From the NCBI GenBank assembly GCA_021324295.1, contig JAJPJJ010000119.1:62001-126000 (forward strand): a stretch of 64,000 nucleotides of DNA, written 5' to 3'. Shown here one piece after another: positions 1 to 64,000 of the stretch. Within the stretch, counting starts at the first letter, position 1. Each line of letters opens with the position of its first letter. The position numbers were made by a program, and so were the translations under genes. Origin of the DNA: Bacillota bacterium (lineage in GTDB: Bacteria > Sysuimicrobiota > Sysuimicrobiia > Sysuimicrobiales > Segetimicrobiaceae). Under the pieces are notes generated by a model. The model was not told the origin of the DNA. It saw only the letters and a list, made by a program, of their open reading frames with translations, and did no database searches.

Positions 1-9
1 ACGCAAGAC

Positions 10-33
10 GGCGCCCGCGGGCCCGCGGGCGCC
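10..33 (-). terminator. GC palindrome, possible terminator of the Memo unit
   Basis: A perfect 24-bp palindrome: left arm GGCGCCCGCGGG followed by its exact complement. As RNA it would give about a 9-bp stem around a GGGCCC loop. It lies 44 bp past the stop of the small membrane-peptide gene on the minus strand, a fitting place for a terminator, but no T-run follows, so it could also be a protein-binding dyad. A similar palindrome with the same CCCGCGGG core sits at 2368-2389 upstream of the Memo gene. Confidence 0.35.
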
Positions 34-77
34 GGATCCACGATCCTACATCGCCGTACCGTCCTCCGGCGCCGGCG

Positions 78-146
78 CTATCGGATAATCAGGTGCCCGG
101 TCGCCCAGAGGAACAGCCCGGCCAGAATCAGCAGAGGCACGAGCAT
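78..146 (-). CDS. 22-residue single-span membrane peptide
   Basis: A short reading frame that begins MLVPLLILAGLFLWATG and ends HLIIR. It is almost entirely one hydrophobic helix with a C-terminal Arg, the layout of a membrane miniprotein. The start is supported by a very strong Shine-Dalgarno sequence, AAGGAGGTGAA, ending about 5 nt before the ATG, stronger than those of most genes here. It lies about 68 bp downstream of the gene of unknown function on the same strand and is followed by a GC palindrome, so it may be the last gene of the Memo unit. I do not recognise a family. Such peptides often tune a membrane transporter or enzyme, but nothing here shows which. Confidence 0.6.
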   Translation of the reverse strand: MLVPLLILAGLFLWATGHLIIR

Positions 147-214
147 CGCGTTCACCTCCTTCCCTTCGCACCGCTTTTACCCGGCGGCCCGTCCCGCCAA
201 ACGTCCGGCCGGCC

Positions 215-1015
215 TCAGGTCTCGGGCGCGGGGAACCACCGCACGTGGCTCCACCGCAGATACCGGTCCGAGAGCAGCTCGAGCGACTTGCGGGCCGTCG
301 GAAACTCCTCGGCCAACGCCTCCAGGACGCGTCCCTCGGACGGCGCCTCGGAGCGGGACGCAGCCAGCCGGTAGAAGCGGCGGCCGTGCTCCTCGTACGT
401 CTCGAGCGTCGGCGGAACCGCGCGGGGAATCGCGCGGCCGCGCGCGCGCATCCCGCGCAACGAGTCCGGGAAGATCCCGCTCTGGAACAGGGCGATGTCG
501 GCGATCCGCCGGAACAGCCACGGCGCCTCGTCCTCGACGCCGAGGGCGGCCAGCTCCATCATGTCCTCGAGGCTGGACGTGCTGAGGCGCCGGCGGACGT
601 AGCGGTCGCCGCGCGGGATGAGGACGATCACCGACTCGTTGCGGACGAACGAGGCGAGCATCGACACCAGGTAGCTCCAGATCGCCGGCTCCGCGATGAA
701 GCGGCGAAGGTGCACCGCGTCGAATACCGCGACGGTCTCGGCCGGCGTGCGCTCGAGCGTGTACGGCCGCTGGCGAAGGTCGCGCGCCACCCGCCGGAGC
801 AGCACGCTGAAGACGAACCGCGGCGACACGCGCACCAACGCGTGCTCGTCCCCCAAGAGGCGCTCCACGAGCCGGTCGTCCTCGAGCATCACATCGAGCA
901 GGTCCTCGCGTTCCCGCAGCACCGCCGGCGCCTCCGCCGGATCGCAGCGTCCGGCGCCGACGGTCTCCGCGACAAACCGGAGGTCGTCGTCCGTAAACTG
1001 GATCGGTCCTGTCAT
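215..1015 (-). CDS. Conserved-looking protein of unknown function (266 aa)
   Basis: A soluble protein with no signal peptide or membrane span. I chose the ATG giving MTGPIQFTDDDL because it follows the purine-rich GGGAGGGGC; an upstream GTG would add 18 low-complexity residues. The sequence is rich in Glu, Arg and Leu and looks all-helical. It has no motif I recognise; features to search with are the segment FVRNESVIVLIPRGDRYVRR near residues 150-170 and the Trp-rich C-terminus (RYLRWSHVRWFP). It starts about 90 bp downstream of the Memo-family gene on the same strand and is probably cotranscribed, which suggests but does not prove a shared job. Confidence 0.75.
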   Translation of the reverse strand: MTGPIQFTDDDLRFVAETVGAGRCDPAEAPAVLREREDLLDVMLEDDRLVERLLGDEHALVRVSPRFVFSVLLRRVARDLRQRPYTLERTPAETVAVFDAVHLRRFIAEPAIWSYLVSMLASFVRNESVIVLIPRGDRYVRRRLSTSSLEDMMELAALGVEDEAPWLFRRIADIALFQSGIFPDSLRGMRARGRAIPRAVPPTLETYEEHGRRFYRLAASRSEAPSEGRVLEALAEEFPTARKSLELLSDRYLRWSHVRWFPAPET

Positions 1016-1105
1016 CGGAAGAGCCCCTCCCTGCACGCATCGCGCCGGGGCGCCCCGCCCGGACGACACGGACGGGCGCCCGCCGCAGCGCGTCCGTGGA
1101 GAATG

Positions 1106-2350
1106 TTACCCATCGGGCCGGCGCGTGGCGACCTCCGCCGGTCCGAACACCACCGCGGAGAACCCCACGAGGCCCCCGGCCGGGTCGACGCCCTGGTCGT
1201 AGCCGAGGATGCGCCCGCGCACGGGCTCGAGCACGCGCAGGACGGTGTAGATCGCCCCGAGCCCGCAGACCCGGCGCCGGTTGCCGTCCCCCGCCACCAC
1301 CCGCCAGAATCCCTCCGCATCGCCGGCCGCGACGCGGTCGAGGGCCTCCCGGTCGAGCGCGCGGGCGGAGGCGGCGAGGCGCGGGCCGACGGGCTCGGCG
1401 TCGCCGAACCGTGGCCCGACGTGGCTGAGGTCCACCCCGCCGACCACGCAGACGGGGCGGCCGAGGGAGGCGATCCCCGCCCGCAGCGCCGCGATGAACG
1501 CCTCGATCTCGGGCACGGAGGACGGCGAGCCGGACCCGCACAGCGCGTCGAGGCTGCCCGTGAGCACCGGCAGGATCGTGATCCGGCGCCCGCGGGCGAG
1601 GTAGGCGAGGAACAGCGCCTGGAACTCGATCGAGTGCTCGGCGCGGTGCGCGGGCTCGTGGGCGAGCGCGTCGAAGGGGCAGCGCTCGGCGACCGCCTCG
1701 AGGAGCGGCCGGTCGACGTCCAGCACGCCGAACGGCGTCTCGTACCCCTTGCGCGTCAGCACGTACGGGGTGGGCGGGGCGGCGTGCGCGACGCCCAGGA
1801 CGACCACGCACGCGCCGTCCGGGAGCGCCCCGAGCGCGCGGTACGCGCGGCCGTACATGGCGCCGCCGCGCGCGAAGTCGATGTGCGGGGCGAGGATGCC
1901 GGGCGGGCAGCCGCCGTCGCCGGCCGGCGCTCCATCCCCGCCCGCGTCCAGGTAGCCGCGCAGCGTGCGTGCGAGCGCGGTGGGATCCGCCGGATACGAG
2001 AGGCCCGCGTGCGCCATCGCGCGGTGCGGCGCCGCGCGGTAGGCCGCGGCGATCTCGCGCCGCCGCGCCTCCAGCGCCGGGCTATCGAGCAGCCCGTGCG
2101 CGTCCAGATCGCGGATGATCCGGTCCAGCTCCCACGACGGCAGCAACTCCCCGCCGGTCAGGCGCGCGTACTCCACCTGCACGTCCCGCGCCTCGCGGCG
2201 GCCATCCAGCAGGAGCGCCACCGCGACCACCGGCACCGGGAGCAGCACCGGGGAGTCGAGCAGCCCCTCGTAGTCGCGGGCGCACACCACCTGCCGCCCG
2301 TTCCACTGGGTCGCGATGAGGTCCAGAGGCCGGAGTCTCGGAACCGGCAT
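1106..2350 (-). CDS. Memo-family (AmmeMemoRadiSam system protein B) with N-terminal extension
   Basis: The C-terminal 280 or so residues match the Memo family, metal-binding proteins related to class III extradiol dioxygenases. Visible elements are the entry motif HAGLSYPADP, the APHIDFARGG histidine, the HRAEHSIEFQALF segment, GVDLSHVGPRFGD and CGLGAIYTVL. The known role of bacterial Memo proteins is obscure; they often occur with AMMECR1 and a radical-SAM partner, neither of which is in this window. About 110 residues precede the Memo domain and look like a small alpha/beta or winged-helix domain (PLDLIATQWNGRQVVCARDYE). The ATG at 2350 was chosen because further upstream codons run antisense through the divergent SDR gene promoter region. 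A TATACT box lies upstream on the minus strand. Confidence 0.8.
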   Translation of the reverse strand: MPVPRLRPLDLIATQWNGRQVVCARDYEGLLDSPVLLPVPVVAVALLLDGRREARDVQVEYARLTGGELLPSWELDRIIRDLDAHGLLDSPALEARRREIAAAYRAAPHRAMAHAGLSYPADPTALARTLRGYLDAGGDGAPAGDGGCPPGILAPHIDFARGGAMYGRAYRALGALPDGACVVVLGVAHAAPPTPYVLTRKGYETPFGVLDVDRPLLEAVAERCPFDALAHEPAHRAEHSIEFQALFLAYLARGRRITILPVLTGSLDALCGSGSPSSVPEIEAFIAALRAGIASLGRPVCVVGGVDLSHVGPRFGDAEPVGPRLAASARALDREALDRVAAGDAEGFWRVVAGDGNRRRVCGLGAIYTVLRVLEPVRGRILGYDQGVDPAGGLVGFSAVVFGPAEVATRRPDG

Positions 2351-2367
2351 CGGCGTCACAGGCCGTG

Positions 2368-2389
2368 CGCCGCGCCCGCGGGCGCGGCG
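2368..2389 (-). promoter_or_regulatory. 22-bp perfect palindrome in the Memo gene leader
   Basis: CGCCGCGCCCG followed by its exact complement, between a TATACT-like -10 (about 2405-2410) and the Memo start codon. It would form a strong hairpin in the 5' leader or could be an operator. There is no T-run. The core CCCGCGGG is shared with the palindrome at 10-33. Confidence 0.35.
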
Positions 2390-2477
2390 TCCTGCATCCT
2401 CAATACAGTATAGCAGGCCTCGCTCTCCTCCTGCCCGCCGGAGAGGAGGCCCGGGTGCGCGCGACGTACTCCCCGGT

Positions 2478-3218
2478 ATGCCGGATCCGCTGGGGGACAA
2501 CGTCGCGCTCGTGACCGGCGGCGGCACCGGGATCGGCCGGGCGATCGCGCTCGCGCTCGCCGGGGCCGGGGCGTCCGTCGCCGTCAACTACAGCCGCTCG
2601 CGCGAGGAGGCCGAGGCGACGGCGCAGGAGATCCGCGCGCACGGCGGGCGCGCGCTCGCCGTGCGGGCCGACGTCTCGCAGGAGCAGGATGTCGAGGCGA
2701 TGGTCGACCGCGTCGTGCGCGCATGGGGCCGCCTCGACGTCCTCGTCAACAACGCGGGCACGACGCGGTTCGTCGAGCACACGGACCTCGACGCGCTGAC
2801 GGGCGAGATCTGGGACCGCATCCTCGCCGTGAACCTCAAGGGGGCCTTCTTCTGCTCGCGGGCCGCCGCCCGCGTCATGACCGACGGACGCATCATCAAC
2901 ATCGGATCGGTGGCGGGCATCAGCGGCGCGGGCAGCTCGATCGCCTACGCGGCGAGCAAGGGAGCGATCCATACGATGACCAAGTCCCTCGCGCGCGCGC
3001 TCGCGCCCCGCATCACCGTGAACGCGATCGCCCCCGGGCTCATCGAGACCCGGTGGCACGCGGGCCGGGAGGCCGTCAACGCGCGGAGGGCGTCCTCCTT
3101 TCCCGCCGGGCGCATCGGCCGCCCGGAGGACGTCGCCCACATCGCCCTCGCCCTTGCGACCTCCGGCAACTTCGTGACCGGGCAGATCGTCGTCGTCGAC
3201 GGCGGCGCGCTCCTCTGA
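2478..3218 (+). CDS. SDR-family oxidoreductase (FabG-like)
   Basis: A classical short-chain dehydrogenase of 246 residues, the usual length. It has the Rossmann nucleotide-binding motif TGGGTGIGRA near residue 13, the NNAG motif near residue 85, and the catalytic Ser (SVAGISGAGSS) and YAASK pair near residues 138 and 151. The C-terminal VVVDGG segment is typical of FabG-like enzymes. An Arg at the end of beta-2 (NYSRSREEAE) suggests NADPH preference. Without fatty-acid genes nearby it is best called a generic ketoreductase. It is divergent from the Memo gene and lies upstream of lexA, which has its own promoter. Confidence 0.88.
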   Translation: MPDPLGDNVALVTGGGTGIGRAIALALAGAGASVAVNYSRSREEAEATAQEIRAHGGRALAVRADVSQEQDVEAMVDRVVRAWGRLDVLVNNAGTTRFVEHTDLDALTGEIWDRILAVNLKGAFFCSRAAARVMTDGRIINIGSVAGISGAGSSIAYAASKGAIHTMTKSLARALAPRITVNAIAPGLIETRWHAGREAVNARRASSFPAGRIGRPEDVAHIALALATSGNFVTGQIVVVDGGALL

Positions 3219-3250
3219 CCCGCCGCCAGCTCCCAGCCGGGCCCCGCAGG

Positions 3251-3290
3251 CGAACATCTGTTTGCGTTTCTGGCCTCCCTGTGCTATAAT
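3251..3290 (+). promoter_or_regulatory. lexA promoter with overlapping SOS box
   Basis: CGAACATCTGTTTG (3251-3264) fits the Gram-positive LexA/DinR box CGAAC-N4-GTTCG with one mismatch. It overlaps the -35 element TTGCGT (3262-3267). The -10 is a perfect TATAAT (3285-3290) at a 17-bp spacing. LexA bound here would block polymerase, the standard autoregulation of lexA. Confidence 0.8.
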
Positions 3291-3335
3291 CCGACCGCCG
3301 GAGCCCGGCCTAGATGCCTACTGGGGGGACGTCAC

Positions 3336-3950
3336 GTGGGCAAGGGGTTGACGAAGCGGCAGCGTGAGATCCTGACCTACCTGATGGACACCATGCAGGA
3401 GCGAGGCTATCCCCCGTCGGTGCGGGAGATCGGCGCGGCGCTCGGCCTCACGAGCAGCTCCACGGTGCACAGCCACCTCGCCGCCCTCGAGAAGAAGGGG
3501 TACATCCACCGCGACCCGAGCAAGCCGCGTGCGATCGAAATCCTGAAGGACGGCGCCAGCCAGCCGCCCAGGCGCCCCGTCGCCGTGCCCGTGGTGGGCC
3601 GCATCGCGGCGGGGCAGCCCCTCTTTGCCGAGGAGAATATCGAGGATGTCCTGCCCCTCCCCAGGGACTTCGTCCGCGAGGACGGCTCGTTCATCCTCCG
3701 CGTGCGCGGCGACAGCATGATCGAGGCCGGGATCTACGACGGGGACTACCTGGTCTTCCGCCAGCAGTCCACCGCGAACAACGGCGAGATCGTGGCGGCG
3801 CTGCTCGGCGAGGAGGCCACGGTGAAGCGCTTCTACCGAGAGAAGGACCACATCCGCCTGCAACCGGAGAACCCAACGATGTCGCCGATCCTCACGCGCG
3901 ACGTCACCATCATCGGGAAGGCGATCGCCCTGCTCCGGCGCCTCGCGTAG
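3336..3950 (+). CDS. lexA: LexA, SOS-response repressor
   Basis: LexA represses DNA-damage genes and inactivates itself by RecA-stimulated self-cleavage. The 204 residues show the N-terminal winged helix ([13 protein letters not shown] at 26-38), the cleavage site Ala92-Gly93 in RIAAGQP, the nucleophile Ser127 in RGDSM and the general base Lys164 in ATVKRF. All parts are intact and the length is normal. The start is a GTG preceded by CTGGGGGGAC. An SOS box overlaps its promoter, so it is autoregulated. It is convergent with hflX, with 26 bp between the stops. Confidence 0.97.
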
Positions 3951-3976
3951 GCGCAGCCGCCCCCCAACCGGCCGGC

Positions 3977-5320
3977 TCACGAGGCGCGGCCGTCTCCCTC
4001 CGCGGCCCCTGTCTGCCCGCCGCCCCCGTCCCCGGCCGCGCGCGGCGCGGGCGGCTCCTCGCGGAGGTACGGCCGCAGGCTGGTGAGCGCCGCCGCCGGG
4101 ACCTCCGCCTCGAGGATCATCTCCTCCGCGGTATCCTCGCGCCGCAGCACGCGCCCCTGCGCGTACACGCCGGCCAGAACGCCGGCCCGGGCATGGGGGA
4201 TCGCCAGGCGCACGCGGCGGCCCGGGTCCGGCAGCCGCTGCGAGATCACGCGCAGCAGGTTCAGGAGCCCGACCCCGCGCAGAGCGGAGATCGGGACGGC
4301 GTCCGGCACCTCGGCGACGACGTCGCGCAGCGCCTCGGGGGACAGGCGGTCCACCTTGTTGAGCGCGGTGACCCGCGGCGTCTGCGCCGCCCCGAGCTCG
4401 CGCAGCACCTGCTCGACCGCGTCGCGCTGCGCCATCCACTGGGGATGGCTCGCGTCGATGACATGGACCAGCAGGTCGGCGTCCGTCACCTCCTCGAGCG
4501 TCGCGCGGAAGGCGGCCACGAGGTCGTGCGGCAGCTTGCGGATGAACCCGACCGTATCGACGAGCGCGATCGGGCGGTGGTTGGGCAGGACGACGCGCCG
4601 CGTCGTGGGGTCGAGGGTGGCGAACAACTTGTCCGCGGTGACGACGTTCGCCCGCGTGAGGGTGTTGAGCAGCGTCGACTTCCCGGCGTTCGTGTACCCG
4701 ACGAGCGCGACGACCGGGAGGGCTGCGTCCTTGCGAGACTGGCGCTGGAGCCGGCGGTGCCTCTGGAGGGCGTCGATCCCCCGGCGCAGCTCGGTGATCC
4801 GGGCGCGGATCCGCCGGCGGTCGACCTCGAGCTTGGTCTCGCCGGGGCCGCGGGTGCCGATCCCGCCGCCGAGCCGGGAGAGCTGCACGCCCCGGCCCGC
4901 GAGGCGCGGCAGCAGGTAGGTGAGCTGCGCGAGCTCCACCTGCAGCCGGCCCTCGTGCGTGCGCGCGCGCTGCGCGAAGATGTCCAGGACGAGCGCGGTC
5001 CGGTCGAGGACCTTGACCCCGAGGGCGCGCTCGAGGTTCCGTTGCTGCGCGGGGGTCAGCTCGTGGTCAACGATCACGAGCTGCGCGCCGGCGGACCGGA
5101 CGCGGGCCCGCACCTCCTCCACCTTGCCGGCCCCGAGGCAGGTCGCCGGGTCCGCGCGCGGGCGGTGCTGCACCACGACGTCGGCGACGACCGCCCCCGC
5201 GGTCTCGGCCAGCCGGGCGAGCTCCCGCAGCGTCTCCGCCGCCGCGTCGTCCGCGCGCGGTGCCAGCCCCACGAGCACGGCCCGCTCCGGCCCGCCGCCG
5301 GGCTCCACGCCCACCGGCAC
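3977..5320 (-). CDS. hflX: HflX, ribosome-associated GTPase
   Basis: A 50S-binding GTPase that rescues or splits stalled ribosomes, chiefly under heat or stress. The N-terminal HflX domain carries LGAGKVEEV and DHELTPAQQRNLE. It is followed by the Gly-rich loop GGGIGTRGPGETKLE and the GTPase motifs GYTNAGKST (G1), DTVGFI (G3) and NKVD (G4). The C-terminal stretch after about residue 420 is low-complexity. The start is a GTG; the next gene upstream on this strand ends 91 bp away. Its place beside dapL and miaA fits the Bacillota-type miaA-hflX-lexA neighbourhood. Confidence 0.95.
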   Translation of the reverse strand: MPVGVEPGGGPERAVLVGLAPRADDAAAETLRELARLAETAGAVVADVVVQHRPRADPATCLGAGKVEEVRARVRSAGAQLVIVDHELTPAQQRNLERALGVKVLDRTALVLDIFAQRARTHEGRLQVELAQLTYLLPRLAGRGVQLSRLGGGIGTRGPGETKLEVDRRRIRARITELRRGIDALQRHRRLQRQSRKDAALPVVALVGYTNAGKSTLLNTLTRANVVTADKLFATLDPTTRRVVLPNHRPIALVDTVGFIRKLPHDLVAAFRATLEEVTDADLLVHVIDASHPQWMAQRDAVEQVLRELGAAQTPRVTALNKVDRLSPEALRDVVAEVPDAVPISALRGVGLLNLLRVISQRLPDPGRRVRLAIPHARAGVLAGVYAQGRVLRREDTAEEMILEAEVPAAALTSLRPYLREEPPAPRAAGDGGGGQTGAAEGDGRAS

Positions 5321-5411
5321 GGGGGACGGCGCGTCGCGGTCGCGGGCACCGAGGCCCCGCCGCAGCTTTCGGCCGAGGGGCGCGCTCGTGGTTCGAATCG
5401 CCGCCGGCCCC

Positions 5412-6596
5412 CTACTGTGCCGCCCGGGACGCCCGCGCCTCGAGGTGCGCGCCGATCCGCCGGATCGCCTCCGCGAACCTGTCGTCCGGCGCCGTCAGCG
5501 AGAGCCGGACGTGCCCCTCTCCGCGCGTGCCGTAGCCGATCCCGGGGGCCACGGCCACGCCCGCGTGCTCCAGCAGATCAGCCGCGAAGCCGACCGAGTC
5601 GAATCCCAGGGGCACCGGCACCCACAGGTAGAACGTCGCGCGGGGCAGCGGCACGTCCAGCCCCGCGCGGCGGAGCCCCGCCACCACGGTGTCGCGGCGC
5701 GCCTGCCAGCGCGCCACCCGCTCGCGCACCGGGGCATCGGGCCCGGTGAGCGCAGCCACGCCGGCCGCCTGGATCGCGACGAACTGGCCGCTGTCGATGT
5801 TCGTCTTGAGCGTCCCGAGCGCCCGGATGGCGTGCCGGTTGCCGACGGCGAAGCCGAGCCGCCACCCGGTCATGCAGTACGTCTTGCTGAGCGAGTGGAG
5901 CTCGATCGCGACGTCCCGCGCCCCCGGCACCTGCAGCAGGCTCGGCGGCCGGTACCCGTCGTAGGCGATCTCGGAGTAGGTGTTGTCGTGCACGACGAGC
6001 ACGTCCCACCGCCGGGCGAACTCCACGACCTCCTGGAAGAACCCGAGATCCGCGACGCCCGCGGTCGGGTTGTTGGGGTAGTTCAGGAAGAACAGCTTCG
6101 CGCGGCGGGCCGCCTCCTCCGGGACGGCGCCGAGGTCCGGGAGCCAGCCGCGCTCCGCGCTCATCGGCACCGCGCGCGGCTCGCCCTCGGCCAGGATCGT
6201 CGCGGTCGCGTACACCGGGTAGCCCGGGTCGCTCACGAGCGCGACGTCCCCGGGGTCGAGGAACACCCACGGGAGGTGGGCGAGCCCCTCCTTGGATCCG
6301 ATCAGCGCCAGGACCTCGTGGTCCGGGTCGAGCGCCACGTCGAACCGGCGCGCGTACCACCCGGCGACGGCCTCCCGGAACGCGCGCGTCCCCTCGTAGG
6401 GAGGGTACGTGTGTGTCGCCGGATCGCGCGCGGCGCGCGCCAGGGCCTCGACGATGTGGCCCGGCGTCGGAAGATCGGGATCGCCGATCGCGATGTTGAT
6501 CACATCGACGCCCCGCTGCGCGAGCGCGGCGCGCCTGCGGTCCAATTCGGCGAACAGGTACGGCGGGATCCGCCGCACGCGGCGCGCGAGCTCCAT
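5412..6596 (-). CDS. dapL: LL-diaminopimelate aminotransferase-type class I/II aminotransferase
   Basis: A PLP enzyme of 394 residues. The opening (RRIPPYLFAELDRRR) and the motifs INIAIGDPDLPTP, GSKEGLAHLPWVFLDPGD, NYPNNPTAG and the PLP-lysine motif SLSKTYCMTGWRLGFA are those of DapL-type enzymes, which convert tetrahydrodipicolinate directly to LL-diaminopimelate for lysine and peptidoglycan. Close relatives annotated alanine or aspartate aminotransferases cannot be excluded by reading alone. The ATG follows GGAGGGGGTTGC, a good ribosome site. A TATGAT box lies about 60 bp upstream. It sits between hflX and miaA on the same strand. Confidence 0.85.
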   Translation of the reverse strand: MELARRVRRIPPYLFAELDRRRAALAQRGVDVINIAIGDPDLPTPGHIVEALARAARDPATHTYPPYEGTRAFREAVAGWYARRFDVALDPDHEVLALIGSKEGLAHLPWVFLDPGDVALVSDPGYPVYATATILAEGEPRAVPMSAERGWLPDLGAVPEEAARRAKLFFLNYPNNPTAGVADLGFFQEVVEFARRWDVLVVHDNTYSEIAYDGYRPPSLLQVPGARDVAIELHSLSKTYCMTGWRLGFAVGNRHAIRALGTLKTNIDSGQFVAIQAAGVAALTGPDAPVRERVARWQARRDTVVAGLRRAGLDVPLPRATFYLWVPVPLGFDSVGFAADLLEHAGVAVAPGIGYGTRGEGHVRLSLTAPDDRFAEAIRRIGAHLEARASRAAQ

Positions 6597-6685
6597 GCAA
6601 CCCCCTCCGGTCCGTGTCTGCGGCGGCGGCGTCCTCCGCCGCGCTCCTCCGCCATCATAGCACAGCGCCGCGCGGCGGCGGGGCC

Positions 6686-7747
6686 TCACGCCTGGCGCGC
6701 CTCGCGCGCGGGGGCGGCCAGCATCGCTTCGATCCGGGCGGCGACGGCGTCCGGCGGCTCGTCGTCCACGTCCACCCAGCGGTAGCGCGGATCCGCCCGG
6801 AGCCACGTCCACTGGCGCTTCGCGTACCGGCGCGTGTTGCGGCGGAGCGTGGCGATCGCTTCGTCGAGGGACGCCCGCCCGTCGAGGTAGGCGAGGATCT
6901 CCTTGTACCCGAGCCCCTGCATCGCGGGAAGCGTGCGCGCGTACCCGGCACGGAGCAGGCCCCGCACCTCCTCCACGAGCCCGGCGGCGAGCTGCTCCTC
7001 GATCCGCCGATCGATGCGCTCGTACAACCGGGCCCGGTCCACCGTGAGCGCGATCATCGCGATCCGCCCGGCCCCCGCGCCGTCCGGGGCGAGGCGCCGC
7101 TGGAGGGCGGACATCGCCCTGCCGGTCCGGGCGTGGACCTCGAGCGCGCGGATGATCCGGCGCAGGTTGCGCGGGTGGATGCGCGCCGCCGCTTGGGGGT
7201 CCACCTCGCGCAGCCGCAGATGCAGCGTGCCGGGGCCCGCGGCGCGCTCGTCCTCCTCGAGCCGGGAGCGCAGGTCCCAATCCGGTGCGACGGGCGGGAT
7301 CGCGAGCCGGTCCACGACCGCGCGGATGTACAGGCCGGTGCCGCCGACGAGCAAGGGCAGGCGGCCCCGCGCGCGGATCCCGGCGATCGCGTCGGCGGCG
7401 AGGCGCTGGTACTCGGCAAGGGTGACCACCCGATCGGGGCGCGCCACATCGAGCAGGTGGTGCGGCGCGGCGGCGCGGTCGGCCGCAGACGGCTTGGCCG
7501 TGCCGATGTCCATGCCCCGGTAGAGCGTCCGCGAGTCGGCGCAGACGATCTCCGCCCCGCGCCGCCGCGCCAGCGCGATCGCCACCCGCGTCTTGCCCAC
7601 CGCCGTGGGCCCCGCGATCACGACGAGGCCGAGGTCCGCGCTCACCGGCGGCGGAGGCGCTCCGGCCGCACGGCCGGCGCGGGGCGGGCTACCGGCGTCG
7701 CCGGCGGCCACGCCGCGGCCTCCCCCGGGCGGTGGAGCCGGGGGCAT
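6686..7747 (-). CDS. miaA: MiaA, tRNA dimethylallyltransferase
   Basis: Transfers a dimethylallyl group to A37 of tRNAs reading UNN codons; MiaB, also in this window, then methylthiolates the product. The P-loop GPTAVGKT lies near residue 46, followed by DSRTLYRGMDIGTAKPS, GGTGLYIRA and the C-terminal GLGYKEI and RRYAKRQWTW motifs. The ATG at 7747 follows AGGAGG at ideal spacing, but the first 34 residues are Pro/Gly-rich and overlap the end of the next gene by 59 bp. A GTG at 7645 would give a standard-length protein with no overlap. Confidence 0.93.
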   Translation of the reverse strand: MPPAPPPGGGRGVAAGDAGSPPRAGRAAGAPPPPVSADLGLVVIAGPTAVGKTRVAIALARRRGAEIVCADSRTLYRGMDIGTAKPSAADRAAAPHHLLDVARPDRVVTLAEYQRLAADAIAGIRARGRLPLLVGGTGLYIRAVVDRLAIPPVAPDWDLRSRLEEDERAAGPGTLHLRLREVDPQAAARIHPRNLRRIIRALEVHARTGRAMSALQRRLAPDGAGAGRIAMIALTVDRARLYERIDRRIEEQLAAGLVEEVRGLLRAGYARTLPAMQGLGYKEILAYLDGRASLDEAIATLRRNTRRYAKRQWTWLRADPRYRWVDVDDEPPDAVAARIEAMLAAPAREARQA

Positions 7748-8567
7748 CCGCGCCCTCCTGCGCCGCTCCCGCGGCGGGCGCCGACTGCGGGCGCTGCCGG
7801 TGGGGGTCGTGCGGCCTGTCGTCCAGCCAGATGAACTGCCGCGGAGGCGATCTTCGGTCGAGCGCGTAGAACGCCCTGTACAGCGTGCGGGCGATCTCCA
7901 CCGCGCGGGCCGCGTTGTCCGCGCAGAGCAGCGCGGCGATCCGCGTCTCGCCGCTGCGGCCCTGCTGCACGTCCTCGTACGCTCCCTTGTAGTGTGTCAG
8001 CACGTTGCGCCACGAGCGGAGCGTCGACAGAGCGCGCAGCTCCGGCCCCTCCTCGGCGAACGTCTGGCCCGTCTTGCTCGCGAGGCGGGTGACCTCCGCC
8101 CACTTGCCCTCCGGGGACATCCGGTCGTAGTGCCGGAAGCGGTCGCCGAGCCGATCCGAGCCCACCATGTTGATGAAGGCCTCCAGCGCGAAGTAGGACA
8201 TCAGCACGGCGACCAGGCTGTGCGTCTGCTCGCCCGCGCGGTCCGGAGGTCTCCCGCGCGCGCACCGCGCGGCCGCCTCCGCGTGCTCGCGCGCGAGTTG
8301 AAACATCGTGCGCTCGAGATGGGTGCGCTCCCAGACCTGTTCGCCCGCCCCGTTCGCCGGGGCCTCGGTCGCGCCGGGGGGAGCGACCCCGCGCTCGGGG
8401 GCCGCGACGCGCGGAGGAGCCGGTGCGGGTCCGGCGGCCCCCCCGGGGAGCGAGGCGGGGGCGTCCGCGATCGGGGCGGCCGCCGCGGCGGGGCCTGCTT
8501 GGCCTGGGGGCGCGGCGCGACGCCGGCCGCGCCGGCGCCGGAGGCGTCGGGGATCGGGGCTGTCCAT
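7689..8567 (-). CDS. HEPN-like domain protein with disordered tails
   Basis: A 292-residue protein in three parts: a basic then Pro/Ala-rich disordered N-terminus (1-75), a helical domain (about 76-240), and a C-terminus ending in a run of arginines. The helical domain has the HEPN signature R-N-x3-H as RNVLTH (Arg187-His192) after a helix with SYFALEAFINM; HEPN domains with this motif are commonly metal-independent ribonucleases of toxins, abortive-infection systems and CRISPR effectors. RNase activity is inference. It is divergent from mutS across a 97-bp gap holding a possible SOS box, and its last 59 bp overlap the miaA start. No separate antitoxin gene is visible. Confidence 0.7.
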   Translation of the reverse strand: MDSPDPRRLRRRRGRRRAAPPGQAGPAAAAAPIADAPASLPGGAAGPAPAPPRVAAPERGVAPPGATEAPANGAGEQVWERTHLERTMFQLAREHAEAAARCARGRPPDRAGEQTHSLVAVLMSYFALEAFINMVGSDRLGDRFRHYDRMSPEGKWAEVTRLASKTGQTFAEEGPELRALSTLRSWRNVLTHYKGAYEDVQQGRSGETRIAALLCADNAARAVEIARTLYRAFYALDRRSPPRQFIWLDDRPHDPHRQRPQSAPAAGAAQEGADAPGSTARGRPRRGRRRRR

Positions 8568-8646
8568 GACGGGATCATATGATACCACAGGGGAAGGGAC
8601 GGCGCCGGCGGCGCGGGAGCTGCACAGGAGCCCCCCGGGCAAATGT

Positions 8647-8660
8647 CGAACACATGTGTG
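8647..8660 (+). promoter_or_regulatory. Possible LexA box before mutS
   Basis: CGAACACATGTGTG matches the first ten positions of the Gram-positive SOS-box consensus (CGAACRNRYGTTYC) with deviations in the right arm, and contains the perfect palindrome ACACATGTGT. It lies 7 bp before the mutS ATG, in the gap shared with the divergent HEPN-like gene, so it could regulate either. It is weaker than the lexA site. Confidence 0.4.
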
Positions 8661-8667
8661 ATCCGTG

Positions 8668-11346
8668 ATGTCTGAGCTCACCCCGATGATGCGCCAGTAC
8701 CGGGCGCTCAAGGACCAGCACCCTCGCGCGATCCTGCTGTTCCGCCTCGGCGATTTCTTCGAGGCCTTCTTCGAGGACGCCCACCTCGTGGCGCGCGAGC
8801 TCCAGCTCACCCTGACGAGCCGGCCGGTGGCGAAGGGCCGCCGCATCCCGATGTGCGGCATCCCGCACCACGCCCTGCGGACGTATCTCCGCCGGCTCAT
8901 CGACAGGGGACACCGCGTCGCGATCTGCGATCAGGTCGAGGATCCCCGCCAGGCGGGCTCGCTCGTGCGCCGGGAAGTCGTCCGCGTCGTGACGCCCGGC
9001 ACCGTGATCGAGGACGACTTGCTCAGCGCCCGCGAGAACAACTTCCTCGCCTCGACCCTCGAGCACGGGGAGGCCTGGGGGCTCGCGCTCGCGGACCTGT
9101 CGACCGGGGAGTTCTACGCCGCGGAAGGAAGCACGGCGCGGCACCTGGAGGAGACCCTCGCCCGGTTCCGGCCGCGCGAGATCCTCGTGCCGGACGGCGC
9201 ATCCGGCGCGCCCGCCGCGGCCACGCCGTACGACGGCTGGCGGTTCGACCTCCGGACGGCGGAGCGCGCGCTGTGCGAGCAGCTCGGTGTGGCCACGCTC
9301 GACGCCTTCGGCCTGCGGGACGCGCCCCTCGCCACCGCGGCGGCCGGCGCGCTCGTCCAGTACCTGCGCGAGACGCAGAAGGGCTCCCTGCCACACCTGC
9401 GCGGGCTCCGGCTGATCGCGCCCGCCGACGGGTTGGTGATCGACGAGGCCACGCGGCGCGCGCTCGCGCTGTGGCGGGTGCCCGGCGAGGAGCGCGGGGA
9501 GACGCTCCTCGACGTCCTGGACCTCACGGAGACGCCGATGGGCGGTCGTCTGCTCCGGCGCTGGCTGGCCCGGCCGCTCCTCGACCTCGCGGCGATCGCG
9601 GCCCGGCAGGACGCGGTCGAAGCGCTCGCCGCGCACGGGGCGGCGCGCGAGGCCCTGCGGACCCGGCTGCGGGCCCTCGGCGATCTCGAGCGGCTCACCG
9701 GCAGGCTCGCGCACGAGGCCGGGAGCCCGCGCGACCTGGCCGCGCTGCGCGACACCCTCGAGGCGCTCCCCTCTGTCGCCCCCTGCCTCGACGGGCTCGG
9801 GCCGGAGGCGCTCCGGGCGCTCGCGCCCGCGCTGGCTCCGCCGCCCGGGCTCGCGGCGCTGCTGCGCCGCGCCCTCGCGGACGACGCGCCGCCGTCGCCC
9901 AAGGAGGGCGGCGTGATCCGTCCTGGGTTCGACCCGGAACTCGACGAGCTGCGGGCGGGGGTGCAGTCGGCGCGGCAGTGGATGGCCGGGCTGGAAGCGG
10001 CGGAGCGGGCCCGGACGGGCATCCGCAGCCTCAAGGTCGGGTACAACCAGGTCCAGGGGTACTACATCGAGGTCAGCAAGGCCAACAGCCATCTCGTCCC
10101 GCGCGAGTACGTCCGCAAGGGCACGCTCGTCGGCGCCGAGCGCTACGTCACCGCCGAGCTGAAGGAGAAGGAAGCGCTGATCCTCACGGCCCAGGAGCGG
10201 ATCAACGCGAAGGAGTACGAGGTGTTCTGCTCCCTCCGGGAGCAGGTGCGGGCGCAGGCGGCGGCGCTGCTCGCGTGCGCGCGTGCGCTGGCCGAGGTGG
10301 ACGTCCTCGCGTCGCTCGCGGAGGCCTCGGTGCGCTACGACTACGTCCGGCCCCGGGTCACGGACGGACGGGCGCTGCGCATCGCGGCCGGACGCCACCC
10401 CGTGGTCGAGCTGAGCCTGCGGCGCGGGAGCGGGCGGCCGGCGGGCCCGGAGCAGTTCGTGCCGAACGATCTCGTGGTGGGCGCGGACGGCCGCGAGATC
10501 CTCATCGTCACCGGTCCGAATTTCGGAGGCAAGAGCACGTACATCCGCCAGGCGGCGCTGATCGTGATCCTCGCGCAGATGGGGAGCTTCGTGCCGGCGC
10601 GGGAGGCGGAAGTCGGGCTCGTGGACCGGATCTTCACACGGGTCGGGGCGAGCGACGACCTCGCGGCCGGGCGCAGCACGTTCCTCAGCGAGATGATCGA
10701 GGTCGGCCGCATCCTGACGCAGGCGACCGCGCGGAGCCTCGTCATCCTGGACGAGGTCGGCCGCGGCACGAGCACGTACGACGGGATGAGCCTGGCGTGG
10801 GCGGTGGTCGAGGACCTGCACGATCGGATCGGCGTCCGGACGCTGTTCGCCACGCACTACCACGAGCTCACGGAGCTCGCATCGCAGCTCGAGGGCGTCG
10901 CCAACCGGCAGGTGCTCGTCCACGAGGACGGGCCGGATATCGTGTTCCTCCACCGCGTCGCGGACGGCGCGGCGGGGTCGTCGTACGGGATCCACGTCGC
11001 GCGCCTGGCCGGGGTGCCCGACCACGTGGTCCGGCGCGCGCGGGAGGTGCTCGGCGGGCTGGAGCGCCACGCGCCACTCTCTCCGGCCGAGGCGTCGCGG
11101 CGCGAGAAGCGGCGGGGGCCCTCGCGGAGCCGCCAGCTCGCGCTGCCGCTGGCGTCCGCGGTCGAGGAGGCGCTGCGCCAGGTCGACGTGGCGACGATGA
11201 CGCCTCTTGAGGCGCTCAACTTCCTCTCCCGCGTGCGCGCGCTGCTGGGCCCGCCGGAGGACGGCGGCGAGGCGGAGAGGCCCGCGGCCGAAGACGCGCC
11301 CGTCCGCAGAATCGTTCCGTTCCCGCCGAAGGCGGACCGCGTGTGA
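8668..11346 (+). CDS. mutS: MutS, DNA mismatch recognition ATPase
   Basis: Recognises base mismatches and small loops and recruits MutL. The N-terminal mismatch-binding motif is RLGDFFEAFFEDA, with Phe-x-Glu kept (usually FYE, here FFE). The connector, lever and clamp regions follow, then the ATPase with Walker A GPNFGGKST near residue 616 (usually GPNMGGKST), the signature DDLAAGRSTFLSEM, Walker B VILDEVGRGTSTYDG and the ATHYHELTEL switch. At about 892 residues it is the normal size and has the usual C-terminal helical tail. ATG was preferred to the GTG one codon earlier. It overlaps mutL by 4 bp, so the two are translationally coupled. Confidence 0.97.
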   Translation: MSELTPMMRQYRALKDQHPRAILLFRLGDFFEAFFEDAHLVARELQLTLTSRPVAKGRRIPMCGIPHHALRTYLRRLIDRGHRVAICDQVEDPRQAGSLVRREVVRVVTPGTVIEDDLLSARENNFLASTLEHGEAWGLALADLSTGEFYAAEGSTARHLEETLARFRPREILVPDGASGAPAAATPYDGWRFDLRTAERALCEQLGVATLDAFGLRDAPLATAAAGALVQYLRETQKGSLPHLRGLRLIAPADGLVIDEATRRALALWRVPGEERGETLLDVLDLTETPMGGRLLRRWLARPLLDLAAIAARQDAVEALAAHGAAREALRTRLRALGDLERLTGRLAHEAGSPRDLAALRDTLEALPSVAPCLDGLGPEALRALAPALAPPPGLAALLRRALADDAPPSPKEGGVIRPGFDPELDELRAGVQSARQWMAGLEAAERARTGIRSLKVGYNQVQGYYIEVSKANSHLVPREYVRKGTLVGAERYVTAELKEKEALILTAQERINAKEYEVFCSLREQVRAQAAALLACARALAEVDVLASLAEASVRYDYVRPRVTDGRALRIAAGRHPVVELSLRRGSGRPAGPEQFVPNDLVVGADGREILIVTGPNFGGKSTYIRQAALIVILAQMGSFVPAREAEVGLVDRIFTRVGASDDLAAGRSTFLSEMIEVGRILTQATARSLVILDEVGRGTSTYDGMSLAWAVVEDLHDRIGVRTLFATHYHELTELASQLEGVANRQVLVHEDGPDIVFLHRVADGAAGSSYGIHVARLAGVPDHVVRRAREVLGGLERHAPLSPAEASRREKRRGPSRSRQLALPLASAVEEALRQVDVATMTPLEALNFLSRVRALLGPPEDGGEAERPAAEDAPVRRIVPFPPKADRV

Positions 11347-13094
11347 CGGCGGCGCAGCCCCGCCCCGCGATCCAGGTCCTCCCGCCGAGCGCGGCGGAGC
11401 GCATCGCCGCCGGCGAGGTCGTGGAGCGGCCCGCGTCCGTCGTGAAGGAGCTCGTCGAGAACAGCCTCGACGCCGGGGCGCGCCGCATCACGGTTGAGAT
11501 CGAGGGCGCGGGCCAGCGCCTGATCCGCGTCACCGACGACGGCGACGGGATCCCCGCGGGCGAGCTGCCCCTCGCGTTCGAGCGCTTCGCGACGAGCAAG
11601 ATTCGCTCGGCCGCCGACCTCGCGCGGGTGCGCACGTACGGGTTCCGGGGAGAAGCGCTCCCGAGCATCGCCGCGGTCGCGCGGGTCACGATGGTCACGC
11701 GTCCCCGCGGCGCGGAGGCGGCCGCGCGGATCGTCGTCTCCGGCGGGCGGCGCGAAGCCGCCGGTCCCACCGGCGGCGCGGACGGCACCGCGGTCACGGT
11801 GGAGCACCTCTTCTTCAACACGCCCGCGCGCCGCGAGTTCCTGAGATCGGACCCGCGCGAGAGCGCGGTGATCGTCGAGACCGTCGAAGGGCTGGCGCTC
11901 GCGGCGCCCGACGTCAGCTTCCGCCTCGTCCTCGAGGGGCGGGAGGTCCTGTGGACCCCGCCGGAGCCGTTCGCGGCGCGCGCGCGCCGCATCCTGGGGC
12001 CCCAGCTCGTCGAGCACCTGCTGGACCTGGAGGCCGCCGGCGCGCTCGCGCGGATGGCCGGCGTGCTCGGCACGCCCCAGGTCGCGCAGCCGCGCCGCGC
12101 GCGCCAGTGGTTCCTCGTCAACGGACGCGTGGTGCGGAGCGCGCTCCTCTCGCGGGCCCTCGCGGAGGCGTTCCGCACGCTGATCCCGGAGGACCGGCAC
12201 CCGGTCGCGGTCCTCAGCCTGCACGTGCCGCCCGAGGAGGTCGACGTCAACGTCCACCCGCGCAAGGCGGAGGTCCGGTTCGTCGACGAGCGCGCGCTCG
12301 GAGGCTGGGTGACGAGCCACATCCGCCGCGCGCTGCGCGAGGCCCACCTCGCGCACGTCGCGCCGCCGCCCGGCGCCCCGGAGGCGGGAAGCGCGGAGGC
12401 CAGCGCCGGCCCCGCCCGCCCGTACCCCGGGCCCGCGGAGGACGCCGGGACGGGAGCCGCCGTGGCCGAGGCGGAGGGGCTGTGGATCCCCGGCCCGGCC
12501 GCGGCGCACGGGTGGCCCGCGATCCAGCTGATCGGCCAGCTCGGCCTGACGTACATCGTCGGGGACGCCGGCGGCGATCTCGTCCTCATCGATCAGCACG
12601 CCGCGCACGAGCGGATCCTGTTCGAGCGGTTGATGGACCTCCGCGCCGCCGGCGGCGTGGAGGCGCAGGGGCTCGTCGTGCCGGTCGCAGTCGAGCTGAC
12701 CCGGGCGGAGGCGGCGCTGCTCGAGAAGGTGCATCCGGCGCTACGGGCGCTCGGCTTCGAGGCGGAGCCGTTCGGCCCGTCCGCGGTCCGGCTGACCGCG
12801 ATTCCCGCGATCGCCGCGCGCCGCTCTCCCGAGGAACTCTTCCGCGCGTGCCTGCGGGACCTCGACGACGCCGGGGCGGCCAACGCAGGGCGCGACCTGG
12901 CGGAGCGGCTCGCGATCGCGACGGCCTGCCACACCGCGCTCCGCGCGGGGGACCGGCTCGATCCGTCGACGATGCGGGCGCTGCTCGACGACCTCGCCCG
13001 CGCGCGCGACCCGTTCTCCTGCTTCCACGGCCGCCCGACGATGGTGCGGATCCGCTCGCGCGACGTGGAGCGCTGGTTCTACCGCCGGATGTAA
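11343..13094 (+). CDS. mutL: MutL, mismatch repair protein with endonuclease motif
   Basis: The GHKL ATPase N-terminus is clear: ENSLDAGARRITVEI, DDGDGIP, RFATSKI and YGFRGEALPSIAAV. The C-terminal dimerisation domain contains DQHAAHERILFE, the DQHA-x2-E-x4-E metal site of nicking MutL proteins, plus ACHTALRAGD and CFHGRP. This matches the methyl-independent type of mismatch repair found in bacteria without MutH, in which MutL itself nicks. A Pro/Ala-rich linker of about 60 residues joins the domains. The GTG start overlaps the mutS stop. It is convergent with miaB over a strong hairpin. Confidence 0.97.
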   Translation: MTAAQPRPAIQVLPPSAAERIAAGEVVERPASVVKELVENSLDAGARRITVEIEGAGQRLIRVTDDGDGIPAGELPLAFERFATSKIRSAADLARVRTYGFRGEALPSIAAVARVTMVTRPRGAEAAARIVVSGGRREAAGPTGGADGTAVTVEHLFFNTPARREFLRSDPRESAVIVETVEGLALAAPDVSFRLVLEGREVLWTPPEPFAARARRILGPQLVEHLLDLEAAGALARMAGVLGTPQVAQPRRARQWFLVNGRVVRSALLSRALAEAFRTLIPEDRHPVAVLSLHVPPEEVDVNVHPRKAEVRFVDERALGGWVTSHIRRALREAHLAHVAPPPGAPEAGSAEASAGPARPYPGPAEDAGTGAAVAEAEGLWIPGPAAAHGWPAIQLIGQLGLTYIVGDAGGDLVLIDQHAAHERILFERLMDLRAAGGVEAQGLVVPVAVELTRAEAALLEKVHPALRALGFEAEPFGPSAVRLTAIPAIAARRSPEELFRACLRDLDDAGAANAGRDLAERLAIATACHTALRAGDRLDPSTMRALLDDLARARDPFSCFHGRPTMVRIRSRDVERWFYRRM

Positions 13095-13096
13095 GC

Positions 13097-13127
13097 GGCG
13101 CCGGCGCTGCGCCGGGAGACCGGCGCC
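13097..13127. terminator. Hairpin between mutL and miaB stops
   Basis: GGCGCCGG (13097-13104) pairs with CCGGCGCC (13120-13127), and an inner CCGGCGC-T-GCGCCGG offers an alternative stem. It starts 3 bp after the mutL stop, in the 81-bp gap between convergent genes, so it probably ends transcription in at least one direction. There is no T-run. Confidence 0.5.
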
Positions 13128-13175
13128 CGACCGCGGCACCGCCGCCCGCGCCGCGAGGCGAGGGGACGGCGTCGC

Positions 13176-14501
13176 CTACGCGGGGACCGGCGCCGCGGCG
13201 CGGCCGCGGAGCACCCAGGATCCCGCCTGCACGATCTCGACGGGCAGCACCCGGCCGATCAGCTCCGAGCCGCCGTCGAGGGTGACGACCTTGTTGGTGC
13301 GCGTGCGACCGAGGACGCCGCCCTTCCGGCCGGCCTCCTCCACCAGCACCTCCTGCACCGTGCCGACGAGGCGCTGGTTCAGCTCCCCGGCGATCCTCTC
13401 CTGCATCCGGTTGAGGCTCTGGAGGCGCCGCCGCTTGGTCTCGTCCGGCACCTGATCCGGGTATGTGGCCGCGGGCGTGCCCGTCCGCGGCGAGTACATC
13501 GCGGTGTTCACCGCGTCGAACCGGACGTCCTCGACGAGACGCAGCGTCCGCTCGAACGCCTCGTCCGTCTCGCCCGGGAACCCGACGATGATGTCGGTCG
13601 TGATGCTGGCCTCGGGCATCGCCTCGCGGATCGCATCGATCGTCGCGCGGTACTGCGCCACGGTGTACGCGCGGTGCATCCGCTTGAGGATGCCGTCGTC
13701 GCCCGCCTGCACCGGGAGGTGGATGTGCTCGCAGGCCTTCGGCAGCGCGGCGACGGCCCGGATCAGCGCGCGCGTCATGTCCCGCGGGTGGCTCGTCGTG
13801 AACCGAATGCGCACGATCCCCTCGACGTCGTGCACCCGGCCGAGCAGGTGCGCGAGGTCGCACCGCGGCACGAGGTCGTGCCCGTAGCTATCGACGTTCT
13901 GGCCGAGCAGCGTGACCTCGCGGCAGCCCTGCGCGGCGAGCTGGCGCACCTCCGCGACGACGGCGTCCGGGGGCACGCTCCGCTCCCGGCCCCGCACATA
14001 CGGCACGATGCAGAACGTGCAGAACTTGTTGCAGCCGTGGATGATGTTGACGAAGCCGCGGACCGCGCTCGACCGCAGCGCCGGGAGCGCGGGGAGCGGG
14101 CGGTCGCGGTCCGCGCGGTCCCACACCTCGTACACCGGCACGCACCCGTCGCGCGCCTGCGCGAGGAGCTCCGGCAGCCGGTGGATGTTGTGCACGCCGA
14201 AGACGAGGTCCAGCCACGGCACGCGCTCCAGCACGCGCTCCCGCTCCTGCTGCACCAGGCAGCCGGCGACGCCCAGGATCAGCCCGGGCCGCCGGCGCTT
14301 GAGCGCGCGCAGCTCGCCGAGCCGGCCGTACGCCCTCTCCTCCGCGCCCTCGCGGACCGTGCACGTGTTCAGCAGGATGATATCGGCGTCGGCCGGATCG
14401 TCCGTGGGCGCGTAGCCCAGCTGCACCAGGAGCCCCGCCATCGCCTCGGAGTCCCGGACGTTCATCTGGCAGCCCTGGGTGATGATGTGGAACCGCTCCA
14501 C
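13176..14501 (-). CDS. miaB: MiaB, tRNA-2-methylthio-N6-dimethylallyladenosine synthase
   Basis: A radical-SAM methylthiotransferase that adds the methylthio group to i6A37 of tRNA, the step after MiaA. The N-terminal cluster cysteines lie in TQGCQMN, LNTCTVRE and AGCLVQQ; the radical-SAM CxxxCxxC is GCNKFCTFC. A TRAM domain closes the protein. The 441-residue length is normal. The GTG start giving VERFHIITQGCQMN is supported by GGGGGAGAC upstream and by homologues starting just before this motif; a longer frame upstream is low-complexity. A possible TTGACC and TATGCT promoter lies about 55-85 bp upstream. Confidence 0.96.
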   Translation of the reverse strand: MERFHIITQGCQMNVRDSEAMAGLLVQLGYAPTDDPADADIILLNTCTVREGAEERAYGRLGELRALKRRRPGLILGVAGCLVQQERERVLERVPWLDLVFGVHNIHRLPELLAQARDGCVPVYEVWDRADRDRPLPALPALRSSAVRGFVNIIHGCNKFCTFCIVPYVRGRERSVPPDAVVAEVRQLAAQGCREVTLLGQNVDSYGHDLVPRCDLAHLLGRVHDVEGIVRIRFTTSHPRDMTRALIRAVAALPKACEHIHLPVQAGDDGILKRMHRAYTVAQYRATIDAIREAMPEASITTDIIVGFPGETDEAFERTLRLVEDVRFDAVNTAMYSPRTGTPAATYPDQVPDETKRRRLQSLNRMQERIAGELNQRLVGTVQEVLVEEAGRKGGVLGRTRTNKVVTLDGGSELIGRVLPVEIVQAGSWVLRGRAAAPVPA

Positions 14502-14689
14502 CGCCGTCTCCCCCGCGCCGCGATCCCCGATGCCCTCCGCTGCGGAGCATAGCACACCGCCTCCGCAGGCGGTCAACCCCGGGGCGAGGGCCGCGGGCCC
14601 GGTCCGGCCGCCGGCGGGCGCGACAGGAAATCCCGCGGGGGTCCCGAAGACGAGGCCCGAGAACGTTCCGCGGCGAGAGGAAGCCGACC

Positions 14690-15118
14690 ATGCCCGCCAC
14701 CAGCGTGATCGCGATCTGCTCCAACCCCGACTGCACCCGCCACGCCGCCGCACCCAGGCCAGCCGACCTCCCGGCCGCCTGCCCGACGTGCGGGGCGCCG
14801 ATGGTCGATCGCTGCTGGAAGTGCGAGGCCCCGGTCACCGACCCGTTCTCCTCGTACTGCCGGGCCTGTGGCGTCCCGCTCAAGCGCGTGCTGCCGCGTG
14901 CCGGCCGTCCCGAGCCGGTGATCGCGATCTGCGGCAACCCGGACTGCGACTGGGCGGTCGCCGTGGAGCGCGCCGCGGCGCGGCCGTCACGCTGCGCGCG
15001 CTGCGGGGCCTCGCTGCTATCTCACTGCTGGAAGTGCGGGGCCCGCGTCGTCGACCTGCGGCAGCACTACTGCCAGGCGTGCGGGGTGCCGCTCAAGCGG
15101 CAGCCGCGCCCGCTGTGA
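14690..15118 (+). CDS. Tandem duplicated zinc-ribbon protein
   Basis: A 142-residue protein made of two near-identical halves of about 70 residues. Each half reads IAIC-x-NPDC, then a CxxCGA pair, then CWKC and finally YCxACGVPLKR, giving eight cysteines per half in CxxC-type pairs (the first is Cx4C). Each half could hold two zinc ions. This is a double zinc-ribbon array with no catalytic domain, suggesting a nucleic-acid or protein-binding adaptor; I cannot name a function. The ATG follows GAGAGGAAG. It is divergent from miaB and convergent with the secreted unknown. Confidence 0.8.
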   Translation: MPATSVIAICSNPDCTRHAAAPRPADLPAACPTCGAPMVDRCWKCEAPVTDPFSSYCRACGVPLKRVLPRAGRPEPVIAICGNPDCDWAVAVERAAARPSRCARCGASLLSHCWKCGARVVDLRQHYCQACGVPLKRQPRPL

Positions 15119-15198
15119 ATCCCGGGCCCCGCGACGCCGGGACGCGGCGGTGGACGGGAAGCGCGGTGCCCCGCGCTCGAGCCCTGTCGGGGATGCCG

Positions 15199-15663
15199 CT
15201 ACAGCCGGAAATCGACGAGCGCGCTCACGCCCACCCCGTACACCCGATGCAGGTTCCCGGGCAGCGGGTTCAGGCTGTCCACGGGCACGAGCCCGCGGAG
15301 GCGCACCACGTCGCTGAACGCCCCTTCGATCTGCGCGACGGCCTGCACGCGATCGACCGACGCCTTGGGTCCCTGCACCTGTGCGGCGCCGATGTAGGAG
15401 CCGCCGGGGGCCGAGACGCCCACGCCGACGCTGAGGATCGGCACGACCTTCGTCATCTCGCGGTTGGCCGCCTTGTTGTTGAGCATCAGGGTGTTGATCG
15501 CGTTGTTGATCTGCGGCCCGAACTGCTTCACGACGTACCCGATCCCAAAGAGCTTGATGAGCGAGCCGATCGAGATCTGCGCGACCGCCGGCGCGACCGT
15601 GCCGGCGGCGAACGCCGCCACGATCACGCCTACCATCACCAGCCGGCGCCATCCTCTCACCAT
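15199..15663 (-). CDS. Secreted protein of unknown function
   Basis: 154 residues with a textbook signal peptide: RR near the start, a hydrophobic stretch VMVGVIVAAFAAG, and a likely cleavage after APAVAQ. The mature part begins with a helix (SLIKLFGIGYVVKQFGPQINNAINTLM) and continues as a Gly/Val-rich beta region with PILSVGVGVSAPGGSYIGAAQVQGP. I do not recognise a family, though the repeating hydrophobic Val/Gly strands recall small exported beta proteins. AGGAGGC four bases before the ATG supports the start. It is monocistronic. Confidence 0.75.
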   Translation of the reverse strand: MVRGWRRLVMVGVIVAAFAAGTVAPAVAQISIGSLIKLFGIGYVVKQFGPQINNAINTLMLNNKAANREMTKVVPILSVGVGVSAPGGSYIGAAQVQGPKASVDRVQAVAQIEGAFSDVVRLRGLVPVDSLNPLPGNLHRVYGVGVSALVDFRL

Positions 15664-15817
15664 CGGTGCCTCCTCTCTGTGGTCAGCGCGCTGCGTGCGA
15701 ACCGGCCGGAGGTCGCCGACCGCGCCCCCGCCGTAGACACTATCTGCCCTCGCGCGTGGTGATCCACGCCTGAGTACGTCGGCCGCGCGCCCCGTGTTCC
15801 ACGCGGCGCGGGCCCGC

Positions 15818-16975
15818 TTAGGCCTGCACGCCGGGGTGCGCGCGCGCGAACCGCTCCGGGGCGAGGAACCCGATCGCGTGCCGCGTCCGCCGCTCCACCG
15901 CGAGATCCGCGAGGATCTCCCCGATGACCGGGGCGAACTTGAAGCCGTGCCCGCTCAGGCCCGCGGCGTAGACGACGCGGGGATGACAGGGGGGCTGGCC
16001 GATCACGAAGTGGCCATCCGGGGTCATCGTGTAGAGGCACGTCCCGGCCTGACGCAGGGCCCCGGCGGCCCCCGGTAGGATCCGGCGCAGGAGGCGCCGG
16101 ATCGCCTCGACCTCCTCCGGCGCGATCTCGCGTCGCACGGTCTCGGGCGTGCAGGCCTCGCCGGGCTCGTGCACGCCGGCCTTGACGCCGCGCCCGTCCG
16201 TATCGGGGACGCCGTACACGTTCGTGCCATCGAGCTCGCAGACCCACGGCGGGCAGCGGTCCGGCGTGAGCAGCGCGGCGTGCTCGCCGGACACCGGCGC
16301 GAACCAGCACACGACCTGGCGGGTCGGGGTGAGCGGGAGCCCTGCGTCCCGCAGGAGCGCCGGCGCCCACGGACCGGCGGTCACGACGAGGCAGCCGGCC
16401 TCGTAGGATCCGCGCGGCGTCTCCACGACCACGCGACCCCCCTCCTCCCGCCACGAGCGCACCGGCTCGCCGTGGCGCAGCTCCGCGCCCGCGCGGGCGG
16501 CCGCGGAGAGCTGCGCCAGGACGCACCGCTCCGGGGAGAGGAGCCCGCCCTGGGGCTCCCACACGGCGACGACGTCGGGCCCCGGCGCCAGCGCCGGCCA
16601 CCGGCGCCGCACCTCGTGCGCCGCGAGCACCTCGTGCGGGAGCCGATGCTCCCGGGCGCTGCGGAGCGCGCCGCTCGTCACCGGAGCGTCCGGCGGGCCG
16701 AGCATGAGCAGGCCGGTCTGCCGCAGGAGGGGCTCCCCGGCGAGGCGGGACAGCTCCGCCCACAGCTCGTAGGCGCGCTCGAGCAGCGGCACGTAGGCCG
16801 GATCCTCGAAGTACACCTTCCGGATGATCCGCGTGTGGCCGTGCGAGGACCCCTGCGCGTGTCCCGGGTGATGGGCGTCCAGGCCGAGCACGCGCCGGCT
16901 CCGCCGCGCGAGCCGCCAGGCCGCCGCGCTGCCCATCGCCCCCAATCCGATCACGATGCTGTCGTACGTGGCCAT
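15818..16975 (-). CDS. Monomeric sarcosine oxidase / N-methyltryptophan oxidase-like FAD enzyme
   Basis: A flavin-dependent amine oxidase, 385 residues as in the SolA/MSOX family. The dinucleotide-binding motif is GLGAMGSAAAWRLARR; GSSHGHTRIIRKVYFED is the family hallmark after the second strand; and the C-terminal GTCLYTMTPDGHFVIG contains the Cys that holds FAD covalently in MSOX. GLSGHGFKFAPVIGEIL closes the flavin site. It would demethylate an N-methyl amino acid with release of formaldehyde and peroxide; the substrate is not readable. It lies 38 bp downstream of the glutaryl-CoA dehydrogenase gene on the same strand, so the two are probably cotranscribed. Confidence 0.87.
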   Translation of the reverse strand: MATYDSIVIGLGAMGSAAAWRLARRSRRVLGLDAHHPGHAQGSSHGHTRIIRKVYFEDPAYVPLLERAYELWAELSRLAGEPLLRQTGLLMLGPPDAPVTSGALRSAREHRLPHEVLAAHEVRRRWPALAPGPDVVAVWEPQGGLLSPERCVLAQLSAAARAGAELRHGEPVRSWREEGGRVVVETPRGSYEAGCLVVTAGPWAPALLRDAGLPLTPTRQVVCWFAPVSGEHAALLTPDRCPPWVCELDGTNVYGVPDTDGRGVKAGVHEPGEACTPETVRREIAPEEVEAIRRLLRRILPGAAGALRQAGTCLYTMTPDGHFVIGQPPCHPRVVYAAGLSGHGFKFAPVIGEILADLAVERRTRHAIGFLAPERFARAHPGVQA

Positions 16976-17013
16976 CCCGGTCCGGCGCGCGCCGCTCCTC
17001 GCCCCCCCGCGGC

Positions 17014-18219
17014 CTACGAGGAGCCGCCGTCGGCGGGCTCCGCCCCGAACGCGTCGAGCCCGGTGATGTCGCGCCCGAGGATCAGCGTGTGGACATCGTA
17101 CGTCCCCTCGTAGGTGTCCACGGTCTCGAGGTTCGCGGCGTGCCGCATCGCCTGGTACTCCACCGTGATCCCGTAGGCCCCCAGGATCGTCCGCGCCGCC
17201 CGCGCGACCTCCAGCGCCATCCGCACGTTGTTTCGCTTGGCCAGGCTCACCTGTGCGTACCGCAGCGTCCCGGCGTCCTTCATCCGCCCGATCCGGTAGG
17301 CGAGGAGCTGCGCCTTGGTGATCTCGGTCAGCATGTCGACCAGCCGCTCCTGGATCAACTGCGTGGCGGCGATCGGCCGGCCGAACGCGATCCGCCCCCG
17401 CGCGTAGGCCAGCGCCTCCTCGTAGCAGGCGATCGCCGCCCCGATCGCCCCCCACGCGATCCCGTACCGCGCCTGCGTGAGACACCGCAGCGCCGCCCCC
17501 AGGCCCACCGCTTCGGGCAGCACGTCGGCGTCGGGCACCCACACGTCCTCGAGCACGAGCTCGCTCGTGACCGAGGCCCGCATCGATACCTTGGTGTGGA
17601 TGTCGTGGACGCTCATCCCGGGGGCGCGGGTCTCCACGAGGAACCCGCGGATCTGGCCGCCCTCGTCCTTGGCCCACACGAGCGCGACGTCCGCCACCGA
17701 CCCGTTGGTGATCCACATCTTGGTGCCGTTGAGCACCCACCCGTCCCCCCGGCGGCGCGCCCGTGTCTGCATCGCCCCCGGGTCGCTCCCGGCCGTCGGC
17801 TCGGTGAGCCCGAAGCAGCCGATCCGTTCGCCCCTGGCGAGCGCCGGCAGCCACCGCCGCCGCTGCGCCTCGGTCCCGTACGTGTAGATCGGCCACATCA
17901 CGAGGGCGCCCTGGACCGAGGCAAAGGAGCGGAGGCCGCTGTCCCCGCGCTCCAGCTCCTGCATGATGAGACCGTAGGCCACGTTGTTCAGGCCCGCGCA
18001 CCCGTACTCCGCGGGCAGGTTCGCGCCGTAGACGCGAAGCTCCCCGAGCCTGGGGATCAGATCGGTGAGGAACTCGCCGGCCAGCCACGCGCGCCCGATC
18101 CGGGGGATCACCTCGCGGTCCACGAGCCGCGCGATCGTGTCCCGCGCCAGGCGCTCCTCGTCGCTGAGCAGCGCCTCCAGGCCAAGATAGTCGACGCGAT
18201 CGCGTCCCGCCATCGGCAT
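17014..18219 (-). CDS. Glutaryl-CoA dehydrogenase-type acyl-CoA dehydrogenase
   Basis: An FAD acyl-CoA dehydrogenase of 401 residues. FAD-binding motifs GCFGLTEPTAGSDPGAM and MWITNG are present. The catalytic Glu lies in TYEGTYDVHTLILGRDITG, closely matching glutaryl-CoA dehydrogenase (the enzyme oxidising and decarboxylating glutaryl-CoA to crotonyl-CoA), as does the start DYLGLEALLSDEER. The related isovaleryl- or butyryl-CoA dehydrogenases place this residue differently. The ATG giving MPMAGRDR follows GAGGGAGCG. The SolA-like oxidase is next on the strand, hinting at lysine, pipecolate or N-methyl amine catabolism (inference). Confidence 0.85.
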   Translation of the reverse strand: MPMAGRDRVDYLGLEALLSDEERLARDTIARLVDREVIPRIGRAWLAGEFLTDLIPRLGELRVYGANLPAEYGCAGLNNVAYGLIMQELERGDSGLRSFASVQGALVMWPIYTYGTEAQRRRWLPALARGERIGCFGLTEPTAGSDPGAMQTRARRRGDGWVLNGTKMWITNGSVADVALVWAKDEGGQIRGFLVETRAPGMSVHDIHTKVSMRASVTSELVLEDVWVPDADVLPEAVGLGAALRCLTQARYGIAWGAIGAAIACYEEALAYARGRIAFGRPIAATQLIQERLVDMLTEITKAQLLAYRIGRMKDAGTLRYAQVSLAKRNNVRMALEVARAARTILGAYGITVEYQAMRHAANLETVDTYEGTYDVHTLILGRDITGLDAFGAEPADGGSS

Positions 18220-18368
18220 CGCTCCCTCACGCGCACCGGCTGTCCACGCTATACGATTCGCGGGGGGAAAGGCGCATCCTGTGCGCCGCCGCATCGAGCG
18301 CGCGCCGGGTGCGGGAGGGCGGTCGGCGCCGGCGGGACCACCGCCCGTCCCGGCGCGTGTGCCCATAA

Positions 18369-18401
18369 GGCGAGCGGCGCGCCCAAGGCGCGCCGCTCGC
18401 C
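18369..18401. terminator. 15-bp perfect hairpin
   Basis: GGCGAGCGGCGCGCC, a 3-nt loop, then the exact complement. It is too stable to be chance and lies in the gap upstream of gcdH-like. No T-run follows in either direction. It could stop read-through from the small unit at 18522-18682 or mark the 5' leader of the gcdH-like gene. Confidence 0.5.
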
Positions 18402-18492
18402 TGCTTCCTGACCTCGGCCCGTCCCCGCGGGGCCCTCGCCCCGCCCTGTGAGGGCGCACCCTCCTCGATGGCGGACGGCCGGGGGTACGCAA

Positions 18493-18520
18493 GGGGCAGC
18501 GGGTCGGGACCCGCTGCCCC
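18493..18520 (-). terminator. 13-bp hairpin directly after the small reading frame
   Basis: GGGGCAGCGGGTC pairs perfectly with GACCCGCTGCCCC around a 2-bp centre. On the minus strand it starts one base after the stop codon of the 22-residue frame at 18522-18590. The downstream minus-strand bases (TTGCGTAC) give only a weak U tract. The placement makes it the likely end of the small transcript. Confidence 0.6.
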
Positions 18521-18521
18521 G

Positions 18522-18590
18522 TTACCTCTTCGGTGGCGTCTCCCGCGTCGTACCCGTGTTGCGCCGCGACAGAACGGAGCGTCTCCGCAT
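18522..18590 (-). CDS. 22-residue Arg-rich peptide or small-RNA unit
   Basis: The frame starts MRRRSVLSRRNTGTT and ends PPKR: basic, with no hydrophobic span. AGGAGG lies 11 nt before the ATG, slightly far but usable. A near-consensus promoter is about 65-92 bp upstream and a 13-bp hairpin follows the stop at once, giving a predicted transcript of about 160 nt. Two readings are possible: a tiny basic protein, perhaps RNA- or DNA-binding, or a regulatory RNA in which the frame is incidental. The leader holds GAGCC and GGCTC arms that could fold around the ribosome site. I recognise no known family. Confidence 0.45.
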   Translation of the reverse strand: MRRRSVLSRRNTGTTRETPPKR

Positions 18591-18654
18591 CTGTCCCTGA
18601 GCCTCCTTTCCCGGGATCACCGGCTGGCGCAAGCTGCCCGAAGGCTCTACCCTT

Positions 18655-18682
18655 ATTGTAGTCCGAAGCGGGGCCATGTCAA
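18655..18682 (-). promoter_or_regulatory. Near-consensus promoter for the small unit
   Basis: On the minus strand: TTGACA (18677-18682), 16-bp spacer, TACAAT (18655-18660). A perfect -35 in DNA this GC-rich is unlikely by chance. It reads into the small frame and hairpin, toward the gcdH-like gene about 430 bp further on. Confidence 0.7.
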
Positions 18683-18894
18683 CCGCGAGGCGCGGGGTCG
18701 AGCCGCCTGTCCGCGCCTCCGCTCCTGCTGCGGAGACCGTGCTTGCCGCCGCCGACCCCAGGCGGAGGAGCGGACGCTACGAACCGGAACTCCTGCGAGC
18801 GGGAGGATCGGCCGATGCAGGCGATCGAGACGCGAGCCGGCGGCCTCGGGGGCGCGCACCGAGTGGGCGGGGCCCGCGGGGAGGCCCGGGCGCG

Positions 18895-20373
18895 ATGACC
18901 GGCTCCCTCAGCGCGGCCCGGCGGTGGACGATCGTCGCCGCGGCCCTTGTCCTCGCCCACGCCGGCTGGCAGGGCTGGCAGGTCGCGGCAGCGGCGTACC
19001 CCGCGCGGTACGAGTACGACGAGGGTGTGTACGCCGCGACCGCGGCGGCCGCGGCGGACGGCGCCCGCCTCTACCAGGACGCCTTCCTCTCCCAGCCTCC
19101 GCTGCTCGTCGCGACGCTCGCCCACGCGTATCGCGCGCTCGGCCCCTCGCTCGCCGTCGCGCGCGGGATCGTGGTCCTCTTCTCGACCCTGTGGCTCGCT
19201 GCGGTGTTCGCGATCCTCGCGCGCACCGGACGGGCGCGCGCCGGGACCCTCGCCGTCTGCGCGCTCCTGGGGAGCCCGGCGTTTCTCGCCGCGGCGCACA
19301 CGGTGCAGATGGAGGGACCGAGCGAAGCGCTCGCCGCCGCCGCGGTCGCGCTCGCGCTGCGCGGCGCGAGCCGCCCCGGCGTCCTCTGGTGGGCGGCGGC
19401 GGGAGCGGCGGGCACCCTCGCGCTCACGACGAAGCTGACGGCCGCCGCGTGCGCCGTACCGCTCCTCGGCGCGGTGCTCCTCTCCCCTCCCGGCTCCCGG
19501 GCGCGCCGGTTCGCGGCACTCGCCGGCGGGGCCGCGCTCGCCGCTGCGCCGCTTCTCGCCTCGCTGCCCGGAGGCGCGCTCTCGCAGGTGATCGCCTTCC
19601 ACCTCGCGGTGGCGCGCCACATGGGGACGGACCCGCAGGCCCGCCTCGCCGCCGTGCGCGGCTTCCTCGCCGCCAACTGGCCCCTCGCGGCGGCCGCGGC
19701 CTGGGGCGTGGGCCTCGCGGCCGCGCAGCGCGACCGGCGCGCGTGGATCGTGGGGACGTGGCTTGGGGCGGACGGCGCGATCGCGATGGCCCTGACCCCG
19801 CTGTGGCCGCACCACCTCGCGATCCTGCTGTCCCCGCTCGCGCTGCTCGCCGGGATCGGGGCCGACGCGCTGGCGGAGTCTCTCGCCCGTCCGGCGGCGC
19901 CTCGACCGGGGCCCCGTGCCGCGGCCCCGAGCACGTACGCCGTGCTCGGGGCCGCGGCGGTGCTCGCCTACCTCGCGCGCGGCCCGATCGCGGCCGGCGT
20001 GCCGGGATCGTCGCGCGATCTCGTGCACGCCGTCGCGGAGATGACCCGCCGGCTTCCCGCGGACGCGGCCGTGCTGACCGACGACCCGATGGTGCCGTTC
20101 CTGGCGCACCGCCGGGTTCCGCCGGCGCTCGCCGACACCTCGGTCGCGCGGTTCCGGTCCGGCGACCTGTCGCTGCCGGTGCTCCGCCGCGCCCTGCAGG
20201 ACTCCAGGATCGGCGGCGTCCTGCTGTGGCGCGGCACGCTGCAGCACGAGGTCCCCGGAGTGCTGCCGGCCGCGGCGACCCGGTTTGCGGTCCGGGTGGA
20301 CCTGGGCCGGGGCCGGATGCTCCTCGTGCCCCGCCTGCCGCCCGGCCACCGCACGCGCGGCGAGGGCCGCTAG
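18895..20373 (+). CDS. Integral-membrane glycosyltransferase (GT-C, PMT/ArnT-like)
   Basis: A polytopic protein of 492 residues with about ten hydrophobic spans rich in Ala, Leu and Val. After the first span it has the acidic motif YEYDEGVYAATA, the catalytic Asp-Glu position of lipid-linked-sugar (GT-C) transferases such as ArnT and protein O-mannosyltransferases. TKLTAAACAVPLL and WPHHLAILLSPLALL are typical later spans. A soluble C-terminal domain of about 130 residues follows. I chose the ATG giving MTGSLSAARRW because the 73 residues upstream are low-complexity and lack a span. It probably moves a sugar from a polyprenyl carrier to an envelope acceptor; the acceptor is unknown. Confidence 0.75.
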   Translation: MTGSLSAARRWTIVAAALVLAHAGWQGWQVAAAAYPARYEYDEGVYAATAAAAADGARLYQDAFLSQPPLLVATLAHAYRALGPSLAVARGIVVLFSTLWLAAVFAILARTGRARAGTLAVCALLGSPAFLAAAHTVQMEGPSEALAAAAVALALRGASRPGVLWWAAAGAAGTLALTTKLTAAACAVPLLGAVLLSPPGSRARRFAALAGGAALAAAPLLASLPGGALSQVIAFHLAVARHMGTDPQARLAAVRGFLAANWPLAAAAAWGVGLAAAQRDRRAWIVGTWLGADGAIAMALTPLWPHHLAILLSPLALLAGIGADALAESLARPAAPRPGPRAAAPSTYAVLGAAAVLAYLARGPIAAGVPGSSRDLVHAVAEMTRRLPADAAVLTDDPMVPFLAHRRVPPALADTSVARFRSGDLSLPVLRRALQDSRIGGVLLWRGTLQHEVPGVLPAAATRFAVRVDLGRGRMLLVPRLPPGHRTRGEGR

Positions 20374-20446
20374 GAGACGACCGGTCGGGAGCTTCGGACG
20401 CGCGTGCCGAGCCCTCCGCGAGCGGCCTACCGGGATCGGCGGTGCG

Positions 20447-20800
20447 CTACCGGCTGACCGGCGTGACCGCCGCCGTATCCTCCTCGCCGGTCCGGATCCG
20501 GTAGACCTTGTCCACGGGCAGCACGAAGATCTTCCCGTCGCCGACCTCTCCGGTGCGGGCCGCCTCCATGATCGCCCGCACGGTCGGCGCGACGAAGTGG
20601 TCAGACACCCCGATCTCGAACCGCACCTTCTCGGTCAGCTCCACCTTGACCGTCGTGCCGCGGTAGGTCTCCACGCGCTCCAGCTCTCCCCCATGACCCT
20701 GCACCCGGCTCAGGGACAGCCCCCGCACCTGCGCGCGGTAGAGCGCCTCCAGGACGTCGTTCACCCGGTCGGGGCGGACGATCGCGACGATCAGCTTCAT
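20447..20800 (-). CDS. glnK: PII nitrogen-regulatory protein (GlnK type)
   Basis: A 117-residue PII trimer subunit that senses 2-oxoglutarate and ATP/ADP and blocks the Amt channel when nitrogen is ample. Family motifs are MKLIVAIVRPDRVNDVLEAL, ARTGEVGDGKIFVLPV (with the conserved Lys90) and RIRTGE. The T-loop reads YRGTTVKVELTEK; position 51, the uridylylated Tyr of enteric GlnB/GlnK, is Val, so control by uridylylation at that residue is ruled out. It overlaps amt by 4 bp, the usual amt-glnK pair (here amt first). Confidence 0.93.
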   Translation of the reverse strand: MKLIVAIVRPDRVNDVLEALYRAQVRGLSLSRVQGHGGELERVETYRGTTVKVELTEKVRFEIGVSDHFVAPTVRAIMEAARTGEVGDGKIFVLPVDKVYRIRTGEEDTAAVTPVSR

Positions 20801-22092
20801 GCGTCGGCTCCTGCGGGCTGCAGCGCCGGCTCCGCGGAGACCTCCGGGAGCACCAGCACCGCGCCCTCGCCGGCGGTGTACGGCTCCTCGCCGTGCTGCG
20901 TCGAGTCCATGCCGAGCGCCTGCTCGTGATCGCTCGCGCGCAGCGGCGTGATCGCCCCGATCGCCTTGAGGAGCACCAGGGTCCCGACCGCGCTGTAGGC
21001 CGCGGCCCCCAGGACCGCGAGGATCTGGATCGCGACCTGCTGCGGGTTGCCCGCAACGAGCCCGCTCTGCACTCCGTTCCACGCCTTCACGGCGAAGACG
21101 CCCGTGAGCACCGCCCCGGTCGCCCCTCCGACCGCGTGCCCGGCGAAGACGTCGAGGGACTCATCGATGGGCGTCCGCGCGCGCCACTGCATCGCGACGT
21201 AACTGGGAAGCGCGCCGAGCGCCCCCATCACGAGCGCCCAGACCGGAGGCACGAACCCCGACGCCGGGGTGATCACCACGAGCCCGACGACGATCGCGCT
21301 CGCGACCCCCATCGCCGTGACCTTGCCGATGCGCGCCAGGTCCAGCAGCGCCCACGCCACGAGCGCCGCCCCGGGCGCGAGGAAGGTGTTCACGAAGGCG
21401 AGCGCCGCGGAGGCGGTCGACGCCACGGCGCTCCCCCCGTTGAACCCGAACCACCCGAACCACAGCAGCGCGGCCCCGAGCAGCACGAAGGGCAGATTCC
21501 CCGGCAGGAACGCCTGGCGGCCGTAGTCCTTGCGGTTCCCCACGACGAGCGCCGCGACCATCGCCGCGACGCCGGCGTTGACGTGCACGACCGTGCCCCC
21601 CGCGAAGTCCAGCGCGCCGAGCCTCCCGAGCCACCCGCCGCCCCACACCCAGTGCGCGATCGGCGCGTACACGCCGACGACCCACAGCGTGATGAACGCG
21701 AGGTAGGCGCGAAACCGCATCCGCCCGACGACGCCGCCGGAGACGAGCGCGGTCGTGATCACGGCGAACGTGGCCTGGAACGCCATGTAGACCACGTGCG
21801 AGATCGTGGGGCCGAGCGGCTGGCCCGCGGCGAGATCGACGCCCCGCAGCAGCGCCCACCGGAGGTCGCCCACGAGGGCGCCCCCCGGGCTGAACGCCAG
21901 CGAGTACCCGACAAGCGCCCAGGTCACCAGCGTGAACCCGAGGGTGGCGAAGCTCATCAGCATCGTGTTGAGGATGTGCTTGCTCCCCGCCATGCCGCCG
22001 TAGAAGAGCCCCAGCGCGGGGGTCATCAGCAGCACGAGCGCGGTGGAGGTCATCATCCAGGCCAGGTCGGCCGCGTTGAGGTGTCCGGTCAC
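20797..22092 (-). CDS. amt: Ammonium transporter Amt
   Basis: An Amt/Mep/Rh channel of 431 residues with eleven expected spans. Signature segments are AWMMTSTALVLLMTPALGLFYGGM, the amt signature DFAGGTVVHVNAGVAAMVAALVVG and FGWFGFNGGS. The GTG giving VTGHLNAADLAWMM follows GAGGAGGGG. A second GTG two codons earlier is possible. glnK overlaps downstream. Expression is probably set by the long leader upstream, which carries a strong promoter, a stable hairpin and an intrinsic terminator before the start codon. Confidence 0.95.
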   Translation of the reverse strand: MTGHLNAADLAWMMTSTALVLLMTPALGLFYGGMAGSKHILNTMLMSFATLGFTLVTWALVGYSLAFSPGGALVGDLRWALLRGVDLAAGQPLGPTISHVVYMAFQATFAVITTALVSGGVVGRMRFRAYLAFITLWVVGVYAPIAHWVWGGGWLGRLGALDFAGGTVVHVNAGVAAMVAALVVGNRKDYGRQAFLPGNLPFVLLGAALLWFGWFGFNGGSAVASTASAALAFVNTFLAPGAALVAWALLDLARIGKVTAMGVASAIVVGLVVITPASGFVPPVWALVMGALGALPSYVAMQWRARTPIDESLDVFAGHAVGGATGAVLTGVFAVKAWNGVQSGLVAGNPQQVAIQILAVLGAAAYSAVGTLVLLKAIGAITPLRASDHEQALGMDSTQHGEEPYTAGEGAVLVLPEVSAEPALQPAGADA

Positions 22093-22364
22093 GCTCACCC
22101 CTCCTCGTCGTGTCTTCACTGTGCACACGAAAACGCCTCCGCGCCGGAGGGGAGCGGAGGCGTCACGACCGGAGCACCCGCAGGGTTGCGCGGGACACAA
22201 ACGGCCACCCGGCTCGACGCCGGTGGCCGCGGTCCCGTCACCCATCCAGCCGGCGACCTGCGCCCGCCGCGCGAGCCAGAACGCGCTCCCCGGGGGCGAC
22301 ACGCCCCTCCGGTTGGCGTCGTGGCCGTCGCGTGATGCAGTCGTCGCGGACTGGCTTGCCTGCT
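22093..22364 (-). promoter_or_regulatory. Structured 5' leader of amt-glnK (candidate riboswitch or attenuator)
   Basis: About 270 nt of untranslated RNA between the promoter and the amt GTG. The main fold is a hairpin, with GGCCACC and GGC arms (22203-22213) pairing with GCC and GGTGGCC (22219-22228) around a TCGAC-type loop, enclosed by GGGAC/GTCCC (22192-22196 with 22232-22236). A small CGCA-ACCC-TGCG stem follows, then the terminator at 22130-22162. An aptamer-like fold just before a terminator is the layout of transcriptional attenuation. I could not assign a known class. Confidence 0.55.
22130..22162 (-). terminator. Intrinsic terminator inside the amt leader
   Basis: On the minus strand CGCCTCCGC (22154-22162) pairs with GCGGAGGCG (22134-22142) around 11 nt, and is followed by TTTT (22130-22133). 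A 9-bp GC stem plus U-run is a classical Rho-independent terminator. Lying 38 bp before the amt start codon, it must be conditionally bypassed for amt to be made. Confidence 0.7.
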
Positions 22365-22392
22365 ATCATACCGTGTTTGCGGACCCTGTCAA
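22365..22392 (-). promoter_or_regulatory. Near-consensus promoter of amt-glnK
   Basis: Minus strand TTGACA (22387-22392), 16-bp spacer, TATGAT (22365-22370). It is 273 bp upstream of the amt start and reads through the structured leader. Confidence 0.75.
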
Positions 22393-22443
22393 GAGCGAGC
22401 CCGCGGCGGAGGAGTTCCTCCGCGATCCATAGAAGGCGCCCTC

Positions 22444-23385
22444 ATGTCGCACGCCGTCATGGCCGCGGCGAACGCCACGATCGAGCACCCCTCGGGGCGC
22501 CGCGGCCTCGCGCGCCGGCGGCGGGAGGTCCGCACGGCCTACCTGCTCCTGGCCCCGGCCGCGCTGCTCGTCTTCGGCGTCCTCGCGTACCCGGTCGGCT
22601 GGGAGGTCTGGACCAGCCTCACGAGCTCGTTCGTGGGCGGCTCCGCCGCCGCGTTCGTGGGCCTCCGGAACTACGCCGAGTTCGTCCGCGACGCGGAGTT
22701 CTGGCGCGCCGCGGCCAACACGCTCGGCTACCTCGTGCTCACGACCGTGCTGAAGCTCGCCCTGGGGATCGCCGTGGCGTTGCTGCTCTCCCGGCCGTTC
22801 CCCGGGCGGCCGGTCGCCTTCATCGCCGCGTTCCTGCCGTGGGCGTACCCCGGCGGCCTGGGGCTGGTGGGCTGGTACTGGTTCATGATCCCCCCGCTGC
22901 ACAACGCGTACTCCGAGTTCATGTCCGACCTCCGGTACGCCACCGACGCGCTCCTGGGGCAGGAGACCTGGCGCTTCCTCACGCTGGTCGCGTTCAACGT
23001 CTGGCGCGGCGGGTCGTTCGTCGGGATCTTCCTCCTCGCCGCGCTGAACGGGATCCCGCAGGACCTCTTCGACTACGCCGCGCTCGAAGTCCGCAGCGGG
23101 TGGCGGAAGTTCTGGATGGTCACCGTGCCCCTCCTGCGTCCGTTCCTCGCGCTCGCCGCGTTCCTCTCGATCGTCACCGCGGTCACGGACCTGGGCCACG
23201 TGTACCTGCAGTCGGGGATGCGCATCACGTACCCGATCGTCTGGACCCAGGCGTTCCACCTCGCGATCATCGGCGGGGAGTGGGGGAAGGCGGCGGCGGA
23301 GTCGCTGATCCTGCTGCCGGTCCTCGTCCTCATCCTCTTCGTGTGCTTCTGGCTGTTCGAGCCGCTCGAGGAGGACCCGCTGTGA
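22444..23385 (+). CDS. Sugar ABC transporter permease, MalF type
   Basis: One of two inner-membrane subunits of a CUT1-type importer, 313 residues. It has a long cytoplasmic N-terminus, six expected spans and the EAA loop that docks the ATPase (LFDYAALEVRSGWRKFWMVTVPLLRP near residue 208). It overlaps the MalG-type gene by 4 bp. No binding protein or ATPase is next to it, so it must use partners encoded elsewhere. The start ATG has only a weak ribosome site. It is divergent from amt. Confidence 0.87.
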   Translation: MSHAVMAAANATIEHPSGRRGLARRRREVRTAYLLLAPAALLVFGVLAYPVGWEVWTSLTSSFVGGSAAAFVGLRNYAEFVRDAEFWRAAANTLGYLVLTTVLKLALGIAVALLLSRPFPGRPVAFIAAFLPWAYPGGLGLVGWYWFMIPPLHNAYSEFMSDLRYATDALLGQETWRFLTLVAFNVWRGGSFVGIFLLAALNGIPQDLFDYAALEVRSGWRKFWMVTVPLLRPFLALAAFLSIVTAVTDLGHVYLQSGMRITYPIVWTQAFHLAIIGGEWGKAAAESLILLPVLVLILFVCFWLFEPLEEDPL

Positions 23386-24248
23386 AAGCCGCGCGGCGCC
23401 TGCTGCGGCTCGGGCACGGCGCGCTGCTCGCGCTGCTCGCCGCGTACAGCCTCTTCCCGATCTACCTGATGACGATCGAGTCGCTGAAGCCGGTGGAGGA
23501 GGACGTGTTCGGGAGCCCGGTGTACGTCCGCCACCCCTCGCTGGAGTGGTACGCGGACCTCTTCGAGCCGCGGGGGTGGATCTCGCACGGCGCGCTCGTC
23601 ACCCCGACCGTCCCGTTCCTGGTATGGGCCAAGAACACGGCGATCGTGTTCGCGGCGGCGCTCGCGGTGATCCTCGCCACCAGCCTGGCCGCCGGCTACG
23701 CGCTCGGCCGCCTCCGGCCGCCGGGGTGGCGGTGGTGGCGGCGCGTGCTGTTCGCGACCTTCCTCGTCCCGCAGACCCTGCTGTTCATCCCGCTGTACCA
23801 GCTCGTCTTCCGGCTCCACCTCGACGACAACCTGCTGGCGCTCGTGCTCACCTACCCGCTGCTGGCGATCCCGTTCTGCGCGTGGCTGTTCTCGGCGTAC
23901 TTCCAGAAGCTCTCCCCCGAGGTCGAGGAGTCCGCGTACATCGAGGGGGCCAGCCGGCTCTCGGCGTTCCTCCGGATCGTGCTCCCGATGAGCTGGCCGG
24001 TGGTGGTCGCCGCCGGCCTGTTTGCGCTCGGCGTCATCAGCAGCGACTTCATGCTCGCCGGCGTCTTCCTGCCGAACACGTGGCACCAGACGATCGCGGT
24101 CGGGCTCGCGACGATGGACGTGAGCCTGGAGGACCTCACGGTCGTCTCCGGGATCAGCATGGGCGGGCTGCCGATGCTGCTGATCGCGGGCCTCTTCGCC
24201 GCATCCTACGTCCGCGGGCTCACCGCGGCGATGATCGAGGGCGCGTGA
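23382..24248 (+). CDS. Sugar ABC transporter permease, MalG type
   Basis: 288 residues, six expected spans. The EAA loop reads EVEESAYIEGASRLSAFLRIVLPMSWP, matching the E-A-A-x3-G-x9-I-x-L-P pattern of MalG subunits. The GTG start overlaps the stop of the MalF-type gene, and its own stop overlaps the next gene by 4 bp, so all three are coupled. A periplasmic loop after the first span (DVFGSPVYVRHPSLEWYADLF) is typical of CUT1 permeases. The substrate cannot be read. Confidence 0.87.
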   Translation: MKAARRLLRLGHGALLALLAAYSLFPIYLMTIESLKPVEEDVFGSPVYVRHPSLEWYADLFEPRGWISHGALVTPTVPFLVWAKNTAIVFAAALAVILATSLAAGYALGRLRPPGWRWWRRVLFATFLVPQTLLFIPLYQLVFRLHLDDNLLALVLTYPLLAIPFCAWLFSAYFQKLSPEVEESAYIEGASRLSAFLRIVLPMSWPVVVAAGLFALGVISSDFMLAGVFLPNTWHQTIAVGLATMDVSLEDLTVVSGISMGGLPMLLIAGLFAASYVRGLTAAMIEGA

Positions 24249-24979
24249 TCGCAGCGCGGCGCCCGCGCCGCATCGGGATGATCACGCCGTCGTCGAACAC
24301 CGCGCTCGAGCCGCTCACCACCCGCATCTACGCGCAGCTCGGTGAGGCGGTCACGGTGCACTTCACCCGGATCCGGGTGACGCACATCTCGCTCGCGTCC
24401 GACTCGGCGGAGCAGTTTGCCGCGGAGGCGATGCTCGCCGCGGCCCGCCTGCTCGCCGACGCCCGCGTGGACGTGATCGCCTGGAACGGAACCTCCGGGT
24501 CGTGGACGGGGCTGGCGGCGGACCGCGCGCTCGTGGCGGCGATCGAGGCCGAGACGGGCATCCCGGCGACGACCTCCACCCTGGACCTGCTGGAAGCCTG
24601 CCGGCACCTCGGCGTCTCGCGGTGCGGCCTCGCGACGCCCTACCGCGCGGAGGTCCACGAGGCGATCCGCCGCACGTACGAGGGGGAGGGCCTCCGGGTC
24701 GTCGCGTCGTCCTGTCTCGGGATCGCCGTCAACTACGACTTCGCCGCGGTGCCGCTCGACCGCATCGAGGCGCTGCTGCGGGACGTCGCCGTGCCGGAGG
24801 CCGAGGCGGTGGCGGTCGTGTGCACCAACTTCCCGGCGGCCCCGGTGATCGGGCGCGTCGAGGCCGCGATCGGCCGGCCGGTCGTCGACACGCTGGCGGC
24901 GACCGCGTGGCGCGCCCTCCGCCTGAGCGGGGTCCGGGAGCCGGTGCGGGGCTTCGGCAGGCTTCTGGAAACGGCCTAG
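24245..24979 (+). CDS. Maleate isomerase / arylmalonate decarboxylase-like protein
   Basis: An Asp/Glu racemase-superfamily protein of 244 residues. PSSNTALEP near residue 15 is the substrate-carboxylate loop. Two-cysteine racemases and maleate isomerase have Cys in the first catalytic loop; here that loop is NGTSGSW (Gly-Thr-Ser at 82-84) and only the second Cys is present (Cys192 in VVCTNFPA). The Gly-Thr-Ser plus single-Cys pattern is that of arylmalonate decarboxylase, in which the loop is an oxyanion hole. A decarboxylase or cofactor-free isomerase role for a dicarboxylate is therefore likely (inference). It is coupled to the two permeases, which may import its substrate. Confidence 0.8.
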   Translation: MIAARRPRRIGMITPSSNTALEPLTTRIYAQLGEAVTVHFTRIRVTHISLASDSAEQFAAEAMLAAARLLADARVDVIAWNGTSGSWTGLAADRALVAAIEAETGIPATTSTLDLLEACRHLGVSRCGLATPYRAEVHEAIRRTYEGEGLRVVASSCLGIAVNYDFAAVPLDRIEALLRDVAVPEAEAVAVVCTNFPAAPVIGRVEAAIGRPVVDTLAATAWRALRLSGVREPVRGFGRLLETA

Positions 24980-24995
24980 CGGGGGCGCGGTCGCA

Positions 24996-25847
24996 TCATG
25001 TCTCGAAGGCATCCGAGACAGGCTTGCGCGCCCCGTGCGCGAGCGCGGCGATCATCTGGGAGACGAGCCCGAGGAGCGGAGCGGGCACGCCCTCCGCCCG
25101 CGCGAGGTCGAGGGCCAGCCCGGTATCCTTCACGAGGATGCCCAGGGCGGACCCGGGGGCGTCGTGCTGGATCCACGCCGACGCCACCGGCCAGTGCTCG
25201 ACGACCCACGTCGTCCCGGTGCAGGTCCGGATCACGTCCCACGCGCGCTCGACCGGGACGCCGGCGGACGCGGCGAGCGCCGCCACTTCCCGCGCCGCCA
25301 GCAGGCTCGTGGCGAGCAGGACCTGGTTCGCCATCTTGACCGCGGTGCCGGCGCCGACCTCCCCCACGTGCGCGATGCGGGACCCGACCGCCTCCAGCAC
25401 CGGGCGGGCCCGGGACAGGGCGGCGGCTTCCCCGCCGACGATGACCGTGAGCGTCCCCTCTTCCGCCCCGGCCCGGCCGCCGCTCACCGGCGCATCGAGG
25501 AACGCCACGCCCCGCGCCCGCGCGGCCTCACCGAGCCGCCGCATGCAGGACACGCCCACCGTGCTCATCACGATGAGCACCGCGTCCCGCCGCATCCGCG
25601 CGAGCACGCCGCCATCGGCGAGGACGACCTCTTCCGCCTGCGCCGGCGTGCGCACCATGACGACGACGGCATCCGCGCCGCCCGCGGCGTCCCCGGCCGA
25701 GGCCGCGGCGTGCCCGCCGCCGTCCGCGAGCGCGGCCACCGCGGCGGGCCGGACGTCGTAGCCGCGCACCTCGAACCCGCGCGCGGCCAGATTGCGCGCC
25801 ATCGGGAGCCCCATCTCGCCGAGACCGACGACGGCGACCGTCTTCAC
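24996..25847 (-). CDS. Beta-hydroxyacid dehydrogenase (3-hydroxyisobutyrate / tartronate-semialdehyde reductase family)
   Basis: An NAD(P)-dependent enzyme of 283 residues. The N-terminal VVGLGEMGLPMARNL is the GxGxxG motif, DAPVSGGRAGAEEGTL is the substrate-binding signature, and GAGTAVKMANQ contains the catalytic Lys. The C-terminal KDTGLALDLARAEGVPAPL is standard. It is convergent with the AMDase-like gene and ends a minus-strand set with two sugar permeases and a binding protein, so it may act on a product of that import system. The exact substrate is unknown. Confidence 0.87.
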   Translation of the reverse strand: MKTVAVVGLGEMGLPMARNLAARGFEVRGYDVRPAAVAALADGGGHAAASAGDAAGGADAVVVMVRTPAQAEEVVLADGGVLARMRRDAVLIVMSTVGVSCMRRLGEAARARGVAFLDAPVSGGRAGAEEGTLTVIVGGEAAALSRARPVLEAVGSRIAHVGEVGAGTAVKMANQVLLATSLLAAREVAALAASAGVPVERAWDVIRTCTGTTWVVEHWPVASAWIQHDAPGSALGILVKDTGLALDLARAEGVPAPLLGLVSQMIAALAHGARKPVSDAFET

Positions 25848-25914
25848 CGGGATCCCTCCCCCGCCCCCACGCCGGGGTGGTCCGCCCTCCCCCGCCCCGC
25901 CGCATCCCGCCGCG

Positions 25915-26814
25915 TCACTTGACGGCCGCGCTCGTGATCCCGGAGATGAACTGGTCCAGGAAGAAGCTGTACAGGATCGCGACGGGGACGCCCACGAGCA
26001 GCGCGCCCGCCATGAGAGACCCCCAGAAGTACACGTCGCCGCGGATCAGGTCGGTGGCCACGCCGAGCGGCACCGGCTTTTGGTCGGAGACGGACACGTA
26101 CACGAGGGAGTAGAGGAAGTCCTGCATCGTCAGCGTGAACGCGAAGATCACCGCGGTCAGGATGCCGGCCAGGCTCACGGGCAGCACGGTGCGGACGAGC
26201 GCGCCCACCCGGCCGCACCCGTCCACGAGCGCCGCCTCCTCGATCTCGGGCGGGACGGTCTTGAAGAACCCGCTCAGCAGCCACGTGCAGTACGGGACCG
26301 TAAACGTCGGGTAGACCAGGACGAGCGCCCACCTGGTGTCGATCAGGTGGGTCAGCGCGACGACGCGCGACAGCGGGATGAAGAGCAGGATCGGCGGGAT
26401 CAGGTACCCGAGGAAGATCGCGATCCCCATGTTTTCCGCCCCGGGCAGCCCCAGCCGGGCGAGCGCGTACCCCCCCGGCACGCCCAGGAGCAGCGTGACG
26501 AGGGACACGCAGGCGGCGATCAGCATCGTGTTGACGATCCAGTCGCCGTAGTACGTGTGTTGAAACAGGTACGTAAAGTGCCCGAGCGTGGGGTGCTGGT
26601 GAAACCAGAACGGGAAGACCCGCGGGTTCACGAGGTCCGCGTCGGTCTTGAACGCGGTGATCGCCATCCAGAACACGGGGAACACCGCGATGAACAGGAA
26701 CGGGACGAGCCCCAGGTACACGAGGACATAGCGGCGCAGCGCGCGCGCCTGCGCGCGCCGGGCCCCCTCCTCGAGGAGGGCCGCCCGCCGGCCGAGCGCC
26801 TCCACCCCGTTCAC
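25915..26814 (-). CDS. Sugar ABC transporter permease, MalG type
   Basis: 299 residues with a basic N-terminal extension and six expected spans. The EAA loop EIEEAALVDGCGRVGALVRTVLPVSLAG identifies a CUT1 MalG subunit. The GTG start overlaps the MalF-type stop by 4 bp. It belongs to the order binding protein, MalF, MalG, beta-hydroxyacid dehydrogenase on the minus strand. No ATPase is present. Confidence 0.87.
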   Translation of the reverse strand: MNGVEALGRRAALLEEGARRAQARALRRYVLVYLGLVPFLFIAVFPVFWMAITAFKTDADLVNPRVFPFWFHQHPTLGHFTYLFQHTYYGDWIVNTMLIAACVSLVTLLLGVPGGYALARLGLPGAENMGIAIFLGYLIPPILLFIPLSRVVALTHLIDTRWALVLVYPTFTVPYCTWLLSGFFKTVPPEIEEAALVDGCGRVGALVRTVLPVSLAGILTAVIFAFTLTMQDFLYSLVYVSVSDQKPVPLGVATDLIRGDVYFWGSLMAGALLVGVPVAILYSFFLDQFISGITSAAVK

Positions 26815-27740
26815 AGCGCCTCCCGCCTCCGCAGGTTCCGCAGCAGGAAGTAGACGACCGGCACCAGGATCGGGAACAGCACCAGCGCGATCGCGGCCCC
26901 CCGCCCGAGGGCCCCCGCCTGGATGCCGATCTCGAACGCCCGGGTCGGCAGGATCTCGGTGAAGTTTTCCGGCCCCCCCATCGTCAACAGGTAGACGATG
27001 CTGATGTCGGAGAGCGTGAACACCGTGTCGAACAGAAGCCCCACGAACAGGATCGGCGCGATGAGCGGGATGACGATGTGCTGGTACCGGAGGAAGAACG
27101 TCGCCCCGTCCACCTTGGCGGCGTCGAGCAGCTCGGGCGGCACGGCCGACATCCCGGCCATCAACACGATGGCCGCGAACGGGAACCCCCGCCAGACGTT
27201 CACCGCGATGACGGCCGCCGGCGCGAGCCCGGGCTCGCCGAGCCAGTTCGGCCATCCGTGGATCAGGTGCAGGCGCGTGGCGACGTAGTTGATCGCGCTG
27301 AACTGCGGGTCGAACATCCACTTCCACGCGAGCGCGCTGATCGCGACCGGCAGCGTCCACGGCAGGACCACGAGCGACCGGATGAACTTCTTCCCCGGGA
27401 TCTCCTGGACGAGGAGGAACGCCATCAGCGTGCCGAGCACGATCTTGAAGATCCCGGCGATCACCGTGAACACGATCGTGTTCCGCAGCGCCAGCCGGAC
27501 CGTGCTGTCCTGGAAGATGGCGATGAAGTTGCGGAGGCCGACGTACTGGGCGACCTGGTTGCCGACCGACGCGTCGCTGAGGGCCAGGTACAGCGAGAAG
27601 AAGAACGGCACGCCGACGAGCAGCGCCATGTACAGGATCGCCGGCACGAGCAGCGAGTAGCCGAAGACGAGCCGCTCGCGGGTGAACGCCCTGTGCCGGA
27701 CCCCCACCCGGCGCCCCACCGCCAGCTCGGCGTCAGCCAT
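26811..27740 (-). CDS. Sugar ABC transporter permease, MalF type
   Basis: 309 residues with six expected spans. Its EAA loop is ELLDAAKVDGATFFLRYQHIVIPLIAPI. The N-terminus (MADAELAVGRRVGVRHRAF) is cytoplasmic and basic. It lies 83 bp after the binding-protein gene and overlaps the MalG-type gene downstream by 4 bp. Confidence 0.87.
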   Translation of the reverse strand: MADAELAVGRRVGVRHRAFTRERLVFGYSLLVPAILYMALLVGVPFFFSLYLALSDASVGNQVAQYVGLRNFIAIFQDSTVRLALRNTIVFTVIAGIFKIVLGTLMAFLLVQEIPGKKFIRSLVVLPWTLPVAISALAWKWMFDPQFSAINYVATRLHLIHGWPNWLGEPGLAPAAVIAVNVWRGFPFAAIVLMAGMSAVPPELLDAAKVDGATFFLRYQHIVIPLIAPILFVGLLFDTVFTLSDISIVYLLTMGGPENFTEILPTRAFEIGIQAGALGRGAAIALVLFPILVPVVYFLLRNLRRREAL

Positions 27741-27823
27741 CGCGTCGATCCGCCGGGATCCCCGGGGATCCGCAGGCGCGGGGAGCGCGGTCGCGCCGGC
27801 GCCGCCCTCCCCGCGCAGTCATG

Positions 27824-29164
27824 TCAGGACTTGTACTTCGCGTAGATCGACTTGATCTGGCCCATCCCCCATTTGATCGCGCTCTCCAGATCCTCCCCGC
27901 GGCAGTACCGCGCCAGCATGTCCGGGAGGACGAAGGTGGAGAGCACTTCCGAGGCCGCCGCCGTCGCCGGGCCCGGGTACCCGAAGACATACGCCACCTT
28001 GTCCCAGTCCTGCAGCAGCTTGACCTTGGGATCGTCGCCCAAGGACGGCATCGGCTTGGTGTACCACTTCTTGAGGTACGGCATGTTGTACCCCTTGCTC
28101 TCGACGAGCGAGAACTTGACGTCCCCGCCGTACTCCTCCAGGAACGCCTTGGCCGCGGCCTGGTTCTTCGAGAACTTCCAGATCCCGAGGATCGTCGGGT
28201 CCACGACGGCGAACCGGCCGGCCGGGCCACGCGGCTCGAGGCCGTCGATCGCGATGTTCACGTTGTTGTACAGCGTGGGGTTGCTGTCCTGGATCGACCG
28301 GATCGCCGAGATCGCGTCGTGGATCCAGATCGCGACGCCGGAGTCGAGGGAGCGGTTGTCGGAGACGTTGTCCCAGGAGAAAACCTCCGAGGTCATCCCC
28401 TCGGACCACAGCGCCTTGCTCCACCGCATCGCCTCGCGGAGCTCCTTCGAGTCCCACGCCGGCTCCTTGCCGGTGGGGTCGGCTTCCTTCACGCCGAACG
28501 CGTAGAAGACGGCGCGCCAGTTATGGTTCGCGTCGTTGCAGTGCGAAATCGCCATGCCGGCGGCGTGGCTCTTGGGCTTCCCCACCTTCGCCGCCGCCCG
28601 GAGGTCGTCCCACGTCGAGGGCACCTTGAGGCCGTACTCCTTGAAGAGGTCGGTGCGCCAGAGGACCGGCTGCGGGATGTAGAACTCCGGGAGAGCGTAC
28701 CAGTGGCCGCCCACCACGGCGACGTTCTTCGCCATCGGGATCCAGCCGCCGCCCTGCTTGCCGAGGCGGTCGCAGATGTCGGAGACGTCGACCATGTTCT
28801 TGTAGTAGAGGGTGGTCTGGATCTGGCCGTTCATCTGGAAGATGTCGTGCCCGGCCCCGGCGGCGAGCTCGGAGGCGATCCGGGCGGGGAGCTGGTCGAT
28901 CGGGATGTGGTCGACTCGAACCGTGACGCCGTTCTTCTGGCCCCAGTCGGCCGCGTACTTGTCGAACGCGGTGTCATAGGCCGGAACGAAGTGGCTCCAC
29001 GTGAGGATGCGAAGCGACGTGCCCCGGATCTGGGCCGGCGCGGCGCCGGCCTCCCACGGTGCGAGCTTGAGCGCGGCCGCACCCGCAGCCCCGGCGCCCG
29101 CGGCGGTGAGGAACTGTCGCCGGGTCAGCCGCCGACCACACCCATCCTTCGCCTGCTGTGCCAT
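27824..29164 (-). CDS. Extracellular sugar-binding protein, Tat-type signal
   Basis: The substrate-capture subunit of the CUT1 importer, 446 residues. The leader RRLTRRQFLTAAGAGAAGA has the twin-arginine motif TRRQFL, so it is exported folded. The mature part opens TSLRILTWSHFVPAYDTAFDKYAADW, the typical family-1 solute-binding start, and contains WRTDLFKEYGLKVPSTWDDL. No lipobox Cys follows the signal, so it is not an obvious lipoprotein. I chose the internal ATG giving MAQQAKDG because it follows GGGGGTGGCGGG. It heads the operon binding protein, two permeases, dehydrogenase. Confidence 0.88.
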   Translation of the reverse strand: MAQQAKDGCGRRLTRRQFLTAAGAGAAGAAALKLAPWEAGAAPAQIRGTSLRILTWSHFVPAYDTAFDKYAADWGQKNGVTVRVDHIPIDQLPARIASELAAGAGHDIFQMNGQIQTTLYYKNMVDVSDICDRLGKQGGGWIPMAKNVAVVGGHWYALPEFYIPQPVLWRTDLFKEYGLKVPSTWDDLRAAAKVGKPKSHAAGMAISHCNDANHNWRAVFYAFGVKEADPTGKEPAWDSKELREAMRWSKALWSEGMTSEVFSWDNVSDNRSLDSGVAIWIHDAISAIRSIQDSNPTLYNNVNIAIDGLEPRGPAGRFAVVDPTILGIWKFSKNQAAAKAFLEEYGGDVKFSLVESKGYNMPYLKKWYTKPMPSLGDDPKVKLLQDWDKVAYVFGYPGPATAAASEVLSTFVLPDMLARYCRGEDLESAIKWGMGQIKSIYAKYKS

Positions 29165-29408
29165 CCCGCCACCCCCTTGTCGTGCGCCCCAGCGCAAGCG
29201 CGTCTCTCCCCTCCCAACGGGAGCCCGGGCGGAAAGGTTCGGTCGGTTGCCCCGCAGGTCGCGTGGCCCCCGCTGGCCGCATCAGGCGGAGTTCGGCGCG
29301 GGATTCGCGCACCCCGGCCCGGACTCCTCCTTCCGTCCGGCCGCTTTCCCGCATCGCGCCGCTGCTGTCGTGAAGCGCCGCCCGGAGAGCCACCGGAGCG
29401 GGGGCGGG

Positions 29409-30278
29409 TCACGACCAGCGGCCGAGGCGCTGCGCTTGCTGGACGAGCGAGCGGGTGTAGGGATGCTGCGGCGAGGCGAAGAGCCGGCGCGTCTCCGCGG
29501 ACTCGACGACCGTCCCTCCCCGCATCACGTGCACCAGGTCGGTCGCCTGCGCGACGATCCCGAGGTCGTGCGTGATCAGAAGGAGCGACATGCCCAGGTC
29601 CTGCCGGAGCCGGTCCAGCAAATCCAGGATCTGCGCCTGAACGGTCACGTCGAGCGCGGCGGTCGGCTCGTCGGCGATCAGGAGGGACGGCCCGAGGGCG
29701 ATCGCGGAGGCGATCAGCACCCGCTGGCGCTGGCCCCCCGACAGCTCGTGCGGATACCGTCGCATGATGGTGGCATCGAGCCCCACGCGCGCGAGCGCCT
29801 CGGCCGCGCGCTCGCGCGCGCGCGCCCGCCCGAAGTGCGCGACGATCCCCTCCATCACCTGGTCCCCGATCGACATCACGGGATCGAGGGCCGCGCCCGG
29901 CTCCTGGAAGATCATCGCGATGCGGCGCCCGCGGATCCGGACGAGGTCCCGCTCCGGCAGCCGGGCGAGGTCCACGCCGTCGAAGAGGATCCGCCCCGCG
30001 GTGATCCGCGCCGGGACCGGAAAGAGACGCAGCACCGCGTACGCCGTCATCGACTTGCCCGCCCCCGAAGCGCCTACGAGCGCCGCGGTGCGGCCCGCCG
30101 GCACATGGAGCGAGACGTTCTCCAGCACCGGCAGGTCGCCCGATGGCCGGGTGAGCGCCACGCCGAGGCCCTCGATCCGCAGCTCGCCGGCCGGCGCGCG
30201 GCCCACCGCCCCTCCGGCCGAGGGGGCGCCCGGTTGTTGAGCACCGGGCGAGGCCGGGCGGCGGAAGGCCCATCTCAC
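29409..30278 (-). CDS. Oligopeptide/nickel-type ABC ATPase (DppD-like), orphan
   Basis: An ATP-binding subunit of 289 residues: Walker A GASGAGKS, Q-loop IFQEPGAALDPV, signature LSGGQRQRV, Walker B LLIADEPTAALD, and the H-loop ITHDLGIV. The sequence is that of DppD/OppD subunits, but the C-terminal oligopeptide extension is short and has no Cys cluster. It begins 4 bp after the RND pump gene, so it is in the efflux operon rather than with peptide permeases, and DppF-, DppB- and DppC-like partners are absent. Whether it serves the pump operon or is a stranded peptide-transport subunit is unclear. Start is GTG. Confidence 0.82.
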   Translation of the reverse strand: MRWAFRRPASPGAQQPGAPSAGGAVGRAPAGELRIEGLGVALTRPSGDLPVLENVSLHVPAGRTAALVGASGAGKSMTAYAVLRLFPVPARITAGRILFDGVDLARLPERDLVRIRGRRIAMIFQEPGAALDPVMSIGDQVMEGIVAHFGRARARERAAEALARVGLDATIMRRYPHELSGGQRQRVLIASAIALGPSLLIADEPTAALDVTVQAQILDLLDRLRQDLGMSLLLITHDLGIVAQATDLVHVMRGGTVVESAETRRLFASPQHPYTRSLVQQAQRLGRWS

Positions 30279-30282
30279 GGGG

Positions 30283-33200
30283 TCACGCCCTCGGGGTGGG
30301 GTCCCCCGGCGCGGGCGCGGCGGCCCCCGCGCGCCGCCGCGGGAAGAACCGCTCGAAGAACACGTACAGGACCGGGACCAGCAGGAGCGTCAGGCCGGTG
30401 CTGACCGTGAGGCCGCCGATCACCGCCCGGGCCAGCGGCATGTTCGTCTCGCTGCCCTCGCCGAGGCCGGTGGCCATGGGGATCATGCCGAGGATCGTGG
30501 CGATCGCGGTCATCAGGATCGGCCGCAACCGGATCCGGCCGGCCTGCAGCACGGCCTCGCGCGGGGCCATCCCTCGATCCTGCATCTTGTTCGCGTAGTC
30601 CACGAGCAGGATGCCGTTGCTCACGACGACGCCGACCATCGTGATGATGCCCATGAAGGAGACGATCGAGAGCGTCGTGTGCGTGAGCAGCAGCATCCAG
30701 ATCACGCCGATCAGGCCGAGCGGCACCGTGAACATGATCACGAAGGGGTCGAGCAGCGACTGGAACTGGCTCGCCATGATCATGTACACGAGCATGAGGG
30801 CGAGCGCCAGCGCGAAGCCGAGGCTCCCGAACGCGCCCTGCTGCTGCTCCGTCTGGCCGGCCATGTGGTAGGTGAACCCCGGGGGGAACGGCGTCCGGTC
30901 CAGCTGGGCGATGATGTCCTGGGACACCGCCCCGAGCGGCCGGCCGACGACGTTGGCCGTGACGTCGATGACCCGCTGCTCGTTCTTCCGGCTGATCTGC
31001 AGGGGCTGGCTGCCGAGCGTGATGCGCGCGACGTCTCGCAGCAGGATCGGCACGACCGGGGCGCTCCCTCCCGACGAGGAGGACGAGCCCGGGCCCGGAT
31101 CCGCCAGCGCGGCGAGCGGCACGTCGCTGAGGTCCTCCGGATGCGTCCGGTACTGGTCCTGGAGCCGCACGACGATGTTGTACTCGTTGCCGGTCACCGG
31201 GTCGATGAACTGGCTCGCCGTGGCGACGTTCCCGGTGATCGCCGTGTTGACCGCGGTGGCGATGTCGGTCGAGGCCAGTCCGAGCTGCGCCGCCTTCTCC
31301 TGGTCGACGTCCACGTTGAAACTGGGGTACTGCCCCCGCGGGGTGATCTGCACGTCGGCCGTGCCGGGGATCGCCGCGACCATGGCGGCGATCTGGCGCG
31401 CGAACTGCTGGCCCGTCGCCTGATCGTACCCGAGGAGCTGGATGTCGATCGGCGCCACGGCCCCGACGTTGAGCACCGCGTGCTCCAGCCCGCCGACGTT
31501 GACAAACGTGAGCACCCCGGGGAACTTGCCCGCCAGCGCCCGGCGCACCGCGTTGGCCCAGTCGGTGGACGAGTGGTGCCGCCGGGTCGGCGGCACCAGC
31601 CGGACCTGGACCTGCCCGTAGTTCGGTCCCGCGTTGCCCCCGAACGGGCCGCCCGAGGTGCCGGTGTTCGTGTACAGCGCCAGGATGTCGCGCGCCGGAA
31701 CCGTCCGCCGGACGATGCCGGCGACCTGCTCGACGATCGCGGAGGCCGCCTGGACCGCGGTCCCCTGCGGCGCCTGGACCTGGATCGTGAACTGGCTCTC
31801 GTCGGTGTCCGGGAAGAACTCGCTGCCGATCCCGCGGGCCGCGAGCACCGAGAGGACGAAGACCGCCGCGATCGCGGCGACCACCAGCCCCGCGTGCCGC
31901 AGCGTCCACCCGAGGGTCGCCTGGTAGCGCTCGTCCAGCCGGTCCATCAGACGCTCGCTCCACCGGACGAACCGCGCCACGGCCCCCCCCGCCCGGCTCT
32001 CCGGCCCGGCGCTCGCCCGCAGCAGCTTGATGCTGAGCACCGGGTCGATCGTCATCGACACGACATAGGAGGCCGCGAGCGCGAACACGATCGTGAGCGC
32101 CATCGGGACGAACAACCGCTGGGCGATGCCGCTGAGGAACACCACCGGGAAGAACACGGCGATCGTGGTCGCCGTCGAAGCGAGCACCGGGAGGCCGACC
32201 TCCTGTGTCGCCTCGAGGACCGCCGTCAGCACCGGGGTGCCGGGGCGCGAGAGGTGCCGCGTGATGTTCTCCCGCACCACGATCGCGTCGTCGACGAGCC
32301 GCCCCATCGCGAGGGTCAATCCGCCCAGCGTGAAGATGTTGAGGCTCTGCCCCGTGAAGTACAGCAACAGGAGCGCCGTCGACACCGACAGTGGGATCCC
32401 GACGCCGACGATCACGAGGCTCCACAGGCTGCGGAGGAACACGAGGATCACGAGGAACGTCAGGAGGGCGCCGATCAGCGCCTCGCGCTCGAGCGTCGCG
32501 ATCGCGGCCCGGATGTACTGGGACTGATCGAAGCTCACCTGGAGCGTGACGCCCTTCGGGATCCCCGCCAGGCGTGGCAGCGCCCGGCGGAGCTCGTCGA
32601 CGACCTGGATCGTGTTGGCGTCGGGCTGCCGGGCCACGGAGAGGACGACCCCGGTCTGGCCGTTGACCCGGACGATCTGGGTCTGGTCGGCCGCCGCGTC
32701 CTCCACCTGCGCCACGTCGCCCACGTGCACCGGGATCCCGTCGTGCGTGGCGACGACGACGCGCTGGATCGCGGGGACGCTCTGCAGCAGGCTCGGGACG
32801 TTGAGCTGGTAGTCGATCCGGCCGTTCCGCAGATTCCCGGACGGCAGCAGCGCGTTGTACTTACCGATCGCGCTGACGACGTCCCGCAGCGCGAGCCCGG
32901 TCGCGGCCAGCCGGTGCGGGTCGACGTTGACGTTGAACTGACGGACCAACCCGCCGTTGACGAACGCCTGCGAGACGCCGGGCAGCCGCTCGAGCTGCGG
33001 CTCGATCGTATTGTACCCGAGGTCGTACAGCGCTCGGGCGTCCAGGCCGCCGCCCTGGATGACGACCTGAGCCACCGGGATGTTGGAGATGTCGAACTTC
33101 AAGACGAAGGGCTGCGTGACGCCGGTCGGCAGGGAACGCATGACGCGCTGAACGTTCTGGATCACCTCGACCTCGGCCACGTTGAGGTCGGTGCCCCAGG

Positions 33201-33486
33201 TGAACCAGACCTGGACCGTGCTGCTCCCCTGCCGCGTCGTGGAGAGGATCTGCTGGACGCCCGCCACCCGGGTGACGGCCTGCTCCAGCGGGTAGGTCAC
33301 CGTGCGCTCCATCGTCTCCGGGCTCGCCCCGCTGTACGTGGCGGAGACGACGACGACCGGGACGGTGATGTGGGGGAACAGGTCGCGGGGGAGGCGCTGG
33401 AGGGCGATCTGGCTCAGCACCACGATGGCGATGCTGGCCATCATGACCATGATCGGATTCCGGACGGCTCCGCGTGTCAGGAACAT
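30283..33486 (-). CDS. RND efflux pump, AcrB/HAE1-like
   Basis: A proton-driven inner-membrane exporter, 1067 residues, the full family size. The first span follows AVRNPIMVMM; two large periplasmic loops each precede bundles of spans. GRLVDDAIVVRENITRHL in the fourth span has the paired Asp of the proton relay, and the repeat half has MVGVVVSNGILLVDYANK. A Ser/Gly-rich insert (PGPGSSSSSGGSAP) interrupts the second porter loop. The adaptor gene lies upstream, separated by 451 bp holding a 78-bp tandem repeat, and a DppD-like ATPase follows. No TolC-type outer-membrane partner is in the window. The substrate is unknown. Confidence 0.93.
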   Translation of the reverse strand: MFLTRGAVRNPIMVMMASIAIVVLSQIALQRLPRDLFPHITVPVVVVSATYSGASPETMERTVTYPLEQAVTRVAGVQQILSTTRQGSSTVQVWFTWGTDLNVAEVEVIQNVQRVMRSLPTGVTQPFVLKFDISNIPVAQVVIQGGGLDARALYDLGYNTIEPQLERLPGVSQAFVNGGLVRQFNVNVDPHRLAATGLALRDVVSAIGKYNALLPSGNLRNGRIDYQLNVPSLLQSVPAIQRVVVATHDGIPVHVGDVAQVEDAAADQTQIVRVNGQTGVVLSVARQPDANTIQVVDELRRALPRLAGIPKGVTLQVSFDQSQYIRAAIATLEREALIGALLTFLVILVFLRSLWSLVIVGVGIPLSVSTALLLLYFTGQSLNIFTLGGLTLAMGRLVDDAIVVRENITRHLSRPGTPVLTAVLEATQEVGLPVLASTATTIAVFFPVVFLSGIAQRLFVPMALTIVFALAASYVVSMTIDPVLSIKLLRASAGPESRAGGAVARFVRWSERLMDRLDERYQATLGWTLRHAGLVVAAIAAVFVLSVLAARGIGSEFFPDTDESQFTIQVQAPQGTAVQAASAIVEQVAGIVRRTVPARDILALYTNTGTSGGPFGGNAGPNYGQVQVRLVPPTRRHHSSTDWANAVRRALAGKFPGVLTFVNVGGLEHAVLNVGAVAPIDIQLLGYDQATGQQFARQIAAMVAAIPGTADVQITPRGQYPSFNVDVDQEKAAQLGLASTDIATAVNTAITGNVATASQFIDPVTGNEYNIVVRLQDQYRTHPEDLSDVPLAALADPGPGSSSSSGGSAPVVPILLRDVARITLGSQPLQISRKNEQRVIDVTANVVGRPLGAVSQDIIAQLDRTPFPPGFTYHMAGQTEQQQGAFGSLGFALALALMLVYMIMASQFQSLLDPFVIMFTVPLGLIGVIWMLLLTHTTLSIVSFMGIITMVGVVVSNGILLVDYANKMQDRGMAPREAVLQAGRIRLRPILMTAIATILGMIPMATGLGEGSETNMPLARAVIGGLTVSTGLTLLLVPVLYVFFERFFPRRRAGAAAPAPGDPTPRA

Positions 33487-33642
33487 CGGCGGCGCTCCCG
33501 GCCTCTACCCCATCCCACGAATTCGCCGGGGCGATTCCGGTCGGCGAGGACGCCACGCGGCGCCACGGCGTTGGCACGCCGGGGTCCTCCCGCGGCGCTC
33601 CGCGCTGCGCTCCGCGCCAGAACGGAAGCATGAGCCCCACGG

Positions 33643-33888
33643 GGCCCGGGCCTGTAAGCCGGGTCTCGCGACGAGGGCAGACGCCTTTGGAGCCGACGCG
33701 ACCGGGATCGGGCCGATGGAGGCCCGGGCCTGTGACCCACGGGCGCCGCACGTGGGCAACCGGCAGTGGACGTAACGCGTGCTGCCCCGGCCGATGGGGG
33801 CCCGGGCCTGTGACCCACCGGCGCCGCACGTGGGCAACCGGCAGTGGACGTAACGCGTGCTGTCCCGGCCGATGGGGGCCCGGGCCTT
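33643..33888. repeat. 78-bp tandem repeat between adaptor and pump genes
   Basis: Two near-identical 78-bp units (33711-33788 and 33789-33866, three differences) are followed by a partial third (33867-33887). A diverged unit precedes them at the same 78-bp phase, sharing GGCCCGGGCCTGT at 33643. Each unit contains the palindromes GGCCCGGGCC, CACGTG and ACGCGT. As 78 is a multiple of three, a frame stays open through all copies on the minus strand (26-residue period with RYVHCRLPTCGA), but no start, ribosome site or known fold supports coding. The rest of the gap, 33487-33642 and 33889-33937, holds no gene I can support. Confidence 0.85.
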
Positions 33889-33937
33889 TAAATCCACGCC
33901 CCGGGGCTTTGCTCCGGATGGTTTCCTGGACATGTCC

Positions 33938-35317
33938 CTAGGGGCTCGCCGGCACCGCCCGGACCTGCTGGCCCTGGCGGACGAGGTCGGTGCCCCGGAC
34001 GACGATCGTATCGTGCGGCGTGATCCCGCCGGTGATCTCGACCGCGTCGCCGGTCGCCCGCCCCACGGTGACGGGCTGCTGGCTCACCTTGCCGTCCGTC
34101 ACGACCCACACGTAGCTCTGGCCGCCCACCGTCGTGAGCGCGGAGAGCGGGACGACGAGCGCGGGCTGCGTGCCGGCCGCGAGCTGCGCCGTGGCATACA
34201 TGCCGGGCCGGAGCAGCCGCCCCGGGTTCGCGATGTCGATCTCAACCTGCAGCGTGCGGGTCGCCGGATCCACCCCGCCCGCCATGCGCGTGACGACGCC
34301 GCGGAAGACCCGGGTGGGGTAGGCGTCCACCCGGATCTGGACGGGATCCCCGCGGTGAACGGCCGGGAGGTCGGCCTCCGAGATCGGCACCAGCACGTCC
34401 AGGTGATCGATATCGGCGATCGTGAGGATCGGCGTCGAGGTTCCGGGTGTCACGTACGCGCCGGGGTCGAGCTGCCGGCTGACCACGACCCCGCTGAAGG
34501 GCGCGGTGATCGTCGCGTACCGGAGCTGGATGCGGGCGTTCTCGACGGCCGCCTGCTGGGTGGCCGCCTGCGCGCGCTGGGTCCTGAGCTGCGACGCGGA
34601 GGCGGCCTCCTGCTGCTCCGCCGCCTGGACCTGCGCGTCGGCCTGGGCGACCTGCGCCTGCGCCGCGCGCACCTGCGCGTCGGCCGAGTCGACGCCGGCC
34701 TGCGCCGAGACGACCTGCGCCTTGGCGTCGTCCAGGCTCTGCTGAGCCACCGCCCCCTGCCGGGCGAGCTCCGCGGTCCGGTTGTACGTGGCCTGCGCGT
34801 CCGCGAGCTGCGCCTGCGCCTTCTTGAGCCCGCCCTGCGCGTTCGCGACTTGAGCCGCCGCGAGCGAGCGGGAGGCGGCCGCGGTGAGCCGCTGCGCGCG
34901 CGCGGCGGCCACCTGGGCCTGCGCGGTTTGCACGGACGCCTCCGCCGCGGCGAGCTGGGCCTGCGCCTGCGCGAGCTGCGCGTCGAGCTGCGCGTGGTCG
35001 ATCACCGCGACGACCTGGCCCGCCTGCACGGGATCGCCCGGCCGGACGATCACGGCCTGCAGGTAGCCGGAGGTCTTGGGGTAGAGCACCGCCTGGCTGA
35101 GCGATGCGATGCTGGCCGTGAGCCGGAGCGTCCGGGGAAGCTGCACGCGGCGGGCGTGCCCGACCGCCACCACCGGCACCGGCCGCGTCCGACCCGACTC
35201 CGCGCCCGCCGACGGCCCGCGCGGCGGGCGGGGCGTCGCCCCTCGGCCGACGACGATCGCCGCCACGAGGATCAGGCAGGCCCCGGCGACCGCCCAGATC
35301 CATGCTCTCGGGTTCAC
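33938..35317 (-). CDS. RND periplasmic adaptor (HlyD/AcrA family)
   Basis: The membrane-fusion subunit of the efflux pump, 459 residues. One N-terminal anchor span (WIWAVAGACLILVAAIVVG) is followed by a beta-barrel/lipoyl half (VLYPKTSGYLQAVIVRPGDPVQAGQVVAVID). A very long Ala/Gln-rich coiled-coil hairpin runs about residues 115-270, then the second lipoyl half (ITAPFSGVVVSRQLDPGAYV). The hairpin is longer than in AcrA, suggesting reach across a thick envelope. The GTG start overlaps the merR stop by 4 bp. Confidence 0.93.
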   Translation of the reverse strand: MNPRAWIWAVAGACLILVAAIVVGRGATPRPPRGPSAGAESGRTRPVPVVAVGHARRVQLPRTLRLTASIASLSQAVLYPKTSGYLQAVIVRPGDPVQAGQVVAVIDHAQLDAQLAQAQAQLAAAEASVQTAQAQVAAARAQRLTAAASRSLAAAQVANAQGGLKKAQAQLADAQATYNRTAELARQGAVAQQSLDDAKAQVVSAQAGVDSADAQVRAAQAQVAQADAQVQAAEQQEAASASQLRTQRAQAATQQAAVENARIQLRYATITAPFSGVVVSRQLDPGAYVTPGTSTPILTIADIDHLDVLVPISEADLPAVHRGDPVQIRVDAYPTRVFRGVVTRMAGGVDPATRTLQVEIDIANPGRLLRPGMYATAQLAAGTQPALVVPLSALTTVGGQSYVWVVTDGKVSQQPVTVGRATGDAVEITGGITPHDTIVVRGTDLVRQGQQVRAVPASP

Positions 35318-35775
35318 GCGTGCCCTCCGATGCGCTCCACCGCGCGGCTGTGGTTCGTGTGGCCGAGCAGGCGCCGCAGGTCTCGCACCTGGCGCTCGAG
35401 TTTCCGCTGCAGGCGCCCGAGCTGCTCCACCTTCTCCCGCACCGACGCAAGCTGCTCCTCGGTCACCCCGAGCGCGCTCTCGAGCGCGCGGCGCCGCCGG
35501 GACGGGTCCGCCGCCTGCTCCGCCGCCGCGAGATGCCGCGCGCGGGCGTCCTCGGCGTCGAGGATCCGCTTGATCTCGCTGAGGGACAGCCCCAGCAGCC
35601 GCTTGAGGTCCTTGATCCGCTCGATCCGCTCCAGGTCCCCGGCGGTGTACAAGCGCTGGCCGCCGGCGAGCCGCTCGCTCGGGACAAGCAGGCCGATCTC
35701 GTCGTAGTAGTGCAGGGCCCGCGGCGTGAGACCGGTCAGGTGGCAGACCTCGCCGATCTGGTAGAACGTCGCCAT
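35314..35775 (-). CDS. MerR-family transcriptional regulator
   Basis: 153 residues. The N-terminal winged helix reads QIGEVCHLTGLTPRALHYYDEIGLLVPSER, with the classic LRYYD-type motif here as LHYYDEIGLL. A long dimerisation coiled coil follows and the short C-terminus lacks metal-binding cysteines, so a drug- or stress-sensing role is more likely than metal. It is the first gene of an operon with the adaptor, RND pump and ABC ATPase, with 4-bp overlap to the adaptor, so it probably controls its own operon. Confidence 0.9.
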   Translation of the reverse strand: MATFYQIGEVCHLTGLTPRALHYYDEIGLLVPSERLAGGQRLYTAGDLERIERIKDLKRLLGLSLSEIKRILDAEDARARHLAAAEQAADPSRRRRALESALGVTEEQLASVREKVEQLGRLQRKLERQVRDLRRLLGHTNHSRAVERIGGHA

Positions 35776-36106
35776 CGAGGCAGCCGAGCGTCCGGGAATG
35801 GAACGTCTCCCCCTTCCGTCACCGTCTGCGCACGCCACGGTGTCCGGCCTGCGGGGATGCGGTGCGGCTGGTTCGTATTGTACGGGGCGCCTCACGCGCG
35901 TGTCAATTGCCTCCCGTATACGTAAGCTGAGCGCGGCCAGCCCGGCGCTCACCGGTCGCCGACCCGTTCATCGAACGTTCACAGGATCGTTACAGGGACG
36001 CCCCGCGGCTGCACCGGGCGGGACCGCACGGCCTGCCGGCCCCACCGGTGGCGCACCGCGCAAGTCCTGCCGCGGGTACCTCGCACGCGGCGTCCGCACC
36101 GCTGCC
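35776..36106. other. Intergenic region with the merR promoter
   Basis: About 330 bp. The 100 bp next to merR are its leader and the promoter described separately. The rest, up to the stop of the frameshifted permease, contains a short dyad CGTTCATCGAACG near 35968-35980 and no supportable gene. Confidence 0.6.
35877..35906 (-). promoter_or_regulatory. merR-adaptor-RND operon promoter
   Basis: Minus strand TTGACA (35901-35906), 18-bp spacer, TACAAT (35877-35882). MerR regulators act on promoters with stretched spacers, usually 19-20 bp; 18 is slightly long. Palindromic CGTATACG lies just upstream of the -35. It is about 100 bp before the merR start. Confidence 0.65.
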
Positions 36107-36999
36107 CTACCCCTTGAGCGAGCCGGCCATCAGGCCGCGCATGAAGTAGCGGCCCAGGACGGCGTAGACCACCAGCGTCGGCAGCGCCGCGAGGAGCGCG
36201 CCGCCCATCTGCACGTTCCACTCGACCACGAAGCTGCCGGCCAGGTTGTTGAGGGCGACCGTGATCGGCTGTACCTCCGGGTCGCTCGTGACGGTGACGC
36301 CGAACAGGAAGTCGTTCCAGATCGAGGTGAACTGCCAGATCGCGGCGACGACGAACGCGGGTCCGGAGAGCGGGACGATGATCGTGCGGTAGATGCCCCA
36401 CAGCCCCGCGCCATCGATCTTCCCGGCCTCCACGAGCTCCGTGGGCACCCCGCGTAGTAGTTGCGGAAGATCAGCGTGGTGATCGGGATCCCGTAGACGA
36501 CGTGCACGAAGACGAGCCCCGGCAGCGTGCCGTACAGGTGGAGGCGCTGAAGCGTCTGCACGAGCGGGATCAGGACGCTCTGGTAGGGGATGAACATGCC
36601 GAACAGGATCGCCGGGAACACCACGGCGGCGCCGCGGAATCGCCACTTGGCCAGCACGTACCCGTTCATCGACCCCAGCATCGCCGAGAGCAACGTCGCC
36701 GGGACCACGAGCTTCACGCTGTTCAGGAAGTTGCCGCCGAGGCCGCGGTGCGTGGCGCTGCCCGCCCACGCCTCGACGAAGCTGCTGAAGTAGAGGCCGG
36801 ACGGCGGCGCCCACATCCGCGAGAGGCTGACCTCGGCGAAGCTCTTCATCGACGTCGCCACGAGCACGTAGATGGGCAGCAGGTAGGCGGCGGCCGCGAC
36901 CACGAGCAGCCCGTAGAGCGCGGCCCGACCCCACGGGATCGCCCGGCGGGCGCCCCCGGGCAGGACGGCCGCGGCGGGGATGGGCGCGAGCGCGCTCAC
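36107..36999 (-). pseudogene. Sugar ABC permease, MalG type, one-base frameshift
   Basis: The two halves lie in different frames. From the GTG ([16 protein letters not shown]) the frame reads correctly to RNYYAG, near residue 183; the next frame then continues with [29 protein letters not shown], the EAA loop. Adding one base to the four-C run at 36448-36451 (GGGG on the coding strand) restores a normal protein of about 297 residues. All spans and the EAA loop are otherwise intact, so it is either a recent loss of function or a sequencing error. The start overlaps the MalF-type stop by 4 bp. Confidence 0.85.
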
Positions 37000-37934
37000 C
37001 GCTCCACCTCCGCGCGCGTGCTGTAGACGAGGTACGGGACCGTCAGGAGCGCGACGAGCACCAGCAGGACCTCGGCGATCGCGGCCCCCTGCGCGAAGTG
37101 GTTGCCCCGGAACGTGGTGTCGAACATGAAGTACGCGGGGACGTCGCTGCTGAACCCGGGTCCGGGGCCGGTCATCGCCACGACGAGGTCGAAGATCTTG
37201 AGGGAGATGTGACCGAGGATGATCACCGCGCTGAGCGTGATCGGCTGCAGCAGCGGGACCAGGATCTGCCGGTAGATCTGCCACTCCGCGGCGCCGTCCA
37301 CGCGCGCGGCCTCGCGCAGCTCGTCGGGGATGCTCCGCAGGCCCGCGAGGTACAGCGCCATCGTGTACCCCGACATCTGCCACGTGGCGGCGAGCGCGAC
37401 GGCCAGGATGCCGATCCGCGGGTCCGTGTACCACCCGGCCCGCAGCCACCCCAGGTGCAGGTGCCGGAACAGCAGGTTGACCCCGACATCCCCGAGCTGG
37501 GGGCTGCCGGGGTTGAGGAGCCACCGCCACACCACGCCGGTGACGATGAACGAGATCGCGAGCGGCGCGAGGTAGATCGTCCGGAACACCGGCTCCGCGC
37601 GGAGGCCCCGGTCGAGGAGCACGGCGAGCGCGAACCCGATGCCGAGACACCCGGCGAGGAACGCGGCGGTGAACCGCGCCGTGTTGACGATGTCGATCCG
37701 GAACCGGAAGCTCTGGAACAGGTCGACGTAGTTGCGCCATCCGGCCCACGCGTAGCTCGGCAGGACGTCGTTCCAGCGCGTGAGGGAGACGAACCCGGTC
37801 CACCCCACGAACCCGTAGACGAAGACCGCGACGGCGACGACCGACGGGGCCACCATCGCAGCCCCCACCGCCCAGTCCTGCGCGGAGGCCCGTCGGGCGG
37901 CCGGCCGCGCCGCGTGTCCGGGCATAGGCGCCAC
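36996..37934 (-). CDS. Sugar ABC transporter permease, MalF type
   Basis: 312 residues, six expected spans. After a basic N-terminus the first span starts [24 protein letters not shown]. The EAA loop is [32 protein letters not shown] at 37934 or an ATG three codons later can start it. It lies 22 bp after the binding-protein gene and overlaps the frameshifted MalG gene by 4 bp. Confidence 0.88.
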
Positions 37935-37956
37935 CGACGTCGCGGCCGCGACGCGC

Positions 37957-39228
37957 CTACTTGCACACCCCGGCGTTCACGCACGCCTTCTGGAGGGCCC
38001 GCTGGGTCGCGGCCACGTCCCGCGAGGTCACAAACAGCGCGAGCGCGTCCTTGTACTCGGTCGCCCACCCCTCGCTCGCGGCGGCGCCGTGGATCACGCT
38101 CGGGACGATCGCGTCCCCCCTCCAGCGCTGCATCGCCCACCGCTGGTACGGGCTGAACGGCGTGGGGCTGCAGTCGGTGCGGGCGCAGATCGATCCCTTG
38201 AGCGGGTTGAACGCCTCCTGCCCTTCGCGGGAGCCAAGGAGCCGCAGCCACGCCATCACGTTCTCCCTGTCCCGCGCCTTCTTCGGAAGGCCGAAGCTGT
38301 CGGACAGCGCATCGTAGACACCCTCGTTGCCCGGCGCGGGGGCCCAGCCGTAGCCCGAGAAGTTCTTGGAGGTGAACCACCCGTTCGTCCAGTCGCCCAT
38401 GATCAACATCGCGCCCTTGGCCCCGATGATGTACTGGCCGGCCTCGTCCCACGTCAGCGCCGCGTGGTCGGAGTTGACGTACGTCAGCATCCGCCTGAAC
38501 GTCTCCAGCGCCCGGGTCACCGCGGCACCCGTCCACGAGGTCTTGCCGGTCCACAGGCCGCGGTATCCGTCCGCGCCGAGCGTGCCGATGAGCACCGTCT
38601 CGAAGGTGTGCCCGGCTTCCCAGCCCTCCTTGTCCCCGAGCACGAGGGGCACGATGCCCTTCGCCTTGAGGGCGTCCGCGGCCCTGAAGAACTCCTCGAA
38701 GGTCTTGGGCGGCGCCAGGCCGTTGTCGGAGAAGACCTTCTTGTTGTACCAGAGGATGTTGGCCCGGTGGATGTTCACCGGCACGGACCAGATCTGGCCC
38801 TGGTACGAGAGGATCTCGAGGAGGCCCCGGGGCATCGCCCGGTCCCAGCCTTCGGATTTGAAGAGGCCCGTGAGCGGCTCCATGTAGCCACTCTTGACCC
38901 ACGTGTCGATCAGCTCGTGGCCGGCGTGCACCTGGAACGAATCCGGCGGGTTCCCGCCCAGCATCCGGGTCTTGAGCACCGCCTTGGCGTTCGTGCCCGC
39001 GCCGCCCGCGACCGTGGCGTTGACGATCTGCACCCCCGGAGACCTCTTGCGGTAGAGGCCGAACAGCGCGTTGAGCGCGTCCGCCTCGCCGCCCGCGGTC
39101 CACCACGAGAAGATCTCGAGCTTGCCCGCCGGCGCCGCCGCCGCCTCCCGCGGGGGGCCGCCCGGGGCGGCCGCGAGCGAGACGACCGCGACGGCCGCGG
39201 CGATCCAATGCAGACGATGACCGCTCAT
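37957..39228 (-). CDS. Extracellular sugar-binding protein
   Basis: 423 residues with a Sec-type signal (RLHWIAAAVAVVSLAAAPG) and a mature start KLEIFSWWTAGGEADALNALFGLYRK, as in family-1 glucose/oligosaccharide-binding proteins. NILWYNKKVFSDNGLAPPKTFEEF and GDWTNGWF are typical of this family, and the C-terminal cysteines (CARTDCSPTPFS, and C-VNAGVC at the end) resemble those of glucose/mannose-binding proteins. AGGAGG lies just before the ATG. It heads an operon with two permeases but no ATPase. Confidence 0.88.
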   Translation of the reverse strand: MSGHRLHWIAAAVAVVSLAAAPGGPPREAAAAPAGKLEIFSWWTAGGEADALNALFGLYRKRSPGVQIVNATVAGGAGTNAKAVLKTRMLGGNPPDSFQVHAGHELIDTWVKSGYMEPLTGLFKSEGWDRAMPRGLLEILSYQGQIWSVPVNIHRANILWYNKKVFSDNGLAPPKTFEEFFRAADALKAKGIVPLVLGDKEGWEAGHTFETVLIGTLGADGYRGLWTGKTSWTGAAVTRALETFRRMLTYVNSDHAALTWDEAGQYIIGAKGAMLIMGDWTNGWFTSKNFSGYGWAPAPGNEGVYDALSDSFGLPKKARDRENVMAWLRLLGSREGQEAFNPLKGSICARTDCSPTPFSPYQRWAMQRWRGDAIVPSVIHGAAASEGWATEYKDALALFVTSRDVAATQRALQKACVNAGVCK

Positions 39229-39418
39229 CACCACCGCCTCCTTGGACCTGCGCGCCCGTACCCCGAACGCGTCGTGCGCACGATCCCGGTCGCAGGTCGT
39301 CGCCCGTATTCGACGGTCCCCCCACGGCTCCCCTAGCTCCGGGCACCCCGTCGCGCCCGGCGGGGCCGTGCGTCCGGGCCGACCCCCGCGGCCGCCACCG
39401 GACGCCGACGAGGCTGGA

Positions 39419-39973
39419 CTACTCGTGCCGCTGCCCGGCCGGCCACCCCTGCCCATGCCGGATCACCGGCTCGGCGACCAGGAGGGCGAGCCCCGCGTTG
39501 ATCGCGGCCTTCACCGCGTTGAAGGGGACGATCGCCGAGACGAGCATCCCGGTGACGCGCGAGGGCGGCATCCCGAACTGCAGCGCCAGGATCGCGACGT
39601 TCGCGGGAATCATGATCGCCACGCGGGCCGCCGCGCCCAGCGCCGCGGCCTCCAGCAATCGCCGGGCGAAGCCGCCCGTGCGGCGGCGGTAGGCCCACGC
39701 CGTCACGGCGACGAAGGTGCCCGCGGCGATGAAGTCGGCGAGCGGCCCGAGGGGGCCGTGCGCGCGCGTCAGCAAGAACAGGACGTCCTTGAGCAGGACC
39801 ACGAGCACGCCGGAGGCGGGGCCGTAGAGCAGCCCCGCGAGCAGCCCGACCGCGTCGCTCGGATCGTAGGTCAGGAACGGCGCCTGCGGGAGGATGGGCA
39901 CCTGGATCGCGGCCATGAGGAGGAACGCCGCAGCGGTGAGCGTGCCCAGCGTGGCGATCCGGTGTGCCGTCAC
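39419..39973 (-). CDS. ECF transporter substrate-specificity subunit, RibU-like
   Basis: A 184-residue membrane protein with about six spans. FLTYDPSDAVGLLAGLLYGPASGVLVVLLKDVLFL matches the YDPSD segment and following helix of RibU-type S components, which bind riboflavin; the assignment to riboflavin is likely but not certain. The ECF ATPases and T component must be encoded elsewhere, as is common for group II S components. The GTG start is supported by GGAGAGGTG upstream. I found no recognisable FMN riboswitch in its leader. Confidence 0.78.
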   Translation of the reverse strand: MTAHRIATLGTLTAAAFLLMAAIQVPILPQAPFLTYDPSDAVGLLAGLLYGPASGVLVVLLKDVLFLLTRAHGPLGPLADFIAAGTFVAVTAWAYRRRTGGFARRLLEAAALGAAARVAIMIPANVAILALQFGMPPSRVTGMLVSAIVPFNAVKAAINAGLALLVAEPVIRHGQGWPAGQRHE

Positions 39974-40151
39974 CGACGCACCTCTCCGCACATGGTCCCT
40001 CCCGGCGCCGCGCCCGCCCGGTGGCCGGGCAGCCGCCCTCGGCCGCCGGGACGCGGAGCCGGCCGCCCCGGCTGCGAAGGTGTGGGTGAAGGTATAGAAT
40101 GAAAGCGCAGGACCATCATAGCCGGCCACAGGCAGGAGGTTCAACGAGAAC

Positions 40152-40666
40152 ATGCCCGCACGCACTCTGCTCGTGCTCGCGGCGGCCCTCGCCGCCGCAG
40201 CCCCGACCGGCGGACCCGCTCTGGCGCAGGGGACGCCGTTTCCCGATGTGCCGCCGTGGCACTGGGCGTACCCGGCGGTGCTCAAGGACCAGCAGGCGGG
40301 GCTGCTGCTCGGGTATCCCGCCGCGCCGGCCGATCTGGTGCGGAACTCCCTCGCGCAGATCTACGACGGGTTCGTCCATGCGCAGGCCGCGGGCGCGCGC
40401 GAGTGGGTGGAGCGGTTCACCTACAACCGGCCGGCGGACTGGCCCGGGCCGCTGGAGCGCGCCCGCCTCGCCGCCTTCTCGCTGGGCGACGTCTCCGTCG
40501 CCGTGACCGGCGAGACGGCGAACGCGACGTTCGTGGCCACCGAAACGGTGCGCGAGACGACGGGGACGCGGACGTCGCGCGTCCCGATGCGCGTCCGGCT
40601 GCGCCTCAGCGGGGAGGACTGGCAGGCGGACTACGCCACGCTCGCGGCCGGCAGCCCGGTGTTCCG

Positions 40667-40670
<4 letters not shown>
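40152..40670 (+). CDS. Exported protein with one S-layer homology motif
   Basis: 172 residues. A signal peptide ([22 protein letters not shown]) is followed by [27 protein letters not shown] at about residues 29-56, a good S-layer homology (SLH) motif that commonly anchors proteins to cell-wall polymers. One motif is fewer than the usual three. The rest forms predicted beta strands ([20 protein letters not shown]) with no known fold. AGGAGG lies upstream of the ATG, and a TATAGAAT box about 50 bp away may be the -10. Its stop overlaps the fumarase ATG, so the two are translationally coupled, an odd pairing. Confidence 0.78.
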
Positions 40671-42127
<1,457 letters not shown>

Positions 42128-42314
42128 GCGCGGGGCGGCGCGCCAGGGCCGATCGCGGCGCTCGGCGGACGCGGGGGGCCCGGCAGCATCATGGCCCGGG
42201 CGATTTGCCGCGGCCCCCCGTCGGCATCGCGCGACGCCGCGCCAGTGCGTCGTTGCGTTAGGTCGGAGCCCCCACGCCCCACCGTGGCGGCCACGGAACT
42301 TCTGCACAGCTGCC

Positions 42315-43361
42315 CTAGGCGTGGCCGCCGCCGACGGTCAGGACGAGCTTACCGGTCACGTGCCGGCCCTCGAGCCGCGCGTGGGCCTCGCGGATCGTCT
42401 CCTCGGACAGCTCGCCGACGTGGGTGACCGCGGGCGGCGGGATGTGCCCGGCTTCGATCAGCCCGGCGAGGCCGGCGAGCAGCTCCGGATACACGCTCCA
42501 GTCCCGCGGGTCCGCGCTGCGCGCGTGGGCGCTCAGCGAGACGATGTGCAGCGTCCCCGACCGGGTAAACAGGGGGCTCGCCGCCCCCCAGACGTCGAGC
42601 GCGAAGCCGGAGGGCTCTTCCACGATGCTGACGGCCCGGCCGCCCAGGCCGAGGCAGCGGACGCACAGCGCCTTCATCTCGCCGCCGACGAAGTCGAACG
42701 CCGCGGCCACCCCGCGCCCGCCGGTGCGCTCCCGCACCAGGGCCTCGAGGTCGTCGAGCGAGCGGCCCCGGTAGGGGACGAGGTCCTCGGCGCGCACGCC
42801 GAGCGTATCGACCAGGTGCTCCGCGCTCGCCTCGCCGCCCGCGGTCGCGAGGATCGGCGAGGCGCCCAGGTGGCGCAGGATCGGGATCGCGAAGGTGCCG
42901 ACGCCCCCCGCCCCGCCGGCGACGAGCACCGCCTCCCCGGAGCGGACGCGCGCCCGGCGCACGACCGCCTCGTACGCGGTCAGGCCGGCGACGCCGAGGG
43001 CCGCGCCCTCCGCATCCGAGAGGCCGCGCGGCCTCCGGCTCACGAACGGCGCCGGCACCGCAGCGTACTCCGCGTACGCGCCGTTGCTGCGCGGCCCGAG
43101 CAGCACCGCGAACACCTCGTCCCCGGGCCGGAGCGCGTCGACCCCGGGGCCCACCGCGTCGACGACGCCGGCGGCGTCGCGGCCGAGCACCGCGGGGAGC
43201 TGGACCGGGATCAGCCCGCGCCGCATCTTGTAGTCGACCGGGTTCACCGAGACCGCGCGCACCCGGATGCGGACCTCGCCGGGCCCCGGCACCGGCGTCG
43301 GCCACTCGGACCAGCGGAAGAGCTCGGGGCCACCGAACCGTTCCAGCACCACCGCGTGCAT
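42315..43361 (-). CDS. Quinone-oxidoreductase-like MDR enzyme (zinc-free)
   Basis: A medium-chain dehydrogenase/reductase of 348 residues. It begins MHAVVLERFGGPELFRWSEWP, the pattern of quinone oxidoreductases, and has VSVNPVDYKMRRG, LGRDAAGVVDAVG and the nucleotide-binding GGAGGVGTFAI. The zinc-ligand cysteines of alcohol dehydrogenases are absent. It probably reduces an enone or quinone with NADPH. It is a single gene on the minus strand, 153 bp after the protease start region. Confidence 0.87.
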   Translation of the reverse strand: MHAVVLERFGGPELFRWSEWPTPVPGPGEVRIRVRAVSVNPVDYKMRRGLIPVQLPAVLGRDAAGVVDAVGPGVDALRPGDEVFAVLLGPRSNGAYAEYAAVPAPFVSRRPRGLSDAEGAALGVAGLTAYEAVVRRARVRSGEAVLVAGGAGGVGTFAIPILRHLGASPILATAGGEASAEHLVDTLGVRAEDLVPYRGRSLDDLEALVRERTGGRGVAAAFDFVGGEMKALCVRCLGLGGRAVSIVEEPSGFALDVWGAASPLFTRSGTLHIVSLSAHARSADPRDWSVYPELLAGLAGLIEAGHIPPPAVTHVGELSEETIREAHARLEGRHVTGKLVLTVGGGHA

Positions 43362-43520
43362 CGTGGGCCTCCCCGCGACCAGCGCAACGCCCGAGGAGTT
43401 CGCCCCGCGCCCGGGCGGATCCCCCGCGGGCGCGAGAGGGCCCCCGGCGCCCGGCCCGGACACCGGCCCCGGCGTCGCGATGCGCGGGAACCCGCGAGGC
43501 CCGCGTGGGCCCGAGTGACC

Positions 43521-44942
43521 CTACTGGTTGAGCAGGTTCAGGACGAGGTAGTTGGCCGCCGCGCTCCCGAACCCCGTCACGAGGTCGTACCCGGAGCCCG
43601 CGGCGTGCCCGTTGCTCCCGTAGACGATGTCGAAGTAATCCGTTCCGTATACCGCGGGCAGAGCCGCGTTGTACTCGGGTGCGCCGGCGCTGCTGCCCGG
43701 GCTGACCGACAGGGTCGGCTTGGAACTCTGCATGCGCGCGTAGTCCGCGAGCGCGATGAGCCCGGCCCAGGCGGGAGCCGCCGCGCTCGTCCCGCCGACC
43801 TGGAACCACCCTGTCTCGCCGCTGTAGGGCGTGGTATCGTATACCGCCAGGCCCGTGCTCGGGTTGGCGTCCAGGGCGACGTCCGGGGTCGCCCGGAACC
43901 CGCCGGTGTTCGGGAAGCTCGCGTACGAGTTCGCGTAGAAGTAGGTCTGATAGGCGGGCTCGGTCTCGTAGATGCTGTCCCCGCCCCCGGACCCGCTCCA
44001 CGCCGTCTCGGGCGCCGGCTGGCCGGCGCACGTCGACGATGCGAACGCGACCGTGCCGGCGGTCGTGCGGTTGCCCTGAGCATCGAGGCACAGCGTGGTG
44101 CCGCCGGCGGCGATCACGTTGGGCGATACCGCCGGCCAGATCGTGCCGGCGCCGCCGTCCCCGCTGGCCGCCACAAATGTCACGCCGGCGTGGCTGAAGT
44201 ACGAGTCGTAGTCGAACTCGAGCGAGAACTCCCGGGCCCCCCAGCTCATCGAGACGACGTGCGCGCCCGCGGCCACCGCGCTGTTCGACGCGGTCAATAG
44301 ATCGCCCAGGCTGTTCGAATTGGCCTCAGCGAGGACGATGTCCGCGTCCGGCGCGACGGCGTGGGCCCACTCCACGTCGAGCGAAGCTTCCAACTCCCAG
44401 CCGCCGGTCGGGTCCTGTCCCGGGGTGCAGCCGCCGCCGCCGCCGCCCTTGCCGCCCTTGTGGCCTCCGGTGGCGCCCCGCGCGAGCGGGCTCGCGGCCG
44501 CGGCCGCGGGCGGCCCCACGATCGAGCCTGTCTGGCAGATCTTCACGAAGCACGGGTGCGGCCCGCCCGAGATGGTGCACGGGTCGCCGGCGGTGAGCCC
44601 GTGCATCGAGGCGATGCCCATCTGGGTGATGAAGACCGAGAGGTCGTTCCAGATGGTCGGGGCATCGTAGGCGTCCACGATCGCGATGACGGCCGCCTTC
44701 CCCTGGCCGGGATTCCCGCCCGTGATCCCCTGCTGGTAGAGCTGGTCGATCCCGTACGCGCCTCTGATCTGGGCGGGCGTGTACCCGTTGCCGACGTACG
44801 TCGAGGTGGCGCCCCCCTTCACGTGGATGGGGTGGTACGCGACGATGCGCCGTAGATCGGGAGGCTGGACCGCCAGAGAGGACGTCGCCGAGAGCAAGAG
44901 AGCTACGGAGCAGGTTGCGGCGATGCGTGCGGCGCGCCACAT
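43521..44942 (-). CDS. Secreted sedolisin-type (S53) serine-carboxyl protease
   Basis: 473 residues with a signal peptide (AATCSVALLLSATSSLAV). The catalytic set of S53 proteases is visible: Glu185 and Asp189 in LEASLDVEW, the oxyanion Asp262 in ASGDGG, and Ser386 in GGTSAAAPAW. The C-terminal calcium-site region DIVYGSNGHAAGSGYDLVTGFGS is also there. Unlike most sedolisins it has no 150-200-residue pro-domain; only about 30 residues separate the signal from the catalytic fold. A Lys/Gly-rich stretch (158-171) interrupts the domain before the Glu motif. I chose the ATG after GGGGGGAGTGCCT. Confidence 0.87.
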   Translation of the reverse strand: MWRAARIAATCSVALLLSATSSLAVQPPDLRRIVAYHPIHVKGGATSTYVGNGYTPAQIRGAYGIDQLYQQGITGGNPGQGKAAVIAIVDAYDAPTIWNDLSVFITQMGIASMHGLTAGDPCTISGGPHPCFVKICQTGSIVGPPAAAAASPLARGATGGHKGGKGGGGGGCTPGQDPTGGWELEASLDVEWAHAVAPDADIVLAEANSNSLGDLLTASNSAVAAGAHVVSMSWGAREFSLEFDYDSYFSHAGVTFVAASGDGGAGTIWPAVSPNVIAAGGTTLCLDAQGNRTTAGTVAFASSTCAGQPAPETAWSGSGGGDSIYETEPAYQTYFYANSYASFPNTGGFRATPDVALDANPSTGLAVYDTTPYSGETGWFQVGGTSAAAPAWAGLIALADYARMQSSKPTLSVSPGSSAGAPEYNAALPAVYGTDYFDIVYGSNGHAAGSGYDLVTGFGSAAANYLVLNLLNQ

Positions 44943-45608
44943 AGGCACTCCCCCCTGCCCGCTGCGTCCGCGGGCCTCGTGCATGGCCACACCGTGCGCC
45001 CTGCGCGCAGCAGAAAACCCGGCGCAGAGCATCTCCGGCCGGGTTCGCCACTCGCTCCGTGCAGCCCGAGGCGACCATCTAGGGAGTGCACATCATCGCG
45101 TCCAGGAGAGATCGAGCCCTACATGCTGCCTGCCTGTGCGCCTCCGCCCCCAACGCCTGCGAGGGAGCCCGCCGTCCCGGGCCGGCTGCCCGGCGCCCTC
45201 GCGGCGATCTCGGTTGTCGGATCCAGAAAGCTTCTGATGCGCTGGAGCGAGATCCCGAGCCTCTGTCGTGCTCGGTAACGATGCTCAAGGAAATCCGATT
45301 ATCCCTGCGCCGGCAGCCCGCGCCGGCCGCGTGGTGGCCGTTTACTTCGCCTCGCCCGCGCCGACTCCTCCCTCACGGACGCTTCCGGAAAACCTCTCGA
45401 GACGTCGACAGACCGGGACGGCGCCGAGGCCTCTGCGGAGGCGGGGTGGAGGATCACCCGAACCCGGCCGCCAGCCGCAGGAACCAAACCGCGCCCGCGC
45501 CGCCTGGCATAGCGGACGCGAGGCCGGCGTTCCACCGAGAGGATACCGCAGAGGAGGATCGCAGGCCCCTCGTGCTGGCCGCGTTCGTCGCAGCAGCGGG
45601 GGCTTCCC
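44943..45608. other. Intergenic region, mostly unassigned
   Basis: 666 bp between divergent genes. The only feature I can support is an intrinsic terminator in the protease leader (45014-45045). Open frames here lack ribosome sites and recognisable sequence, and composition is less GC-biased around 45260-45310. I see no gene. Confidence 0.6.
45014..45045 (-). terminator. Intrinsic terminator in the protease gene leader
   Basis: On the minus strand AACCCGGC (45038-45045) pairs with GCCGGGTT (45016-45023) around a 14-nt loop, followed by TTTT. It lies about 72 bp upstream of the protease ATG and reads toward it, so it would act as an attenuator unless the transcription start is further downstream. 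No divergent gene ends here. Confidence 0.6.
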
Positions 45609-46241
45609 ATGGCCGAGGCGCCCATTCGCCTGCTGCTCGTCATCGACGATCGTGACGCGAGATCGAGGCTGAGCGCGCAGCTGGCTGAGCACCCCGACTG
45701 CGTCGTCCTCGGCGCGCTCGACGCCGACGACGATCTCCCGGCCGCCGCGGCAACCGCCCGCCCGGACGCGCTCATCTGGGATCTCGGAGACGACCCCGAC
45801 GCCTCGCTCGCGGCGCTGGCCGAGGCGCACGACCTGCGGCTGCCGGTCGTGGCTATCGTTCAGGACGAGCGCGACGGGCTCCGCGCGCTCGCGGGCGGGG
45901 CCAGGGGGCTCCTGCCGCGCGCCGTCGACGCGGAGCGGCTGGTGATCGCCGCGCGGACCGCGATCGCCGGCCTGCTCGCCCTCGATCCCTCGGTGGCTGG
46001 ATTGGCGGAGGCGCCCGGCCATCCCGAGGCGGACGTGGGCGTGGAACCCCTCACCCGCCGCGAGCGCGAGGTGCTGCAGTTGATGGCCGAGGGGCTGGCC
46101 AACAAGCGCATCGCCGAGCGCTTGGGCGTCACCGAGCACACCGCGAAGTTCCACGTCCACACGATCCTCGGCAAGCTGGGCACGCAGAGCCGGACGGAGG
46201 CGGTCGTCCGGGCCGCCCGCCTGGGTCTCGTCACGCTCTGA
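45609..46241 (+). CDS. LuxR-family response regulator with degenerate receiver
   Basis: 210 residues. The N-terminal receiver keeps the acidic pair (Asp13-Asp14 in VIDDRDAR) and a phospho-acceptor Asp58 in LIWDLGD, but the conserved Thr/Ser and Lys positions are replaced (VAIVQDER and GLLPRAV). The C-terminal LuxR helix-turn-helix is complete: LTRREREVLQLMAEGLANKRIAERLGVTEHTAKFHVHTIL, about 147-186. No histidine kinase is nearby. It may work without phosphorylation, and its target might be the protease genes on either side (inference). Confidence 0.87.
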   Translation: MAEAPIRLLLVIDDRDARSRLSAQLAEHPDCVVLGALDADDDLPAAAATARPDALIWDLGDDPDASLAALAEAHDLRLPVVAIVQDERDGLRALAGGARGLLPRAVDAERLVIAARTAIAGLLALDPSVAGLAEAPGHPEADVGVEPLTRREREVLQLMAEGLANKRIAERLGVTEHTAKFHVHTILGKLGTQSRTEAVVRAARLGLVTL

Positions 46242-46452
46242 GGGGCCGCCGCGGTCACGCGTCCGAGCGCCGCAGCCCCGGCGGCGGGCCGGCGGCCCCC
46301 CACGACCTGATCGAACGATGGATGTGATGCCGGCCGCCATCGCCTATGCTCTGCGCAGACGGCGGCGTAGCATCACGGAGGCTCCGCGCCAGATGCGGGG
46401 CGGCGCGGGTCGCTGCCGCCAAGCTCGCGCACTCTGCCCACGAGGTGATACG

Positions 46453-47355
46453 GTGACGGATTCGCTCCTAACGGTTTCCGATGGTCTCGCTGCGGCGGTC
46501 GAGGCGGCCAATCCCTTTGTGGTCCGCGTGTCCGGCGGGAGGCGCTCCGCCACGGGCGTGATCTGGTCGGCGGAAGGGGTCGTCCTCGCCACCGAACATG
46601 CCGTGCGCCGCGACGAGGACATCGTCGTGACCCTGGGAGACGGGCGGGAGCTCCCGGCGACGGTCGTGGGCCGGGACGCCGGCACCGACCTCGTCGTCCT
46701 CCGGGTCCAGGCCCAGGGTCTGCCGGTTCCCGCCTGGCGGGACGCCGAGGGTCTCAGGGTCGGACAGCTGGTCCTGGCGCTGGGGCGGCCCGGGCGAACC
46801 GTCCGGGCATGGCTCGGGATCTTGAGCGCGGTCGGGCACGACTGGCAGATTCCAGGCGGGACGCCCATCGATCGCTACCTGGAGCCCGACATCGAGCCCG
46901 CGCGCGGGATCTCCGGAGGCCCGCTGCTCGATGCCGCGGGGCGCGTGATCGGGATGAATACGACCGGCCTGATGCGGGGACTCGTGCTCACGATCCCCGC
47001 GGTGACGCTACGGCGCGTGACCGAGGCCCTGCTGGCCTACGGCCGCCTCCGGCGAGGATACCTGGGCGTCGCCGCGCAGACCGTGCCGCTCTCCGCAGCG
47101 CTCGCGCAGCAGGCCGGTCAGCGCGCCGGGCTTCTCGTGCACGCGGTCGAGCCGGGCAGCCCCGCGGAGCGCGCCGGGGTGATGATCGGCGATCTGGTCC
47201 TGGCCGTGGGCGGCCAGCCCGTGCGGCGCCCGGACGAGCTGCTGGGGCTGCTCACCGAGGACCGCATCGGCGCCGCGGTGCCCGTCCGGCTTTCGCGGGG
47301 CGGGCAGATCCACGAGATCCAGGTGGTCGTCGGAGACCGGCCCGCGGCCGCCTGA
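46453..47355 (+). CDS. HtrA/DegP-like trypsin-PDZ protease without signal peptide
   Basis: 300 residues. The trypsin-like domain has His49 (ATEHAV), Asp79 (GTDLVVL) and Ser154 in RGISGGPLLD, so the triad is intact although the usual GNSGG is GISGG. One PDZ domain follows (GYLGVAAQTVPLSAAL to the end, with EPGSPAERAGVMIGDLVLAVGG). The GTG giving VTDSLLTVSD is supported by GAGGTGATACG; a longer start at 46318 adds basic residues but no signal or anchor. Most HtrA proteins are exported or membrane-anchored, so a cytoplasmic location would be unusual. Confidence 0.87.
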   Translation: MTDSLLTVSDGLAAAVEAANPFVVRVSGGRRSATGVIWSAEGVVLATEHAVRRDEDIVVTLGDGRELPATVVGRDAGTDLVVLRVQAQGLPVPAWRDAEGLRVGQLVLALGRPGRTVRAWLGILSAVGHDWQIPGGTPIDRYLEPDIEPARGISGGPLLDAAGRVIGMNTTGLMRGLVLTIPAVTLRRVTEALLAYGRLRRGYLGVAAQTVPLSAALAQQAGQRAGLLVHAVEPGSPAERAGVMIGDLVLAVGGQPVRRPDELLGLLTEDRIGAAVPVRLSRGGQIHEIQVVVGDRPAAA

Positions 47356-47389
47356 GACCGCCTGGCAGGCATCCCGGTTTCGCGCGGGC

Positions 47390-47601
47390 AGCGCGGCGTC
47401 GGGGCGCATCGAGGAACTTGTCGAAGGCTGCTTGCGACTCCCACAGCTCCACGACCCGCCAGCCTCCGTCCATCGGGCCGCCGGCGTGGAAGATGATCCC
47501 TGGGGCAGGTCCGCGCGTCGCTGCCTCAGGCGGGCTCCGATCTGCTCGTACTGTTGCTGGGTGCCCCCGGGGAACTCGACCACCATGGCGATAGCCACCA
47601 T
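47390..47601 (-). pseudogene. Decayed small ABM-like protein gene
   Basis: Starting at an ATG after GGAGGTGCG, the frame reads MVAIAMVVEFPGGTQQQYEQIGARL. After about residue 34 the sense continues in another frame as IIFHAGGPMDGGWRVVELWESQAAFDKFLD, the second half of a small dimeric-barrel (antibiotic-biosynthesis-monooxygenase-like) protein of about 100 residues. One added G in the CAGGGATC region would join them. The C-terminal 20 residues are not recoverable in one frame. It adjoins other broken pieces at 47718-47824. Confidence 0.65.
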
Positions 47602-47717
47602 CGCACCTCCCGCGGACGCAGTCCTCGTGGGCTCGCGTCCGAGCCGTGACGCGGTGCGGGCATGACGCGGATTTGCCGCGAGACGCCCGGAGCGTCCTTC
47701 TGACCATTTCTCGGCAG

Positions 47718-47820
47718 CTACTGGACGACGATCACACCCTTCATGCCCTGCGGCACGTGGACGACGCACCAGTAGTTGTAGGTCCCCGGCTTCGTCAGCG
47801 CGCCCGACGCCGCGCTCAAG
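47718..47820 (-). pseudogene. C-terminal fragment of a cupredoxin gene
   Basis: Translating back from the TAG gives a tail with KPGTYNYWCVVHVPQGMKG followed by VIVVQ. Cys-x2-His-x4-Met is the type-1 copper ligand set of plastocyanin/halocyanin-like proteins, and the preceding Gly-Thr-Tyr-x-Tyr strand is typical. The similarity stops abruptly near 47820, exactly where the LAL-type regulator begins on the other strand. The rest of the gene, including its signal and first His ligand, is missing. Confidence 0.7.
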
Positions 47821-47823
47821 GCT

Positions 47824-49350
47824 TTGGACGAGCTCCCGCCGGGGCCGCGACGGAGCTGCCTCCGGGGCGCGCTGGCGGTGTTCGCGGGCCGGTTTGTGGA
47901 TGCGGAGGCGGAGCTGGCGAACGCGTGGCGGGGCGTGAGCGACGCCCGCGATCAAACGGCCCTGAGGGCGACCGTGGCGACCTATTTGGCCGTCCTCGCC
48001 ATGGCGCGCATGTCCGATGCGGAGATGGTGGCGTGGTCCGGACGGGCCCTCGCCCAGGACGGCGCCCGCCCGGAGATCATGGCGTTGGCCTGGTGGGCGC
48101 GGTCCTGGGGGCTCGCGTCCTCCGGCCGCGCCGAAGAGGCCCTCCGCGAGTTCGACGCCGTCGCATCCTCCGGGGTCCTTGGGGAGATCGACGTCCTGTG
48201 GATTCGCGGGCAGCTCGCGGTGTGGCGCGACGACTTTCCGGGCGCGGCGAGCAGCCTCGCGGCGTGCCTCGCCCGGGTGGGCGATGCCCGCGGCGACCGC
48301 TCGCTGCTCACATGTGTCGCGGCCTGCCTGCTCGCCCAAGCCCTGTACCGGCTCGGGCGCTTCGCCGAGGCCATCCAGCAGATCGAGCTCGGGCTCGCGA
48401 TCGCCCAGGAGGCGGGCCGCAGTGTAGACCTGCTGTTCATCCATGCGATGGCGGCCTACCCGCGCATCGCACGCGGCGATTGGGACGCCGCGGCCGCGCA
48501 TGTGCGCGAGGCGCTGACCCACGGCCGCGTCCTCGGAGCGCCCGGAACGATGGCGTATGCGACGGCCGCCGCCGCCCGCCTCGCTGCGGCGCGGGGCGAC
48601 CAGGAAGAGGTGCTGCGCGCGATCGCCGCCCTGCCCGACCCGCGCGGGCCGTGGGAGCAGAGTCTGCTGCCGATCGGCGATCTCGCGGTGGAAGCCAGCC
48701 TCGCCCTGGGGCGGGTGGACGAGGCGGTGGTCCACCTGACGACGTTGGAGACGGCCCCCGCCGCGCGCCGACCGCTCGGGCACGCCATGATCGCCAGAGC
48801 GCGCGGCGCAATCGAAGCAGCCTGCGGCCGCCCGGATGCCGCCCGGATGCGCTTCGAAGAGGCGTTGGGCCACCTGCGCGGTCTCTGCGTGCCCCTCGAG
48901 GAAGCGCGCGTGCAACTAGACCTCGGCAGAGTCCTGCGCCGCTCCGGCGACCGCGCCGGCGCGCGTCGTCACCTCGTCGCCGCCCGCGACACGTTTGCGG
49001 CCCTCGGCGCCCGTCCCGACATGGAAGCGGCGGCGCGGGAGTTGCCCGCCACGAGCGCCCGCCAGCCACGGGCCGCGAGGTCGGGCATATGGACGCTCAC
49101 CCCGCAGGAGACCGTGGTCGCCCGCCTCGTGGCGGCGGGGAAGTCCAACCGCCAGGTCGCGGCCGACCTCTTTGTCACGGTCAAGACCGTCGAGTACCAC
49201 TTGGCAAACATCTACGCCAAGCTCGGCATCTTCTCGCGCGCCCAGTTGCGCGAGCACCTGACCGCAGCAACCGGCCTCGCGTCGTCCGCCTCGACGCCGC
49301 CGCGGAGGGCCGCCGCCGCCCAGGCAGGGCGGGAGGGGGCCGACGGCTGA
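47824..49350 (+). CDS. LAL/LuxR-type regulator lacking its ATPase half
   Basis: 508 residues: a long all-helical repeat region (TPR/MalT-like, Ala-rich) over about 1-420 and a C-terminal LuxR helix-turn-helix, LTPQETVVARLVAAGKSNRQVAADLFVTVKTVEYHLANIYAKLG. LAL regulators are normally about 900 residues with an N-terminal AAA/STAND ATPase; no Walker motif is present. The frame begins, with a weak TTG start, at the point where the cupredoxin tail on the other strand ends, so the 5' half was probably lost by recombination. It may be inactive or a constitutive remnant. Confidence 0.75.
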   Translation: MDELPPGPRRSCLRGALAVFAGRFVDAEAELANAWRGVSDARDQTALRATVATYLAVLAMARMSDAEMVAWSGRALAQDGARPEIMALAWWARSWGLASSGRAEEALREFDAVASSGVLGEIDVLWIRGQLAVWRDDFPGAASSLAACLARVGDARGDRSLLTCVAACLLAQALYRLGRFAEAIQQIELGLAIAQEAGRSVDLLFIHAMAAYPRIARGDWDAAAAHVREALTHGRVLGAPGTMAYATAAAARLAAARGDQEEVLRAIAALPDPRGPWEQSLLPIGDLAVEASLALGRVDEAVVHLTTLETAPAARRPLGHAMIARARGAIEAACGRPDAARMRFEEALGHLRGLCVPLEEARVQLDLGRVLRRSGDRAGARRHLVAARDTFAALGARPDMEAAARELPATSARQPRAARSGIWTLTPQETVVARLVAAGKSNRQVAADLFVTVKTVEYHLANIYAKLGIFSRAQLREHLTAATGLASSASTPPRRAAAAQAGREGADG

Positions 49351-49441
49351 GGCGGCCCGGGCCGGTGGTGCGGAGCGGTCCGACGCGCGGCGACATTGCA
49401 TCGTGAACGGCAGAAGGGCGATGGATCCACGAAGGCGAGGG

Positions 49442-49536
49442 TGGCGGAGGGGAGTGGGAATCGAACCCACCGCGAACCCCAAGGGCCCGCCGGCAGTTTT
49501 GAAGACTGCGAAGGCCACCAGGCCCCATGCCCCTCC
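49442..49536 (-). tRNA. selC: tRNA-Sec (UCA anticodon)
   Basis: A 95-nt gene with all marks of bacterial tRNA-Sec. The acceptor arm GGAGGGGC pairs with TCCCCTCC (seven pairs and one mismatch at position 8), the discriminator is G, and CCA is encoded. The D stem is long (6 bp, GGGGCC with GGCCTT using two G-U pairs) with a 4-nt loop. The anticodon arm is GCAGT-CTTCAAA-ACTGC, giving anticodon TCA. A long GC variable arm and a GTGGG-TTCGATT-CCCAC T arm follow. A TAGAAT box (49547-49552) lies 10 bp upstream. It inserts selenocysteine at UGA and needs SelA and SelB, both encoded 11-14 kb away here. Confidence 0.96.
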
Positions 49537-49638
49537 GGCTAGCCACATTCTACTACAGAGGGGCACCCGCCGTGGCCGGACACGCGACCGTCGCGGCGCC
49601 CGGCTGCCCGACGGGGTGCGTCGTCGCAGCGGGCGTCG

Positions 49639-50670
49639 TCACCGCGACGCGCGGGCGGGGGTCAGGACCGCCTTCACCAGGTCGCCGGGATCGGCCACCA
49701 GTCGATGGAACAGCGCCGGACCGTCCTCCAGCGGGAACGGCCGGACCCACTGCTCGGCCCCCACGCGCCGGGACCTCAACAGCTCGACAGCCTGCACGAA
49801 GTCGTCGTAGGTGTAGGCGTACGAGCCGTGGACGGACACCTCTCGGTTCACGATGTCGACCGCATCGAACGGGGTGACCTCCTCGCCCAGCCCCAGCAGC
49901 ACCACCCGGCCGCCGGTCCGCACGCAGGCGACCGCCGCCTGGCGGGCCGCCGAGGCGCCGGCGGCCTCGATCGCCACGTCGACGCCCTCGCCGCCCGTCG
50001 CCGCGCGGATGCGCCCCACCACGTCGTCGGCGCGCGCGTCGAGCGCGAGCGTCGCGCCGAGCCGCGTCGCCACCGCCAGGCGGGCGGGCACGAGATCGAC
50101 GCAAGCGACGAACGCGGGGGCCACCAGGCCGGCGAGGTGGAGCGCCATCAGCCCCTGCGTGCCCGCGCCGAAGATCGCGATCCGGCGGCCGACGCCGTGG
50201 ACGTGGCGGTTGAAGATGTGGACCGCGTTCGCGAGCGGCTCCGCGAGGCTGCCCGCGAGCGCCGGCAGGCCGGGCGGCAGAGGCACGACCGACGCGCGCG
50301 GCACCGCGACGTACTCCGCGTAGCCGCCCGGCCGGTCGATCCCGATGACCCGGCGCGAGCTGCACTGGGATGTGTCCCCTCGGCGGCAGGCGGCGCACGT
50401 CCCGCACGTGAGGAGCGGGTACACGGCCGCCGTGGCCCCCGGCGCGAGGTCGCCGACCGCGCGGCCCAGGGCCTCGACCCGCCCGGCGACCTCGTGGCCC
50501 ATGACGAGCGGCGGGACCCGCTTGCGGCTCTTCCCCAGGTACCCGTGGAGGTCGGAGCCGCAGATCCCCGATGCCTCGACGCGGATCAGCACCTCGTCCG
50601 GACGGAGCGGCGGGATCTCCGCGTCGCGCAACTCGAGGCTCCGGGGCCCCAGGTAGACGAGGGCTCGCAT
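49639..50670 (-). CDS. Zinc-dependent alcohol/sorbitol dehydrogenase-like enzyme
   Basis: A zinc MDR dehydrogenase of 343 residues. Catalytic-zinc residues appear in ASGICGSDLHGY and GHEVAG; the structural zinc has four cysteines in CGTCAACRRGDTSQC. The NAD site is IFGAGTQGLMAL with an acidic residue (CVDLVPAR) after the second strand, indicating NAD. It is the last gene of the IclR-headed unit, 5 bp after the TPP beta gene, so it probably oxidises or reduces the aldehyde or alcohol made there. Confidence 0.88.
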   Translation of the reverse strand: MRALVYLGPRSLELRDAEIPPLRPDEVLIRVEASGICGSDLHGYLGKSRKRVPPLVMGHEVAGRVEALGRAVGDLAPGATAAVYPLLTCGTCAACRRGDTSQCSSRRVIGIDRPGGYAEYVAVPRASVVPLPPGLPALAGSLAEPLANAVHIFNRHVHGVGRRIAIFGAGTQGLMALHLAGLVAPAFVACVDLVPARLAVATRLGATLALDARADDVVGRIRAATGGEGVDVAIEAAGASAARQAAVACVRTGGRVVLLGLGEEVTPFDAVDIVNREVSVHGSYAYTYDDFVQAVELLRSRRVGAEQWVRPFPLEDGPALFHRLVADPGDLVKAVLTPARASR

Positions 50671-50675
50671 GCGCG

Positions 50676-51236
50676 CTAGGCGGGGCCGATCGCGTCGATG
50701 AAGCGGTCTCTCACGGAGATCGGGCGGCGCGGCGCCCGGGCAAACGACGTCGCCTGCTCGACGCGGGCCAGCACGAACCACGGCCCCTCGTCGCGGAGCG
50801 CCCGCTCGATGGCGCGGGCGAACCCCTCGAGGTCGCTCGCCGTGGCGACGCGCTCGATCCCCGCCCCCCTCGCGATCGCGGCGAGGTCGGCGCCGCGCGT
50901 CGTGTGCGTCGGCTGGCCGCCGGTGGTCTCGTACGCGCCGTTGTCGAAGAGGACCTCCACCAGGTTCGGCGGCCGGCACGCTGCGACCGTGGCGAGGGCG
51001 CCGAGGTTCATCAGGAGCGATCCGTCGCCGTCGAGGACGACCACCCGGAGCGCCGGACGCGCCAGCGCGAGCCCCAGCCCGACGGAGACCGCGCACCCCA
51101 TCGCGCCCCACATGTAGAAGTTCTGCGGCCGGTCTCCCGCCGCGTAGAGGTCGTAGGTGTTTCGCCCGAGGTTCGAGATCACGGCCGCGCCCCCGAGGAG
51201 CGGCAGCATGCGCCGGATCGCCTCGAGCCTGGTCAC
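50676..51236 (-). CDS. TPP decarboxylase beta subunit (sulfo/phosphonopyruvate decarboxylase-like)
   Basis: 186 residues, the TPP-binding half of a split 2-oxoacid decarboxylase. The TPP/Mg motif is DGDGSLLMNLGALAT...LFDNGAYETTGGQ (GDG to NN-type, here ending DNG), and it starts SNLGRNTYDLY and FYMWGAMGCAVSVGLGLA as in ComE/phosphonopyruvate decarboxylase beta. The GTG start overlaps the alpha gene by 4 bp. The natural substrate is a 2-oxoacid with an acidic group in the known relatives; here it is unknown. Confidence 0.87.
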   Translation of the reverse strand: MTRLEAIRRMLPLLGGAAVISNLGRNTYDLYAAGDRPQNFYMWGAMGCAVSVGLGLALARPALRVVVLDGDGSLLMNLGALATVAACRPPNLVEVLFDNGAYETTGGQPTHTTRGADLAAIARGAGIERVATASDLEGFARAIERALRDEGPWFVLARVEQATSFARAPRRPISVRDRFIDAIGPA

Positions 51237-51769
51237 TTGAGCGTCTTCCCGCCGGTCAGACGTGTCGATAACCCGAGCGCGACCGGGACCAGGCCGGAAA
51301 ACGCCAGCTCGCTCGCGCCCCCGACGACCGCGTCGATCTCCTCCGGGGCGCTGATCGAGAAGAACTGGATCCCGAGCGCGTCCAGGATCCGCGGGAGCGC
51401 CCGGCCGAACGGGACCTGCACCGGGTTGAACTCTCCCAGGCGCCCGCGCTCGCTGACGAGCAGGAGCATGGGGAGCTGGTACGCCACCGCCAGGGAGGCG
51501 AGCGCGTTGAGGGAGTTGCCGACGCCGCTGCCCTGGAGGATGAGCGCTCCCTTCTGGCCGCCGAGGTACCCGCCGGCCAGGACGGCGACGCCTTCCTCTT
51601 CGCGCGTGCACGAGACCACGGTGAACGCGGGGTCGGCGGACAGCCGCTGGAGGAGGTGGCTCGTGACCTCGTCCGGGACGTGCGCGATCATCCGGACGCC
51701 GCCTCGCCGGAGCGCGCCCGCCATGAGGTCGCTCCAGCGGTCCGCCGCATCGTCCGTCGCGTTCGCCAC
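51233..51769 (-). CDS. TPP decarboxylase alpha subunit (sulfo/phosphonopyruvate decarboxylase-like)
   Basis: 178 residues, the pyrimidine-binding half. VPDEVTSHLLQRL at the start and CTREEEGVAVLAGGYLGGQKGALILQGSGVGNSLNAL carry the conserved Glu that activates TPP, as in ComD-type subunits. The pair alpha-beta forms one active site between chains. The GTG start lies 188 bp after the SDR stop, the widest gap in the unit. Confidence 0.87.
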   Translation of the reverse strand: MANATDDAADRWSDLMAGALRRGGVRMIAHVPDEVTSHLLQRLSADPAFTVVSCTREEEGVAVLAGGYLGGQKGALILQGSGVGNSLNALASLAVAYQLPMLLLVSERGRLGEFNPVQVPFGRALPRILDALGIQFFSISAPEEIDAVVGGASELAFSGLVPVALGLSTRLTGGKTLK

Positions 51770-51957
51770 CGGATCCCGCCCCCGTGCAGATCGTCGCGTG
51801 CGCCGGAGCAGTCCTCGTCGTCCACCCCTCCGTCGCCCGCGGATCGCGCGTCGCCTCGCCCGCGCCGCCTCGTGGGTACTACGACGTCCGCGGTCGGATC
51901 ACCTCGCTCGTGCGCGACCCGCCCGCGGCGATCGCGGGCCCCAACGCGCTCCATCGC

Positions 51958-52710
51958 CTACGCCATGACCGACCCGCCGTTGACATCGAGACACTGGCCG
52001 GTGACGAACCCGGCGTCGGCCGACGCGAGGTAGAGCGCCGCCCGCGCGACGTCGGCCGGCTCCCCCAACCTGCGCAGCGGCAGCTCGGCCGCACGGGCCG
52101 CCTGCCGCTCGGGCGGGTAGATGGCGCGGTTCATGTCGGTGACGATCGATCCCGGGCAGATGGCGTTGACCGTGATCCCGTACGGGCCCACCTCCCGGGC
52201 GAGCGACCGGGTGAAGGCGAGGATGAATCCCTTGGTGCCGGCGTAGACCGCGAAGTTCTCGGCGCCGACGTGGCCGAGCTGGGACGCCAAGTTGATGATC
52301 CGCCCGCGATGCCGGGTGACCATCGTCGGCAGCAATGCGCGTGTCAGCATGAGCGTCCCATACACGTTGACGTCGAGCAGCGCGCGCCAGACGGCCGGGG
52401 CCTGCGTGACGAAGGGGGAGACGTCCATCACACCGGCGTTGTTGATCAGCACGTCGATGTGTCCAAAGGCGGCGAGCGACGCCGCGGTGAACCGGGCGAC
52501 GCTGGCCGGATCGGCGACATCGACCTGCAGCGGGAGCGCCCGCCGGCCGGCACCTTCCACGGCCGCGGCGACGGCCGCGGCGTCCTCCTCCCTCGCGCGG
52601 TAGCCGATGATCACGTGAGCGCCCTCCTCCGCGAAGGCGAGCGCCATCGCCCGGCCGAAGCCGCGGCTCGCCCCGGTGATCATCGCAACCTGGCCGTCGA
52701 GCCTGCCCAT
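51958..52710 (-). CDS. SDR-family oxidoreductase
   Basis: A classical short-chain dehydrogenase of 250 residues: TGASRGFGRAMALAF, NNAGVMDVSPF, the catalytic Ser in NLASQLGHVG and YAGTK with the catalytic Tyr and Lys, then PGSIVTDMN. GYRAREEDAA after beta-2 suggests NADP. It lies in the IclR-headed unit between the alpha/beta hydrolase and the TPP pair and would handle a hydroxy or keto intermediate. Confidence 0.88.
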   Translation of the reverse strand: MGRLDGQVAMITGASRGFGRAMALAFAEEGAHVIIGYRAREEDAAAVAAAVEGAGRRALPLQVDVADPASVARFTAASLAAFGHIDVLINNAGVMDVSPFVTQAPAVWRALLDVNVYGTLMLTRALLPTMVTRHRGRIINLASQLGHVGAENFAVYAGTKGFILAFTRSLAREVGPYGITVNAICPGSIVTDMNRAIYPPERQAARAAELPLRRLGEPADVARAALYLASADAGFVTGQCLDVNGGSVMA

Positions 52711-52795
52711 GGCGCCTCCTCCTGCGCGCGACGGCCGCGCCCCGACGGGGCGCGGCCGCCCCAGACGTTGCCGGCTCGTGGCGCGCCGCCACGCC

Positions 52796-54049
52796 CTAGC
52801 CAGGGCCCGTCGGCGGCCGGCCGTCGCGTCCAGGGATCAGCAGCGTCCGCACCGACGGTCCGTAGGGACCGATGCCGTCCTGCTGCCGCACGAGGACCAT
52901 CTTCCGCAGATCATCGGGGAGCCGCCCCGCGAGCGCATCGCCAAGCCAGTCGGCCAGGAAGGGGTAGATCTCGAGCCCCGCGATCCCGTCCCGTCCGGAG
53001 ACACGGTGGAACTCGTCCTCGAAGACCCACAGCTCCTTGGGACCGCCGAGCTTCTCGTAGAAGGCCAGGACGTCCTCGAGGTGGCACAGCGGATCGTACT
53101 CGCCCGCAACCAGCAGCGTGGGACACCGCACCAGCCGGGCGTGCTCGTCGTCGCACATCGCCTCGGCCATGCGGTCGAACTCCTCCTCGTCCGTCAGGCC
53201 CGCCATATACATGAACATCTGCTTGAAGCGCGGCGAGGCCTCCTCGAAGATGGCGCGCTTGCTCCCGTGCACGGCGTGTGTGGTGGCGAGCGCCCGGACC
53301 CGGTCGTCGACCGCGGCGAGGCGCGGGCCCCAGTGCGAGCCGAAGCTGGTGCCGCACACCCCGATGCGGTCCCGGTCGACGTCGGGCCGCTGCGCGAGGT
53401 AGTCGATGCAGGCCCGCGCCGCGCGCTCGTAGTTGTCGTGCGTGACCCGGATCTTGCGGAGGTTGCTCTGGCCCTGGCCGGGCCCGTCCATGACGAGCAC
53501 GTGCAGGCCGCGGCGGGTGAACGGGTTCTGCAGGGGATGCGGGGCGGCCTCCTTCGTCATGTCCATCCCCGGAATGAACAGCACCGCCGGCAGGGGGTGC
53601 GGCGCGGGCGCGCGGTGGAACAGGGCGGCGATCCGGACGCCCTCCCACGGGATCTCCACCGCTTCCACCGGCGCGCCGGTCAGGCTCACGACCTTGCCGT
53701 AGCAGGCGACGCACCGCTCGTAGAGGAAGGTCTTCTCCGGGTTGTCGTCCTCGAAGATCGCGTGCTGCGCCTCGCGATACGTCTGGCACGCCTGCCAGTA
53801 CAGCGCGGCGGCGGTCTCGGCGTGTCCCCGCTGCGCGGCCGCGCGCGCCAGGTCCTCCTGGTGCCGGGCCACCCTGTACATGGTGCGCGGGATCATGCGG
53901 TAGCTCTTCACGCCGTGCGGGACGGTCCGCTCGTCGTTGGCGAAGTTCTGGACCCGTCCGGTGGTCTTGACCAGCCAGTCGAGGATCCACTGCTGGCTAT
54001 CCCGACGGCGCCGGGGCGCCATCCGGGTGGGCCCTCCCCCCTGCTCCAC
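52796..54049 (-). CDS. Alpha/beta hydrolase, DHPON/FrsA-like
   Basis: 417 residues with an all-helical N-terminal domain (about 1-135) and an alpha/beta-hydrolase domain. The nucleophile elbow is GTSFGSHWG, the acid is in GEYDPLCH and the His in EFHRVSG. This two-domain layout with PAVLFIPGMDMTKEA and VMDGPGQGQS matches 2,6-dihydroxypseudooxynicotine hydrolase and FrsA-like enzymes, some of which cleave C-C bonds next to a ketone. The GTG start is supported by AAGGAGG six bases before; an ATG nine codons later is the alternative. The substrate is not known. Confidence 0.85.
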   Translation of the reverse strand: MEQGGGPTRMAPRRRRDSQQWILDWLVKTTGRVQNFANDERTVPHGVKSYRMIPRTMYRVARHQEDLARAAAQRGHAETAAALYWQACQTYREAQHAIFEDDNPEKTFLYERCVACYGKVVSLTGAPVEAVEIPWEGVRIAALFHRAPAPHPLPAVLFIPGMDMTKEAAPHPLQNPFTRRGLHVLVMDGPGQGQSNLRKIRVTHDNYERAARACIDYLAQRPDVDRDRIGVCGTSFGSHWGPRLAAVDDRVRALATTHAVHGSKRAIFEEASPRFKQMFMYMAGLTDEEEFDRMAEAMCDDEHARLVRCPTLLVAGEYDPLCHLEDVLAFYEKLGGPKELWVFEDEFHRVSGRDGIAGLEIYPFLADWLGDALAGRLPDDLRKMVLVRQQDGIGPYGPSVRTLLIPGRDGRPPTGPG

Positions 54050-54123
54050 GCGCTGCCTCCTTCCTCCGCCCGCGATCCCGGACCCCGGGTCCCCGCCCTC
54101 CCCGGGACCGCGCCGCGGCCGCG

Positions 54124-54762
54124 TCAAGGGGACGTCCGATAGACCTCGGCGATGACGTCGTTGATCGTCGGCGCGGTATGCCCGGGGCACGCCGAGAGGG
54201 CCACGAGGCAATCCATCTCCGCGCGGAGGTCCATGTAGTCGGTCGGCCGGCTGTCCGCGGCCTCGGCGAAGAACGTCTGCGTCTCCGGGTCGAGACCGGT
54301 GCGCATGAAGACGTTGAAGGTATCGTGCACGTACTCTTCCCCCAGCCCGAACTCGGCGATCGCCTCGGTCAGGTTGCGGTGACACGAGCGACGGTCGCTC
54401 TCGCCGAAGAACTCCTGGTGGTACCGCCGGTTGCAGCGCGGGTACCAGAGATCGTGGAACCGGCTCCCCCGGCGAGAGGGCGCGCGGTCCGCCGTGTCCA
54501 CGAGGATGGTGAACATCGGCCGCATCCACGGTTCCACCGACCACAGCCGTGCCCCGGCGGTGGGGTGCGCGCCCTCGATGATCCGGGTGCGGCCCGCCCA
54601 GAACATCTCGCGGGGATTCTCCCTGTTCCAGGCGTTGAAGTCGATCACCTGAGGCCCGGCCTGCTGGGTGAGGCGCAGGATCTCGCCCCGCTTCACCTCG
54701 AAGGCCCGCCCGTGTCCGGCGGGGACTACGATCCGTCGCTGCAGCGTCATCGCGTCTGGCAC
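54124..54762 (-). CDS. DUF1989 (urea carboxylase-associated) family protein
   Basis: 212 residues: IVVPAGHGRAFEVKRGEILRLTQQAGPQVIDFNAWNRENPREMFW is the hallmark N-terminal half, and conserved Cys residues follow in YPRCNRRYHQEFF, SCHRNLTEAI and the C-terminal MDCLVALSACPG. Family members sit next to urea carboxylase or guanidine-degradation genes; their biochemical role is poorly known. The GTG giving VPDAMTLQRR has GGAGGGAG ahead of it. It lies between the isochorismatase-family and hydrolase genes, pointing to breakdown of a C-N bond. Confidence 0.85.
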   Translation of the reverse strand: MPDAMTLQRRIVVPAGHGRAFEVKRGEILRLTQQAGPQVIDFNAWNRENPREMFWAGRTRIIEGAHPTAGARLWSVEPWMRPMFTILVDTADRAPSRRGSRFHDLWYPRCNRRYHQEFFGESDRRSCHRNLTEAIAEFGLGEEYVHDTFNVFMRTGLDPETQTFFAEAADSRPTDYMDLRAEMDCLVALSACPGHTAPTINDVIAEVYRTSP

Positions 54763-54791
54763 GGTGGCTCCCTCCGTCGGTGGTGTCAGGC

Positions 54792-55496
54792 TCACGCGCG
54801 TCCGGGTCGGCGGCCGGCCGGCGATGCGCGCGCCGCCTGCTCGAGCACCTCCACGACCTCCTCGCTGGAGCTCACGAAGCCCAGCGCGGCCTCGACTTCT
54901 CGGAGCGCCAGCAGGTGGTAGTCGCGGCCGTTCATGCTGCCGCAGCAGTCCTCGAGTACGACGATGCGAAAGTCGCGGCTGAACGCGTCGAAGGCCGTGG
55001 CCAGGACACAGTTGTTCGTGTTGACGCCCATGAGGAGCACGGTCTCGACCCCCAGCCCGCGCAACACGAGCTCCAGGTCGGTGGCATAGAAACCGCTGTA
55101 GCGCCTCTTCACGACGACGGGCTCGTCGTGCCGCGGGGCGACCTCGGGCATCACCTCGGCGTAGATCGAGCCTTCGACGTTCTTGCCGCTCTGGCGCGGG
55201 GCACCGAGCCCCGGGATGAGCTTGCCGGTCTGGTACGCCCAGAACGGATTGCGATGATCGGCGAAGCCCCAGGGCGACGCGCGCCGCGTGTACGTCACGA
55301 CGTGGACCACGGGCATCCGCAGCCCGCGGGCGGCCTCGAGGACCCGGCGGGCCGGCGCGAGGATCGCGGCCGCGAACTCCGGGCTGACCAGATGATAGCC
55401 GACCGCGGGATCGAGGTGCCGGCGCTGCATGTCGATCGGGATGAGGGCGCTGCGTTCGGGCCTGATGTCGCCCCGGACCTCCTCGGGTATCGCCAC
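54792..55496 (-). CDS. Isochorismatase-family cysteine hydrolase
   Basis: 234 residues with the family triad: Asp in LIPIDMQRRHLDP, Lys in VVVKRRYSGFYATDLE and Cys in GVNTNNCVLATAFDA. The cis-peptide before Cys and the C-terminal helix fit amidases such as N-carbamoylsarcosine amidohydrolase, biuret hydrolase and nicotinamidase; the sequence alone does not pick one. The GTG giving VAIPEEVRG follows AAGGAGGGAG. Next to DUF1989 and a polyamine-type importer it probably hydrolyses a carbamoyl or amide group (inference). Confidence 0.88.
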   Translation of the reverse strand: MAIPEEVRGDIRPERSALIPIDMQRRHLDPAVGYHLVSPEFAAAILAPARRVLEAARGLRMPVVHVVTYTRRASPWGFADHRNPFWAYQTGKLIPGLGAPRQSGKNVEGSIYAEVMPEVAPRHDEPVVVKRRYSGFYATDLELVLRGLGVETVLLMGVNTNNCVLATAFDAFSRDFRIVVLEDCCGSMNGRDYHLLALREVEAALGFVSSSEEVVEVLEQAARASPAGRRPGRA

Positions 55497-55535
55497 GGCT
55501 CGTCTCCCTCCTTGGCGCATCCGGCGCCGGAGATT

Positions 55536-56660
55536 TCAGCGGGGGAACACGTGCGTGCGAGCGGCGCGCCAGGCCGCGCTCACCGGCGCCCCGACGGGCA
55601 CGGAGGCACGCAGTGCCGGCTCCCCGGCGGCGAGCACCAGGGACCCGTCCCGCGCGCGAATCTGATACAGCACCGTCGTCCCTTTGTAGACGATGTTCTC
55701 GACGCGCCCGTGGATCGACAACCAGTCGCCGTCGTCCGCCTCGTCGCGATCTGCGCGGCGCACCGCGACATCCGCCGCGCGGACGGCGACGACGCAGGCC
55801 CCGGAAACCGGCGCCCGCGCCGGCACGCGCCAGCGGCCGAGGGGACCGGCGACCAGGATGGCGCTCCCATCGGAGCCGGAGACCGTTCCCTCGAATACGT
55901 TCACCGTGCCGAAGAACGACGCGACGAAGAGACTGCGGGGCTGCTCGAAGACCTCGTCGGGCGTCCCCACCTGCTCGATGACCCCGCTCCGCATCACGGC
56001 GATGCGGTCTGAGATCGTCAGGGCCTCCTCCTGGTCGTGCGTCACGAACACGAAGGAGATGCCGACGGTACGCTGCAACTGCTTGAGCTCGATCTGCATC
56101 TCCTCCCGGAGCTGCCGGTCCAGCGCGCCGAACGGCTCGTCCAGCAGCAGCACGCGGGGACGGGTCACGATCGCCCGGGCCAGGGCGACGCGCTGCTGCT
56201 GACCGCCGGACAGCTCCCGCGGGTACCGGGCCTCCAGTCCGGTCATCCGCACCAGGCGGAGCGCGGCCCGCACCGCCGGCCCGATCTCGGCAGCGCCGAG
56301 GTTGCGCATCCGGAGCCCGAACGCCACGTTCTCGAAGACGGTCATGTGCGGGAACAGCGCGTAGTTTTGAAACACCATGCCGAGATGCCGTAGATGCGGC
56401 GGAAGATCGGTGACGTCCTCGCTGCCGATCCGGACCTGCCCGGTGTCCGGGGCGACGAAGCCCGCGACGATGCGCAGCGTCGTGGTCTTGCCGCATCCGC
56501 TGGGGCCCAGCAGCGAGAGGATCGTCCCCGCCGGAAGCGTCAGCGAGACGTCGCGGACGGCGCCCACCCCGCGGAAGGACTTGCTCACCCCGACGAGCTC
56601 CAAAGCCGGGGGCGCGGCGGGCGCCACCGCCGGGTGCGCCCGGGTCATCGCGACGGCCAT
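55536..56660 (-). CDS. ABC transporter ATP-binding protein, PotA type
   Basis: 374 residues: Walker A LGPSGCGKTTT, Q-loop MVFQNYALFPHM, signature LSGGQQQRVALARA, Walker B VLLLDEPFGALD and H-loop THDQEEA, followed by a TOBE regulatory domain (about 250-374). The EDVTDLPPHLRHLG stretch is typical of the spermidine/putrescine and Fe3+/opine ATPases. It lies between the binding protein and the isochorismatase-like gene and completes the importer. Confidence 0.93.
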   Translation of the reverse strand: MAVAMTRAHPAVAPAAPPALELVGVSKSFRGVGAVRDVSLTLPAGTILSLLGPSGCGKTTTLRIVAGFVAPDTGQVRIGSEDVTDLPPHLRHLGMVFQNYALFPHMTVFENVAFGLRMRNLGAAEIGPAVRAALRLVRMTGLEARYPRELSGGQQQRVALARAIVTRPRVLLLDEPFGALDRQLREEMQIELKQLQRTVGISFVFVTHDQEEALTISDRIAVMRSGVIEQVGTPDEVFEQPRSLFVASFFGTVNVFEGTVSGSDGSAILVAGPLGRWRVPARAPVSGACVVAVRAADVAVRRADRDEADDGDWLSIHGRVENIVYKGTTVLYQIRARDGSLVLAAGEPALRASVPVGAPVSAAWRAARTHVFPR

Positions 56661-56667
56661 CGCACGT

Positions 56668-57759
56668 TCACTTGAGGTACTGGTTGATCAGATTCTTCCA
56701 CAGCGCGATGTTGCCGCTTACGTAGCGGAAATCCGGGCGCAGGAGGCGTGCGACCTTCTCCGGGGGCAGCACGCCGGGGCGCTTCGCCAGGTCCGGCGGC
56801 ACCTTCACCGTGCGGCTGACCGGGCTATCGTACACGTTCTTGACCCACAGGAGCTGCGCCTCGTCGTCCACAAACGATCCGAGGAATTGCTGGGTCAGCC
56901 GGGTCGTGGCGGGATCGAACCCCTTGATGCACTGCACGATGTCCGCCACCGCGGTCGCGCCCTCCTTGGGGATGACGAAGCGGATGTTCTTCCCGCTGTC
57001 GCGGGCCCCCTCGGCGATCCCCCCGAAGTCCCAGGCCAGCCACAGCTCCCCTTTGTCGACCAGGTCCTGGGCCTGCGCCGGCGACTGCGGCCAGGGCCCG
57101 ATGTTCTCCTTGTGCTGGGCCCACGCCTTGATCCCCGCCGCGATGTCGTTGACGTCGTGGCCCAGGGCCCTCGCGGTCATGCCGAACCCGTCGAAGTAGC
57201 CGTCGGAGAGGCCGACTTTCCCTTTGTACTTCGGGTTGAAGAGGTCCAGCCAGGACCTCGGCGGGTCGACCCGGTCCGGGTTATAGATGATGCCGTAGGG
57301 CTGGATGCCGAAGATGATCCCGTGCGTGTCCGCCATGATCGACCCGTGGATCAGGTTCTTGGCGTTCGGGACGTTCGCGGGATCGAAGGGCTCCCAGAGG
57401 CCGTCGGCCAAGCCCCGGTACGAATAGAGGAAGTTGAAGGTGCCGCCGCTGATCACGGGGCGCGACCGCTCGGCCAGGAGCTTGGCGTAGTTGGCCGCGT
57501 TGGTCCCGACCTCCAGGGTGACGCTCGCGCCCCCGTGGTCCCGCGAGAACCGCGGGATGAGCTGCGCCTTGAGGGCCTCCGCATAGCCCCACCCCCATGA
57601 CATGATCGTGAGCGACTTGGGCTGGGCCGCGACCTCGTCGCGGAGACCGGGCACGCGATCCAGCGCCGCGAGGCCGAGGGCCGTGGCCGCGAGGCCTCGG
57701 AGGAAGGACCGGCGTGTCGGCCTCCCGGATGCCGCTGTCCAGTCGCGATGCGCGCTCAT
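56668..57759 (-). CDS. Tat-exported polyamine/opine-type binding protein
   Basis: 363 residues. The signal RPTRRSFLRGLAATALGLAAL has a perfect twin-arginine motif (TRRSFLRG). The mature start KSLTIMSWGWGYAEALKAQLIPRF resembles PotD/family-1 polyamine and mannopine binders, and YNPDRVDPPRSWLDLFNPKYKGKV and LAWDFGGIAEGA are typical. No lipobox Cys is seen. It is the substrate-recognising part of the importer in the IclR unit. Confidence 0.9.
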   Translation of the reverse strand: MSAHRDWTAASGRPTRRSFLRGLAATALGLAALDRVPGLRDEVAAQPKSLTIMSWGWGYAEALKAQLIPRFSRDHGGASVTLEVGTNAANYAKLLAERSRPVISGGTFNFLYSYRGLADGLWEPFDPANVPNAKNLIHGSIMADTHGIIFGIQPYGIIYNPDRVDPPRSWLDLFNPKYKGKVGLSDGYFDGFGMTARALGHDVNDIAAGIKAWAQHKENIGPWPQSPAQAQDLVDKGELWLAWDFGGIAEGARDSGKNIRFVIPKEGATAVADIVQCIKGFDPATTRLTQQFLGSFVDDEAQLLWVKNVYDSPVSRTVKVPPDLAKRPGVLPPEKVARLLRPDFRYVSGNIALWKNLINQYLK

Positions 57760-57796
57760 GGCTCCCCCTCCTTTGTGGCCCCGGACGGCTCCGCCG

Positions 57797-58609
57797 TCAG
57801 GGGCCGGCGAAATACCGTTGCAGGCCGATCGTGCGCTCGACCAGCACGACCACGCCCACCGTCACGGCGAGCAGGGCGACGCTCACGGCCGCCACCGTGG
57901 GGTCGATGAGGAACTGGATGTAGTTGAAGATCTGAAGCGGCAGCGTCATCGTCCGCGGGCCGACGAGGAACATGGAGACGGAGAACTCGTCGAACGACAC
58001 GATGAAGGCAAAGACCCCGGCGCTCAGCAACCCGGGCGCCACGAGCGGCGCCACGATGTACCGGAGGACGCGCCACCGCGTGGCCCCCAGGATCATCGCC
58101 GCCTCTTCGAGGTGATCGTCGATGCTCGCGATGGCGGCCGCCATCGTGCGCACAACGTACGGGAGCGTGATCACGAGGTGGGCGAGGATCAGCCCTCCGA
58201 TGGACCGGACCAGGCCGAGCGGGGCGAAGAAGATCAACAGCGCCACGCCGAAGACGACTGCCGGGAATGCCACGGGGGCCAGGAACGCCACGTCCAACAC
58301 ACGCAGCCGGTACCGGGCGATCACGTACGCCGCCATCGTGCCGGCCAGCAGCGAGAGCGCGGTGGCCGCTGCGCTGACCTCCACGCTCACACGGAGGCTG
58401 TGGAGGAACGCAGGGTGGGCAGCGACGTTAGCGTACCAGCGCAGCGACCACCCCCGCGACGGCAGGGAGAGCGATGCGGTTGGATTGAGCGACACGGGCA
58501 CCACGATGAGGATCGGGATCGCGATCGCGGCCACGAGGATCCAGGCATAGACCTCCAGCCACCGAGGCACCGCCGCGTGCGCCGGGGACGCGCCCCGCTT
58601 ACCCGCCAC
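57797..58609 (-). CDS. ABC transporter permease, PotC type
   Basis: 270 residues, six expected spans. The EAA loop HLEEAAMILGATRWRVLRYIVAPLVAPG identifies the ATPase contact. Its GTG start lies inside the end of the PotB-type gene (11-bp overlap), so the two permeases are coupled. Confidence 0.9.
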   Translation of the reverse strand: MAGKRGASPAHAAVPRWLEVYAWILVAAIAIPILIVVPVSLNPTASLSLPSRGWSLRWYANVAAHPAFLHSLRVSVEVSAAATALSLLAGTMAAYVIARYRLRVLDVAFLAPVAFPAVVFGVALLIFFAPLGLVRSIGGLILAHLVITLPYVVRTMAAAIASIDDHLEEAAMILGATRWRVLRYIVAPLVAPGLLSAGVFAFIVSFDEFSVSMFLVGPRTMTLPLQIFNYIQFLIDPTVAAVSVALLAVTVGVVVLVERTIGLQRYFAGP

Positions 58610-59507
58610 GGTACGCCTCCGCGCGGCGGAGCAGCAGCGCGTACGCCAGGAGCACGAGGAGCGTCAGGCCGGCGAGGTACAGGGACAGGAGGGCGCCGGT
58701 CCGCCAGTCGACGATCTCCAGCATCTGCGCATAGATCTGCGTGGCCAGCACCTGAACCTTCCCGCCGCCGAGCAACGCCGGCGTGACGTAGGACCCCATC
58801 GCCAGGCTGAAGACGAGCGCGCACCCGCCGGCGACGCCTTGAGCCGACAGCGGCAGCGTCACGTGGCGGAACGTCCGCCATCGATTGGCGCCGAGGATGC
58901 GTGCCGATTCCTCGACCTGTGGATCGATGCGGGCGAGGGCCGCCATGATCGAGAGGACCATGAACGGCAGGAGCACGTGGACCAACCCCGTCACCGTGGC
59001 GCCAAACGTGTAGAGCCAGACCACCGGCCGTGACACCACGCGGAGCGCGAGGAGGAGCTGGTTCGCGAGGCCGTCGGTACCGAGGACCATGATCCACCCC
59101 AGCGTCCGCACGACGATGCTGACCATGAGGGGCGCGAGCACGGCGATGAAGGCGAGATAGCGATGCCGCGAGGTCGAGCGCACGAGATAGTAGGCCATAG
59201 GATAGCCGAGGGCGAGCGCGACGAGGGTCGTCCAGCACGCGAGCGCCAGCGTCGTCGTCGTGAGCCTCCACACGTACGGGCTCAGGATCACGGCGGCGAG
59301 AGCGCTCGACGGCGAGCCGAGGGTGCGCGGATCGGCGGTGGCCCCCAGGGCCACGACGCGGGCCAGCGGATAGAGGAACAGCACGCCGAGCACGCCGAGC
59401 CCGGGCGCGAGAAGCCACAGCGCCGCCGGCGGCGTCCTGCGCCCCCGGGGCCGGGACGGAGCGGCGTCTCGCGTCCGGGAAGCGAAGTCGGGGCGGACCG
59501 TCGCCAC
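58599..59507 (-). CDS. ABC transporter permease, PotB type
   Basis: 302 residues with an Arg/Pro-rich cytoplasmic N-terminus and six expected spans (first LWLLAPGLGVLGVLFLYPLARVVAL). The EAA loop is QVEESARILGANRWRTFRHVTLPLSAQG. It starts 3 bp after the IclR stop and overlaps the PotC-type gene. Confidence 0.9.
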   Translation of the reverse strand: MATVRPDFASRTRDAAPSRPRGRRTPPAALWLLAPGLGVLGVLFLYPLARVVALGATADPRTLGSPSSALAAVILSPYVWRLTTTTLALACWTTLVALALGYPMAYYLVRSTSRHRYLAFIAVLAPLMVSIVVRTLGWIMVLGTDGLANQLLLALRVVSRPVVWLYTFGATVTGLVHVLLPFMVLSIMAALARIDPQVEESARILGANRWRTFRHVTLPLSAQGVAGGCALVFSLAMGSYVTPALLGGGKVQVLATQIYAQMLEIVDWRTGALLSLYLAGLTLLVLLAYALLLRRAEAYRGG

Positions 59508-59510
59508 GGC

Positions 59511-60305
59511 TCAGCCCCCCGGCAGCCGGCCGGCCGCCGGCCGAGCCAGCGGCACGCCACGCCAGCCCAGATCGCGCGACACGCCGCGGGCCGCCCGGCA
59601 CGTCTCGGCGATCAGCAGGGGCAGGCGGGCCTTGGTGAACCGGCTGAGCGGGCCCACCACGCTGATCCCGGCCACCACCTTACCGGTGCCGTCGCGAATC
59701 GGTGCGCCCACGCCGGCGGCACCCTCGTGCGACTCCTCGAAGCTCACGCAGTACCCCCTGAGGCGAATCTTCTGCGAGTCGACGCGGAGCTTCTTGGGGT
59801 CGGTCATCGTGCTGCGCGTGAACGCCGGCAGCGGCTTGCGGTCCAGGATCTCGGCGACCCGGTCCTCGGGAAGGTGTGCCAGGAGAACGCGCATCGACGC
59901 ACCGGCATGCAGCGGGCGGCGCATCCCGACTCGCGTCCAGAACCGGAAGCCCCGCTGGGGCTCCGCCTTGTCGATGTACATGCCCTCGTACCCGTCGACG
60001 ATCATGAGCTGCGCGGTCTCGTCCGTGGCGTCTCGCAGACGCTCGAGCCACGGACGGGCGACGCGCACGAGCTCGCTCTGCGCCTCGGCCCGGTGTCCCA
60101 GCTCGAGCAACTTGAAGCCCAGCCGGTACGTCCGGTCGACCGGGTCGTAGCGCACATAGCTGAAATCGACGAGAGTGCCGAGCAGGCGGTAGACGGTGGC
60201 CCGGGCGAGACGGGTGGCCCGGCAGAGGTCCCGCACCGTTCCCGGCCCGTCGGCGACGGCGTCGAGCAACGCGAGGGCCTTGCCGACCGTCTTGGACTCG
60301 TGCAC
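59511..60305 (-). CDS. IclR-family transcriptional regulator
   Basis: 264 residues. The N-terminal winged helix is TVGKALALLDAVADGPGTVRDLCRATRLARATVYRLLGTL and the C-terminal IclR effector domain contains GRRPLHAGASMRVLL-like and GISVVGPLSRFTKARL. It controls, in known cases, a nearby catabolic operon and is induced or relieved by the substrate. I chose the GTG giving VHESKTVGK because it follows GGGGAGCGGC; a TTG at 60347 would start inside the operator dyad. It is the first gene of a same-strand unit reaching to 49639 and probably also represses itself. Confidence 0.9.
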   Translation of the reverse strand: MHESKTVGKALALLDAVADGPGTVRDLCRATRLARATVYRLLGTLVDFSYVRYDPVDRTYRLGFKLLELGHRAEAQSELVRVARPWLERLRDATDETAQLMIVDGYEGMYIDKAEPQRGFRFWTRVGMRRPLHAGASMRVLLAHLPEDRVAEILDRKPLPAFTRSTMTDPKKLRVDSQKIRLRGYCVSFEESHEGAAGVGAPIRDGTGKVVAGISVVGPLSRFTKARLPLLIAETCRAARGVSRDLGWRGVPLARPAAGRLPGG

Positions 60306-60320
60306 GCCGCTCCCCAGGCG

Positions 60321-60385
60321 TCTCAAATTTCGAGATGGCTGTCTCAATCTCCGCGGATAGTAGACGACCCGCCCGGCGTTGTCAA
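60321..60385 (-). promoter_or_regulatory. Promoter and operator of the IclR-headed unit
   Basis: Minus strand TTGACA (60380-60385), 17-bp spacer, TACTAT (60357-60362). Just downstream are two direct TTGAGAC copies (60326ff and 60342ff) and a GAGACAGCCATCTC dyad (60333-60346), at the place an autorepressor would bind. The iclR GTG begins 15 bp beyond. Confidence 0.7.
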
Positions 60386-60416
60386 GCCTGGACGGTAGCC
60401 CGCGCGCGTGGTGGCG

Positions 60417-62357
60417 TCATGAGGGGGCGAGCGGCCGGGCCAGCACCCGCTTGTCCCCGACGCGCCGGGTGAGGTGCCGCGCGTCGAAGTATTCGAGGAC
60501 CGCGAGCACGTACTTACGGCTGCTGCCGAGCGCGTCGCGGAGGGCGGCGACGGTGATGTCGCCGTGCCGGGCGATGTGCTCGACGACCCGCGCCTCGATC
60601 TCCGCGAGCACGTCGCGGTGGAAGACGACATCGGCGCCGACCTCGACGAGCGTGCCGTCGTCGAGCAGGGCCTGGAGCATCCGGCCGGCCGCGGCCCGGT
60701 CGGGCAGGCGCGCCAGGATCTCCTCCCGCCCCGGCGGGGCAAAGCGGCCCCGCCGGTACGCATCCGCGAGCGACCGGGCCGCGGCCTCGTCCGCCGCCGT
60801 GCGCGCCGGCGCGAACCCGGCGGCGCGCGCAAACGCCCCTTCGACGGCGACCTCGCCGTCGGCCACGAGACCGTCCAGGACGTGGCTGTAGAGCCGGTCG
60901 TCGCCGGACGCGAAGGCGCGGCTCTTGAGCTCGTCCCGCGGCATGCCGATCCGCCACGGCACCGCCGCGTGGTAGTCCGCGAGCGCCCGCAGGATGCCCG
61001 CGCGGATGCGGTCCGCCGCCCCCTGCGCAAACAGCCGGCCGCGGATCACGAGCGCCTGCCCGGCGCCGGCCAGCGCCTGCGCCTCCGCGGCGACGCGGTC
61101 GCGCGGCGCGCCGATCTGCTGCGCAAGCGCGTCGGCGGTCGCCCCCTGCGCGCCCGCCTCGCGCAGCGCCGCGAGCACCTGGGGCCCCAGCCCGGACGCC
61201 TGCGCCGCGAGCGCCTGCACCGTGTCGGCGCCGCGCCGCCGGAGCGGCGCCGTGGCGGCGAGCACGTCCCCGCCGCCGATCGTGGCCATCGGCGAGTACC
61301 GCCGGAGCACGAACGGGTCCCCGCGCGCCACCACGGTCGGCCGCTCCAGGCGGAGCTGCGCGACCGCCTCCTGTCCCGGGAGCAGCCGGTCGCGGTCGAG
61401 GAGCCGGACGCGGCCGATGACCTCGTCGGCGCCGGCGTACAGCCGGATCCGCCCGTGGTGCGGGAGCGGCGGCGCGCCCGGCAGGAGGCGCAGGCGGACG
61501 TCGACGACCCGCGAGGGCCGCAGCGTGCCGGGGGCGGCGAGCACGTGCCCGCGGATCACCTCCTCCTTCGCCACGCCGGCCAGGTTGAGCGCGACGCGCT
61601 GACCGGCGCACGCCTCCTCCACCGCCGCACCGTGGCTCTGCACCTGGCGGACGCGCACCTCGCGCCCGGACGGCAGCAGCTCCAGGACGTCGCCCGCCCG
61701 GATCCGGCCGCTCCACAGCGTGCCGGTGACCACCGTCCCGAACCCCGGCATCGTGAAGCTGCGGTCCACGGGCAGGCGCGCCGGCGCATCCGCGTCGCGC
61801 GGCGGGATCTCGCGCAGCGCGCGGTCGATCGCCTCGACGAGGCCCGGGATGCCGGCGCCGGTCCGCGCCGAGACCGGGACGATCGGCGCGCCGGCGAGGA
61901 AGGTGCCCGCGCAGAGCTCGCCGATCTCCTCGCGGACGAGCGCCAGCCACTCCGCGTCGGTTGCGAGGTCGATCTTGTTGAGGACGACGACGCCGCGGCG
62001 CACCTGGAGGAACCGGAGGATGTCGAGGTGCTCGCGCGTCTGCGGCATCACCCCTTCGTCGGCCGCGACGACGAGCAGGACGAGGTCGATGCCCGCCGCG
62101 CCCGCCAGCATGTTCTTGATCAGGCGCTCGTGCCCGGGCACGTCCACCAGGCCGACGCGCAGGCCGCTCGGGAGATCGAAGTGCGCGAACCCGAGGTCGA
62201 TCGTCATGCCCCGCCGCTTCTCCTCCTCGAGGCGGTCGGGGTCGACCCCCGTGAGGGCCCGCACGAGCGCGCTCTTGCCGTGATCGATGTGCCCGGCGGT
62301 GCCGACCACGGCGTGGCGCCGCCCGCCGGCGTCAGACGGCAGCGCGGGCCGGGCCAT
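60417..62357 (-). CDS. selB: SelB, selenocysteine-specific elongation factor
   Basis: 646 residues. The EF-Tu-like GTPase has [14 protein letters not shown], the DVPGHE and NKID motifs. Domain 2 and 3 follow ([21 protein letters not shown]), and four C-terminal winged-helix repeats, the last ending [18 protein letters not shown], bind the SECIS RNA. It carries Sec-tRNA to the ribosome at UGA codons with a downstream SECIS. It starts 20 bp after selA. No selenoprotein is in the window. Confidence 0.96.
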
Positions 62358-62377
62358 CGCCGCTGCGCCTCCGGGTC

Positions 62378-63801
62378 TCAGGCGGGCGGCGCCGCCGGCT
62401 GGCCCGCGGCCGCCGCGAGCGCGGCGACGAGCGGGGCGAGGTCCTCGGGCGCGAGGGTGCGGAGGTCGAGGAGCAGCCGGTCGTCGGCGATGCGGGCGAA
62501 CACCGGCGGCGTGTGCCGGCGCAGCCGGCGCTCCCACGCCTCGACGCGGTCCCGGCGTGGCGCGATCGCAACGGCAAACGACGGCAGCTCGACGCCGGGC
62601 AGGGCGCCGCCGCCGCTCTCGGAGACCGTCGGCTGCACCGCGAGCGCCGCGGCCTCCCCGATCACGGGGGCGAGCCGGGCGACGAGGTCGTGGGCCGCGC
62701 GCCGGAGCTCCTCCTGCGTCCGGCTCAACATGCGGAGCACGGGGATCTCCTCCCATGCGCGGTCCGGATCGCGATACAGGCGGAGCGTCGCCTCGAGCGC
62801 CGCGAGGTCGAGCTTGTCGATGCGCACCGCCCGCGCGAGCGGGTGCGCGCGAATCCGCGCGATCGCCGCCTCCCGCCCCACCAGCAGGCCGGCCTGGGGC
62901 CGCCGAGGAGCTTGTCGCCGCTGAAGGTGACGACGTCGCACCCCGCCGCCACGGCCGCCTGCACGGTCGGCTCCGCCGGGAGGCCGCGCGCGCGCAGGTC
63001 GACGAACGCGCCGCTGCCCATGTCGAACAGCACCGGAACGCCGGCGCGCCGGCCGAGCGCCACGAGCTCGGCCGGCGAGGTCTCGTGCACGAAGCCGCGC
63101 ATCGCAAAGTTGCTGCGGTGCACCTTCACCAGAAGCGCCGTCTCCGGGGTCAGCGCGGCCTCGTAGTCGGCCAGGTAGGTCTTGTTGGTCGTCCCGACCT
63201 CCACGAGCCGGCAGCCGCTCGCCGCCATCACATCGGGCATCCGGAAGCTGCCGCCGATCTCGACGAGCTCGCCGCGGGAGACGATCGCGGCGCGGCCGCG
63301 GGCGAGCGCGGCCAGCGCGAGCAGCACCGCCGCGGCGTTGTTGTTCACGGCGAGCGCGGCCTCCGCGCCGGTCAGCTCGCGCAGGAGGCCCCGGACGTGG
63401 GACTGGCGGGACCCGCGCGCGCCGCTGGCGCGATCGATCTCCAGCACGGCGTACCCGGCGGCGGCGGCGACGGCGGCGCGCGCCGCGGGCGCGAGCGGGG
63501 CCCGCCCCAGGTTCGTGTGGATGACGATCCCCGTCGCGTTGATCGCGCGGTCGAGGCTCGGCGCCGACCGCTCGGCGAGCAGGGCCTCGGCCTGCGCGGC
63601 CAGCGCGTCGACGGTGATCTCGTCGGGGACCGTGCGGCCCTCGATCAGCCGCCGCCGGGCCTGCTCCACCGCCTCGCGTGCGCACGCGACAACGAGGCGG
63701 CGCGGATGGCGGCCGAGGGCGCCGGACGCCTCCAGGTGCTGCAGCAGGCGCTCGACGGACGGCAGTCGCCGGAACGACGGGCGCTCGGCGCCGGCGGGCA
63801 T
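62378..63801 (-). pseudogene. selA: SelA, L-seryl-tRNA(Sec) selenium transferase, one-base frameshift
   Basis: Converts Ser-tRNA-Sec to Sec-tRNA-Sec with PLP and selenophosphate. The first frame (MPAGAERPS...) carries NATGIVIHTNLGRAPL, NNNAAAVLLAL and the PLP motif TFSGDKLLGGP (Lys297), then goes out of frame. The next frame continues with QAGLLVGREAAIARIRAHPLARAVRIDKLDLAALEATLRLY to a normal C-terminus ending near 62378. One added C in the CCCC run (plus-strand GGGG at 62896-62899) restores a full-length protein of about 474 residues. Nothing else is damaged, so the gene is probably functional in the organism and the break a sequencing error. Confidence 0.9.
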
Positions 63802-63807
63802 CGCAAC

Positions 63808-64000
63808 CTACCTCAGCATGAGCCCGAGCCCCAATCCGACGGCGACGACGACACCCATGACCCACACGATGCGGGTCAGGTCATAGGAGACCCGTCGCCG
63901 AAGCTCCGCGTCGCTCTCCCGCGCCGGGAGGGCCGCCTGCCCTCCGCCCGCCGCGGACGGCCGCAGCCGGGCGCCGCACGCGCGGCAGAGGATCTTGCCC
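63808..64000 (-). CDS. Zinc-ribbon protein with C-terminal span, partial
   Basis: The 5' part lies beyond the window. The visible 63 residues begin GKILCRACGARLRPS, a half zinc ribbon (CxxCG), and after a polar linker end in a membrane span (RIVWVMGVVVAVGLGLGLMLR). The frame stops 6 bp before the selA start on the same strand, so it heads or joins the selA-selB operon. Function unknown. Confidence 0.65.
   Translation of the reverse strand, partial: GKILCRACGARLRPSAAGGGQAALPARESDAELRRRVSYDLTRIVWVMGVVVAVGLGLGLMLR

Follow-up and report, generated by a model that had tools for sequence, protein, structure and literature searches.

A predicted ANTAR-controlled antitermination leader with variant hexaloops upstream of amt-glnK in Sysuimicrobiota

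Introduction

The RNA targets of ANTAR-domain regulators are built from hexaloop hairpins, the last of which is mutually exclusive with a terminator (PMC3369931, PMC7496416), and such targets are known ahead of genes for ammonium transporters, P-II proteins, and glutamine and glutamate synthases (PMC3369931). In the EutV system, adenine at loop position 1 (A1) is needed for binding (PMC3369931), and the EutV-RNA structure reveals that guanine at position 4 (G4) is the only base contacted specifically, that A1 makes no contact with the protein, and that Met172 is essential for RNA binding (PMC8934654).

Here we examine the leader of an amt-glnK operon from Sysuimicrobiota (CSP1-3), a phylum of one class and one order (PMC11604079), within the 64,000-nucleotide stretch of DNA that we call the window. 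The leader resembles the described targets of EutV (eut), NasR (nasF) and AmiR (ami; Ramesh et al. 2012, PMC3369931) in having hexaloops with G4, C:G closing pairs and a hairpin whose 3' arm is shared with a terminator, and it resembles these dual-hexaloop systems further in that nitrogen genes (amt, P-II, glnA) lie downstream and a REC-ANTAR regulator with a sensor kinase is encoded in the genome. Unlike those targets, loop position 1 in the phylum carries C, or in some first hairpins (P1) U or G, and not A, and, unlike the canonical dual motif, many phylum sites consist of one hairpin-terminator unit or of tandem ones, with no separate P1. We predict, with a probability of about 0.86, that the amt leader of the window is an ANTAR-controlled antitermination leader.

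Results

Architecture of the amt leader

The operon lies on the minus strand, with the ammonium transporter gene amt at 20797-22092 (PF00909, 6.6e-100; TIGR00836 above its cut-off), starting at a GTG at 22092, and the P-II nitrogen regulator gene glnK at 20447-20800 (PF00543, 1.1e-24), overlapping the end of amt. These matches agree with the gene identities in the original prediction, as does the sigma-70-type promoter TTGACA-N16-TATGAT (22365-22392, minus strand; TTGACA at 22387-22392, TATGAT at 22365-22370), which matches 11 of 12 consensus positions where shuffled sequences gave an expectation of 0.0. Between promoter and amt lies a minus-strand leader of about 270 nt. The original prediction had described it as a structured, riboswitch-like leader with a bulged hairpin, a CGCA-ACCC-TGCG stem and a 9-bp terminator with a U-run 38 bp before amt. 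The first two are present (at 22203-22228 and 22179-22190), and so is the terminator, though its stem has 10 bp and lies about 40 nt from the GTG. The folding energy of the whole leader is modest (z = -1.9, with 8 of 200 shuffles equally good), so that by energy alone the term "structured" is weakly founded; what recurs among relatives is a small hexaloop hairpin that shares its 3' arm with a terminator.

Three hairpins in the window leader, missing from the original prediction, carry hexaloops with G at position 4 (3/3), and finding three of the CNNGAN type in one leader has P = 0.0006 (0.06% of dinucleotide shuffles). The first, P1 (CAGTC-CGCGAC-GACTG, 22338-22353, minus strand), has 5 bp, a C:G closing pair and a loop with C1, G4 and A5, and related sequences in two relatives, AGTCCGCGCCGAC (G002) and GTCCTCGCCGAC (G008), lie equally far from the promoter. 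The second, H1 (GGC-CACGAC-GCC, 22315-22326, minus strand), follows P1 after 11 nt and has 3 bp, again closed by C:G; the hairpin adjoining it (22301-22319) has no U-tract, so the H1 unit is not a clear terminator in the window. Further along, the bulged hairpin GGCCACCGGCGTCGAGCCGGGTGGCC-GTTTG (22203-22228, minus strand; -24.5 kcal/mol) is followed by GTTTGTGT, a weak U-tract, and is probably a first terminator, T1, judging from its alignment with the U-tract-bearing T1 terminators of G002 and G008 (GGCGTTTTTTT and GGCGTTTTTC).

The third hexaloop hairpin, H2 (GGU-CGUGAC-GCC, 22159-22170, minus strand), is the putative antiterminator, and it is homologous in position and sequence to GAGGC-CGGGAC-GCCTC, GGGGC-CGGGAC-GCC and other hairpins of relatives. 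Its 3' arm also belongs to T2, the intrinsic terminator ACGCCTCCGC...GCGGAGGCGT-TTTC (22130-22163, minus strand), which was picked up by the terminator scan and has a 10-bp stem (22133-22163; -23.2 kcal/mol) and a U-tract (TTTTC) reaching 22130; the shared ACGCC makes H2 and T2 mutually exclusive. T2 closely matches a site in another genome of the phylum (L145 in G036).

The weak points of the ANTAR reading for this copy are its lack of A1, the missing U-tract beside H1, and H2 itself, which has only 3 bp and a U.G closing pair as against C:G in P1 and H1. A copy that has decayed, while the ANTAR target is genuine elsewhere in the phylum, would show just such an H2, too weak to compete with a T2 of -23 kcal/mol, and amt would then be constitutively attenuated or otherwise controlled. 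G002 and G008, which keep a strong T1 and an H2 of 4-5 bp, seem to have lost T2, and the glnA unit of the window's own genome is strong, unlike H2 of the window. Against decay, all three C1/G4 loops remain at the shuffle probability given above and P1 is intact, and we consider it unlikely that this leader has lost its function as an ANTAR target.

Homologous leaders and the riboswitch alternative

The comparison covered 43 genomes of the order, which are the whole phylum in our collection. Orthologues of amt were found in seven of them, and the pattern search described below added an eighth leader (G033). All amt leaders of the relatives listed (7/7) have a TTGACA promoter in front, followed by one or two small hexaloop hairpins whose 3' arm starts a terminator-like hairpin. 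Examples with two hairpins are GGGC-CGAGAA-GCCC and GGGGC-CGGGAC-GCC in G021, CGGGC-CGTGAC-GCCCG and CGGGC-CGCGAC-GCCCG (with poor U-tracts) in G026, and GGGC-CACGAA-GCCC and GGGGC-CGGGAC-GCCTC in G027. In several relatives P1 is absent and there are only single or tandem hairpin-terminator units. Leader length ranges from about 110 to about 300 nt, the remainder outside the hairpins being unshared. Among the shortest, at about 110 nt, is that of G034, which consists of one hairpin (GGGC-CGCGAC-GCCC) within one perfect terminator (CGCGACGCCC...GGGCGTCGCGG-CTTTTTT).

A DNA search of the relatives with the window leader as query gave chance matches only, as sequence outside the small hairpins changes quickly, and most of the large minimum-free-energy fold predicted for the window leader is missing from the homologous amt leaders. 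In the covariation check proposed with the original prediction, the stem of the small hairpin covaries, and the large fold is not shared. That a conditional-terminator leader stands before nitrogen-uptake genes is supported, since the homologues keep the promoter, the antiterminator hairpin and the terminator.

The riboswitch-like part of the original prediction fares differently. A 270-nt aptamer that responds to glutamine or some other nitrogen-related ligand and thereby controls the terminator would account for the length and GC-richness of the leader, its many predicted stems and the terminator ahead of nitrogen genes, and leader control of nitrogen genes is something that the glutamine (glnA RNA) and SAM-clan riboswitches share with this locus, along with a loose resemblance in the CAACC...GGGTGC stretch. 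Unlike those riboswitches, the window leader has no Rfam match at gathering or relaxed thresholds, and 21900-22500 shows no riboswitch match up to E = 10. The SAM-clan likeness was rejected, as the CAACC...GGGTGC stretch is absent from the leaders of relatives. Since leaders can be as short as that of G034, the large central fold is not common to relatives, the conserved part falls short of the usual size of an aptamer, and the sites cluster beside ANTAR genes (below), we regard a metabolite riboswitch as very improbable; the conserved part matches an ANTAR target instead.

The same window holds two other RNA elements. A c-di-GMP-II riboswitch (45028-45112, minus strand) scores 54.5, just above the Rfam gathering threshold of 53.5, and lies immediately ahead of a gene for a subtilase-family protease (43521-45032; PF00082, 1.1e-12), and a selenocysteine tRNA (anticodon TCA; 49442-49537, minus strand) was found by both Rfam and ARAGORN.

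A phylum-wide set of hairpin-terminator units

Searching the 43 genomes for GGC-CNNGAM-GCC with a terminator after it gave matches in 27 of them, with a few stray matches for the reversed pattern used as control and none at all in the four genomes without an ANTAR gene (genus g9). For 24 of the 51 distinct sites there is an ANTAR gene no more than 5 kb away, as against 0.41 expected (P ~6e-34). The genes downstream include amt, glnA, the REC-ANTAR gene itself, an amino-acid permease gene and a second amt-like transporter gene with a signal peptide (both named from sequence), and a glutamate-synthase-like gene that is probably gltB. Among 55 hairpins, all closed by C:G, the outer stem pairs show covariation at a score that none of 500 shuffles attained, with register 0 pairing best; this was tested on the outer pairs, the inner three being invariant and partly fixed by the search pattern.

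The window's own genome has one REC-ANTAR regulator with a GAF-HisKA_2 kinase, encoded on a different contig (C40) from the window (C106), a point against the ANTAR reading. The strong glnA unit lies 2.5 kb downstream of this single kinase/REC-ANTAR pair, and its leader has P1 (GGTAC-UGGGAC-GUACC), P2 (AGGGGC-CGGGAC-GCCCUU) and a terminator; strong versions of the terminator-exclusive hairpin exist both here and in relatives. No P1 common to all sites was found upstream of them, where hexaloops occur no more often than loops of other sizes, save in glnA leaders within the window genome's own family. Spacing varies: P1 and P2 are directly adjacent in the own-genome glnA leader, the window has its 11-nt linker between P1 and H1, and many other sites have no recognisable P1.

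Several side observations concern these clusters. An NAD synthetase gene (PF02540; L173:10167-11930 on C40) follows glnA in the attenuated cluster. The REC-ANTAR frame on the same contig (L173:5572-7341) extends about 390 residues beyond the ANTAR domain with no Pfam match, and long open frames occur likewise at several ANTAR genes of that family.

Could the CNNGAN hairpins be recognised by an RNA-binding antiterminator of some other kind? The departure of the loop from A1 and the single hairpin, not two, at several sites would be compatible with this. The proximity of 24 of the 51 sites to ANTAR genes argues against it, several sites being leaders of an ANTAR gene itself, and so does the match to ANTAR targets in hexaloop size, C:G closing pair and G4, the sole base-specific contact of EutV (PMC8934654). 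We give such a protein very little credence, and retain the ANTAR reading.

Loop position 1 and ANTAR residue 172

The phylum loops read C1-N-N-G4-A5, compared with the canonical A1-N-N-G4, and the canonical A is replaced by C in the window and at nearly all sites. A scan around the ANTAR genes of the phylum with no fixed loop sequence, keeping terminators that scored at least 28 and had an overlapping hexaloop, gave the loop CNNGA[CAT] in about 16 of 21 strong cases and a loop with A1 and G4 in 0 of 21. The A1 version of the search pattern has four sites in the phylum, none of them near an ANTAR gene.

The ANTAR domain of the window genome keeps most of the residues with which EutV contacts RNA (6WW6; PMC8934654), namely Arg, Lys and Glu around 142-160 and Asn173/Arg175. 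Unlike in EutV, the position of Met172 is mostly Arg in ANTAR domains of the phylum, rarely Gln or Lys, and that of Tyr164 is mostly Phe. The same scan, with G4 required, revealed terminator-overlapping hexaloops beside ANTAR genes in Nitrospirales, Desulfobacterium and Gammaproteobacteria as well; unlike the phylum sites, these have loops with A1 (AATGGC, AATGAC, AACGAA, AACGGC) and adjoin ANTAR domains with Met at the position of EutV Met172. Separately, an ANTAR subfamily with Gln at this position (QSQKEN or RSQNEN) was seen in several phyla (L123, L127, L137, L200, and in Chloroflexi, e.g., L315).

Across 29 genomes of other phyla, the C1 pattern gave chance-like matches except in one Chloroflexi genome. 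Of 20 genomes from the order of that genome, 6 have C1 units; these precede glnA, LysE-like, permease and amt genes, and some of them have two adjacent C1 hexaloops with linkers of 7-11 nt. LysE-family-like exporter genes (named from sequence) follow C1 units in both phyla (L283, L288, L157), once ahead of glnA. All six C1-bearing genomes have an ANTAR domain of an Arg type (QAR; Fisher P = 0.014), and most also hold Met- and Gln-type copies. Since Arg-type ANTARs also occur in several genomes without C1 units, six of which carry another Arg subtype (SRSRR), the link between Arg172 and C1 in this order is a suggestive hypothesis.

Discussion

The C1 loops make the element of this phylum a variant of the known ANTAR target type. 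Reading the promoter, hairpins, terminator, shared arm, phylum-wide regulon and linkage to ANTAR genes from the sequences, we propose that transcription would start at the TTGACA/TATGAT promoter and by default end at the intrinsic terminator or terminators before amt. The partner GAF-HisKA_2 kinase, presumably in response to nitrogen status, would phosphorylate the REC-ANTAR response regulator, which could then bind the hexaloops in the nascent RNA and stabilise the small hairpins. As the 3' arm of the antiterminator is also the 5' arm of the terminator, the latter would be blocked and amt-glnK transcribed, so that the predicted direction of control is activation by the phosphorylated regulator. 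The same regulator would control glnA as well; in relatives its targets would include other nitrogen genes and the gene that encodes it.

A C1 hexaloop read by an ANTAR domain with Arg at the position of EutV Met172 may constitute a distinct recognition code, largely separate from that of A1 and Met, which would run a nitrogen regulon across the phylum and reappear in an order of Chloroflexi where Met-, Gln- and Arg-type ANTARs stand side by side; we hold this as a tentative proposal, with the chances slightly below even. A1 and Met172 change together here, and the phylum is thus a natural experiment on which part of the ANTAR domain reads the loop. Sites with C1 are likely to be overlooked by covariance models in which A1 is required. 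For the phylum itself, which is uncultured, these observations suggest how nitrogen uptake and assimilation may be controlled, namely through a single two-component system that binds RNA and acts at terminators.
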